Below are positions 1 through 37,168 of a DNA stretch of 37,168 nt, piece by piece. The notes beneath the pieces were generated by a model, which saw only the letters and a list, made by a program, of their open reading frames with translations, did no database searches and was not told the origin of the DNA. The position numbers and the translations under genes were made by a program. The stretch is taken from the IMG/VR virus record IMGVR_UViG_3300027733_000116, positions 1 to 37,168 of that record. One strand, given 5' to 3'. Every line of letters starts with the position of its first letter. The first letter of the stretch is position 1. Source of the DNA: a virus.

Positions 1-137
1 TTAACGTGATATGGGCGCTAGGCACTGACGGTGGCCCATATCTTACTGACATTAGCGTTTTTGGCCTGACTGTTGATTGTAACGGAACTTATATTGATGG
101 CGGCGGTAGTGGCCTAGGTGCAAGCTACTGCGATAAC
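1..137. repeat. Left copy of the 137-bp end redundancy
   Basis: These bases match 37032-37168 with two differences: base 6 is G here and A at 37037, and base 128 is C here and A at 37159. The copy lies inside the tailspike coding frame. Because each mismatch sits close to one end of the contig, the likely true sequence is A at 37037 (an ordinary ATG Met codon) and C at 128 (TAC, Tyr), giving one uninterrupted gene across the junction. The overlap shows that the molecule is circular in the assembly or terminally redundant. Confidence 0.95.
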
Positions 138-1322
138 TTTAGGGTAAAAGACTGCACGGTTAAGAACGCATGGTTGCAAGGAATTTTCTTTGCCAGAGGC
201 GGTCGCAACTGCTGGATTTCTGACAACTATGTTGAGCAAGCGTTTGGTGACGGTATCCATATCGGTGATCAGTACACAGGCAACACGCTTGAAAATGTTT
301 GGGTAACCAACAACGATGTTTTCAATTGCTTTGATGACGGTATTGGCGTCACAGGCGGAGCGCATTTAGTTTGGATAACAGGCAACAATGTTGACACTGT
401 TACGGCTGCGGCGGGGATTGATTTGTCGGGCTGCTATCAAGTATACGTACAGGGAAACTACGTCACTAATTACGGACAGATTGGTATTCGCGTTCAACGG
501 TTTAATACGTTTGCAGCTTTTGACCTAGAAATTATTGACAACATTATTGATGCGCCGCCCGTCAACCAAGCAGCAATAAACTTGTTTGGACCTAACAACA
601 CAACTCTTAACACGTATGTAAATAACCCAATTACCGTGCGCGGAAACCGCATAAAGAACGTAACTAACACAGGCTCTTACGGTATTTTTGTGACCGGCGC
701 TGGCATGGTCACAATCGAAAATAACTTCATAGAAGGTAATAAGCAGGGCATCGTTCTGTCTGGTCTTCCTGCAACGTCTACTGTTGGGCCAATCGTAAAC
801 TGCAAAATTAAAAACAATCGGTTTGTTGGCCTCACTGACGCTATTGGTCTTTCTAGCGGCAACAATGGGTTTGTTACGGCGGGCAATGAATTTATTAGTT
901 GCACAACCATTCTCGCGCCTAACTCATTGCCTTACTGGGTGCAGCCTACAGTTTGGGAAGCTGACTACAAATTTGACGATACGTTTTTTAAGGGCGTCAC
1001 GTATACGACCACTGGCACATCGCAAACTGAAGTGGCTGCATCAACGCGAATCAAAGTCAGCAGAGGACAAAGGGTTCAGTTGAACTATTTTGCCCAAGAC
1101 ATTTCTGGAAGCGGATTAGGTGACTCTACAATTGAATTATATGATGTAACAAACTCGGCTGTTTTGGCGACTGCCACTATAACGGGCAACACTTCGCCTT
1201 ACGCATGGCGGACGCTTGATGTTGCGCTGATCGCAACTGATGCAGAGGTTACAGTGCGCTATGGCCGTACTTTTGCGGGCGGTTCGCTATCAATACAGGG
1301 CGCTTATGCGCGCATTGGGTAA
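6..1322 (+). CDS. Tailspike protein, C-terminal part (continues from 36200)
   Basis: This frame continues the gene that starts at 36200. Joined across the end overlap it gives a 717-residue protein, of which this segment is residues 280-717; the GTG at base 6 is a contig-edge effect rather than a true start. The segment is rich in short strand-turn repeats with Asn and Gly (for example NNDVFN, GNNVDT, GNYVTN, DNIID, GNRIKN), as expected for the rungs of a right-handed parallel beta-helix that binds and often cleaves surface polysaccharide. The last roughly 120 residues lose the Asn ladder and look like a separate beta-sandwich cap or trimerisation domain. The gene is followed closely by another fibre gene at 1336. 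Specificity and catalytic residues cannot be assigned by eye. Confidence 0.85.
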   Translation: MIWALGTDGGPYLTDISVFGLTVDCNGTYIDGGGSGLGASYCDNFRVKDCTVKNAWLQGIFFARGGRNCWISDNYVEQAFGDGIHIGDQYTGNTLENVWVTNNDVFNCFDDGIGVTGGAHLVWITGNNVDTVTAAAGIDLSGCYQVYVQGNYVTNYGQIGIRVQRFNTFAAFDLEIIDNIIDAPPVNQAAINLFGPNNTTLNTYVNNPITVRGNRIKNVTNTGSYGIFVTGAGMVTIENNFIEGNKQGIVLSGLPATSTVGPIVNCKIKNNRFVGLTDAIGLSSGNNGFVTAGNEFISCTTILAPNSLPYWVQPTVWEADYKFDDTFFKGVTYTTTGTSQTEVAASTRIKVSRGQRVQLNYFAQDISGSGLGDSTIELYDVTNSAVLATATITGNTSPYAWRTLDVALIATDAEVTVRYGRTFAGGSLSIQGAYARIG

Positions 1323-1335
1323 CTAGAAGCATACT

Positions 1336-2211
1336 ATGGCAGACAAAAGAATCCCTGCACTTCCTTCTGCCACCGTACCTTTAGTGGGTACGGAAGTTTT
1401 GCCTGTTGTGCAGTCTGGCATTACCGATCAAGTAAGCGTAGCAAACCTGACTGCTGGCCGTGCTGTTACAATGTTAAGCAACACAATGGTTTCTGCATCA
1501 GCGGTTAATGATGTCGATAAAACAGGCGGCGGCGCTTACAGCTATCGAGCTAAAGGGAACGACCAAGCCAATGTTCGCTTTAGGTTTGAAAACACTGGCG
1601 GTCAAATATACGAACTTGTGGGCGGCAATCCTGGCGCAAGCAACGCTGGCTTTGCCATTTTCGACGCGACCGCATCGGCTACGCGGATGTATCTCAGCAG
1701 CACGGGCGACATTACTGTCAACACTGGCAATCTAGTAATCGGCACTGCTGCCAAAGGCATCGACTTCAGCGCAAACACGCACGCCGCTGGCATGACCAGC
1801 GAATTGCTGAATTGGTATGAGGAAGGTGTGTTTACCCCCACTGTGTTTGGCACTGGAACTGCGGGGACAGGCACTTACACGTTTCAAGTTGGTAGATATG
1901 TGCGTATCGGAAAAGTTGTACAATTTCAGGCTTCGCTTGGATGGTCTGCTCATACAGGAACAGGAAATTTTGGTGGCGTAGGTGGTCTTCCGTTTTCATC
2001 AGTAAGCACGGCTGACAACTATTCAATTCCATCAATATATGTGTCTGATCTTGCTTTAACCGCGCTAAATACAATTCAAGGTTTTATTGGGCCAAGCACA
2101 TCTACCATAGCTTTACGCCAAGTTCCTGTTGGCGGCGGAACTGCTAGCGTAATTGCATTTGACACAAACGTATCAGCTTTGATCATTACTGGTTCGTACA
2201 TCGCGGCTTAA
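1336..2211 (+). CDS. Tail fibre-like protein
   Basis: A 291-residue protein of the type found in the fibre region of podoviruses. The N-terminal 45 residues carry a short motif with IPALPSA followed by GTEVLPV and then a VSVANL stretch; the gp4-adjacent protein at 25788 starts in a similar way (INQLPT, GGDQLPLF, SVTTLI), suggesting a shared virion-attachment motif. The C-terminal part from about residue 160 (NWYEEGVFTPTV onward) is a Gly/Thr-rich beta domain that recurs in many phage fibres. It lies 13 bases after the first tailspike and 14 before the second, so the three are probably cotranscribed. Virion location is inferred from position and composition; no receptor is known. Confidence 0.7.
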   Translation: MADKRIPALPSATVPLVGTEVLPVVQSGITDQVSVANLTAGRAVTMLSNTMVSASAVNDVDKTGGGAYSYRAKGNDQANVRFRFENTGGQIYELVGGNPGASNAGFAIFDATASATRMYLSSTGDITVNTGNLVIGTAAKGIDFSANTHAAGMTSELLNWYEEGVFTPTVFGTGTAGTGTYTFQVGRYVRIGKVVQFQASLGWSAHTGTGNFGGVGGLPFSSVSTADNYSIPSIYVSDLALTALNTIQGFIGPSTSTIALRQVPVGGGTASVIAFDTNVSALIITGSYIAA

Positions 2212-2225
2212 CCAAGGAAAAATAA

Positions 2226-3722
2226 ATGTCTTTAACTAAAGCTACATACTCCATGATTGATGGCGCAGCTATTAACCTGAGAGATTATGGCGCAACGGGC
2301 GACGGTGTCACTGATGACTCTGCGGCGGTTTTGGCAGCGTTTAATGCCGCAAAAGCAGCGGGTAAATCTCTTTACGTTCCTGTAGGCATTTACAATATCG
2401 CAACCACGATTTCTGTGTCAAGTTTGCGAAATATTACCGTGTTTGGCGAAGGAAGCCCCGTTGATCTTGATACGACAAAAGCATCGTATTTTCGGTTCAC
2501 CGGAACAAGCGGTAATATGTTTTATTTTGACCATTTAGCTGGCGTTGAGTTCCGCGACCTTTGGTTTGGATATAACAGCGGTTCATACAGTGATGATTTG
2601 GTCAGAACAAATAACAGTGGCGGGTTAGATTCCACATACAACACTTGGAACCGCTGCGTGTTTTCTGGGGAAGGTGCTGGCATTAACGCAACATCACTTT
2701 TGAAACTTGAAAAAACCATTATTTCTTCAATCAACAGATGCCTTTTTACAAAAGCAAACAATGGCGTTGCGCTGTTGACGTATTGCAACGTAATTACTTT
2801 TAGAGAAAATACGTTTTATGACTTAAATTTTAGAAGCGTTTATGTATTCACTGGCGCTTGTGAAAGCCTAATGTTTTACGACAACACTTTTGAGCCAACG
2901 GCAGATGGTAAAGCAACAGGTGTTTTCTGTGTAAATAACGAACTGATCATCAACCTAGTATACATTGGCAACTGGCACGGTGATGTTAGCGTAAACGATG
3001 GCATTGGTTGGCTTACGTTAGGCATTATTCGCGGCGCTGTTATTTCAGGAAATCTGTTCAGTACGCCCGGCACAGGCGCGGCGGACTATTGCATAATTGT
3101 CAACAACGCATCATCAGGCATTCAAATTTCTGGCAACTCTTTTTATGACAAGGCTTTGATTTTTGGCGCAGCCACAACTGGCGTAAATATATCATCTAAC
3201 GTCTTTTATACAGCCAATGCGATTTATGGCCTAAATTACATTGCTGGCACTTCAACAATTAACTCCAATGTTGGGTATAGCGGATTCCCACGGTGCAAAG
3301 CCTACACCACAGGAAATCAATCTATCCCAACTTCAACGCATACAGCGATTGCATTTGATGGTGAATACTACAATCAAGGCGCAATGCACTCTGTAAGTGT
3401 TGCTAACACTCGCTTTACCGTTCCTGCCGGCGGTGCTGGTTTATACTCTTTTAGCGGAAATGCGTTGTTCAACAGCGGCACTGGCACAATGTGGGGACGT
3501 ATTCTAAAGAACGGAACCGTGATTGTTTCTAGCGTTATTGACTCGTTAAATTCAGCCGCGTCAAAAACGCTGTCCACTGACAACCAAGATGTTGCTGCTG
3601 ACGGTGATTATTACGAGTTTACCGTATGGCAGAACAGCGGCGGCGCACTAAATGTTTTGGGGAGCGTCAACTCTGCGGCTGACACTACGTTTACAGTTAG
3701 CAAAGTTTTTAGCGGCGACTAA
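2226..3722 (+). CDS. Second tailspike, pectate-lyase-3 beta-helix
   Basis: A 498-residue protein. Residues 16-40 hold the signature start of the Pectate_lyase_3 fold (NLRDYGATGDGVTDDS), closely matching the corresponding site in the first tailspike (VSVKDFGAVGDGVTDDT). Strand-turn repeats with Asn run to about residue 350 (for example ISGNLFS, ISGNSFY, ISSNVFY). From about residue 357 the sequence changes to a C1q/TNF-like sandwich (IAFDGEYYN, TRFTVPAGGAGLYSFSG, GDYYEFTVWQNSG), a common C-terminal trimerisation or sugar-binding module. Unlike the first spike it has no P22-type head-binding domain, so it must attach by another route. It probably acts in depolymerising or binding host glycans. 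Confidence 0.8.
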   Translation: MSLTKATYSMIDGAAINLRDYGATGDGVTDDSAAVLAAFNAAKAAGKSLYVPVGIYNIATTISVSSLRNITVFGEGSPVDLDTTKASYFRFTGTSGNMFYFDHLAGVEFRDLWFGYNSGSYSDDLVRTNNSGGLDSTYNTWNRCVFSGEGAGINATSLLKLEKTIISSINRCLFTKANNGVALLTYCNVITFRENTFYDLNFRSVYVFTGACESLMFYDNTFEPTADGKATGVFCVNNELIINLVYIGNWHGDVSVNDGIGWLTLGIIRGAVISGNLFSTPGTGAADYCIIVNNASSGIQISGNSFYDKALIFGAATTGVNISSNVFYTANAIYGLNYIAGTSTINSNVGYSGFPRCKAYTTGNQSIPTSTHTAIAFDGEYYNQGAMHSVSVANTRFTVPAGGAGLYSFSGNALFNSGTGTMWGRILKNGTVIVSSVIDSLNSAASKTLSTDNQDVAADGDYYEFTVWQNSGGALNVLGSVNSAADTTFTVSKVFSGD

Positions 3723-3758
3723 CAAGATTGCCAGACTGCATCAAATGAGTGAGACAAC

Positions 3759-3941
3759 ATGAACACTATCGACGCAACACAAGCCCAGCTTAACACTCAT
3801 GAAGAAGTCTGTGCGTTTAGATACGAAAGCATCTGCGCCAGAATGAAGCGTTTGGAAAGTATTGGCATGGGTGCTTGTGGAACGATCATTATGCTGTTAA
3901 TTGGCATCTTGTTAAGCATCTTACTAAAGGGTGTTACGTGA
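3759..3941 (+). CDS. Small membrane protein, XhlA-like (lysis)
   Basis: A 60-residue protein with a charged helical N-terminal half (residues 1-35) and one strongly hydrophobic segment at about 36-57 (GACGTIIMLLIGILLSILL), ending in KGVT. This is the topology of haemolysin XhlA-type phage proteins, which help holins or act as small holins. It begins the lysis cassette: its stop codon overlaps the GTG start of the endolysin by four bases (GTGA at 3938-3941), so the two are translationally coupled. Family assignment rests on size, topology and position only. Confidence 0.65.
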   Translation: MNTIDATQAQLNTHEEVCAFRYESICARMKRLESIGMGACGTIIMLLIGILLSILLKGVT

Positions 3942-4330
3942 GCATTATACTAGGTCAACGTAGTTTGTCACGGTTGGAAGGTGTCCATCCTGATCTGGTG
4001 CGCGTAGTTAAGAAGGCTGCTGCGCTGTCTGATTTAGACTTTACAGTCCTAGAAGGTTTACGCACTCTTGATCGGCAACGTAAGTTAGTTGCAGAGGGTG
4101 CATCCAAGACAATGAACTCGCGCCACCTTACTGGACACGCTGTCGATCTAGCTCCGCTGATTGATGGCACTGTTTCTTGGGACTGGCCCCTTTATCGTAG
4201 ATTAGCTAAAATAGTAAAGTCCGCTTCGGCAGATGAGAAAGTCCCGCTTCAATGGGGCGGTGATTGGCGTGCGTTCAAGGATGGCCCACATTGGGAATTG
4301 CCTTGGGCTTTTTATCCAAAGGAAAAGTAA
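3938..4330 (+). CDS. Endolysin, M15-family peptidase
   Basis: A 130-residue enzyme predicted to cut the peptide part of peptidoglycan (L-alanoyl-D-glutamate or related bond). The M15 zinc motif is complete: SRHLTGHAVD at residues 61-70, with ligands H63 and D70, and the C-terminal WGGDW followed by DGPHWEL (H118 as third ligand). No signal peptide is visible, so it should need a holin to cross the membrane. The GTG start at 3938 was chosen because it overlaps the stop of the preceding gene (GTGA) and gives the family's normal compact length; the longer open frame from 3875 would run inside the upstream gene. The holin follows directly. Confidence 0.88.
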   Translation: MSIILGQRSLSRLEGVHPDLVRVVKKAAALSDLDFTVLEGLRTLDRQRKLVAEGASKTMNSRHLTGHAVDLAPLIDGTVSWDWPLYRRLAKIVKSASADEKVPLQWGGDWRAFKDGPHWELPWAFYPKEK

Positions 4331-4331
4331 T

Positions 4332-4517
4332 ATGAAAATTGTATCTTTTTTAGTGAACCGTTTGAAAGAACCTAGCACATACGCTGGCTTTGCTGGCATT
4401 GCTTTGGCATTTGGCCTGTCTAGTGAAGAATGGTCAGTCATTACTACCGCTATTGCTGGTCTAGCTGGACTTGCTGCTATGTTTTTGATTGAAGCACCAG
4501 AACAGTCTGCTGAGTAA
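4332..4517 (+). CDS. Holin
   Basis: A 61-residue protein with a short basic N-terminus (NRLKEPSTYAG), two hydrophobic stretches at about residues 16-27 and 34-53 and an acidic tail (EAPEQSAE). This is the pattern of small two-segment phage holins that open the inner membrane for the endolysin. It starts one base after the endolysin stop and its stop TAA shares a base with the next start (TAATG at 4515-4519). An upstream ATG at 4233 in this frame is inside the endolysin and was not used. Confidence 0.75.
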   Translation: MKIVSFLVNRLKEPSTYAGFAGIALAFGLSSEEWSVITTAIAGLAGLAAMFLIEAPEQSAE

Positions 4518-4729
4518 TGAAGTTTCTGATGCTCTTGTTGGGTGTTCTAAACAAGCTGTTGGGTGCTTGGGGTGAATATCGTTGGAAGCAGCAAGGGCAT
4601 CAGGAAGCCATCAAAGAGGTGAACGATGAGATCAATCGGCAAATCGAACTTGGCGAAGCTGCTATTATCATCCCTGATCCTGAGCGCACTGAACGGCTGC
4701 GCGACCGTTTCGACCGTTCCCGTAAATAG
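4517..4729 (+). CDS. Inner-membrane spanin (Rz-like)
   Basis: A 70-residue protein with an N-terminal hydrophobic anchor (MKFLMLLLGVLNKLLGAW) followed by a charged, probably coiled-coil periplasmic stretch (residues 24-70, rich in E, K, R, Q). This is the layout of i-spanins. The lipoprotein partner is encoded in another frame and starts inside this gene at 4626, the classical nested arrangement. It is shorter than lambda Rz (153 residues), so it is a compact version. Its role would be to join the two membranes in the last step of lysis. Confidence 0.7.
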   Translation: MKFLMLLLGVLNKLLGAWGEYRWKQQGHQEAIKEVNDEINRQIELGEAAIIIPDPERTERLRDRFDRSRK

Positions 4730-4859
4730 CTATTGCGCTATTGCAAAACCTATCACCTATGACGCAACGCAAGACACGCCTAAAACGGTAGCTGAAGTCG
4801 AGCTGCATAATAGCGTCTTTGTTTGCTTGTGTGAGGATGATTGTCCGAAAGGCAAGTAA
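4626..4859 (+). CDS. Outer-membrane lipoprotein spanin (Rz1-like)
   Basis: A 77-residue protein with a lipoprotein signal: basic start (MRSIGKSNLAK), hydrophobic core (LLLSSLILSA) and a lipobox LNGC with the cysteine at residue 25. The mature part has the pattern YC....PI.YD...DT..T..E...HN followed by a cysteine-containing end (CLCEDDC), which recurs in phage Rz1-type proteins. Its first 104 bases lie within the Rz-like gene in a different frame, with a GAGGTG ribosome site just upstream of the ATG. Its stop overlaps the next start (TAATG at 4857-4861). Confidence 0.82.
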   Translation: MRSIGKSNLAKLLLSSLILSALNGCATVSTVPVNSYCAIAKPITYDATQDTPKTVAEVELHNSVFVCLCEDDCPKGK

Positions 4860-6037
4860 TGGTTGCTCCCCTAAAAATCGACGAGGGCTTGTTTGCATAC
4901 GCTACGCCCCGTCAACGTGAATTGCTTGAGGCAATAAACCTATATGGCAGTGCTAAAGCTGCATCAATCGCAATGGGCATTAACCATGGTGCAGCCAGTG
5001 ATGCCCATGTTGCAGTTAAGAAGAAGGCTGCGTTGCAAGGCTATGCACCAGAGCATGATTTCACCCGACCCGTGCCAAACGGCTACGTCACAAAAGGCGT
5101 ATCGACCTACTACAACTCCGAAGGCAAACCATCAGGTCAATGGGTAAAGGCATCATTGACGCATGAGGCGCTCATAGAATCCCTGAGAGAGACAGTTGAT
5201 GGCTTTAAGGATCAGATAGACCCAGCAAGCGTTATCGTTGCTCCTGAGGCTTCTGACGAGCTTTTATGCAACCTTTATACGTTCACTGATTACCATCTAG
5301 GGATGCTGGCATGGCATCAAGAGGGCGGAAGCGATTGGAATGTCTCGCTGGCAGAGAAAACTATTCTTGCTGCACTTGCTCAGATGATCAATCAAAGCCC
5401 CCAGGCGCACACGGCAGTATTAAATATTCAGGGAGACTTTCTGCATACGGATGGCAAGACACCTGTAACACCAACTTCAAAACACGTTCTGGATGCTGAT
5501 AGCCGCTTCCCAAAGATTCGCAGGGCAGCAATCCGTATCATTCGATCACTGGTCGCCATATCTTTGCAACGCCATCAGGAAGTATATCTGATTATAGCAG
5601 AAGGCAATCACGACGAAGAAAGCAGTGGCTGGCTATCTGATTTATTTGCTGTTCATTACGAAGAAGAACCTCGCGTTACTGTCAGCGATAGCGTGCTGCC
5701 GTTCTATGTGTTTGAATGGGGCAACACCATGCTAGGCGTTCATCATGGTCACAAGGTCAAGAATGAATCCCTACCGCTATTGTTTGCCGCACAGTTCCCG
5801 CAGGAGTGGGGACGCACCACCCGCCGCGAGATACACTGCGGACATCGCCACCACAGGGACGAAAAAGAGTATAATGGTGTGACGGTGGTTCAGCATCCAA
5901 CCTTAGCTGCTAGGGATGCTTATGCTGCGCGTGGTGGCTGGATTGCAGATCGTGCGGCATGGGCAATAACGTACCATAAAAAGTACGGCGCTGTTGGGCG
6001 CGTGATGATTACCACCGAAATGCTAGAAATTGCCTAA
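4859..6037 (+). CDS. Calcineurin-like metallophosphoesterase
   Basis: A 392-residue protein. Residues 10-60 look like a helix-turn-helix of the kind that reads DNA (RQRELLEAINLYGSAKAASI). The rest carries the full set of metallophosphoesterase metal motifs: D144-Y-H146, G192-D193, G249-N-H-D252, H295-H-G-H298 and GHRHH at 328-332. Related phage proteins sit next to terminase or lysis genes and are presumed to act on DNA or nucleotides; the substrate is unknown. The ATG at 4859 was chosen over an in-frame TTG at 4841 because it overlaps the spanin stop (TAATG). It converges on the minus-strand gene at 6034 with overlapping stop codons. Confidence 0.8.
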   Translation: MVAPLKIDEGLFAYATPRQRELLEAINLYGSAKAASIAMGINHGAASDAHVAVKKKAALQGYAPEHDFTRPVPNGYVTKGVSTYYNSEGKPSGQWVKASLTHEALIESLRETVDGFKDQIDPASVIVAPEASDELLCNLYTFTDYHLGMLAWHQEGGSDWNVSLAEKTILAALAQMINQSPQAHTAVLNIQGDFLHTDGKTPVTPTSKHVLDADSRFPKIRRAAIRIIRSLVAISLQRHQEVYLIIAEGNHDEESSGWLSDLFAVHYEEEPRVTVSDSVLPFYVFEWGNTMLGVHHGHKVKNESLPLLFAAQFPQEWGRTTRREIHCGHRHHRDEKEYNGVTVVQHPTLAARDAYAARGGWIADRAAWAITYHKKYGAVGRVMITTEMLEIA

Positions 6038-6255
6038 CTGTCTTTTAAAAGTGCGCGAACAATCTCTACCGCCCTTGCTGACGTAATGCTTTTCCACTCG
6101 CACCATGCGCCACAGCCGCATTCGCGTTCTTCAAGTGCAGCGCAGTCGCATAGCTTGGCATCCTCCTCTAGCGCCTTCGCGCATTCCTCTATGACTGCTT
6201 CACGCACAATATCCACAAAACTGGATAGCGCATCAATCTGTGTGGTATCAGTCAT
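6034..6255 (-). CDS. Small cysteine-rich protein, unknown function
   Basis: A 73-residue acidic protein with six cysteines; five cluster in the middle (LCDCAAL, then ECGCGAWCEW), suggesting a metal site, although the spacing does not match a standard zinc finger. It is the last gene of the leftward small-gene cluster. Its start overlaps the preceding stop by four bases (ATGA), so it is translationally coupled. Its own stop overlaps that of the convergent metallophosphoesterase gene. I do not recognise the family. Confidence 0.6.
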   Translation of the reverse strand: MTDTTQIDALSSFVDIVREAVIEECAKALEEDAKLCDCAALEERECGCGAWCEWKSITSARAVEIVRALLKDS

Positions 6256-6452
6256 TTGCTTTGCTCCTGGGCAATATCTACGCGCATAAGCCGTAACGTT
6301 AGCTTGCCTTCTATTATTTCTGGGGACATCATGCCAACCCCAATCCTTTCCAGCGCCTCACGCAGCGCATCGCTCTGTGTGGGCTGGCGTAGGGCTGCTT
6401 CGCCATCGCGTTCAATTTTATTCACCAGCGCAAGTGCTTTATCTTTGGTCAT
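6252..6452 (-). CDS. Small protein, unknown function
   Basis: A 66-residue, mostly helical protein (MTKDKALALVNKIERDGE...). It is flanked by coupled small genes on the same strand, 3 bases after the upstream gene, and overlaps the downstream start by four bases. No motif recognised; the coding call rests on the regular packing of the cluster. Confidence 0.55.
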   Translation of the reverse strand: MTKDKALALVNKIERDGEAALRQPTQSDALREALERIGVGMMSPEIIEGKLTLRLMRVDIAQEQSK

Positions 6453-6455
6453 GTC

Positions 6456-6647
6456 TCATCCCAATCTAGTTATAAACGTCAAACCCTTGACCACATCTGT
6501 TCTACATTTGTAACTTTGCCCATTTCTGATTCCGTATTGTGAGCAGTTGCGACTAGTACGTTTTATTAAAGTGCTGTCGGTTGCTGGCATGGTGGCAACG
6601 TCACCAACTTCCATTGTCCCCATTGGGTAAATCATTGGGCGACTCAT
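6456..6647 (-). CDS. Small basic protein, possible nucleic-acid binder
   Basis: A 63-residue protein. The first 20 residues (MSRPMIYPMGTMEVGDVATM) resemble a small beta domain, and the second half is basic (KRTSRNCSQYGIRNGQSYKCR). Phage proteins with the order VGD followed by a basic helix and a Tyr/Gly turn are often small transcription or DNA-binding factors, but this is only a resemblance. The start codon overlaps the stop of the preceding 47-residue gene (ATGA at 6644-6647), and AAGGA precedes it. Confidence 0.5.
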   Translation of the reverse strand: MSRPMIYPMGTMEVGDVATMPATDSTLIKRTSRNCSQYGIRNGQSYKCRTDVVKGLTFITRLG

Positions 6648-6787
6648 TTATTTGATTCCTTTTCTTGCTCTGCACGGCGCTCTGCCCATGTCTTTCCATC
6701 CAAGCCACGCAAAGGCCAAACGGATGCGCTATCTGATGATATGCGATATTTTCTGCCCATAGGGGCTATCTGTGCTACCTTAATCAT
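6644..6787 (-). CDS. 47-residue protein, unknown function
   Basis: A short gene on the minus strand between two others: it starts at an ATG 8 bases inside the end of the upstream gene (ribosome site GAGGTG) and ends with a TGA overlapping the next ATG. The product starts MIKVAQIAPMGRKYRI, then a WPLRGLDGKTWAERRAEQE helix. The double coupling and lack of spare bases support it as real. No known family recognised. Confidence 0.5.
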   Translation of the reverse strand: MIKVAQIAPMGRKYRISSDSASVWPLRGLDGKTWAERRAEQEKESNK

Positions 6788-6968
6788 CTGCAAGCACCTC
6801 TGGCGCTGGCTGCAAGCCTTCCATAAACTTTGCCCAGACTGCTAAAGCGCCTGTTATGAATGGGCCATCATCCTGCTGACCATCTCTGATTTGGCGGATA
6901 AATTCTGGGTTGCCGTGCATCATTTGAACATGATCCGCGACAATGTTTCTAAGTTCAATCAATGTCAT
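6780..6968 (-). CDS. Small protein, unknown function
   Basis: A 62-residue protein (MTLIELRNIVADHVQMM... EVLADD) with two predicted helices and an acidic tail. It begins one base after the stop of the membrane microprotein (stop 6970-6972, start 6968), with AAGG upstream, and overlaps the next gene by eight bases. The ordered spacing supports it; no motif recognised. Confidence 0.5.
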   Translation of the reverse strand: MTLIELRNIVADHVQMMHGNPEFIRQIRDGQQDDGPFITGALAVWAKFMEGLQPAPEVLADD

Positions 6969-6969
6969 C

Positions 6970-7059
6970 TTAAACTACCTTTTCCGTTGCAAACATAATA
7001 ACAACTAATGTTAACCAAATAACGGTTATCCAAAATTGAACTGGTGATATTTTCTTCAT
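6970..7059 (-). CDS. 29-residue single-pass membrane microprotein
   Basis: The frame starts with MKKISPVQFW and is dominated by one hydrophobic helix (ITVIWLTLVVIMF) followed by a short charged end (ATEKVV). A strong GGGGAG ribosome site lies just before the ATG, and the start is one base from the preceding stop, so the gene fills what would otherwise be the only gap in the cluster. It probably inserts in the host inner membrane. Role unknown. Confidence 0.5.
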   Translation of the reverse strand: MKKISPVQFWITVIWLTLVVIMFATEKVV

Positions 7060-7060
7060 G

Positions 7061-7351
7061 TCAAACTCCCCTTGACGTTAAGTAATCAAAGCGTCCGCCA
7101 TCATAATCATCTGGCTCGTCTTTGCTATGCAACTCAAATTCTGCAAGTGTCCCCATAGGATCGCAGTCAAAGTCTGTAATGACCTCAAGCAATTCCATGT
7201 GCAGATGTTCTGCAATCTCTGGGCGGTTGCTGATATATTGGCCGTGGCCGCTTTTAAGCTTTAATTGCTCAATCCAATCCTTGTGGATAGCATTGATAGC
7301 TGCCAGCGCGTCAATCGCAGCTTGGGCTAGTTCGTTAATGCTTTGTGTCAT
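7061..7351 (-). CDS. Unknown protein, first gene of small leftward cluster
   Basis: A 96-residue acidic, helical protein (MTQSINELAQAAIDALAAIN..., ending FDYLTSRGV). It is the first gene behind the minus-strand promoter at 7398-7426 and has a GGAG ribosome site 6 bases before the ATG. It heads a run of seven genes that are all under 100 residues. I do not recognise a family. Confidence 0.6.
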   Translation of the reverse strand: MTQSINELAQAAIDALAAINAIHKDWIEQLKLKSGHGQYISNRPEIAEHLHMELLEVITDFDCDPMGTLAEFELHSKDEPDDYDGGRFDYLTSRGV

Positions 7352-7397
7352 GGCTTACTCCGTAATGGCGGGGCGCTGCCCCTGTTGCTGATGCCCT

Positions 7398-7426
7398 CTT
7401 ATAAAAAGCCATTTATCATATGTAAA
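7398..7426 (-). promoter_or_regulatory. Sigma70-type promoter for the small leftward cluster
   Basis: Read on the minus strand, TTTACA (7426-7421) is followed by exactly 17 bases and TATAAG (7403-7398). The same pair with the same spacing occurs on the plus strand at 12657-12685. It lies between the terminator of the recombination operon and the first small gene at 7351, the expected position. Confidence 0.7.
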
Positions 7427-7440
7427 CAACTTTTTTCATC

Positions 7441-7482
7441 ACAAACAAAAATAATGGCGGGAAGCGTATTGCCACCCGCCAT
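7441..7482 (-). terminator. Rho-independent terminator of the recombination operon
   Basis: On the minus strand an 8-bp perfect stem, ATGGCGGG (7482 side) with CCCGCCAT, encloses a 13-base loop and is followed by TTATTTTTGTTT. It starts four bases after the stop codon of the gene at 7486, so it closes the leftward recombination operon. Confidence 0.85.
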
Positions 7483-7485
7483 CTC

Positions 7486-7719
7486 TTACAGCCAGGAATG
7501 TTGTAGAAGTGCGTATTGCCAGCCATATTTCTTAGCTATGCCAACAAATGATTCTGGTGTTAGCTTATGCTGACCAGCTTCAAGTTGCGCCCTTAATAGC
7601 TTGCGGCTGCTTTCGGCAATCCTCTTATTGGTCTGCTTATGTATTGCTTCCAGATGATCAGAGGGTGGGGGAATGTTTCTGGATCGCGTTGGTAGCTCAT
7701 TGCGAGTTTTAATAGACAT
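7486..7719 (-). CDS. Small basic protein, unknown function
   Basis: A 77-residue basic, helical protein (MSIKTRNELPTRSRN..., ending LLQHSWL). The ATG at 7719 was preferred to an earlier in-frame ATG at 7764 because AAGGATG lies just upstream and the earlier start would run into the SSB gene. It is the last gene before the terminator and lies 10 bases after the SSB stop. The central part could form a helix-turn-helix (LTPESFVGIAKKYGWQYALL), but I would not assign a family. Confidence 0.55.
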   Translation of the reverse strand: MSIKTRNELPTRSRNIPPPSDHLEAIHKQTNKRIAESSRKLLRAQLEAGQHKLTPESFVGIAKKYGWQYALLQHSWL

Positions 7720-7729
7720 GGCTGCATCC

Positions 7730-8098
7730 TTAGAATGGAACTTCTGAATCCAGATCATCGTCATACGTTGTATGCTGGTTTTGGCTTACTGGTGTTGATG
7801 CACCAGATTCAGAACGTGGAGCAGTGTCAATGCTACCGACCCGCACGTTAAACTGTGGCTTGCCTTCGTATTCGTCGTGCGTAAGCTCACCAGATACAAA
7901 TACCTTAGTGCCTTTCTTTAGACTGCCAGCAAATACCTCTGCCGCCTTGCCCCATAAGCTGCACCGATACCAAACGCTGCCAGCATCTTTGCCGAATCCG
8001 TTCTTAACGCCTACGTTGAAGCTAAGAACCTGGCTGTCGCGCACTGTGCGAAGCTCTGCGTCTTTGCCTACGTTACCTGATATTATAATATTCTGCAT
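7730..8098 (-). CDS. ssb: Single-stranded DNA-binding protein
   Basis: A 122-residue OB-fold SSB: IIISGNVGKDAELR at the start, SFNVGVKNGFGKD, WYRCSLWGKAAEVF, then KGTKVFVSGELTHDEYEGKPQFNVRV, matching the strand order of bacterial SSB. The C-terminal tip (DDDLDSEVPF) keeps the acidic stretch ending in Pro-Phe that recruits partner proteins. The ATG at 8098 has GGAG 8 bases upstream; an in-frame GTG at 8107 overlaps that ribosome site and was rejected. It overlaps the end of ninB by 26 bases. Its neighbours are an exonuclease and an annealing protein, so it probably serves recombination and replication. Confidence 0.92.
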   Translation of the reverse strand: MQNIIISGNVGKDAELRTVRDSQVLSFNVGVKNGFGKDAGSVWYRCSLWGKAAEVFAGSLKKGTKVFVSGELTHDEYEGKPQFNVRVGSIDTAPRSESGASTPVSQNQHTTYDDDLDSEVPF

Positions 8099-8471
8099 TT
8101 TCTTCACTCCATTTTACGTTGTGTTGCGCCCCATACGCATAGATAAACTCAATTAGGTCTGACATCTGGGGCTTAGTCAGTTTTGATGTTTTAAACCCTA
8201 TCGGAAATGGCTGATCGTTAAGGCCCATTGTGAACATTACTTCATGCCCTAATGCTGCCATAAAAATACACTTCCAAACTTCTGGTATGTGACGCCTTTC
8301 TTCTGGTGCTGCTCGACTAATGTCTGACAGCATGGCCCACATCTTTGCATTCTGATCATCGGATCGCTTGGCTTGGCTGATCTTAACAACTGCGTCTTGC
8401 GGCGCTTTGTCAATCAACTGGTGAGCCAATCGTCTTTGATATTCACCGCGAAGCCAAACTGTTTGCGTCAT
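8073..8471 (-). CDS. ninB: NinB-like recombination protein
   Basis: A 132-residue protein with the NinB/Orf pattern: RRLAHQLIDKAPQDAVVKISQAKRSDDQNAKMWAMLSDIS in the N-terminal half, KCIFMAALGHEV in the middle and LTKPQMSDLIEFIYAYGAQHNVKW near the end. In lambda this protein (Orf) binds ssDNA and helps replace RecFOR in Red-type recombination. It starts with a 4-base overlap with the HNH gene stop and leads into ssb, so it belongs to the coupled recombination operon. Confidence 0.85.
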   Translation of the reverse strand: MTQTVWLRGEYQRRLAHQLIDKAPQDAVVKISQAKRSDDQNAKMWAMLSDISRAAPEERRHIPEVWKCIFMAALGHEVMFTMGLNDQPFPIGFKTSKLTKPQMSDLIEFIYAYGAQHNVKWSEENAEYYNIR

Positions 8472-8800
8472 TGGCTTTGAGCCTCTTTAATCTCACGCGC
8501 CTTTGGGCTGGCTTTGCAAAAGGCTTCAATCAAAGCCTCAATGTCAACACCTTTCCAAAACGTCTGCTCACCTACTGTGTGCTGCTGGCTGTGATGTTCG
8601 CGGCACAATGGGACTACTCGCCAATCATCTGGCTTTTGCCCCATCCCTGCACCGCTACCATTGCGAACATGAGCGCATTCGATTGGCATCTGCTGGCAAC
8701 CATCTATTGAGCAATGGAATGATCGAATGAAGTTCAAGTGCCCCTGTGAGCGCCAGCGCGATGAACGCTTAGGCTTCTTGGCAATGCGGTTAGGCAGCAT
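8468..8800 (-). CDS. HNH-type nuclease (DUF968-like)
   Basis: A 110-residue protein with a zinc-bound HNH core: C30...C35 (HCSIDGCQQ), H44 (IECAHVR), the G-rich turn GSGAGMGQKPDDW, then VPLCREHHSQQH (residues 63-74) and GEQTFW. This matches the DUF968 group of phage HNH nucleases, often found beside NinB and NinG-type genes and thought to process recombination or packaging intermediates. The ATG at 8800 overlaps the upstream gene by 11 bases; the longer open frame from 8905 would lie fully inside that gene. Confidence 0.78.
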   Translation of the reverse strand: MLPNRIAKKPKRSSRWRSQGHLNFIRSFHCSIDGCQQMPIECAHVRNGSGAGMGQKPDDWRVVPLCREHHSQQHTVGEQTFWKGVDIEALIEAFCKASPKAREIKEAQSQ

Positions 8801-9011
8801 CTTCAAGCACCAAGCTATATTCAGCGATGTAAGATGATTCACCCCAGCGATTGACCACCTCAACCTTTTTGGTTTTGATCTTATGCCCAGCCTTTCGCAG
8901 ATCATTAATCCGCGATGCCAAGCGATAAACTCCTAACTCATGCAGTGCTACCATTGGACGGATTGGCCCAACAGCTAACAGATGATCGTATATTCTTTCG
9001 TTCTGTGTCAT
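8790..9011 (-). CDS. Helix-turn-helix protein (HTH_39-like)
   Basis: A 73-residue protein, NERIYDHLLAVGPIRPMVALHELGVYRLASRINDLRKAGHKI, whose spacing fits the winged HTH found in small phage proteins (HTH_39). The wing is TKKVEVVNRWGESSYIAEYSL. It overlaps the exonuclease by four bases upstream and the HNH gene downstream. Likely role: DNA-binding accessory in recombination or local regulator; the target is unknown. Confidence 0.75.
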   Translation of the reverse strand: MTQNERIYDHLLAVGPIRPMVALHELGVYRLASRINDLRKAGHKIKTKKVEVVNRWGESSYIAEYSLVLEDAA

Positions 9012-9640
9012 TTTGATGCTCCCAAATCTAATAACGCTTTTACGTCTACGTCAACTTCTACAAGGAATGCGGCAACCTCTGATTCCAGAATTGCAAGCAT
9101 ATCATTGTCACGTTCGATCCGCTGGATGTAGAGCGATAGATTGTCTGGCATCCGTGGATCAAAGCTCACAAAATCGCACCACTGCCTATCAGCGCAAGCC
9201 ATCTGCCATTGCATTTGGAGTATATATTTGTGTGCAATTTGATTCGTTTTGAGCACTTCTATGTGTGTGCTACTGTTTGGGCACTTGATCTCTATGCACC
9301 CATCATCCCCTACAAGCCCGTCAGGGCTGGCGTGGGAGCCTATAATGGTCGGATGCTTATATAGCCCTACCTCAAGCACATCATTGCCTGTAACGAAGCT
9401 ATAGGCGGTTCTAGCTTCTTCTTCTTTCTCAACGCCCCAGATCATAGCGGCGCTGCTAAAGCTTTCCTCCTGCCGACCCGTAAGCCGTTCGATCACAAGC
9501 TTGGCTTGTAAGTTAGCGCGAGATGCTCCCCAGCCAGATTTGGTTTTGGCTAGAGCGTCTGCAAGTTGGGAAGCGCCAAGGCTCCCGCAACGTGCTGCAA
9601 ACCATTGTTCGCTGCGTTGGATAATAGCTGCGTCTGTCAT
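9008..9640 (-). CDS. YqaJ-type viral recombinase exonuclease
   Basis: A 210-residue PD-(D/E)XK exonuclease related to lambda Red alpha. The start RSEQWFAARCGSLGAS is the family signature; the catalytic residues are D107 in SPDGLV and E117/K119 in CIEIKCPN; QMQWQMACADRQWCDFVSFDPR follows. It would resect double-strand ends to leave ssDNA for the ERF annealing protein encoded immediately upstream, with which it overlaps by four bases. Confidence 0.92.
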   Translation of the reverse strand: MTDAAIIQRSEQWFAARCGSLGASQLADALAKTKSGWGASRANLQAKLVIERLTGRQEESFSSAAMIWGVEKEEEARTAYSFVTGNDVLEVGLYKHPTIIGSHASPDGLVGDDGCIEIKCPNSSTHIEVLKTNQIAHKYILQMQWQMACADRQWCDFVSFDPRMPDNLSLYIQRIERDNDMLAILESEVAAFLVEVDVDVKALLDLGASK

Positions 9641-10197
9641 GCCAGTTTCTTTTCTAATGCAGCCTTGACAGCATCGAAGCGGCTGTCCTGCAATTCTTTG
9701 AGTGCGTTGATTTTGTAATGCTTGCAGAGCAAGGCTAGGTCGGTGTTTGTTTCGTCTACCAAGGCTTGCAGTTCAGCAAACTGGCTGGCGCTAATGAAAG
9801 CCACTGGAGCAACATCCTTATTCTTTCCTGTGGTAGCATCCAGTGCGTCATGCTCGACAATGCAAAGGGCTGCTGTCCAGAGATAACGGGTGCTATATGT
9901 CTCGCAAGCGCCAATGTTCTGAATCTCGTGACAGCCTTTAAGATTGGCTGAACCCATTGGGCTGTGAATGATAACCTGTGAGCCATCCTCTACATCGACA
10001 ATGTGCATCGATGCAGTGCTTTCGGAAAAGCTAATCACCGCGCAAAGCCCAACATCGTTAAAGATGCGTAGGGCTGGAACAAGGAAGTCAGATAGCTCAA
10101 AATATTTATATCCAGCAAACGTATTCTGCCCAGACTTCTTTAGCGGTAAAGCATGAAACGCTAATCGCGCCTCGTTAAGTTTTTTATGAATCGGCAT
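9637..10197 (-). CDS. erf: ERF-family single-strand annealing protein
   Basis: A 186-residue protein. The N-terminal two-thirds fits ERF: KLNEARLAFHALPLKKSGQNTFAGYKYFELSDFLVPALRIF, then MGSANLKGCHEIQNIGACETYSTRYLWTAALCIVEHDALDA. ERF proteins form rings that anneal complementary strands, as in P22. The C-terminal 50 residues form a helical tail. GGAG precedes the start by a normal distance. With exonuclease, SSB, NinB and HNH in the same operon it makes a complete recombination set, usable for circularising terminally redundant DNA after injection. Confidence 0.93.
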   Translation of the reverse strand: MPIHKKLNEARLAFHALPLKKSGQNTFAGYKYFELSDFLVPALRIFNDVGLCAVISFSESTASMHIVDVEDGSQVIIHSPMGSANLKGCHEIQNIGACETYSTRYLWTAALCIVEHDALDATTGKNKDVAPVAFISASQFAELQALVDETNTDLALLCKHYKINALKELQDSRFDAVKAALEKKLA

Positions 10198-10208
10198 TGA
10201 TATTCTCC

Positions 10209-10415
10209 TTAAGCAAAACGTGGAAATTTATAGCGGATCGGTTCTGCTGACCAATTCCTGACTGTCATAACGTCACCGATAAGTTCGGCTAGGTGTTCGC
10301 CATAGTTTGCATGGCAAGCGCCAGCATTGATTGCCATTTCAACAAAGTCGCATGGCAAGCATTCAAATGTGTCGGTCATAATGTGACCACAAACTGTGCA
10401 TTTTTCTTTCGGCAT
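10209..10415 (-). CDS. Small zinc-ribbon protein
   Basis: A 68-residue protein with C6-x2-C9 (KCTVCGH) and C18-x2-C21 (ECLPCDF), a treble-clef-like zinc ribbon, plus C33 further on. It is the first gene of the leftward operon. The ATG at 10415 has AAGGAAG at a good distance; the longer frame from 10457 would start inside the TTGTAAA repeats and was rejected. Possible regulator or adaptor; no precise family. Confidence 0.6.
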   Translation of the reverse strand: MPKEKCTVCGHIMTDTFECLPCDFVEMAINAGACHANYGEHLAELIGDVMTVRNWSAEPIRYKFPRFA

Positions 10416-10433
10416 GGTTGCTTCCTTTTTATT

Positions 10434-10455
10434 TTGTAAATACCTTGTAAACATC
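10434..10455. repeat. Tandem 11-bp repeats, candidate operator
   Basis: Two adjacent copies, TTGTAAATACC (10434-10444) and TTGTAAACATC (10445-10455), share TTGTAAA and differ at two of the last four bases. The 11-bp spacing puts both on the same face of the helix. They lie between divergent operons and overlap the -35 of the rightward promoter, so they may bind the HTH protein encoded at 10506. Binding is inferred. Confidence 0.5.
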
Positions 10456-10473
10456 ATGAACGGGAATTAAAAG
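10445..10473 (+). promoter_or_regulatory. Putative rightward early promoter
   Basis: TTGTAA (10445-10450), a 17-base spacer and TAAAAG (10468-10473) resemble the other promoters in this genome (final -10 base G). It would transcribe the HTH gene at 10506. I found no equally good promoter for the leftward operon in this 90-base gap. Confidence 0.5.
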
Positions 10474-10505
10474 CGTTTTTTATCGCAAAATGAAAGAAAA
10501 GTTAA

Positions 10506-10712
10506 ATGGACTATACCGCACACGCAATTTCAGAGCTTTACGCTGTGGCAAAGCATCACAATATCAAGGCTTATGAGATTGCCAACGAAGCTGGCATTAC
10601 TCGTGTCACGCTATCTAACTGGAAGAACAAACGCAGCGAACCAATGCTAGGCGCATACCTGGCAGCGTTTCATGCACTCGAGCGCATAATTGCAGCCAAG
10701 GCAGTCGATTGA
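10506..10712 (+). CDS. Cro-like helix-turn-helix regulator
   Basis: A 68-residue protein with a clear HTH: IKAYEIANEAGITRVTLSNWKNKRSEPMLGAYLAAF at about residues 20-55. Its size and place at a divergent control region suggest an autoregulatory switch protein like Cro rather than a lysogeny repressor; there is no C-terminal cleavage or dimerisation domain and no integrase in the window. It is followed by the DUF1064 gene, whose TTG/ATG start region touches its stop. Confidence 0.75.
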   Translation: MDYTAHAISELYAVAKHHNIKAYEIANEAGITRVTLSNWKNKRSEPMLGAYLAAFHALERIIAAKAVD

Positions 10713-10714
10713 TC

Positions 10715-11059
10715 ATGAAGCGATTCGGCAAATACCGCGCTGTCAAAGCGCAGTGCAATGCTGGTCACACGCATGACAGTAAGCGGGAAGCCATACGCTG
10801 CAACGAGCTACACATATTGCAAGCGGCTGGTGAGATTACTGATCTAACGATTCACCCGCAATACTGGTTCGTGATCAATGGTCGCCAGCTAAAGCATCCC
10901 AATGGTAGGCGCGTTGGCTACAAATCAGATTTTGAATATGTTGAGAACGGAATGCTGGTGACGGAAGATGTGAAGGGAGTCGTTGTCAGGGATTGGCCTT
11001 TGCGCCGCGCTGTCTTTGTTGCGCTGTTCCCTAACTACCATTTGCGAGAAACCAAATAA
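10715..11059 (+). CDS. DUF1064 family nuclease-like protein
   Basis: A 114-residue protein with the DUF1064 pattern: DSKREAIRCNELHILQAAGEITDLTIHPQYWF, then YKSDFEYVENGMLVTEDVKGVVVRDW. The acidic DF and EDVK pair looks like a PD-(D/E)XK nuclease core. Such proteins occur in phage replication regions and are often suspected of resolving or nicking DNA; activity is not established here. The ATG at 10715 was chosen; a TTG at 10709 in frame is better placed relative to AAGG and cannot be excluded. A hairpin terminator follows. Confidence 0.75.
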   Translation: MKRFGKYRAVKAQCNAGHTHDSKREAIRCNELHILQAAGEITDLTIHPQYWFVINGRQLKHPNGRRVGYKSDFEYVENGMLVTEDVKGVVVRDWPLRRAVFVALFPNYHLRETK

Positions 11060-11062
11060 AAA

Positions 11063-11092
11063 TGGGTGACCGAAGCCACCCAAGTTTGTTTT
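11063..11092 (+). terminator. Weak rho-independent terminator
   Basis: TGGGTG (11063-11068) and CACCCA (11077-11082) form a 6-bp stem with an 8-base loop, followed by AGTTTGTTTT. It lies four bases after the DUF1064 stop and before the next promoter, dividing the early rightward transcripts. The short stem suggests partial read-through. Confidence 0.6.
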
Positions 11093-11160
11093 GGCAAGGA
11101 GCACCAAGCGGCGGATAATACGGGAAAACTGTGCGCTGGTCAATGATGTATAAATTCGCT

Positions 11161-11190
11161 TTTATAAATCACGGAATGCGGTTATATAAG
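11161..11190 (+). promoter_or_regulatory. Putative promoter for the replication module
   Basis: TATAAG at 11185-11190 matches the -10 of the other promoters. Upstream is TTTATA (11161-11166, spacer 18) or TTATAA (11162-11167, spacer 17), a weak -35. Position before the leader peptide and initiator supports it. Confidence 0.5.
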
Positions 11191-11193
11191 AGC

Positions 11194-11234
11194 GAGCGGG
11201 GAGTGCTGAAAAAGCAAAAGCACTCGACCCGCTC
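11194..11234 (+). promoter_or_regulatory. Long 5'-leader hairpin
   Basis: GAGCGGG-GAGTGCT (11194-11207) pairs with AGCACTC-GA-CCCGCTC (11219-11234): 14 base pairs with a two-base bulge and an 11-base loop. It directly follows the -10 at 11185-11190, so most of it would form the extreme 5' end of the transcript. No U tract follows, so it is not a standard terminator. Possible roles are mRNA protection, an operator or a small RNA. Confidence 0.6.
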
Positions 11235-11264
11235 TAACAACGCCTAACACAGGAAGGCATCGCT

Positions 11265-11315
11265 ATGTTGTGTAATACACGCCACAGAACCATCACGCAA
11301 GACTTTGCGTCATGA
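11265..11315 (+). CDS. 16-residue leader peptide upstream of the initiator
   Basis: The frame encodes MLCNTRHRTITQDFAS. It has the best ribosome site in the region (AGGAAGG, 7 bases before the ATG), and its TGA overlaps the initiator ATG (ATGA at 11312-11315). The initiator has no ribosome site of its own, so translation of this peptide probably opens the initiator start by coupling. The peptide sequence may be unimportant. Confidence 0.55.
   Translation: MLCNTRHRTITQDFAS
11295..11310 (+). promoter_or_regulatory. Hairpin covering the initiator translation start
   Basis: ACGCAA (11295-11300) and TTGCGT (11305-11310) pair perfectly around a GACT loop and end one base before the initiator ATG. 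They fill the place where a ribosome site would lie. A ribosome on the leader peptide would melt the hairpin. Regulation is inferred from layout. Confidence 0.55.
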
Positions 11316-11995
11316 GTATCAAATTAATGACAGCAGTATGGGATAGGGAAGACCTATCATCCACGCAAAAGCTTGTCCTTTTATCTTTAGCAGATTGGGC
11401 AAACGACGAAGGTTTATGCTGGCCTTCAATTGAGCGCGTAGCTAAAAAATCATCATTGAAAAAAAGGGCTGTGCAACTGGCGATTAGATCGCTGGAAGAA
11501 ATGCAGTTTATTCGCCGTGAAGAAGTGATCGGCAAGGGCAATAGGTATTGGATTCAGATACCCATGCAGCAAATGCACCCGTGCACTAAAGACATACCAC
11601 CCGTGCACCATATGCATGAGACCCCTGCACTAGATGCACCCAATACATTAAAGATACATCAATTAACCACCAAGTATATAAGGCGGGAGCTACCAGAGTG
11701 TATTCCTGTTGATGCTTGGCAGGGTTGGGTGGAGATGCGTAATGAGCGCAAGAAGCCTTTAACGGATCGCGCATATAATCAAGCTATCGACAAGCTGGTA
11801 GCATTTATGGCTAAAGGTCAAAACATAACCGATGTTCTGGATCGCAGCACAATGAATAACTGGCTAGACCTTTACGAAATCAAGGAGCAGAAGAATGGCA
11901 CAACGAATCGGACAACTGGTAAGCCTGGAAACCAAAACGGCTTTGCCGCAGCACTTCGATACGTCGCGGATGGACGCTCTGATGAGCCTTTCTGA
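11312..11995 (+). CDS. Replication initiator, HTH type (lambda O-like role)
   Basis: A 227-residue protein. Residues 14-70 form a winged HTH of the phage replication type (LSSTQKLVLLSLADWANDEGLCWPSIERVAKKSSLKKRAVQLAIRSLEEMQFI has the DEGxCWPS signature). Residues 84-115 are a His/Pro/Met-rich linker that corresponds in DNA to a cluster of iterons; the C-terminal half (VDAWQGWVEMRNERKKPLTD... LDLYEIKEQK) resembles the C-terminal domains of O-like proteins. It presumably binds the iterons in its own gene and recruits the helicase loader. Its end overlaps the next gene by 101 bases. Start is an ATG overlapping a leader-peptide stop. Confidence 0.8.
   Translation: MSIKLMTAVWDREDLSSTQKLVLLSLADWANDEGLCWPSIERVAKKSSLKKRAVQLAIRSLEEMQFIRREEVIGKGNRYWIQIPMQQMHPCTKDIPPVHHMHETPALDAPNTLKIHQLTTKYIRRELPECIPVDAWQGWVEMRNERKKPLTDRAYNQAIDKLVAFMAKGQNITDVLDRSTMNNWLDLYEIKEQKNGTTNRTTGKPGNQNGFAAALRYVADGRSDEPF
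11560..11682 (+). other. ori: Putative replication origin: four iterons plus AT-rich tract
   Basis: Four related 11-mers of form ACCC-N-TGCA-(G/C)-(C/T) start at 11560, 11577, 11599 and 11621 (spacing 17, 22 and 22 bases, the last two being two helical turns). TGCA occurs seven times between 11564 and 11638. An AT-rich run with TACATTAAAGATACATCAAT and GTATATAAG follows at 11643-11682. This is the lambda plan: iterons then an unwinding tract inside the initiator gene, encoding a low-complexity linker. Confidence 0.6.
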
Positions 11996-12476
11996 ACTTA
12001 CGGTAGAAGAGTGCGATGAGCTACGGTCACTCGCTCTATCAATGCCAGTTGAGAACATACCAGTGGAAACCCGCGAGCTTGCCAAGCAGCTTCAATTCAT
12101 TGAGGCAACCCTGCCAAGCAAGAACACCGACGAGCAAAGCGGACAGATGCGGACAGCAGTCTATGCAAGGATTCTAGGCGGCTACACTAAAGAAGCCCTT
12201 AGCTACATGACAGAGCGCGTCTGCAAAGAACTTGATTGGTTCCCCACACCTCGCCAGTGCTTGCAGATATTGGAGAGCTATACGCCGCGCACCAGCCGAA
12301 AGGACAAGGCGCTTCTGATCTGTTCAAATCACACGCAGAAAAGGTTTGAAGAATTTATTTCAAAGCTACATTGTGGTGAGCCAGTAGAGCTTGCAGACAA
12401 ACCAGATCGCTGGTTACGCATTGCTGAAGATCGCGGCTACCTTCGATTGATTGATGGGGAATTTACAATCAGATGA
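11895..12476 (+). CDS. Putative replication partner, unknown family
   Basis: A 193-residue, mostly helical protein. Notable segments are QMRTAVYARILGGYTKEALSYMTERVCKELDWFPTPRQCLQIL at about residues 84-126 and DKALLICSNHTQKRFEEF after it. Position directly behind the initiator is that of a helicase loader such as lambda P, but I see no clear Walker motif and the family is not recognised. The ATG at 11895 has AAGGAG 8 bases upstream and overlaps the initiator by 101 bases. Its stop overlaps the next ATG (ATGA). Confidence 0.6.
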   Translation: MAQRIGQLVSLETKTALPQHFDTSRMDALMSLSELTVEECDELRSLALSMPVENIPVETRELAKQLQFIEATLPSKNTDEQSGQMRTAVYARILGGYTKEALSYMTERVCKELDWFPTPRQCLQILESYTPRTSRKDKALLICSNHTQKRFEEFISKLHCGEPVELADKPDRWLRIAEDRGYLRLIDGEFTIR

Positions 12477-12640
12477 CCCAAAGCGCAGCCACCAGTTTAA
12501 TGTGTGACTTGGAAAAGTATCAGGCAGGAAAGATATCACTGAATGATATACGCCAGAACTGGGCTAATGGTAAGTATGCTGGAGCGCCCAGGGAATGGGC
12601 TATTGCTGCGATTGACCACGCAAAACGACAAAAATCATAA
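12473..12640 (+). CDS. 55-residue protein, unknown function
   Basis: It starts with a four-base overlap with the preceding gene (ATGA) and encodes a helical peptide with CDLEKYQAGKISLNDIRQNW and YAGAPREWAIAAIDHAKRQ. The coupling and well-formed amphipathic composition support it as a real gene. No family recognised; it ends 16 bases before the next promoter. Confidence 0.6.
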   Translation: MTQSAATSLMCDLEKYQAGKISLNDIRQNWANGKYAGAPREWAIAAIDHAKRQKS

Positions 12641-12656
12641 TTAATTGAAAAAACGC

Positions 12657-12685
12657 TTTACATATAAAATCACCAATTTTATAAG
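12657..12685 (+). promoter_or_regulatory. Sigma70-type rightward promoter
   Basis: TTTACA (12657-12662), a 17-base spacer and TATAAG (12680-12685): identical in both hexamers and spacing to the minus-strand promoter at 7398-7426. It lies in an AT-rich gap before the gene at 12731 and is the last clear promoter before the terminase genes, so it may also feed the late genes. Confidence 0.72.
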
Positions 12686-12698
12686 GACGCATCAGCTA

Positions 12699-12711
12699 GG
12701 GGATTTTCCCC
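12699..12711 (+). promoter_or_regulatory. Small 5'-UTR hairpin
   Basis: GGGGA (12699-12703), loop TTT and TCCCC (12707-12711) form a 5-bp stem between the promoter at 12657 and the AGGAG ribosome site at 12718. It may protect the message or affect access to the start; no U tract. Confidence 0.4.
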
Positions 12712-12730
12712 GCCAATGAGGAGACTGATA

Positions 12731-12925
12731 ATGACTAAAGCAATACCATTAAATTCAAAGTTTGCATTCGGTGATTTTGTGCGACCATTTGATTGGAAGG
12801 AAATACATGTCGTTCTTGGTTATGAACCAGATGGATATGTGCAAACTGCAAGGTTGAACCAGAAAACACGATTTAAGGAATCGGACCTTTCCTTTGCTGG
12901 TAAACATTCTTGGAAAAATAAATAA
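12731..12925 (+). CDS. Small protein, unknown function
   Basis: A 64-residue protein (MTKAIPLNSKFAFGDFVRPFDW...) with a KFAFGDFVR segment and a later IHVVLGYEPDGYVQTARL stretch that could form a small SH3-like beta barrel. AGGAG lies 8 bases before the ATG at 12731; the in-frame ATG at 12716 precedes that ribosome site and was rejected. It is the first gene behind the 12657 promoter. No family assigned. Confidence 0.6.
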   Translation: MTKAIPLNSKFAFGDFVRPFDWKEIHVVLGYEPDGYVQTARLNQKTRFKESDLSFAGKHSWKNK

Positions 12926-12931
12926 ACCAAC

Positions 12932-12947
12932 GGGGGCTTCGGCCCCC
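12932..12947 (+). promoter_or_regulatory. GC-rich UUCG hairpin between genes
   Basis: GGGGGC (12932-12937), TTCG and GCCCCC (12942-12947) form a very stable tetraloop hairpin just after the stop at 12925. On the plus strand it is followed by ACACACTGG, so it is not a standard terminator there; it may be a processing or stability element. On the minus strand a T-rich stretch follows at a distance, so weak antisense termination is possible. Confidence 0.55.
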
Positions 12948-12986
12948 ACACACTGGAAACCAAGCCTCGCCAACATGGAGACTGAA

Positions 12987-13244
12987 ATGACACCTAGAGG
13001 CCGTAACTTTGCAGAGATAGATGCCATCGCAGAGATGTATGATTACACTCTTGGCGACATTTTAGGCAAAGGCAAAAACAGAACTTTGGTTAAAGTAAGG
13101 CGCAAATGCGTTGTTATGTTGAGAAACAAAGGCTATTCTACGACAGAGATAGGTAGGATTATGCAGCGCGACCACAGCACCATATGCCATGCGTTGAATA
13201 TGTATGTAGTGAAAGGCGAAGGCGATGACACCAGCGAAGCTTAA
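12987..13244 (+). CDS. Standalone DnaA domain IV-like DNA-binding protein
   Basis: An 85-residue protein whose residues 30-70 (KNRTLVKVRRKCVVMLRNKGYSTTEIGRIMQRDHSTICHAL) match the DNA-binding domain IV of bacterial DnaA, including the signature DHST at 62-65. The AAA+ domain of DnaA is absent. It could bind DnaA boxes in host or phage DNA, either competing with host DnaA or regulating phage genes. The ATG at 12987 has GGAG at 6 bases. It overlaps the following HTH gene by 20 bases. Confidence 0.82.
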   Translation: MTPRGRNFAEIDAIAEMYDYTLGDILGKGKNRTLVKVRRKCVVMLRNKGYSTTEIGRIMQRDHSTICHALNMYVVKGEGDDTSEA

Positions 13245-13449
13245 ACTAGCTAGAGTAGCTATGGGCTACAGTGTAACAGAGATGGCTGACGCTTTACGCC
13301 TATCACCAGACAACGGCGCAACAAGCATACGCAAGATGGAATCTGGCAAGGTCAGGATCAGTGGGCCTATAATGGTTGCAGTCGATGCAATGCTAAAGGG
13401 CTATGATCCGTTTGGGGATGATTATGAGGACGAAGGTGGACAATATTAA
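13225..13449 (+). CDS. XRE-type helix-turn-helix protein
   Basis: A 74-residue protein with KLARVAMGYSVTEMADALRLSPDNGATSIRKMESGKVRISGPIMVAVDAML, a XRE/Cro-like HTH in the first 55 residues and an acidic tail (GDDYEDEGGQ). It sits in the middle of a block of overlapping genes, between the DnaA-domain protein and DUF3310. It may regulate the middle or late genes; target unknown. Confidence 0.7.
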   Translation: MTPAKLKLARVAMGYSVTEMADALRLSPDNGATSIRKMESGKVRISGPIMVAVDAMLKGYDPFGDDYEDEGGQY

Positions 13450-13684
13450 TTCACAGCAAGTGGGCGGAGACCACTACGCATCTAAATCCGTTCAGCCTTG
13501 GCAAGCAATGGAGTCTTGGATGTCGCCAGAAGCTTTCTCAGGTTATTTGCAGGGTAATTGCATAAAGTATTTATCACGCTATCGTGAAAAGAACGGTATT
13601 GAGGATTTATATAAAGCGCAGCATTACCTTGCAAAGCTATGTGAACACGAAAGCGAGAGACATGATAGAGGCACCCAAGATTGA
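13424..13684 (+). CDS. DUF3310 family protein
   Basis: An 86-residue protein with the whole DUF3310 signature: GGDHYASKSVQPWQAMESW (residues 14-32), FSGYLQGNCIKYLSRYREKNGIEDLYKAQHYLAKL (38-71). The family is widespread in tailed phages and often labelled a nucleotide kinase, but evidence for an activity is thin. The ATG at 13424 overlaps the preceding gene by 26 bases; GTG at 13436 is an alternative. The end overlaps the methyltransferase by 23 bases. Confidence 0.82.
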   Translation: MRTKVDNINSQQVGGDHYASKSVQPWQAMESWMSPEAFSGYLQGNCIKYLSRYREKNGIEDLYKAQHYLAKLCEHESERHDRGTQD

Positions 13685-14903
13685 GCAGCGCAGCGTTGCA
13701 AAGCTTATTCCATACGCAGCCAACAGCAGAACGCACAGCGATGCCCAGGTAGCGCAGATAGCCGCCAGCATTAAAGAGTTCGGCTGGACTAACCCAATCC
13801 TGATAGATGGTGACAATACAATCATTGCTGGCCACGGAAGGCTCTTGGCAGCACGAAAGCTTGGCATGGAAGAAGTGCCAGCGATTATCCTTGACCATCT
13901 TACAAAGGCACAGCAACGCGCCCTAGTGATAGCGGACAACCAACTCGCCCTGAACGCAGGGTGGGACATGAATATGCTGAAGGCAGAGATTGAAGACCTT
14001 AATCTAGAGAACTTCAACCTAGAGCTATTGGGCTTTGATGACGATTTTCTAGATGGATTGCTGGAGACAGCACCATCGGGAGGAAACACCGACGAGGACG
14101 CTGTCCCTGAAGTCCCTGAAACACCAAAAACAGTGCTGGGTGACGTTTGGGTGCTAGGAAACCATCGACTGATGTGTGGGGATAGCACCAGCATCGATGC
14201 AGTTGATAAGCTGATGAATGGCGCAAAGGCTGACATGGTGTTCACCGACCCGCCTTATGGAATGAGTTATGGTGGTGGCCGCTCTGGTAAGGTGGGTTCA
14301 ACTGACGGAACTGTAAAAAAGTTTGGCGTCATACTTGGAGACACAAAAACTGGAGACGATTTAATTGCGATGATAAAGGATTCTGTGGGAGGTGCAAAGC
14401 TATCCTGTAAAGAAGGAGCCGCACTTTACGTCTGTTTTCCATGGCGCACATATTCTGAATTTGAAGCGGCATTAATAAGTATTGGCCTAGACCCAACCGC
14501 ATGTATTGTCTGGGACAAAAAATCAATTGGTTTAGGAAATGCAAACTACCGACCACAACACGAATTTATTTTCTACTTTAAGGGCGGGGCTTGGTATGGA
14601 GATAAAGCTCAGTCGGATGTTTGGTATATGAGCCGTGGCGCTACTGGAAAATATGTCCATCCAACGCAGAAGCCTGTTGAGCTTGTGGAACGTGCTTTAA
14701 CTAACAGCAGCAAGGCTGGAGATTTAGTCATAGACTGCTTTGGCGGTTCAGGTTCTACACTAATTGCCTGTGAAAAGAATAACCGCAACTCACGTTTAAT
14801 GGAGCTAGACCCAAAATACTGTGACGTAATCATCAAGCGTTGGCAGGATTTTTCTGGTAAGGTAGCTATTCACGCAGAGACAGGTGAGGCATTCGATGGC
14901 TGA
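13662..14903 (+). CDS. ParB-domain / DNA methyltransferase fusion
   Basis: A 413-residue protein. Residues 8-100 are a ParB/Spo0J-like nuclease domain (IKEFGWTNPILIDGDNTIIAGHGRLLAARKLG). Residues 155-400 are a beta-class N6-adenine or N4-cytosine methyltransferase: catalytic DPPY at 196-199, HPTQKP at 333-338 and the AdoMet motif CFGGSGST at 359-366, in that order. Target recognition would be encoded between DPPY and HPTQKP. No partner restriction enzyme is nearby, so it is probably an orphan that protects phage DNA or marks sites. The start lies 23 bases inside DUF3310; it overlaps the terminase small subunit by eight bases. Confidence 0.9.
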   Translation: MIEAPKIEQRSVAKLIPYAANSRTHSDAQVAQIAASIKEFGWTNPILIDGDNTIIAGHGRLLAARKLGMEEVPAIILDHLTKAQQRALVIADNQLALNAGWDMNMLKAEIEDLNLENFNLELLGFDDDFLDGLLETAPSGGNTDEDAVPEVPETPKTVLGDVWVLGNHRLMCGDSTSIDAVDKLMNGAKADMVFTDPPYGMSYGGGRSGKVGSTDGTVKKFGVILGDTKTGDDLIAMIKDSVGGAKLSCKEGAALYVCFPWRTYSEFEAALISIGLDPTACIVWDKKSIGLGNANYRPQHEFIFYFKGGAWYGDKAQSDVWYMSRGATGKYVHPTQKPVELVERALTNSSKAGDLVIDCFGGSGSTLIACEKNNRNSRLMELDPKYCDVIIKRWQDFSGKVAIHAETGEAFDG

Positions 14904-15306
14904 TGTTAAGTTAACCGCAAAGCAGGAACTGTTCGCTCAATGTATAGCGGATGGAATGGGACAGACGGATGCTTATCGCACAGCTTATGACGCTGAAGGC
15001 ATGAAGGATGTTACTCTATATCCGCTTGCATCGAAGCTAATGAACAACAACAAGGTTGCCACAAGGATTGCTGAATTGAAGTCGATGGTTGTTGAAAAGC
15101 AACTATGGACACGCGAAATGTCTGTCAAAGGGTTGATACAAGCGTATAGAATTGCCCAAGATGCTAAGACATCAACAGGCATGACAGCAGCCGTTAAAGA
15201 GCTAAACGTAATGCACGGCTTTAACGAGCCGACTAAGCTTAGTATCACTGGCAGCATGATTCAACGCATCCAGCGTGAAGTGATTGATGACAACTCTGAA
15301 GATTAA
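14896..15306 (+). CDS. terS: Terminase small subunit
   Basis: A 136-residue protein. The N-terminal part (LTAKQELFAQCIADGMGQTDAYRTAYDAEGMKDVTLYPLASKLMNNNKVATRIAEL) is the Terminase_2 DNA-recognition region. The rest is helical and ends in an acidic tail (IDDNSED). It should recognise the packaging site and regulate the large subunit encoded next, with which it overlaps by 20 bases. The ATG at 14896 has GGTGAGG just upstream; the in-frame GTG at 14884 is inside that site. Confidence 0.85.
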   Translation: MADVKLTAKQELFAQCIADGMGQTDAYRTAYDAEGMKDVTLYPLASKLMNNNKVATRIAELKSMVVEKQLWTREMSVKGLIQAYRIAQDAKTSTGMTAAVKELNVMHGFNEPTKLSITGSMIQRIQREVIDDNSED

Positions 15307-16510
15307 AACCCCGCGATGGTTCAAGCCATTCCTAAAGCCAAGCCGCTATAAAGGCGCACATGGTGGCCGTGGATCGGGAAAGAGCCATGCCTTTGCGGAA
15401 ATGGTTATCGAAGCGCACGTTATGGATCAGCGGCGCAGGACAGTGTGCGTCCGCGAGATACAGAAGTCCTTGTCGCAGTCGGTCAAGCGATTGCTGGAGC
15501 TAAAGATTGAGCAGCTAGGCGTTCAGGATTACTTTGAGGTGCAGGAAGCACAAATTAAGTCTAGGCATGGCGATGGCCTAATCATCTTCCAGGGGATGCA
15601 GAACCACACGGCTGATTCAATTAAGTCGCTGGAAGGTTATGACTGCGCTTGGGTGGAAGAATCACAGACGCTATCGCAACGCTCGTTAGACCTATTGCGT
15701 CCGACAATCCGTAAGCCAGACAGCGAACTGTGGTTTACATGGAACCCGCTTAACAGCACCGACCCGATTGATATGCTGCTGCGAGGCCCAAGCCCACCAC
15801 CTGATGCAGTCGTTGCACAGGTAAACTACAGAGATAACCCTTGGTTCCCTGATGTGCTTAAACACGAAATGGAATACGATAGGGATAGAGACCCTGACAA
15901 ATACAAGCACGTTTGGCTGGGCAGCTATTCGTCTAACAGTGAAGCAAGAGTATTCCGTAACTGGAAGGTTGAGGACTTTGAAACGCCAGAAGATGCAACG
16001 CTTCGCTTTGGTGCTGACTGGGGCTTCGCGTCTGACCCGACAGTCTTAATCCGTTGCCATGTGATCGGCAGAACAATCTATGTCGATCATGAAGCGTATA
16101 GAGTTGGCTGCGAGATTATGGACACACCAGACTTATTCTTCACTGTGCCTGACTCTGAGAAGTGGCCCATCGTTGCTGATAGCGCCAGACCTGAAACCAT
16201 CAGCCATATGAGAAAGCATGGCTTTCCAAAGATCATGCCAGCAATCAAAGGGCCGAAGTCTGTTGAAGAAGGCGTTGAATGGCTCAAGTCTTACGACATC
16301 ATTGTTCATCCACGTTGCCAACACACGATTGATGAGTTAACCTGCTACAGTTATAAAACTGACCCCTTGACAGGACAAATCTTGCCAATCCTTGCAGATC
16401 GTGATAACCACCTTATAGATGCGCTTAGATACGCCTGTGAAGCCATACGCCGAGCAGTCCCACAAAAGACGTTCGATGTGCAACCTTTGGCAACTGTGAG
16501 TAGGTGGTAA
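15287..16510 (+). CDS. terL: Terminase large subunit
   Basis: A 407-residue packaging motor and nuclease of the Terminase_3 type. Walker A is GGRGSGKS (26-33), Walker B with the catalytic acid is CAWVEE (120-125), and the coupling stretch TWNPLN is at 151-156. The RNase H-like nuclease keeps three acidic residues: D244 (GADWG), D298 (VADSA) and D378 (NHLIDALRYA). It pumps DNA into the procapsid via the portal encoded immediately downstream. Start ATG 15287; a preceding TTG at 15284 is unlikely. Confidence 0.95.
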   Translation: MTTLKIKTPRWFKPFLKPSRYKGAHGGRGSGKSHAFAEMVIEAHVMDQRRRTVCVREIQKSLSQSVKRLLELKIEQLGVQDYFEVQEAQIKSRHGDGLIIFQGMQNHTADSIKSLEGYDCAWVEESQTLSQRSLDLLRPTIRKPDSELWFTWNPLNSTDPIDMLLRGPSPPPDAVVAQVNYRDNPWFPDVLKHEMEYDRDRDPDKYKHVWLGSYSSNSEARVFRNWKVEDFETPEDATLRFGADWGFASDPTVLIRCHVIGRTIYVDHEAYRVGCEIMDTPDLFFTVPDSEKWPIVADSARPETISHMRKHGFPKIMPAIKGPKSVEEGVEWLKSYDIIVHPRCQHTIDELTCYSYKTDPLTGQILPILADRDNHLIDALRYACEAIRRAVPQKTFDVQPLATVSRW

Positions 16511-18835
16511 ATGGCTCGATTGAATAAAGAACAAAGGTTCTCAAACATTCATCAACAAGCGATGGTGGAGTTTGATCGCGTTCAATCTTCGGTGCGTGAT
16601 GAGCGTTTGCAGTGCTTACAGGATCGACGCTTTTATTCAATCGCTGGAGCGCAATGGGAAGGTCCACTTGGTCAACAATACGAAAACAAACCGCGCTTTG
16701 AGGTAAACAAGATTCACCTTAGCGTCATTCGTATCATCAATGAATATCGAAACAACCGCATTGCTGTAGACTTTGTAAGCAAAGATGGCGAAGCAAACGA
16801 CAAGCTAACCGAAACGTGCAATGGTCTCTATCGTGCAGACGAACGAGATAGCGGCGCAGAAGAAGCATACGACAACGCTTTTGAGGAAGCAGTCGGCGGT
16901 GGCTATGGCGCTTGGCGTTTACGCACTGCATACGAAGATGAAGAAAACGATGAGGACGAACGGCAGCGCATCCGCATAGAACCAATCTATGACGCTGATA
17001 GCTCTGTGTTCTTTGACCTTGATGCAAAGCGCCAGGACAAAGCAGACGCTAAGTATTGCTTCGTTCTGTATTCCATGACCCGTGAAGCTTACATGGCTGA
17101 ATGGAATGACGATCCAACGACCTGGCCTAAAGTCGTTCATCAGTATGAGTTTGATTGGGACACGCCAGACGTTGTGTTTGTCGCTGAATACTACCGTGTT
17201 GAAGAAACCCGCGAGCTTGTCCGTATTTTCCTAACGATTGAAGGTGAAGAAGAACGCTACGCACAAGCAGACTTTGACGCAGACGAAACGCTAGAGGAAA
17301 CACTGGCTGCTGTTGGCACTGTAGAAGTACGCCAGAAGCGTACTAAGCGTAAGCGCGTCCGCAAGTATATCATGAGCGGTGGCGGCATCCTTGACGATAT
17401 GGGTTACATCGCTGGCAAGAACATTCCTATCGTTCCTGTATACGGCAAGCGTTGGTTCGTTGATAACGTCGAGCGTTGCATGGGCCATGTTCGTTTAGCC
17501 AAAGACCCACAGCGCCTAAAGAATATGCAGCTATCCAAGCTGGGCGAGATCAGTGCGCTTTCGTCGATTGAAAAGCCTATCCTTATGCCAGAGCAAGTCT
17601 CAGGCCATCAGGTAATGTGGGCAGAGGATAACATCCGCAATTATCCCTATCTGTTAATCAATCCAATTACAGGGCCAAATGGCGAGACTACTCCTGCTGG
17701 CCCACTTGCTTACACTAAGTCTCCACAGATTCCACCAGCGATGGCAGCATTGCTTGCTTTAACTGAGCAGGACATGGCGGAGATATTGGGAAGCACGCAG
17801 CAAGCCGATAAGATGGTAAGCGGCATCAGCGGCAAGGCTGTTGAGCTAATCCAGACTCGCTTGGATATGCAGACGTTCATCTACATGAGCAACATGGCTA
17901 AGGCTGTGCGGCGCTGTGGTGAGATATGGTTGTCAATGTCGAAAGACATATACGTCGAAGAAAAGCGCAAGATGAAAACTGTCGGCGCTATGGAAGAAGT
18001 TGGTTCGATTGAACTGATGAAGCCACAGATCGACGAAGAAACAGGCGAATTGATTTACGAGAACAACTTGGGCGATGCCTTGTTTGACGTTGCCGTTGAC
18101 GTTGGCCCATCGTCGAGCAGCCGCCGTGACGCAACAGTCCGTGCGCTTACAGGCATGATGCAAGTTACTACCGACCCAACGACCCAACAGGTTCTGCAAT
18201 CGATGGCGATTATGAACATGGAAGGCGAAGGCATTGCTGACATCAAGGAATACTTCCGCAAGCAGCTAGTCCAGATGGGCGTCATGCAGCCAAACGAAGA
18301 AGAACAGCAGCAGATGGAAGCAGCGCAGCAGAACCAGCAGCCTGATCCACAAGCTATGTATCTCATGGCTGAAGCACAGAAGTCTGAAGCCTTGGCTCGC
18401 AAGGCAGACGCTGACACTGAGCTTACAATGGCTAATGCTGAAAAGACAAAGGCTGATACGCTTTCGATCCTATCAGAGATTGACAACCCTGGCACACCAC
18501 AGGATGAATCGCTTGTGGCAATGGAGCGTAGGAAGAAAGAGGTAGAGCTTGGCATCTTGCAAGTTCAGTTGGAAGAAAAGCTACGCGCCCTTCAGACACC
18601 AGTGCAACCAGTGCAGCCAGAGCCACCTAAAGAAGAACCACAGAACCTTGAAGTCGAAGCAGCTATGGCAATTGCTGATGCTGTTGAAGGCTTGACCGAA
18701 AATGTTAAAGAGGTTAAATCCGTTGTAGAAAATATGACGCTTTCACAACAGGAAAATGCAGGGCGAGCAATTGAAGCGGTGCGTAAACCCAAGCGGGTGA
18801 TCCGTGAAAAAGGTCGCATAGTCGGGATTGAATAA
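16511..18835 (+). CDS. Portal protein, P22 type
   Basis: A 774-residue portal that starts directly after the terL stop. Segments typical of P22 gp1-like portals include the N-terminal AGAQWEG, NEYRNNRIAVDFV, the middle GKNIPIVPVYGKRWFVDN, LGEISALSSIEKPILMPE and TEQDMAEILGS. The last 170 residues are Gln/Glu/Ala-rich with long helices (AEAQKSEALARKADADTELTM), which fits the extended C-terminal barrel of P22-type portals. It is somewhat longer than P22 gp1 (725). It forms the dodecameric vertex for packaging, ejection and tail attachment. Confidence 0.92.
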   Translation: MARLNKEQRFSNIHQQAMVEFDRVQSSVRDERLQCLQDRRFYSIAGAQWEGPLGQQYENKPRFEVNKIHLSVIRIINEYRNNRIAVDFVSKDGEANDKLTETCNGLYRADERDSGAEEAYDNAFEEAVGGGYGAWRLRTAYEDEENDEDERQRIRIEPIYDADSSVFFDLDAKRQDKADAKYCFVLYSMTREAYMAEWNDDPTTWPKVVHQYEFDWDTPDVVFVAEYYRVEETRELVRIFLTIEGEEERYAQADFDADETLEETLAAVGTVEVRQKRTKRKRVRKYIMSGGGILDDMGYIAGKNIPIVPVYGKRWFVDNVERCMGHVRLAKDPQRLKNMQLSKLGEISALSSIEKPILMPEQVSGHQVMWAEDNIRNYPYLLINPITGPNGETTPAGPLAYTKSPQIPPAMAALLALTEQDMAEILGSTQQADKMVSGISGKAVELIQTRLDMQTFIYMSNMAKAVRRCGEIWLSMSKDIYVEEKRKMKTVGAMEEVGSIELMKPQIDEETGELIYENNLGDALFDVAVDVGPSSSSRRDATVRALTGMMQVTTDPTTQQVLQSMAIMNMEGEGIADIKEYFRKQLVQMGVMQPNEEEQQQMEAAQQNQQPDPQAMYLMAEAQKSEALARKADADTELTMANAEKTKADTLSILSEIDNPGTPQDESLVAMERRKKEVELGILQVQLEEKLRALQTPVQPVQPEPPKEEPQNLEVEAAMAIADAVEGLTENVKEVKSVVENMTLSQQENAGRAIEAVRKPKRVIREKGRIVGIE

Positions 18836-18859
18836 ATTATATTTGCATAAGGAAATATC

Positions 18860-19291
18860 ATGGCAAAGTCAGTCATCACTTGTAACAACTTACTCAAGCT
18901 AATCTTTAACGCTACGGCTTGGGCAAACATGGCGGACAATGCTGCGTCATCGCCTTATACCAGCTTGTACATTAGCTTGCACACGGCAGACCCTGGCACT
19001 GGCAACAGCCAGTTAACCAACGAAACCGCATACACCAACTACACCCGCATTGGCGTTCTGCGTACATCTGCTGGCTGGACTGTATCTACTAACACGGCTG
19101 TCAATACGGCGCTGGTTCAGTTCCCACAGTGCGGCGCTTCTGGTTCTACGCTAACCTATGTTGCCATCGGCACTAACTTAACGGGTGCTGGTAACGTGCT
19201 TTACTCAGGCCCACTCAACAGTTCGCTGTCCGTTGCCTCTGGTATTCAGCCACAGTTTAACGCATCTGCCCTTACAGTCACGGAGACTTGA
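18860..19291 (+). CDS. Virion structural protein (portal-proximal module)
   Basis: A 143-residue beta-rich protein. The pattern TSLYISLHTADPGTGNSQLTNETAYTNYTRIGVLRTS, then VQFPQCG and TLTYVAIGTNLTGAGNVLYSGPL recurs in small phage structural proteins near capsid or fibre genes. Its place between portal and scaffold is unusual for a P22-type phage. Capsid decoration or fibre attachment are both possible. RBS AAGGAAAT lies before the ATG. Confidence 0.6.
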   Translation: MAKSVITCNNLLKLIFNATAWANMADNAASSPYTSLYISLHTADPGTGNSQLTNETAYTNYTRIGVLRTSAGWTVSTNTAVNTALVQFPQCGASGSTLTYVAIGTNLTGAGNVLYSGPLNSSLSVASGIQPQFNASALTVTET

Positions 19292-19293
19292 TC

Positions 19294-19464
19294 ATGAGCC
19301 AACCCAACTTGGCAAAAGGCGAAGAAGCATTGTATTCATGCGCGGAGTGCGGCGAACCTGTATTCTTAGTTGATGGTGTTGTTTATAAGCCATGCGGTCA
19401 CACAGAGGCTGCGGTTCTGGCAAACCTACAGGCAATTTTGCGCGGGACATCAGAGGTCAATTAA
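19294..19464 (+). CDS. 56-residue zinc-ribbon protein
   Basis: The short frame encodes a protein with C16-x2-C19 (YSCAECGEP) and C34-x-H36 (YKPCGHTE), a compact zinc site. It starts 2 bases after the preceding stop and ends directly before the GTG of the next gene, which supports it. Possibly an assembly adaptor of the virion module; function unknown. Confidence 0.6.
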   Translation: MSQPNLAKGEEALYSCAECGEPVFLVDGVVYKPCGHTEAAVLANLQAILRGTSEVN

Positions 19465-20346
19465 GTGGCTATCCGCTCTTACAAAGACTTGGTGGATGCT
19501 GAAGAAAACGGGCAGACGTTCTTCGGCAGCTTTCGTAAGAACTTGAACGCTGTAACTGGCGTTAACTCTTGGTTTGATGTAACACTTAGCCCTGGCAATC
19601 CATTGCCATTTTATTACGCATCTACACCCCTTATCGGCGCTCCAATGGGACAGGCCGTAAACGGTGGTATGCCGCACAACCCGCCAGTGGAAAATCTTGG
19701 GTATAAAACATACTTAAAGACGCTTAATATTACGCAAGGCGGTGTAACATCCATATCTACAGGCCCAATGATCTTGATGGATTATCTGTTTTATTATCCA
19801 TTTATTGATACGGGTACGACAGATGAACAGTTTTTAGATAACACTGCAAGTTTGACCCGATACACAAGCGGGCAAGGCGTTAGCGTCATGGCTGTTCAGA
19901 TGGCTGGTCTACTAGGATCAGGGAACCCAACTTTTCAGTTTACATATACTAATCAGAATGGTGAGTTAAAAACTTCACCAAGACAGACTTGTGGAACAGC
20001 AACATTGGTTGGTAATTTAGCAACTGCAAATGGTGGTGGATTTTCAGGCTCTGCTTCTAACTATCCGTTCTTGATTCTATGTCCGGAGGATACGGGAATC
20101 AGAAGCGTTCAAAGCGTGACGTTTGATTCGCCTGACATTGGGTTGCTGGCTTTTGTTTTGGTTAAACCAATAGAACAAATTGCACTGCGTGAGGTAAGTT
20201 CAACGGCTGAACGCACTCCAGTTATAGATTTTTTTGACCTTCCAGTAATTGCCGATAATGCCTATCTTTCGATATTGATGAATTCAGGTCTCTCAAATAT
20301 ATCCAATGGACCATATATCGGCACAATTCAAACAGTTTGGGGATAA
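19465..20346 (+). CDS. Structural protein, paralogue A
   Basis: A 293-residue Gly/Thr/Ser-rich protein without recognised family. It aligns with the next gene product over much of its length: KN..VT followed by WFDVTLSPGNPL, then SLTRYTSGQGVSVMAVQMAGLLGSGNPTFQFTYTNQNGEL, EDTGIRSVQSVTF, LVKPI and a final TVWG; the second paralogue has WYDLSTGAGNPF, TLPRYATGAGLQAFIV, GAGTPTIQLNYTNAAG, GDTGIRSIQSI, LAKPI and VAWG. Start is GTG, abutting the previous stop. Likely an oligomeric virion component. Confidence 0.65.
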   Translation: MAIRSYKDLVDAEENGQTFFGSFRKNLNAVTGVNSWFDVTLSPGNPLPFYYASTPLIGAPMGQAVNGGMPHNPPVENLGYKTYLKTLNITQGGVTSISTGPMILMDYLFYYPFIDTGTTDEQFLDNTASLTRYTSGQGVSVMAVQMAGLLGSGNPTFQFTYTNQNGELKTSPRQTCGTATLVGNLATANGGGFSGSASNYPFLILCPEDTGIRSVQSVTFDSPDIGLLAFVLVKPIEQIALREVSSTAERTPVIDFFDLPVIADNAYLSILMNSGLSNISNGPYIGTIQTVWG

Positions 20347-20349
20347 GTT

Positions 20350-21471
20350 ATGGCTTTGCAATCAATGGATCAAATCATCAGCGCAATTACTGCAAGTCAG
20401 TTTAACCGCACTGATTGGAACAAAAACGCACTTCCAGTAACCGCACAGACGGCTGGTACATGGTATGACCTAAGCACAGGCGCTGGCAACCCGTTCCAGA
20501 ACTCAACGCACGGCTCTACGGCTAACCTAGCATTTCAGGCTTTGTCTGATACGACCACCACGACTGCCACAACAGCGGCAACAAGCGGATCGATCTCAGG
20601 TACGGTGTTCACCGATACAACGCACGGCACAAACCGCTTTACCGTTGGGATGATTTTAACAGGAACGGGCGTAACTGCGGGTACTTATATTACCTCGCTT
20701 GGTACAGGTACGGGCGCGAACAACGGCGGTACTTACAACGTCAACATTTCGCAGACTGTGACATCGCAAACAATTACAGGAACGGCAAGGCCAAGCGGTT
20801 TGTATACGGGTGGGGACGTATCGCCATCAATCAAGAACGTATTAAACGTATCAGCGTATAGTGGTGCTACGACCAGTGCGCCTACCACCCTGATGCTAGT
20901 CGATCAGGTGGCAATGTTCACGGTGTCATCAGTTACTACCACAGGCGCACAGTCGTTTACGGGAACGCAGACGTTGCCACGTTATGCAACAGGCGCTGGA
21001 CTGCAAGCGTTCATCGTTCCATCTGTTGTCATGGGCGCGGGTACGCCTACCATTCAGCTAAACTATACAAATGCTGCGGGCACGGCTAGTCGGCTAACAC
21101 CTGCCAGCCCATCATTGCCGATTGCAACTACTACATCACCAGTAGGATCAATTATTTACTCAGGTACTGGTGCTGGTAAGTATGGGCCATTTGTGCCTTT
21201 GCAAGCTGGTGACACTGGGATTCGCTCCATTCAATCAATCAACCTGTCAGCCACAATGACCTCTGGTTCTTTGGTTGTAATCTTGGCTAAACCAATTTTC
21301 ACTCTGCCAATTACCACAGTCGGTGTAGCTTCTGAGCGTGACTTGGTTAACCAACTTCCTTCAATGCCCCGTATTTTTGACGGTGCTAATTTGCAGTGGC
21401 TCCAGTTTGCTGGCTCGGCTACCCCTACCAACACTGCCTATTACGGCTCTCTAGACGTTGCATGGGGCTAA
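20350..21471 (+). CDS. Structural protein, paralogue B with inserted domain
   Basis: A 373-residue protein related to its upstream neighbour, three bases away. Relative to the neighbour it contains an insertion at about residues 87-150 with the recurring phage motif FTVGMILTGTGVTAG, ITSLGTGTGANNGGTYNVN and QTVTSQTI, often found as an extra beta domain in virion proteins. The rest keeps the shared strands and the Trp-Gly end. It may build a surface array or fibre with paralogue A. No enzyme motifs. Confidence 0.65.
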   Translation: MALQSMDQIISAITASQFNRTDWNKNALPVTAQTAGTWYDLSTGAGNPFQNSTHGSTANLAFQALSDTTTTTATTAATSGSISGTVFTDTTHGTNRFTVGMILTGTGVTAGTYITSLGTGTGANNGGTYNVNISQTVTSQTITGTARPSGLYTGGDVSPSIKNVLNVSAYSGATTSAPTTLMLVDQVAMFTVSSVTTTGAQSFTGTQTLPRYATGAGLQAFIVPSVVMGAGTPTIQLNYTNAAGTASRLTPASPSLPIATTTSPVGSIIYSGTGAGKYGPFVPLQAGDTGIRSIQSINLSATMTSGSLVVILAKPIFTLPITTVGVASERDLVNQLPSMPRIFDGANLQWLQFAGSATPTNTAYYGSLDVAWG

Positions 21472-21472
21472 T

Positions 21473-22294
21473 ATGGCCCTAGTTGGTAATTACTCCGTCT
21501 TTGACAAGCTGCCGTTAAAATACTGCACTGGGCAAAATTTGGCTATTACGGCTGGGCAAGTTGGTGCACGAAGTAATTTCTCAGAGTCAGGCCGTGTGCG
21601 TAGCCGCATGATGCAGTCTGAAACGACTGTTGCGGACGAGTATTACGCTTTGCCAAATGGCAGCTATCCCCCGCTAACGTGGTTTATCCCACAGCAAGCA
21701 GGACAGATTGGCAGTAGCAACCAGATTTACGGCAACGGCGTATCGGCTGGTAACTTAGCAGGCGGATTGTCATCTGATGCTAACCTGACAGGCGCGGGTG
21801 ACATTACAAACGGCAACCTAACGCTGATTGCCCAGCTAATCGCATCACTCACGGGTGCGGGTGATGTTACGCCGCCACCGTCATTAGTTGGCACGCTGTT
21901 CATGTTCAGCAACCAGCTTACGGGTGCTGGCGCTGTTGCTGCTACTCTCACGGCGTTCGCATCTGTTCAAGCTGATCTAGCGGGTACAGGCACACTAGCT
22001 GTCGTGCCATACGCTACGGGCGAACTTGCGGCTAACATTACAGGGCAATCAGAGTTGTCGCCACAGAGCCTTGCGGCTGCGGTGTGGAGCGCATTGGCAG
22101 CACAGTTCAACGTCAACGGAACGATGGGCCAAAAACTAAATGCGGCTGCGTCTGGTAACATTGACTACCAGACTTTGGCGGATGCAATTGTAGCTGCAAT
22201 GAATGATAACCCACCAGATGTTAACATTGCATTGATCAACGGGATCGACGTTGATGGTGACGGAACGGAGGCCGTACCGTGGGGGCCAGTTTAA
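21473..22294 (+). CDS. Structural protein with repeated LTGAG motifs
   Basis: A 273-residue protein. An N-terminal domain (GNYSVFDKLPLKYCTG... YYALPNGSYPPLTWFIPQQAG) is followed by a run of near-repeats: LTGAGDITNGNL, LTGAGDVTPPP, LTGAGAVAATL, LAGTGTLAVV and ITGQSEL (residues 97-195), then SLAAAVWSALAAQFNVNGTMGQKL. Such repeats suit a fibrous part. Its ATG follows the previous stop by one base. The end overlaps the next gene in another frame at a run of five Gs. Confidence 0.65.
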   Translation: MALVGNYSVFDKLPLKYCTGQNLAITAGQVGARSNFSESGRVRSRMMQSETTVADEYYALPNGSYPPLTWFIPQQAGQIGSSNQIYGNGVSAGNLAGGLSSDANLTGAGDITNGNLTLIAQLIASLTGAGDVTPPPSLVGTLFMFSNQLTGAGAVAATLTAFASVQADLAGTGTLAVVPYATGELAANITGQSELSPQSLAAAVWSALAAQFNVNGTMGQKLNAAASGNIDYQTLADAIVAAMNDNPPDVNIALINGIDVDGDGTEAVPWGPV

Positions 22295-22776
22295 GTTGGG
22301 GCAATTCGTTTGGTAAAGCCTGGGGCGTAAGCTTTGGTCGCGGCGAAATCTTGGCTGGCGGCGGTGGTGAGGATTCACGAAGCAGCAGACGCAAACGCAA
22401 TAGGATTAAAAGATTAGGCTTCACCAACGAACGCGCAATCTTGAAAGCATCTCTAGCGGCAAGACAGGCAAAGAATGAACTTGATGCATTAAGTGAAAGC
22501 ACGCCTACTGTTTCACAGAATGCAACAGAAGCGATTAACGACTATCTAAATGAAAAGGGCGAAGCTCAAGCATTACAGGCACAGCTTGATAAACTGTTAA
22601 GCCAATTAAGCGTTAAGGATGTCAACGATACTAACGATCTTAATTACAGTGTCGACGCAGAAGCTGCTAAAAAGGAAATACAAGAGTTCCTTGATGACAA
22701 CAGAGAAGCAATTGAAGTGCTGTTGCTTGATGAGCAAAAGAATAACAGATTGCTTCTAACGATTATGGGTTTTTGA
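22279..22776 (+). CDS. Structural or assembly protein with coiled helices
   Basis: A 165-residue protein. The start SLSWGNSFGKAWGVSFGRGE is a Trp-Gly repeat that is usually the tail of a preceding beta region; then a basic stretch (SRSSRRKRNRIKRLG) and long helices (KASLAARQAKNELDAL, AQALQAQLDKLLSQL, AKKEIQEFLDDNREAIEVLLL). The GTG start has GGAGG 7 bases upstream. It overlaps the preceding gene by 16 bases. Either a separate coupled protein or the -1 extension of the preceding one. Confidence 0.6.
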   Translation: MGASLSWGNSFGKAWGVSFGRGEILAGGGGEDSRSSRRKRNRIKRLGFTNERAILKASLAARQAKNELDALSESTPTVSQNATEAINDYLNEKGEAQALQAQLDKLLSQLSVKDVNDTNDLNYSVDAEAAKKEIQEFLDDNREAIEVLLLDEQKNNRLLLTIMGF

Positions 22777-22821
22777 CATCATTGCATTATTTGCAAAAAT
22801 ATGTGATGGTGCAAATATGTG
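22774..22821 (+). promoter_or_regulatory. Region with TTGACA and direct repeats before the scaffold gene
   Basis: TTGACA at 22774-22779 is a perfect -35, but the -10 at 18 bases (AATATG) is poor. Two direct repeats follow, TGCAAAAATATGTG (22792-22805) and TGCAAATATGTG (22810-22821), 18 bases apart. The 89-base gap precedes scaffold and coat, whose products are needed in bulk. Could be a promoter with activator sites; weakly supported. Confidence 0.35.
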
Positions 22822-22865
22822 GTTCCACTCTCCACAAAATTAGGGTGAGTTAATGGGGTTAAAAC

Positions 22866-23723
22866 ATGACAACGGCAGAAATGGATAACAACGACAATAT
22901 AGACACGATCGACATTGAAACAGAATCCACTGAGCAAGCAGAAGATGAGACCAATTCCATCGACCTTGCTGATGATGAAGAAGATGACGAGGATGAAGTC
23001 GTAATATCTATCGGAGAGGAATCGCCACCTCAAGATGAAGAAGTTCGTGCGCCAGCATGGGTGCGTGAATTGCGTAAATCAAATCGGGAAAAAGAGCGGA
23101 AGATAAAAGAACTTGAAGCAAAGCTGAATACATCGGTAGCTGAGACTAAACCAGTTGCATTAGTATCTAAGCCAACGCTTGAAAGTTGCGATTATGATTC
23201 CGACGAGTATGAACAGAAGCTAGCTGATTGGTATGACCACAAGCGGGAATACGATGCAGCCGAAGCCAATGCCAAGGCCCAGCAAGACGCTGAAGCTAAG
23301 GCATGGCAGGACAAGCTTGATTCCTATGCGAAGGCTAAATCTTCGTTGAAGGTGCGGGACTATGAAGAAGCTGAGGCTACGGCTTTGGACACATTCAACG
23401 TCACGCAACAGGGAATAGTTCTACAAGGCTCTGACAATCCTGCTTTGCTTATCTACGCAATTGGCAAAAGCACTAAGCGAGCAAAGGAACTTGCAGCAAT
23501 CACCGACCCCGTAAAGTTTGCCTTTGCGGTAGCAAAACTGGAGACTCAGTTGAAAGTAACAAACCGTAGGGCGGCAACCGCGCCAGAACGCACCATTACC
23601 ACAAGCGGTGGTCGTGTCTCTGGCACCATTGATTCGCAACTTGATCGCTTACGCGCAGAAGCTTTAAAGACCGGAGATTTGTCAAAGGTCATGGAGTATA
23701 AGCGCCGTAATAAGAAAACCTAA
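22866..23723 (+). CDS. Scaffolding protein (P22 gp8-like)
   Basis: A 285-residue hydrophilic protein close to P22 gp8 in length (303) and place (between the portal region and coat). The first 60 residues are strongly acidic (ESTEQAEDETNSID, DDEEDDEDE), then basic and helical (LRKSNREKERKIKELEAKL), a long helical middle (YDAAEANAKAQQDAEAKAWQDKL) and a basic end (MEYKRRNKK) that fits the coat-binding helix-turn-helix of scaffolds. It would drive coat assembly and leave before packaging. GGGG lies 9 bases before the ATG. Confidence 0.85.
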   Translation: MTTAEMDNNDNIDTIDIETESTEQAEDETNSIDLADDEEDDEDEVVISIGEESPPQDEEVRAPAWVRELRKSNREKERKIKELEAKLNTSVAETKPVALVSKPTLESCDYDSDEYEQKLADWYDHKREYDAAEANAKAQQDAEAKAWQDKLDSYAKAKSSLKVRDYEEAEATALDTFNVTQQGIVLQGSDNPALLIYAIGKSTKRAKELAAITDPVKFAFAVAKLETQLKVTNRRAATAPERTITTSGGRVSGTIDSQLDRLRAEALKTGDLSKVMEYKRRNKKT

Positions 23724-23741
23724 TTTTTCGGAGTTAATATA

Positions 23742-25016
23742 ATGGCTAACGCTTTTTCAAAAGAAGAAATTGTTGCCTTTGAGAATATCCTTGAAGGCTT
23801 CCATGACGCTTTGATCCTTTCAAAGAACGTCAACATCTACAACACTAATGGCGTAACTATGGAACGCGCTCGTGACACTATGTGGCGTCCGCAACCATAC
23901 ATCGCTCAGTCGTTCACTCGTACTGTTGGCACGACCATTGCTTCTGATGTTCAGACAATGACTCAGCTTTCTGTTCCTTCGACCTTGGGCTTCAGCCCTT
24001 GTTCAGCGTGGGAAATGAATGCTCTGGAACTTCGTGATGCTCTACAGGAAAATCGCCTTGGCGATGCTGCAAAGCAGAAGCTTGCATCTGACATCAACCT
24101 TTCCGTTATGGATTTGGCTGCTGCTCAGGGTACGCTTGTTGTTGACGTAACAACTGCTGCTGGCGATTATGATGACATCGCACTTTGCGACAGCATCATG
24201 AACGAACAGGGTGTTATGGCTGGTGATCGCTACCTCGCATTGTCGAGCCGCGATTATAACGGCATGGCTGGTAACTTGGCAGTAGCGACTCGCTCGTTCA
24301 CTGGCAACAAGTCGGCTAATGCATATGAGCGTTCGTTCGTTGGTGAAGTCGCAAGCTTCGAAACGTACAAGCTTGACTATGCTAACCGTTGTGCTGCTAA
24401 CGCTGCAACACCTACGATTGCTACCAATGGCGCACAGGTTCGTTACGTTCCTAAAGCAACCACCACCTCTACTGCTGGCGTTCTGAACGTAGATAACCGT
24501 TATCAGACCGTCACCGTCTCTACGACGACAGGCACTGTTGCGGGTGATGCGTTCACGATCACTGGTATTGAAGCTGTTCACCACATCACGAAGCGTTCGA
24601 CTGGCGAACTCAAGACGTTCCGCGTCATTGAAGTTGTCAACGGTACGTCAATGATTATCAGTCCACCAATCATCGGTGCCAACTCGTCGCCAACTGATGC
24701 TGAACTTCAGTATCAGAACGTTGAAGTAGTATCGACCTCGGCAACTGCCGCGATCAACTTCTTGAACACCACTGCTTCGAACATCAACCCGTTCTGGCGC
24801 AAGGATTCAATTGAACTCCTCCCAGGTCGTTATGCTGTTCCAGATGGCGCTGGCGTTGATGTTCTGCGTGCTGCTACGGATCAGGGCATTGAACTGGTTA
24901 TGACGAAGCGTTTTGATCCACTGACGTTCCAGACGCTTTACACGCTGGACACACTGTATGGTGTGGTTATGACGAACCCTGAAATGGCAGGTATTCTGCT
25001 TTTCAACCAAGCGTAA
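23742..25016 (+). CDS. Major capsid (coat) protein, P22 gp5-like
   Basis: A 424-residue protein, about the same length as P22 gp5 (430). Recognisable are MANAFSKEEIVAFENILEGFHDALILSKNV at the start, TMWRPQPYIAQSFTRTVG, ADEVSG-position YLALSSRDYNGMAGNLA, the beta-rich insertion domain (AGVLNVDNRYQTVTVSTTTG... AGDAFTITGIEAVHHITKRSTGELKTFRVI) and the end TLYTLDTLYGVVMTNPEMAGILLFNQ. It builds the HK97-fold icosahedral shell. It follows the scaffold by 18 bases with GGAG before the ATG and is closed by a strong terminator. Confidence 0.93.
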   Translation: MANAFSKEEIVAFENILEGFHDALILSKNVNIYNTNGVTMERARDTMWRPQPYIAQSFTRTVGTTIASDVQTMTQLSVPSTLGFSPCSAWEMNALELRDALQENRLGDAAKQKLASDINLSVMDLAAAQGTLVVDVTTAAGDYDDIALCDSIMNEQGVMAGDRYLALSSRDYNGMAGNLAVATRSFTGNKSANAYERSFVGEVASFETYKLDYANRCAANAATPTIATNGAQVRYVPKATTTSTAGVLNVDNRYQTVTVSTTTGTVAGDAFTITGIEAVHHITKRSTGELKTFRVIEVVNGTSMIISPPIIGANSSPTDAELQYQNVEVVSTSATAAINFLNTTASNINPFWRKDSIELLPGRYAVPDGAGVDVLRAATDQGIELVMTKRFDPLTFQTLYTLDTLYGVVMTNPEMAGILLFNQA

Positions 25017-25023
25017 TAGAGAT

Positions 25024-25055
25024 GGGGGGAGCTTCGGCTTCCCCCTCTTTTCTTT
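25024..25055 (+). terminator. Strong rho-independent terminator after the coat gene
   Basis: GGGGGGAGC (25024-25032), a TTCG loop and GCTTCCCCC (25037-25045) form a 9-bp stem with one G-T pair, followed by TCTTTTCTTT. It lies seven bases after the coat stop and would limit transcription into the downstream neck genes, setting coat levels apart. Confidence 0.9.
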
Positions 25056-25068
25056 AAGGAGCGAACCA

Positions 25069-25245
25069 ATGCCATTGAAAAAAGGTTTCAGCCGCGCAAC
25101 CATCGGTAAAAATATTAAGATGGAAGAAAAGGCTGGTCGCCCTAAAAATCAAGCCATTGCCATTGCACTGAATGTAGCACGCGATGCTGCCATGAAAGCA
25201 GGGAAGCCATCGAAGGCTCCTAAGCGGAAGGCAAAGAAGAAATAG
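25069..25245 (+). CDS. 58-residue Lys-rich basic protein
   Basis: A short gene with a very good ribosome site (TAAGGAG). The product starts MPLKKGFSRATIGKNIKMEE and ends with a lysine tail (KAPKRKAKKK); a central helix is KNQAIAIALNVARDAAMKAG. Its composition suggests nucleic-acid binding. A second Lys-tailed microprotein is at 27642. Similar small basic proteins occur beside coat and neck genes in related phages; role unknown. Confidence 0.65.
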   Translation: MPLKKGFSRATIGKNIKMEEKAGRPKNQAIAIALNVARDAAMKAGKPSKAPKRKAKKK

Positions 25246-25304
25246 TTATTCGTTTAATGCGTCATTTTCTGATATAAGGCAGCGCATTGAACTTGGAGGT
25301 CTAA

Positions 25305-25784
25305 ATGGGTTACACAAAGCGCCAGTTCGTAACGTCAGCCTTTGAAGAAATTGGCTTGGCTGATTACGTCTTTGACCTTCAGCCTGAACAGCTAGAAGCA
25401 GCTTTGCGCCGTTTAGATTCCATGATGGCCGAATGGAATGGAATGGGCATTCGTCTTGGCTACTCAATGCCAAGCAGCCCACAAGACAGCGACCTAGACG
25501 AGCAAACCAATGTGCCTGACAGTGCATGGGAAGCTATTATTACTAACCTCGCCATTCGTATTGCGCCTGGTTATGGTAAGGGCGTTTCACCTGAGACAAA
25601 GGTATCGGCTAAGGGCGCTTTTAACGTATTGCTGCAACGCGCTACATTCCCGCTAGAACAACAGCTTCCTTCAACTATGCCAATCGGTCAGGGCAACAAG
25701 CCTTGGCGCTGGGATAATCCTTATGTGCGGATTCCTTATGATTCTGTAAATGCTGGGCCGGATGGCCCTATCGAATGGAGTTAA
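25305..25784 (+). CDS. Packaged-DNA stabilisation / tail accessory factor gp4-like
   Basis: A 159-residue protein close to P22 gp4 (166). The start MGYTKRQFVTSAFEEIGL, then FDLQPEQLEAALRRLDSMMAEWNGMGIRLGY is the gp4 pattern of helices that wrap the portal ring, followed by WEAIITNLAIRIAPGYGK and PSTMPIGQGNKPWRWDNPYV. GGAGG sits at a normal distance before the ATG. In P22 gp4 is the first factor added to the portal after packaging. Located just before gp10-like genes, as expected. Confidence 0.88.
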   Translation: MGYTKRQFVTSAFEEIGLADYVFDLQPEQLEAALRRLDSMMAEWNGMGIRLGYSMPSSPQDSDLDEQTNVPDSAWEAIITNLAIRIAPGYGKGVSPETKVSAKGAFNVLLQRATFPLEQQLPSTMPIGQGNKPWRWDNPYVRIPYDSVNAGPDGPIEWS

Positions 25785-25787
25785 TCA

Positions 25788-26114
25788 ATGCCCACAATTA
25801 ATCAGCTACCGACTGTAACTCAGGTCTCCGGTGGAGATCAGTTGCCATTATTCGTAACGAACCAAGGTGACGCTCGTCGTTGCTCTGTCACAACCCTTAT
25901 TGAATACGTTGAGGAAAACTTTGACGCAGTCATTGCAAACACAGTGCTAACAACGCCATCGACCTTTGCCCAGCTTCCAAACGCTGTTGGCAATACTGGC
26001 GCACGGGCTTTCATCACTGACGGAAGCACCACAACATTTGCTGCTACCGTTGCTGGTGGCGGCGCAAACAAAGTCCCCGTCTATAGCGACGGCATAAATT
26101 GGAAGGTTGGCTAA
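25788..26114 (+). CDS. Small virion protein with fibre-attachment-like N-terminus
   Basis: A 108-residue protein: PTINQLPTVTQVSGGDQLPLFVTNQGDARRCSVTTLIEYVEENF then a Thr/Ala/Gly-rich beta part ending GGGANKVPVYSDGINWKVG. The start resembles the first 45 residues of the fibre at 1336. It lies between gp4-like and gp10-like genes, where tail knob or needle components would be. Its stop overlaps the next start (TAATG). I do not assign a P22 counterpart. Confidence 0.65.
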   Translation: MPTINQLPTVTQVSGGDQLPLFVTNQGDARRCSVTTLIEYVEENFDAVIANTVLTTPSTFAQLPNAVGNTGARAFITDGSTTTFAATVAGGGANKVPVYSDGINWKVG

Positions 26115-26413
26115 TGTCTTATGTAAACCCTTTTGCTCCTAATTATGGATCGAACATTGTTGCAACTCCTGCGGCAGCATCAGCATCAGTAACCATTTCG
26201 GGAACTGACAGTTCCGTCCGTCTTGTGAACACTGGCGCAAACGTCTGCTACGTTCGCATTGGTGAAACTGCTGCTACTGCAACGACTGCTGACTTGGCTG
26301 TTCGTGCTGGCAGCGAAGTTATTATACGCAAAGCAAATGGCTTCACAAAGCTTGCGCACATCTCAGCATCTGGCACAACGCTCAACATTCAAACTGGCAA
26401 TGGCGGCGTTTAA
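26114..26413 (+). CDS. Small beta-rich virion protein
   Basis: A 99-residue protein (MSYVNPFAPNYGSNIVATPAAASASVTISG...) with strands SVRLVNTGANVCYVRIGETAAT, AVRAGSEVIIRKANGF and a final LNIQTGNGG. The start at 26114 overlaps the previous stop. Proteins like this occur near neck genes and may decorate capsid or connector; no exact family. Confidence 0.6.
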   Translation: MSYVNPFAPNYGSNIVATPAAASASVTISGTDSSVRLVNTGANVCYVRIGETAATATTADLAVRAGSEVIIRKANGFTKLAHISASGTTLNIQTGNGGV

Positions 26414-26434
26414 TTGTAATTAAGGGATAAAGAT

Positions 26435-27628
26435 ATGATTATTCAACCAGGCCTTACTCAGACCATTACCGACGTTCTTGTTCCTGCTGGTGAATATATC
26501 AGCATTGGCAATGTGGGCAACGATGCCACAACCGTTTCGCTTGAGCCAATTGGCCCAACAAGCTATGAAAACTACACCCAAATTGCATCGCTTTCCAATA
26601 GCGCACAGATGTTTGGCCCTTATCCAGTTGATCGCACTGTGCGTATCGTCAGCGGACTTGAGTCAACAGCGCAATATGACGTAGGCGCTCAACCTTCTTT
26701 GCGCGACTTTCCAACTTTGACACTCGGTAGCCTTGAGCCTGTTGCACTGGTTGAGCCAGCCGCAACCTTTGTGACGCTGACGTATAATGACAACGGTGGC
26801 AATGTTCGCTTGGCAAGTGCGGGGGCGCATGGCTTGACGGCAGCAATCGCAGTAGGTGCAAGTGTTTATACAACTTGGACAGGTGGCACAGGCGTTACTG
26901 GCTTTTATGAAGTTACCGCACTGGATGCTGATACAACTGGCGTAGCGGTTACAATCGACCTACCTTACGTTTCGTCAACCGTAACGATCACCATTGCTGC
27001 ACCTGGCGTAGTAACTTGGACAGCACATGGCCTATCGGTAAATGACACTATCCGTTTCACCACTACTGGTGCATTGCCTACTGGATTGGCTATCAATACC
27101 ACATACTATATAAAGGAAGTGCTGTCAGCCAACACCTTCACCGTATCCACATCAGCAGGAGGCGCAGCAGTAACCACTAGCGGTACGCAGTCTGGCACAC
27201 AAACTGCGCTTGTTTGGTACGGCGTTGCCGTAGTTGCGGTAGCCAACACAGTAGTTACTTTGGCATCCGTCACAGTCCCTGGCTGGTCGATGGGCGTGGG
27301 CGGCGGTATGGAGATTGACGCTCTGTTCACATTGACGAATAACGCTACAGTTAAAACCTTGGGCATGACATATGGCGGCGGTGCTATCTTGTCTGCTGCT
27401 GCGGCAAGCAACACCAGCGCATCTGTTCAAAAGCTATTGTACAATCGTGGTGGATCGCAAGTTGTCAGCAACTCAACGGCTTCTGTAGGTCACGGCCTAT
27501 CAACGGGTGCAAACGTGTTCCTGAACGTCGATGCTTCAGTAGATCAGACATTTGCAATCACTGCACAGCCAGCGACTGCAAATAACCTTATGCGCCTTGA
27601 AGCGTTCAACCTTTATGTAACTTTCTAA
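26435..27628 (+). CDS. Virion structural protein with FCCH-like insert
   Basis: A 397-residue beta-rich protein. Residues 1-90 form an N-terminal sandwich (GEYISIGNVGNDATTVSLEPIGP). The middle contains the motif TWTAHGLSVNDTIRFTTTGALPTGLAINTTYYI followed by ANTFTVSTSAGG, the small beta domain also seen in E1 enzymes (FCCH) and in many phage virion proteins. The C-terminal part (SMGVGGGMEIDALFTLTN... NLMRLEAFNLYVTF) looks like a receptor or jelly-roll-like module. Probably a tail or head-fibre component. GGGAT before the start. Confidence 0.65.
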   Translation: MIIQPGLTQTITDVLVPAGEYISIGNVGNDATTVSLEPIGPTSYENYTQIASLSNSAQMFGPYPVDRTVRIVSGLESTAQYDVGAQPSLRDFPTLTLGSLEPVALVEPAATFVTLTYNDNGGNVRLASAGAHGLTAAIAVGASVYTTWTGGTGVTGFYEVTALDADTTGVAVTIDLPYVSSTVTITIAAPGVVTWTAHGLSVNDTIRFTTTGALPTGLAINTTYYIKEVLSANTFTVSTSAGGAAVTTSGTQSGTQTALVWYGVAVVAVANTVVTLASVTVPGWSMGVGGGMEIDALFTLTNNATVKTLGMTYGGGAILSAAAASNTSASVQKLLYNRGGSQVVSNSTASVGHGLSTGANVFLNVDASVDQTFAITAQPATANNLMRLEAFNLYVTF

Positions 27629-27641
27629 TAGGAGAATTAAA

Positions 27642-27764
27642 ATGCCAATGGTTGGCGGAAAAAAGTTCAGCTACGATGCAAAAGGTATGGCAATGGCAAA
27701 GAAAGCTGCCGCTAAGTCTGGCAAGTCAATGACGATGACCAAAGCAAAGAAGAAAAAGAAGTAA
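27642..27764 (+). CDS. 40-residue Lys-rich microprotein
   Basis: The short frame encodes MPMVGGKKFSYDAKGMAMAK then KKAAAKSGKSM and ends KAKKKKK. AGGAG precedes the ATG. It fills the gap between two structural genes (14 bases after one stop; its TAA ends one base before the gp10 GTG), which supports it as real. Its charge suggests DNA binding in the virion. Confidence 0.6.
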   Translation: MPMVGGKKFSYDAKGMAMAKKAAAKSGKSMTMTKAKKKKK

Positions 27765-27765
27765 A

Positions 27766-29172
27766 GTGGTTCAGATTCCAATTCTCAATGGTATATTCAC
27801 AGATAACGGGCCAGACTTTAGAACGTCTTATCCCGTTAATCTTGTGCCTACGCCAAAGTCGAATGGAATAAGCGAAGGCTTCCTACGTCCTGCTGATGGC
27901 ATTGTTGGTAACGGCACTGGCCCTGGCACTGATCGCGGCGCTATCAACTGGAATGGCGTTTGCTATCGAGTGATGGGTTCCAAGTTCTGTAGTGTGGCTG
28001 CGGATGGCACTGTGGTTGTTATTGCTGATGTGGGGAACAATGGCATAGATGTGTCAATGGATTATTCCTTTGACCTTCTGGCAATCGCATCAAACAACAA
28101 TCTATTTTATTATGATGGCACGACTGTAACGCAAGTGACCGACCCAGACTTGGGCATTGTGATCGATGTTGTTTGGGTTGATGGTTATTTCATGACCACG
28201 GATGGCGAGTTTCTTGTTGTTACGGAACTTAGTAACCCGTTCGCAGTTAACCCGTTAAAGTATGGTTCAGCAGAAGCCGACCCCGATCCAATCACTGGAT
28301 TGCTGAAGCTCCGCAATGAAGTCTATGCGCTGAACAGAAACACGATTGAAGTGTTTGACAACGTAGGCGGCGACCTATTCCCTTTTAGACGTATTGAAGG
28401 CGCTCAGATCGAAAAAGGCTCAATCGGCACACACGCTTGCTGCATCTACATGGAGACTTGTGCGTTTCTGGGTAGTGGCTGGAATGAAGCACCAGGTGTT
28501 TATCTGGGCGTGAATGCGAACGCTAATAAGATCAGTACGCAAGAGATTGACCAAATCCTGTTAAATTACACTGAAGAAGAACTTGCTTTGGTCAACATGG
28601 AAGCGCGCAACGATAGAGCGCACGACCATTTATATATCCACCTTCCTGACCGCACACTTGTATTTGATGGCGCTGGATCAAAAGAAACAGGACAGCCAGT
28701 GTGGTTCATCCTGACAAGCAGCATTGAAGGATTCTCTAAGTATCGCGCACAGAACTTTGTGTGGTGCTATGACCATTGGCTATGCGGAGATGCAACGTCG
28801 AACAAGGTTGGCTATCTTGTTAAGAACATTTCGACACAATATGGCGACACTGTGCGCTGGGAGTTCGGCACGACCATCGTTTATAACGAAGGCAGGGGTG
28901 CTATCATACAGCAGCTTGAACTGGTTGGCCTCACTGGTTCTGTTGCCTTTGGCACTGACCCGACAATCAACACAAGCTATTCGACTGATGGTGAAACGTG
29001 GAGCCAACAGAAGTTTATCAAGGCGGGTAAGACAGGGGAACGTGCAAAGCGTCTTGTCTGGTTCCAGCAGGGATGGATGCGTAACTGGCGCATACAGCGA
29101 TTCCAAGGAACGTCAGCAGCACATATGTCATTTGCGAGGCTAGAGGCGGCGATTGAGCCGTTGGCGTTCTAA
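27766..29172 (+). CDS. Packaged-DNA stabilisation protein gp10-like
   Basis: A 468-residue protein of the length of P22 gp10 (472). Family features include the start VQIPILNGIFTDNGPDFRTSYPVNLVPTP, FLRPADGI, INWNGVCYRVMGSKFC, VWVDGYFMTTDGEFLVVTEL, DPDPITGLLKLRNEVYALNRNTIEVFDN and GNLFPF-type DLFPFRRIEGAQIEKGSIG. It forms part of the tail hub that closes the portal. The start is GTG at 27766, the first codon after the microprotein; the next gene starts inside its stop (TAATG). Confidence 0.9.
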   Translation: MVQIPILNGIFTDNGPDFRTSYPVNLVPTPKSNGISEGFLRPADGIVGNGTGPGTDRGAINWNGVCYRVMGSKFCSVAADGTVVVIADVGNNGIDVSMDYSFDLLAIASNNNLFYYDGTTVTQVTDPDLGIVIDVVWVDGYFMTTDGEFLVVTELSNPFAVNPLKYGSAEADPDPITGLLKLRNEVYALNRNTIEVFDNVGGDLFPFRRIEGAQIEKGSIGTHACCIYMETCAFLGSGWNEAPGVYLGVNANANKISTQEIDQILLNYTEEELALVNMEARNDRAHDHLYIHLPDRTLVFDGAGSKETGQPVWFILTSSIEGFSKYRAQNFVWCYDHWLCGDATSNKVGYLVKNISTQYGDTVRWEFGTTIVYNEGRGAIIQQLELVGLTGSVAFGTDPTINTSYSTDGETWSQQKFIKAGKTGERAKRLVWFQQGWMRNWRIQRFQGTSAAHMSFARLEAAIEPLAF

Positions 29173-30665
29173 TGGTTTATCAAACGCTATCTTTGACGCG
29201 AGATCAGTTTGCGTCATTCCTAAGTGACTTTGAACAGATCAAGCAATTTGAGCGGCTGTTTGCCAACACGAATGCTAACGTCATTTCAATTGATGATGTA
29301 AGCCTTGCTGCTGGCAATTCTGGGGCAAGTGCGAATGATGCGCTGGCACAGATCATTGGCATAGCTGAAACGCTCAACAAGGAACCAGCACCAGCTAACG
29401 TAAGCCAGCTTGCTGTGATTGAAACGCAGCTACAAGATCTAAGCATAGCTCCCCCTGCAAGCAATGGCTCGGTAACATCTGTGGCTGCGTCTGGTGGCAC
29501 TACTGGATTAACCTTTAGCGGATCACCCATAACCACTAGCGGCACACTGACCCTTGGCGGCACACTGGCTGTTGTTAACGGTGGGACAGGGCAGACTTCA
29601 TATACTGACGGTCAACTTCTAATTGGCAATACAACTGGCAATACGTTGACCAAAGCAACCTTAACTCCAGGCAGCGGCGTATCTATTAGCAATGGCGGGG
29701 GTTCAATAACTATTTCTGCAACTGGAAGTGGCGGAACGGTTACATCCGTATCTGTCGTATCGGCTAACGGCTTTGCAGGGACAGTAGCAACAGCCACGAC
29801 AACGCCTGCAATCACTTTATCCACTTCAGTTGCAGGTCTGATAAAAGGTAATGGAACTGCATTATCGGCAGCAGTAGCCGCAACTGACTATGTTGCTCCT
29901 AGTGCATATGCCTCTGCAAATGGTCTTACAATGGCTACCAGCCGTTTGTTGGGTCGCACTACCGCCAGCACAGGCGCAGCCGAAGAGATTAGTGTAGCTG
30001 GCGGTTTGACGTTATCTGCTGGCGTTTTGACAGGCACATCCGGCACGGTCACGAGTGTTACAGGAACTGCTCCTGTTGTGTCGAGCGGTGGAGCAACTCC
30101 CGCCATCAGTATGGCAGCAGCTACAGCTTCGGTTAATGGCTACCTTACAAGCACAGATTGGACTACCTTTAACAACAAAGGCTCTGGTTCGGTAACATCC
30201 GTATCTGTTGTATCGGCAAATGGCATTGCAGGAACAGTAGCAACATCGACAACAACACCAGCCATTACGCTTACTACCACAATAACGGGCATTCTTAAAG
30301 GCAATGGCACTGCTATCTCAGCGGCTACAGCAGACGTTGATTACATAGCTCCATCTGCTCCCGTAACAAAGACTGCAAACTTTACAGTTGCTGTAGGCGA
30401 AACATGGATAATCAATAACAAGTCAGGATCGACTTGCACTGTGACTTTGCCATCTGCCGCATCATATCCTGGGCGCTACCTAACATTCCAGAACAACCAA
30501 GATCAAAGCCTTGTATCTGCTTCTAGCAATGTTATTCCCCAAGGCGGTGGTGCGGCAGGAACTGCTATTTTAACTAATGTATCTGGTAATTGGGCAACAC
30601 TAGTGTCAAACGGCACAAATTGGGTTATTATGCAAGCCGCTTCGTTTAACAACTTGCTATTCTAA
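29172..30665 (+). CDS. Tail fibre or needle-like protein with repeats
   Basis: A 497-residue low-complexity protein. Residues 1-95 are helical (QFASFLSDFEQIKQFERLF... AQIIGIAETLNK) and probably attach or trimerise; 95-420 are Gly/Thr/Ser-rich beta repeats; 415-497 form a terminal domain (FTVAVGETWIINNKSGSTCTVTLPS... ATLVSNGTNWVIMQAASFN). A 56-residue unit (TSVSVVSANG to DYVAPSA) occurs twice, at about 190-245 and 341-396. Its position after gp10-like corresponds to the tail needle gp26 in P22, but the resemblance is positional only. Confidence 0.68.
   Translation: MVYQTLSLTRDQFASFLSDFEQIKQFERLFANTNANVISIDDVSLAAGNSGASANDALAQIIGIAETLNKEPAPANVSQLAVIETQLQDLSIAPPASNGSVTSVAASGGTTGLTFSGSPITTSGTLTLGGTLAVVNGGTGQTSYTDGQLLIGNTTGNTLTKATLTPGSGVSISNGGGSITISATGSGGTVTSVSVVSANGFAGTVATATTTPAITLSTSVAGLIKGNGTALSAAVAATDYVAPSAYASANGLTMATSRLLGRTTASTGAAEEISVAGGLTLSAGVLTGTSGTVTSVTGTAPVVSSGGATPAISMAAATASVNGYLTSTDWTTFNNKGSGSVTSVSVVSANGIAGTVATSTTTPAITLTTTITGILKGNGTAISAATADVDYIAPSAPVTKTANFTVAVGETWIINNKSGSTCTVTLPSAASYPGRYLTFQNNQDQSLVSASSNVIPQGGGAAGTAILTNVSGNWATLVSNGTNWVIMQAASFNNLLF
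29739..29905 (+). repeat. Intragenic fibre repeat, copy 1
   Basis: About 167 bp that recur diverged at 30191-30358 in the same frame. Shared stretches include ACATCCGTATCTGT, GACAACGCCTGC-type and the coding for LIKGNGTALSAA against ILKGNGTAISAA. A duplication within the fibre gene. Confidence 0.75.
30191..30358 (+). repeat. Intragenic fibre repeat, copy 2
   Basis: Second copy of the unit at 29739-29905, with many silent differences, so the duplication is old or under selection. The spacer between copies encodes an unrelated Gly/Thr-rich stretch. Confidence 0.75.
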
Positions 30666-30675
30666 GGAACTAGAT

Positions 30676-31011
30676 ATGGCCGTGACCATCAGTAACATCA
30701 TCCCTGCTAAGACTGCGGAAGCTACACAAGTAACACAGTATACCGCTGTTGGTGTTCAAACCATCATTGATAAGTTTACCGCAACTAATTATTCGGCATC
30801 AGCCGCAACGATTAGTGTTAACCTTGTTGCCGATGCTGGATCAACTGGCAATGATAACTTGATTGTTAAGAGCAAGACGCTTCAGGCTAGCGAGACATAT
30901 ACGTTTCCTGAACTGGTAGGCCATGTATTGCCTAAAGGTGGATTCATCTCCACTATTGCTGGCACGGCTTCAGCAGTTAACATTCGCGCATCTGGACGGG
31001 AAGTATCGTAA
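30676..31011 (+). CDS. Small beta-rich virion protein
   Basis: A 111-residue protein: AVTISNIIPAKTAEATQVTQYTAVGVQTIIDKFTATNYSASAATISVNLV, then SKTLQASETYTFPELVGHVLPKGGFISTIAG. Regular strands and no charge clusters suggest a capsid or tail decoration protein of the type often found beside fibres. AAGGAACT precedes the ATG. Confidence 0.62.
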   Translation: MAVTISNIIPAKTAEATQVTQYTAVGVQTIIDKFTATNYSASAATISVNLVADAGSTGNDNLIVKSKTLQASETYTFPELVGHVLPKGGFISTIAGTASAVNIRASGREVS

Positions 31012-31054
31012 AGAACGAGAGTTTGAATTTGACGATTGATTGTGATAGGGTTTT

Positions 31055-31084
31055 GCCACAGAGCTTTTAAGAGCAGCCTGTGGC
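31055..31084 (+). promoter_or_regulatory. Intergenic hairpin
   Basis: GCCACAG (31055-31061) pairs with CTGTGGC (31078-31084), and the loop contains a further GCT/AGC pair. It lies in the 93-base gap between 31011 and 31105, 8 bases before the AGGAAG ribosome site. No U tract follows, so a translation or stability element is more likely than a terminator. Confidence 0.5.
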
Positions 31085-31104
31085 TCAATAGTAGGAAGCT
31101 TACT

Positions 31105-31566
31105 ATGCTTAAAAGCGGAACGCCTGAATACTGGTTGCGTAGAAACTTTGTGGAAGTTTTAGACTTGCCCGAAGATGCGGTCGAATGGCTAATTGATCTA
31201 TGGCAAGTTGTTCAGCTTTTTGATGACATTGTTGATGGCGACAAGATAGACCGCGACGATGCTGACATGGCTATTTGGGCTGCATTGGTAGGACTACCAT
31301 CTAATCCATTCTATCAATTTCACTCTGTAGTATTGCTGCCACTCCTTAGCACTGCCATTCTAAAGTGGAAGGCATCCGATACTGTTGAATTGGCAGGGAA
31401 TGCTTGCGCTACTAGCTTTGTCTGGCGTGCTGGATATTATGATATTGTTCTTGCTACAGTGCAGTTGGTTCACGGCACACAGGCAGCAATGGAAATAGGT
31501 CACGTTGTGTTGAAACTTTATGGCGAAAGCCTTGATGAATATATGAAGGAAATGTCTGATGCCTGA
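31105..31566 (+). CDS. Unknown protein with DDxxD motif
   Basis: A 153-residue helical protein. Residues 33-50 (LFDDIVDGDKIDRDD) carry DDIVD, a match to the Asp-rich metal motif DDxxD of isoprenoid synthases, and a second acidic patch follows. It is too short to be a full synthase of that family (around 300 residues) and sits just before the gp7-like ejection protein, so a virion or ejection-associated role is equally likely. The ATG at 31105 has AGGAAG at a good distance. Overlaps the next gene by eight bases. Confidence 0.65.
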   Translation: MLKSGTPEYWLRRNFVEVLDLPEDAVEWLIDLWQVVQLFDDIVDGDKIDRDDADMAIWAALVGLPSNPFYQFHSVVLLPLLSTAILKWKASDTVELAGNACATSFVWRAGYYDIVLATVQLVHGTQAAMEIGHVVLKLYGESLDEYMKEMSDA

Positions 31567-32170
31567 TCCAGTAACGGGAATTGGTGCTGCTGTCAGTATC
31601 GGTGGCTCTCTTTTAAAAGGTAAAGCTGCAAGTAAAGCAGGTCAACTTCAGTATGATGCAAGCATGGCTGGTGTCGCTGAAACCCGCCAAGCTCGCGAAG
31701 AAATGCGTGCTTTGCTTCAACCATACACTGCGGCTGGTGGCCCTGCTCTTGAGGCGCAGATGGCTGCGTTAGGACTTGCTGGCCCAGAAGCGCAGCAAGC
31801 CTATGTATCAGGGCAAGAACAAAGCCCATTCTTTCAATCATTGGCCCAACAAGGCGAAAACGCCATCCTGCAAAACGCTTCGGCAACTGGCGGACTTCGT
31901 GGCGGCAACGTTCAAGGCGCATTAGCTCAGTTTCGCCCTCAATTGTTAAATCAGTTTCTTGAGCAGCAATATGGTCGTTTGGGCGGCATGACGCAATTAG
32001 GTCAGCGGTCTGCTGCTGGCGTTGGCGCGGCTGGACTGGATGCGGCTGGCGACATTTCTACGCTTCTTGGTGAAGGTGGTGCTGCAAGAGCGGGATCAGC
32101 TTTGGCAAAAGGCCAAATGTTTGGCGACATCCTCGGTTCTGTGGGTGGCGTTGCAAAGGGACTATTCTAA
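31559..32170 (+). CDS. DNA ejection protein gp7-like
   Basis: A 203-residue protein similar in size to P22 gp7 (229). Start GIGAAVSIGGSLLKGKAASKAGQLQYDASMAGVAETRQAREEMRALLQPYTAAGGPALEAQMAALG is typical of phage internal proteins that leave with the genome and form a trans-envelope channel. The C-terminal part is Gly/Ala-rich (GGMTQLGQRSAAGVGAAG... DILGSVGGVAKGLF) and may insert in membrane. It overlaps its neighbours on both sides. Confidence 0.85.
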   Translation: MPDPVTGIGAAVSIGGSLLKGKAASKAGQLQYDASMAGVAETRQAREEMRALLQPYTAAGGPALEAQMAALGLAGPEAQQAYVSGQEQSPFFQSLAQQGENAILQNASATGGLRGGNVQGALAQFRPQLLNQFLEQQYGRLGGMTQLGQRSAAGVGAAGLDAAGDISTLLGEGGAARAGSALAKGQMFGDILGSVGGVAKGLF

Positions 32171-33042
32171 TGGTTCAGCCGATTAATTACGCTGACTTAG
32201 CTGGAGGCTTTCAATCTCCACAAGAGGCATTTACTAATACGATTAAGTTGCGCGAATATTATTTGCAGCAGCAAAAAGCGGCTGAAGATGCACGGTTAGC
32301 TAAAGAGAAAACTGTGCGAATGGAAGCTGATTTAAAAGATTACACAACAAATCCAGACCCTCAAAAACTAGCTACTTTGCACCTGAATTATCCAGTCCTT
32401 AAAGAATCACTGAATAGCTATACGGCAACACTCTCAGATGCAGACAAGCGCACCACAACCGATTTTGCTACACAGGCTTTTGGTCTTAATCGCGCTGGCA
32501 AAACGGAAGATGTTCTAAATTTATTTGACAGATATATCGCTGGTGCTGAAAAGCGTCCTGAAATGGTTCGTGTTTTCAAAGATGCTAAAGAAACATATTC
32601 AAAGATTGAAGATCCAAAAGCACGCGAGGCTTTAATTGGTTCTGTTCTAGCTGGAACAGGAAAAGATGGTCTTGATATTTATGACAAGATTTGGAACGCA
32701 CAAGATGGTGCTAAACTAGATACTGCTACAATTAAAAACCTTCAGGCTGAAGGATTAGTTCTTGGAACACCTGAATTTCAAGCAGCTATAAAATCAGAGC
32801 GCGAAAAGATAACCACAACGCTTCCAGGTGGCGGTTTCTATTCAGGAAGCCCATCGGGATTAGCACAAATATTGGGTGGCCAACCTATCCCTAGTAATGT
32901 GCAAAAAGGCCCACCACGTAGACCAACTACAAAAGAAGAATTTGACAAACTTCCACCAGGTTCCATCTTTATTGATCCAAATGGTGTAACTCGTGAAAAG
33001 CCAGGAGGTCAGACGGCTGCTCCGTCTGGTAACTTTCGCTGA
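32170..33042 (+). CDS. DNA ejection protein gp20-like, carrier part
   Basis: A 290-residue hydrophilic, helical protein in the position of P22 gp20 (471). The start INYADLAGGFQSPQEAFTNTIKLREYYLQQQKAAEDARLAKEK is a typical coiled-coil region of ejection proteins; the C-terminal 70 residues are Pro/Gly-rich (GPPRRPTTKEEFDKLPPGS). The frame ends at TGA 33040-33042. In the +1 frame the sequence continues as ADGRVVIGKLFP into an M15-like peptidase. See the 33034-33055 finding: the two may form one protein of about 380 residues, near gp20 in length. Confidence 0.75.
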   Translation: MVQPINYADLAGGFQSPQEAFTNTIKLREYYLQQQKAAEDARLAKEKTVRMEADLKDYTTNPDPQKLATLHLNYPVLKESLNSYTATLSDADKRTTTDFATQAFGLNRAGKTEDVLNLFDRYIAGAEKRPEMVRVFKDAKETYSKIEDPKAREALIGSVLAGTGKDGLDIYDKIWNAQDGAKLDTATIKNLQAEGLVLGTPEFQAAIKSEREKITTTLPGGGFYSGSPSGLAQILGGQPIPSNVQKGPPRRPTTKEEFDKLPPGSIFIDPNGVTREKPGGQTAAPSGNFR

Positions 33043-33052
33043 TGGTAGAGTT

Positions 33053-33313
33053 GTGATTGGTAAACTATTTCCTAATGCAAGAATAACATCTGGCTATCGT
33101 GGGCCAAATGATCCGCTGTCTAAAAAGAATCCAAGGTCTTATCATCGCACTCCTGGTGCTGTTGATATTGCCCCAATAGCTGGAATGACATTTAAAGAAT
33201 ATATTTCTGGCATCAAGAATGCTGGTTATAAAATTATTGAAGCTCGTGACGAGGTAAAGAACCCGTCTAAATATGCTACTGGCCCACACTGGCACGTTGT
33301 GATTGGAACTTAA
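33053..33313 (+). CDS. M15-like peptidase domain (separate gene or +1 extension)
   Basis: In the +1 frame, 86 residues from the GTG at 33053: VIGKLFPNARITSGYRGPND, then SYHRTPGAVDIAP and GPHWHVVIG. The H-x6-D spacing in HRTPGAVD and the HxH at the end match the zinc ligands of M15-type peptidases (compare the endolysin at 3938). The frame is open from 32993 and reads VTFADGRVV immediately upstream, which also looks coding. No good ribosome site is seen. Likely role: a virion peptidoglycan hydrolase that helps DNA cross the wall. Confidence 0.7.
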   Translation: MIGKLFPNARITSGYRGPNDPLSKKNPRSYHRTPGAVDIAPIAGMTFKEYISGIKNAGYKIIEARDEVKNPSKYATGPHWHVVIGT

Positions 33314-33314
33314 T

Positions 33315-34016
33315 ATGGCTACTCAAGAAAATTGGTGGGAAGGTTCTGCCATTGTTGCAAAGCCCAATAAGACGCAACAAGTAGATGGTGGCGTTTATGT
33401 GCCTCCTGCGCCAGAAAAGCCTGACAAGCCTACGGAGACATTTTCCATAGCCACGCCAGAGCAAAAGGCTGCTGCTGGGCTCGATCCTAATCGCGTGTAT
33501 CAAGTTGGCTCAGTGACCGGAGAGTTTAAGGATGTTGGTGGGCAGGCTCCCGCTAAAGCTGCTGCAACACCAGACACCAATCGTCTTCCACAGCTTTATA
33601 CTGGCATTTCTGCGGTTAGGGATTTGCGTAATCTTTCCGATAAATTTTTGTCATTAGGAAGGCAGGCTGGCGGCATTAGCGAAACGCCTATTCTTGGTTC
33701 GCTGCTTGGACAGAATCGTTCTGACCTTGAGGGATCAATTGAAATCCTCAAGGGCATTATCATTCAAGATCAGCTTGCGCGTCTAGCTAAGATTAACCCT
33801 GCTGGCGTAGCTGGCCTTGCAAACACCCCTGGTGAGCAAGAGCGGTTTGTTTCAGCTATTGCAAACCTGAATCCCAATCAAAGCCCAGAGAATTTTGCTA
33901 TCGGACTGCAACGCGCTGAAGATTATCTCAACCGGCAATTAAAAGAATCTGGTGGAGAGCCTGCTGGTGAAAGAGGTGCTCCGGTAGCTGGCTTAACAGA
34001 GGCAGATAGACCTTAA
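33315..34016 (+). CDS. Ejection protein, N-terminal part
   Basis: A 233-residue protein: an N-terminal Pro/Lys-rich stretch, then NRLPQLYTGISAVRDLRNLSDKFLSLGRQAGG, GQNRSDLEGSIEILKGIIIQDQLARLAKINP and IGLQRAEDYLNRQLKESGG, all helical. It ends at TAA 34014-34016. In the +1 frame the text continues without break (LKNARDLQEAWRSGKTIEEL) into the large gene at 34030. It may therefore be the N-terminal part of one protein of about 940 residues. Position matches P22 gp16. Confidence 0.7.
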   Translation: MATQENWWEGSAIVAKPNKTQQVDGGVYVPPAPEKPDKPTETFSIATPEQKAAAGLDPNRVYQVGSVTGEFKDVGGQAPAKAAATPDTNRLPQLYTGISAVRDLRNLSDKFLSLGRQAGGISETPILGSLLGQNRSDLEGSIEILKGIIIQDQLARLAKINPAGVAGLANTPGEQERFVSAIANLNPNQSPENFAIGLQRAEDYLNRQLKESGGEPAGERGAPVAGLTEADRP

Positions 34017-34029
34017 AAACGCAAGAGAT

Positions 34030-36138
34030 TTGCAAGAAGCTTGGCGCAGCGGGAAAACGATTGAAGAACTTAGTGCTATTTCAATAGCAAATGTTGGCTC
34101 ACCATTAACGCCTGAAAGTATTGCAGCTTTAACGGCGGACACGAATCGTCAATTGCAGTTCCAGCCATACCTTGCTCCAATGCAAGATGTCACAGAAGAC
34201 ATGGGCATTGTGGAAAGTATAGTTGAATCTGCGACTGGCTCAGAGCGTAGCACGCCTGAAATTGAGGCGGCTGCTGACTGGACAACGATGCCGGAGCTTA
34301 ACGAGCTATCCGTTTCTGGCGCACGTACTGGTATCGGTACAATGTTCACAAGCCCAGAAGAATCCGTAAAGATTATTCAAGCTAACTATCCTAGCGTTGA
34401 AGTGCGGCAGGACGAAAAGGGTAACTACATTCTTCGGTCGAGAAACGGTAAAGATTACGGAATTAAACCTGGATTTCGCTTTAGCGATGTTCCTCGCGCC
34501 ATTGGTGGTATATTGGCGTTTACCCCTGCTGGACGAGCAGCAACATTTACAGGTGCAGCCGTTAAGTCAGGAGCTACTCAAGCAGCCATTGAAGGCACTG
34601 AGTTTGCGGCTGGCGGAGAGTTTAACGCACAGCCTATTCTTATGGCTACAGCGGCTGGCCCTGCCGAAAAAATTGTTGGAGATGTGGTATCGGCTGCACT
34701 CCCATCAGTAACGTCTAAATTGAGACAACTTACTGGACAACCTGAAATACCATTAGGAGCGGCTCCTGAAGCCCCTGCTGGCATGGCAATGCCATCCGCT
34801 AGTGCAATGGCTCCTGATGCACCAATGCCAAGCGCTGCGCCTTCTGCTGGGCCTACCATCGTAACTCCTGCTCCTGGTGTTGCTCCTGCATCAAGGCCAG
34901 GCGGTGGAGCAATGTCTACAAGCGAACAAACTATACGCGCTCAACGTGCTGCTGAATTGCCAGTGCCTATCGAACTTGCACGGTTCCAGCGGACACGCGA
35001 CTTTGTGGAGCAGCAACGCGCACGAGAGCTTGCTAAGAACAATGAAGTCGGTGGCCCTATTCGTGAGCGCATGGCCCGTCAGCAAGACGAACTGCGTCAG
35101 AACTTTGAAAGCTTTATCGAAGGCACAGGTTCTGAAGTATGGAATAACCCATACGAACAGGGCGGTGTTATTGCGGACGCTCTAGGAACTCTTGCAAAGC
35201 GTGAACGCACTAGGACTAATGCGCTATACAAGCGTGCTGAAAAGTCTGGTGAAATGCGTGAGCCTGTTGACTACAAAGAGTTGTCAGATTTCATTGCAGA
35301 GCAAACGCCAACCACCCGCGAGAAATTAGCTCCAGTTCTAAAGACTGTTGAAGAACAACTATTATCGAGTGATCCTAATAAGACGGGAATGATTTCCCTG
35401 AATATGATGGAGGACATCCGCAAGCTCATTAACAAGGTTGCAAGCCCAGGAACACCAGATGCCAGCTTTGGTCGTGATATGCGTGGCATCATTGACAACG
35501 TGACTAAGGATGCTGGTGGCGATGTTTACAAGCAAGCTCGTGCATCTCGTGCCAAGTATGCTAGGGATTTTGAGGATATTGACCTTGTTGAAAAGGTCTT
35601 TGCCACAAAGCCTGGAAGCACAGAGCGCTATGTTGGTCTTGAAAAGGTAGTGGATAAGATCACTGGCGAAGGCACATCGCTTGATAGCGTGAGGCATTTG
35701 CTGGGCTTGCTTGAAAAGGCTGGGCCTCGTGGCACTCGCGCAATGCGGGAACTGCAAGGCTCCGTTATGGAAAAGATCAGAGACCAAGCATATCGTGGCG
35801 TAACAACCGACCAATCTGGTCAAGCCGTTATCCAACCCGCTGCGCTTAATAAGATAATTACCAGCCTGAACAAGAACGGAAAGCTCGACCTGATCTTTGA
35901 CAAGAAAACGGCAGAGCTTCTGAACACCATCAACGATGTTACCAAGGACATCATTACAGCGCCTCCAGGCAGTGTTAATGCGTCAGGAACATCAAGCGCA
36001 ATGATGAACGCGATTGATACACTGGGAACCTTCAGCACGACAGGCTTGCCTATTCCTGCCGCCAAGATTCTAAACGGTCTCCGTCAGTCAATGGCAAACA
36101 GGGGAATGCGTAAGGAAGTCAAAAGGCTTCTGGATTAA
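34030..36138 (+). CDS. Large ejection protein (gp16-like position), C-terminal part
   Basis: A 702-residue open frame counted from a TTG at 34030. Residues 150-210 have Gly/Ala-rich hydrophobic segments (AIGGILAFTPAGRAATFTGAAVKSG) suitable for membrane insertion; 230-295 is a Pro/Ala/Met low-complexity linker; the rest is long charged helices (MARQQDELRQNFESFIEG, YKELSDFIAEQTPTTREKL, ASRAKYARDFEDIDLVEKVF). These are traits of large internal ejection proteins that form the periplasmic channel. The TTG lacks a good ribosome site and coding sense extends upstream of it, so this is probably the second part of a frameshifted gene starting at 33315. Confidence 0.75.
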   Translation: MQEAWRSGKTIEELSAISIANVGSPLTPESIAALTADTNRQLQFQPYLAPMQDVTEDMGIVESIVESATGSERSTPEIEAAADWTTMPELNELSVSGARTGIGTMFTSPEESVKIIQANYPSVEVRQDEKGNYILRSRNGKDYGIKPGFRFSDVPRAIGGILAFTPAGRAATFTGAAVKSGATQAAIEGTEFAAGGEFNAQPILMATAAGPAEKIVGDVVSAALPSVTSKLRQLTGQPEIPLGAAPEAPAGMAMPSASAMAPDAPMPSAAPSAGPTIVTPAPGVAPASRPGGGAMSTSEQTIRAQRAAELPVPIELARFQRTRDFVEQQRARELAKNNEVGGPIRERMARQQDELRQNFESFIEGTGSEVWNNPYEQGGVIADALGTLAKRERTRTNALYKRAEKSGEMREPVDYKELSDFIAEQTPTTREKLAPVLKTVEEQLLSSDPNKTGMISLNMMEDIRKLINKVASPGTPDASFGRDMRGIIDNVTKDAGGDVYKQARASRAKYARDFEDIDLVEKVFATKPGSTERYVGLEKVVDKITGEGTSLDSVRHLLGLLEKAGPRGTRAMRELQGSVMEKIRDQAYRGVTTDQSGQAVIQPAALNKIITSLNKNGKLDLIFDKKTAELLNTINDVTKDIITAPPGSVNASGTSSAMMNAIDTLGTFSTTGLPIPAAKILNGLRQSMANRGMRKEVKRLLD

Positions 36139-36143
36139 TGACC

Positions 36144-36172
36144 TTTCGCTGCAACATAATTTCGGCTATAAG
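36144..36172 (+). promoter_or_regulatory. Putative tailspike promoter
   Basis: TATAAG (36167-36172) is preceded at 17 bases by TTTCGC (36144-36149), a poor -35. The -10 and the 61-base gap before the tailspike ATG at 36200 are the reasons to list it; support is weak. Confidence 0.35.
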
Positions 36173-36199
36173 CCCAAAGACGCAAGGGATTAAGTTCTA

Positions 36200-37159
36200 A
36201 TGGCACTTACTCAAGTTACTGGCCCTTACCCAATATTCACTGATCTAGACGGTACGCCTCTGGATGACGGATACCTGTATATCGGTGCAATCAACGATGA
36301 CCCTGAGACAAATCCGATTCAGGTATTCTTTGATAGCAACTTAACCATTCCAGCTACGCAGCCTATCCGCACAAGTAACGGCTACGCTTATCGTAACGGC
36401 ACACCAGCATTGCTTTACACTGGCGGCGAGTTCTCGATCACAATCCGCAACAAGCGCAATGAGTTCGTTCTCTACAGTCCTGTAGGCTATGGCTTCGATC
36501 CTGCCGCTGTGTCTGCGTCTGTTGTCAAGAACGACTTTACAGGCGATGGCGTTACAGTGGCTTTTGTGCTTTCGGCATCGCCTAGCACTGTCTTGGCAAC
36601 TAATATCTTTATCAACGGCGTGTATCAGGAAAAAGATAGCTACACGCTTTCTGGTAACACAATCACATTTACAGTAGCTCCACCGCTGAGTTCCAGCATT
36701 GAGATCATGACGAACGAAACGGGTGTTATTAACTCAGGTAATGCCAATGACATCAGCTACACCCTGACTGCCGCTGGAGCAACGCTACAGAGCGTTCAGA
36801 CAAAGCTGGAGCAATACGTTTCAGTTAAAGACTTTGGTGCTGTTGGCGATGGCGTGACCGATGATACGGTAGCACTTCAAAATGCTTTGGATGCAGTTTC
36901 AGGGACGGGAATGTTTTTGCTTATCCCGCCATCTACGTCATTTTACAGAATAACATCAACGCTATATCCAAAATCAAACACAACTATTTTTGGTTATGGG
37001 GCTGAAATTAAAAACAGCGGCACATCCATATTTAACATGATATGGGCGCTAGGCACTGACGGTGGCCCATATCTTACTGACATTAGCGTTTTTGGCCTGA
37101 CTGTTGATTGTAACGGAACTTATATTGATGGCGGCGGTAGTGGCCTAGGTGCAAGCTAA
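36200..37159 (+). CDS. Tailspike protein, N-terminal part (continues at 1-1322)
   Basis: Residues 1-110 form a P22 tailspike-like head-binding domain (GPYPIFTDLDGTPLDDGYLYIG, then SNGYAYRNGTPALLYTGGEFSITIRNK), which fixes the spike to the tail hub. Residues 111-172 form a small linker domain (DFTGDGVTVAFVLSASPS... IFINGVYQEKDSYTLSG). Residues 205-230 begin the Pectate_lyase_3 beta-helix (YVSVKDFGAVGDGVTDDT). The frame stops at a TAA (37157-37159) caused by A at 37159; the left-end copy has C, giving Tyr and a 717-residue protein across the junction. It should bind and probably cleave host surface polysaccharide. Confidence 0.9.
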   Translation: MALTQVTGPYPIFTDLDGTPLDDGYLYIGAINDDPETNPIQVFFDSNLTIPATQPIRTSNGYAYRNGTPALLYTGGEFSITIRNKRNEFVLYSPVGYGFDPAAVSASVVKNDFTGDGVTVAFVLSASPSTVLATNIFINGVYQEKDSYTLSGNTITFTVAPPLSSSIEIMTNETGVINSGNANDISYTLTAAGATLQSVQTKLEQYVSVKDFGAVGDGVTDDTVALQNALDAVSGTGMFLLIPPSTSFYRITSTLYPKSNTTIFGYGAEIKNSGTSIFNMIWALGTDGGPYLTDISVFGLTVDCNGTYIDGGGSGLGAS

Positions 37160-37168
37160 TGCGATAAC
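37032..37168. repeat. Right copy of the 137-bp end redundancy
   Basis: Matches 1-137 except at 37037 (A against G) and 37159 (A against C). The second difference, ten bases from the contig end, creates the stop in the tailspike frame. Confidence 0.95.

Follow-up and report, generated by a model that had tools for sequence, protein, structure and literature searches.

To our knowledge, few natural +1 frameshift signals occur in bacteria and phages. In prfB, an internal Shine-Dalgarno (SD) sequence near the P-site codon promotes +1 slipping (PMC6321510). A stable 5' hairpin can mimic this SD: in an E. coli 70S system lacking RF2 it reached about 60% of the SD effect, and hairpin-driven +1 shifting in this published test required that absence (PMC6321510). 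A SARS-CoV hairpin located 4 nt 5' of the slip site can also stimulate +1 shifting in synthetic constructs, and a 2016 review states that a 5' structure only 'perhaps' has this effect (PMC5009743). Within the open-licence literature, promotion of +1 shifting by a 5' hairpin has been shown only in synthetic constructs (PMC6321510, PMC5009743), and no natural precedent for an SD-hairpin +1 signal was found there. The ejection proteins of P22- and T7-type phages form a conduit through the cell envelope; one of them, the transglycosylase gp16 of T7, is present in few copies (PMC8954989).

The locus described here lies in a stretch of 37,168 nucleotides (the window) which, judged by its genes, is that of a P22-like podovirus, a freshwater phage: profile matches identify portal, major head, head-closure and gp7-like ejection genes. 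We propose that the ejection gene in gp20 position (the carrier) undergoes a programmed +1 ribosomal frameshift at UUU-C (33034-33037), stimulated by an upstream SD and hairpin, which would add a wall hydrolase to some copies of the protein; we assign this reading a probability of about 0.88. Well over a hundred relatives have the same signal, which appears to shift some ribosomes forward by one base. Translations of the two window ends (1-130 and 37040-37168) overlap, with IWALGTDGGPYLTDISVFGLTVDCNGTYIDGGGSGLGAS in both, which suggests a terminally redundant, complete circular record.

The carrier gene and its frame break

The genes and products concerned are the following.

31559-32170, + strand: P22 gp7-like DNA ejection protein gene, whose stop overlaps the carrier start (PHROG 598 'DNA ejection', E=4.6e-31; Pfam P22_gp7, E=9.3e-6, just below cut-off)
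32170-33042, + strand: carrier open reading frame (ORF), gp20-position ejection protein of 290 aa, 0 frame (ORF reading; relatives 42-100% identical)
33040-33042, + strand: 0-frame UGA stop, terminating the short product (sequence reading)
33035-33313, + strand: M15-like wall-hydrolase domain, C-terminal, in the +1 frame (FADG...GPHWHVVIGT, 92 aa; residues, AlphaFold pLDDT 89.9, BFVD match)
32170-33313, + strand: predicted frameshift product of 380 aa (joined translation)
33315-36138, + strand: next gene of the ejection module, in gp16 position and outside the frameshift system (PHROG 29864 'transglycosylase', E=3.8e-12, in the second half; broken near 34012)

The order gp7-like, carrier, gp16-like matches a P22 gp20-like setting. 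A weak match to PHROG 917 ('released from the phage upon host infection') is present in two of 21 relatives (E down to 1.4e-5); the window carrier protein itself has no PHROG 917 match. The structure model of the carrier is of low confidence (pLDDT 66) and serves as a lead only.

Reading of the window together with its relatives confirms the frame break at 33034-33042 and shows that it is conserved. The 0-frame end of the carrier is ...GGT AAC TTT CGC TGA, and, shifted one base forward, the sequence is TTC GCT GAT GGT ... (FADGRVVIGKLFPNARITSGYRG...) and stays open for 92 codons up to a stop at 33311-33313. When AACT is taken as a single step, both frames join in a protein of 380 residues. A previous sequence-only reading of this DNA had described a carrier stopping at 33042, a +1 frame that reads on into HRTPGAVD and GPHWHV motifs and a joined length of about 380 residues; the same frames and both motifs were found on re-reading. 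Its proposal of a programmed shift in which tRNA-Phe re-pairs from UUU to UUC is supported by the comparative evidence given below. Missing from that account were AGGAGGT (33003-33009), a 7-bp hairpin (33010-33028) and the 5-nt spacer before UUU, and this SD plus hairpin is the strongest evidence for a programmed shift.

Residues H37, D44, H85 and H87 of the window hydrolase domain (H/D/HxH residues of the zinc type) are invariant in 24 homologues. A BFVD match to 'Peptidase M15A' has a probability of 0.96 and an E value of 0.017; the domain has no Pfam M15 match, and PDB sequence and fold searches returned no M15 structure. Its putative assignment as M15-like comes from these residues and from weak fold matches, with no curated profile. 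The window also encodes, at 3875-4330, a separate Peptidase_M15_4 protein (E=1.1e-11) that is distinct from the ejection-linked domain and is possibly an endolysin.

The SD-hairpin signal and its conservation

The signal is compact, about 35 nt, and its parts follow in a constant order: GGAGG, directly 3' of it a hairpin of 7-8 bp, 4-5 nt, then UUU-C. This unit is called the cassette below. Its parts in the window are as follows.

33003-33009, + strand: internal SD AGGAGGT, core GGAGG at 33004-33008 (sequence; 153 of 156 cassettes have GGAGG 22, 25 or 28 nt ahead of UUU)
33010-33016, + strand: 5' arm of the hairpin, CAGACGG (covariation in relatives; outer U33009-G33029 a possible extra wobble pair)
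33017-33021, + strand: hairpin loop CTGCT (loops differ among relatives; a second sub-class has GNRA, mostly GCAA)
33022-33028, + strand: 3' arm of the hairpin, CCGTCTG (covariation in relatives)
33029-33033, + strand: spacer GTAAC from hairpin to shift codon (length 3-5 nt in almost every relative, varying with the treatment of outer wobble pairs)
33034-33037, + strand: shift site UUU-C, with a proposed tRNA-Phe slip from UUU to UUC (of 113 unique cassettes, 108 have UUUC and 5 have UUUU)

Metagenomic sampling is redundant. Among the 156 cassettes there are 113 unique cores. The distance from GGAGG to UUU is 25 nt in 129 of the 156, 28 nt in 20 and 22 nt in four. UUU-Y is kept in every unique cassette (113/113), making re-pairing of the P-site tRNA in the +1 frame possible. 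Stems are far more diverse: 62 different sequences were collected, with loops either variable or GNRA, including CAGACGG/CCGTCTG, CAGGCGG/CCGCCTG (cyanophage Pam1), CCGACGC/GCGTCGG, TGGTGGCA/TGCCACCA and CACCGCTA/TAGCGGTG. A stop occupies the A site in only four of the 113 unique cassettes, and across relatives it lies 1 to 16 codons past UUU; none of the A-site codons (CGC, CAA, CCC) is clearly a slow one. The sequence-only reading had the slip occur just before a stop. In the window UGA does adjoin the slip site, but this is incidental, because the stop is found at such varied distances in relatives, and a stop-codon-driven slip was rejected for this reason.

No Rfam match was obtained at E<=1 within 32800-33400. 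Taken by itself, the window cassette has no unusual fold energy (z=-1.55); the hairpin structure rests on covariation. Arm pairing reaches 96.6% in one layout, against 64.9 +/- 3.8% in shuffled controls, and 99.4% in the other, against 71.2 +/- 2.8%. Among 31 distinct GNRA-type cassettes, aligned from hits with paired arms, 8/8 pairs vary on both sides and 100% of cells are paired, with a covariation score of 0.906 compared with 0.402 when shuffled and <=0.324 when slid. Because of this preselection, a protein-blind scan is the less biased test. Viral contigs were searched with the DNA pattern GGGAGG-N8-GCAA-N8-G-N4-TTTC, which is neutral on both pairing and coding. Arm pairing in the 73 unique hits was bimodal, 44 having 7-8 of eight positions paired and 29 having <=5, and the +1 layout was present in 36/44 paired hits versus 0/29 unpaired ones (p=2.5e-13); several of the eight paired hits lacking this layout are cut by contig ends. 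As background, one of 8444 further TTT sites in the cassette-bearing contigs has both a GGAGG at the right distance and a hairpin, versus 155 of the 156 cassettes. An SD and a covarying hairpin at fixed distance are conserved cis-acting elements of the type that stimulates +1 frameshifting.

The coding sequence is also constrained. In the last 11 carrier codons the modal-codon fraction is 0.946, compared with 0.728 in the remainder of the gene (p=5e-5), a codon freezing that exceeds what the GGQTxxPSGNF sequence requires. In the minimum-energy fold of window positions 33004-33037, GGAGGU of the SD also pairs with ACUUUC of the slip region and lengthens the hairpin; pairing of this kind could mask the SD from initiating ribosomes.

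The carrier protein alone, used as query, retrieved 18 viral loci (42-100% identical), and in all 18 the carrier ends at the same place with one of two hydrolase kinds following in the +1 frame. The C-terminal domain alone retrieved 45 contigs, of which 44 have the +1 layout with UUUC, the single exception (L062) carrying the domain in a different, in-frame context. For the second M15-like domain, the hydrolase is one base ahead in 49-50 of 51 contigs: 49 pass the automatic test, L205 has the same layout with GGGGGG replacing GGAGG, and L243 differs, with CCCCCTTTC and the hydrolase in a -1 relation. The junction in this last contig (L243:1469-1520, CCCCCTTTCGGGGGG) resembles a -1 heptamer (C CCU UUC) behind GGGAGG. 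Queries with domains that are common in unrelated proteins gave the +1 cassette in 25/80 cases for SLT and 35/55 for M15_3, the remainder being mostly long in-frame proteins. The open frame after SD-hairpin-TTT is +1 at 167 of 185 sites and +2 in no clear cassette. The same transition at the same place in essentially all relatives is far beyond chance.

The domains found downstream of the cassette are the window M15-like domain, the second M15-like domain, Peptidase_M15_3, SLT transglycosylases and an NPGALR-type domain. Those of the Peptidase_M15_3 and SLT kinds pass Pfam cut-offs, and the NPGALR-type matches phage endolysin profiles. The carriers include relatives of the window protein and, at the other end of the range, proteins without a recognised family; the gene upstream of them, where recognisable, is that of a gp7-like DNA ejection protein. 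Judged from these neighbours, the cassette is a portable module set before different, unrelated wall hydrolases. At five loci (L339:1500, L344:1206, L348:1209, L363:1500 and L400, minus strand, 2597) the cassette is kept and coding continues in frame 0. The +1 frame there is short, stopping within a few codons, so that a shift would truncate the protein. The cassette may be used in reverse at these loci, the shift removing a C-terminal part; indels at individual loci are the alternative.

The cassette is also present in cultured material. In the isolated cyanophage Pam1 (ON014753.1) the slip sequence is UUU-U, the carrier is annotated as an injectosome translocase, and the +1 domain appears only as a 49-aa hypothetical protein (Pam1_15). 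Pam1_14 and Pam1_15 (ON014753.1 10411-11515, locus L180) are likely to be one frameshifted gene, most of whose hydrolase domain is absent from the current annotation. The cassette also lies near phage structural genes in contigs of two cultured bacteria, Sphingopyxis sp. H073 and S. bauzanensis DSM 22271; 11 of the 13 pattern matches in genome contigs are chance, without the frameshift layout. Apart from Pam1, a BLAST search with the 37-nt cassette returned only chance matches, and annotated phages searched with the carrier or the second M15-like domain yielded nothing.

Alternative readings of the junction

An assembly or sequencing error of one base at 33034, raised by the sequence-only reading, might be suspected from the second frame break that the window contains near 34012. 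That break (about 34005-34030) was considered as a second programmed site and rejected, as relatives encode both halves in one frame; the gp16-position gene is unbroken in L001 (100% identical protein), L009, L010, L022, L023 and L085. Its absence from the relatives covering the region identifies it as a window-specific one-base indel, and it provides a control for 33034. The break at 33034, in contrast to this unshared indel, is common to close and distant relatives, with UUU present in independent contigs, in Pam1 (UUU-U) and in the two cultured Sphingopyxis genomes, which refutes the assembly error and leaves it a negligible probability. The same reading had also offered translation of the hydrolase as a separate gene from a GTG, and the GTG is indeed at 33053-33055 as given; termination-reinitiation at the TGATG overlap (33040-33044) would be another route to a separate product. 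Coupling by overlap is common in phages, and TGATG or TAATG and a GTG at +19 are found in many members of the closest group. However, in homologues L023 and L087 the hydrolase frame contains none of ATG, GTG and TTG between the last stop and about +120, and it is because of these start-less relatives that a separate gene is largely refuted. The second M15-like group has no GTG, other start candidates are not common to relatives, and the ATG frame closes after a few codons. Moreover, GTG 33053 would sit 44 nt from the strong SD, and the frame relation of a separate gene would be free to be +1 or +2, whereas no clear cassette is +2. We regard separate translation as very unlikely.

The SD and folded hairpin could instead form an internal initiation site, translation starting at UUU/UUC without a normal start codon, and the collapsed SD-to-UUU distance of about 6 nt does resemble initiation spacing. 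This is equally improbable in our view: neither UUU nor UUC is known as a start codon, in-frame fusions occur among the relatives, and the carrier frame always runs through the site with UUU always in that frame, neither of which initiation would need. A different recoding event, a -2 slip or short hop in which the hairpin would drive forward movement as proposed for the 5' hairpin of T4 gene 60 bypassing (PMC5009743), is extremely unlikely. A -2 move provides no Phe codon, no gap or landing codon is needed, and UUU-Y permits tRNA-Phe to re-pair at +1 in each of the 113 unique cassettes.

Proposed mechanism and comparison with known systems

The comparisons show the two frames, the conserved elements, covarying base pairs, relatives lacking start codons and exchange of domains; what we infer from these patterns is the programmed +1 shift itself, its rate and the ribosome mechanics. 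Ribosomes staying in frame would make the 290-aa ejection protein, and a fraction would slip +1 as tRNA-Phe moves from UUU to UUC, adding the 92-aa putative M15-like peptidoglycan hydrolase domain to give 380 aa. The stimulator would be the internal SD with its adjoining 7-8 bp hairpin, which ends 4-5 nt before the slip codon. A GGAGG lying 25 nt from UUU is too far away for known prfB-type action unless the hairpin folds. It is proposed that the hairpin refolds behind the ribosome, beside the E site, and leaves a path of about 6 nt instead of 25 nt between SD and P site; the mRNA could then be pushed forward by the hairpin together with the SD/anti-SD helix, in the manner of the prfB SD. The SD might act by pairing at the moment of the slip or by earlier pausing of the ribosome, either being possible. 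The gp20-like subunits of the virion would be mixed, only some carrying the enzyme.

We lean, by a small margin over even odds, towards a broader proposal: that these cassettes belong to a new kind of recoding signal in bacteria, one whose hairpin folds in the mRNA exit path, docks a distant SD beside the P site and drives +1 movement without a stop or a rare codon, and that phages swap the module to dose virion wall hydrolases, a few perhaps using it in reverse. This suggests that phages may dose a wall-cutting enzyme inside an otherwise structural injection channel. A frameshift would explain why annotation misses the wall-hydrolase part of these ejection proteins, as with the 49-aa Pam1_15. 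Since the signal is natural and compact, shows very strong covariation and occurs in cultured material, a forward push by structure behind the ribosome becomes directly testable.

One of the closest known systems is prfB, in which a P-site tRNA also slips +1 with the aid of an internal SD, on UUU in some low-GC bacteria (PMC12421855). The prfB SD lies a few nt from the slip codon, whereas here it is 25 nt away in most cassettes with a hairpin between; UUU-Y replaces CUU-UGA, no A-site stop is needed, and the outcome is an extra domain instead of autoregulation. The synthetic upstream-hairpin constructs likewise have a hairpin a few nt 5' of the slip codon, beside the E site, which favours +1 shifting in 70S and 80S systems (PMC6321510, PMC5009743), but the hairpin described here is natural, evolutionarily kept and joined to an SD. 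Listeria phages PSA, A118 and A500 produce C-terminally extended +1 products from structural genes (capsid, tail shaft) (PMC5009743). Those phages slip on CCC with a stop or a 3' pseudoknot, a 5' SD-hairpin has not been described for them, and the part added is not a wall hydrolase. The 'DNA/protein translocase' of Sphingopyxis phage VSN-002 (QVJ07697.1) has the same gene position and, at its C-terminus, the same hydrolase domain as the window. It is a plain in-frame fusion without the cassette, the kind of homologue that the sequence-only reading had suggested looking for. T7 gp16 is also an ejection protein with a wall hydrolase, in few copies per virion (PMC8954989); there, however, every gp16 copy has the domain and no recoding is involved. 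Finally, a hairpin behind the ribosome has been proposed to drive forward movement in the bypassing of T4 gene 60 (PMC5009743), although the movement in that case is a 50-nt jump with take-off and landing codons, and the one proposed here is a slip of a single base.
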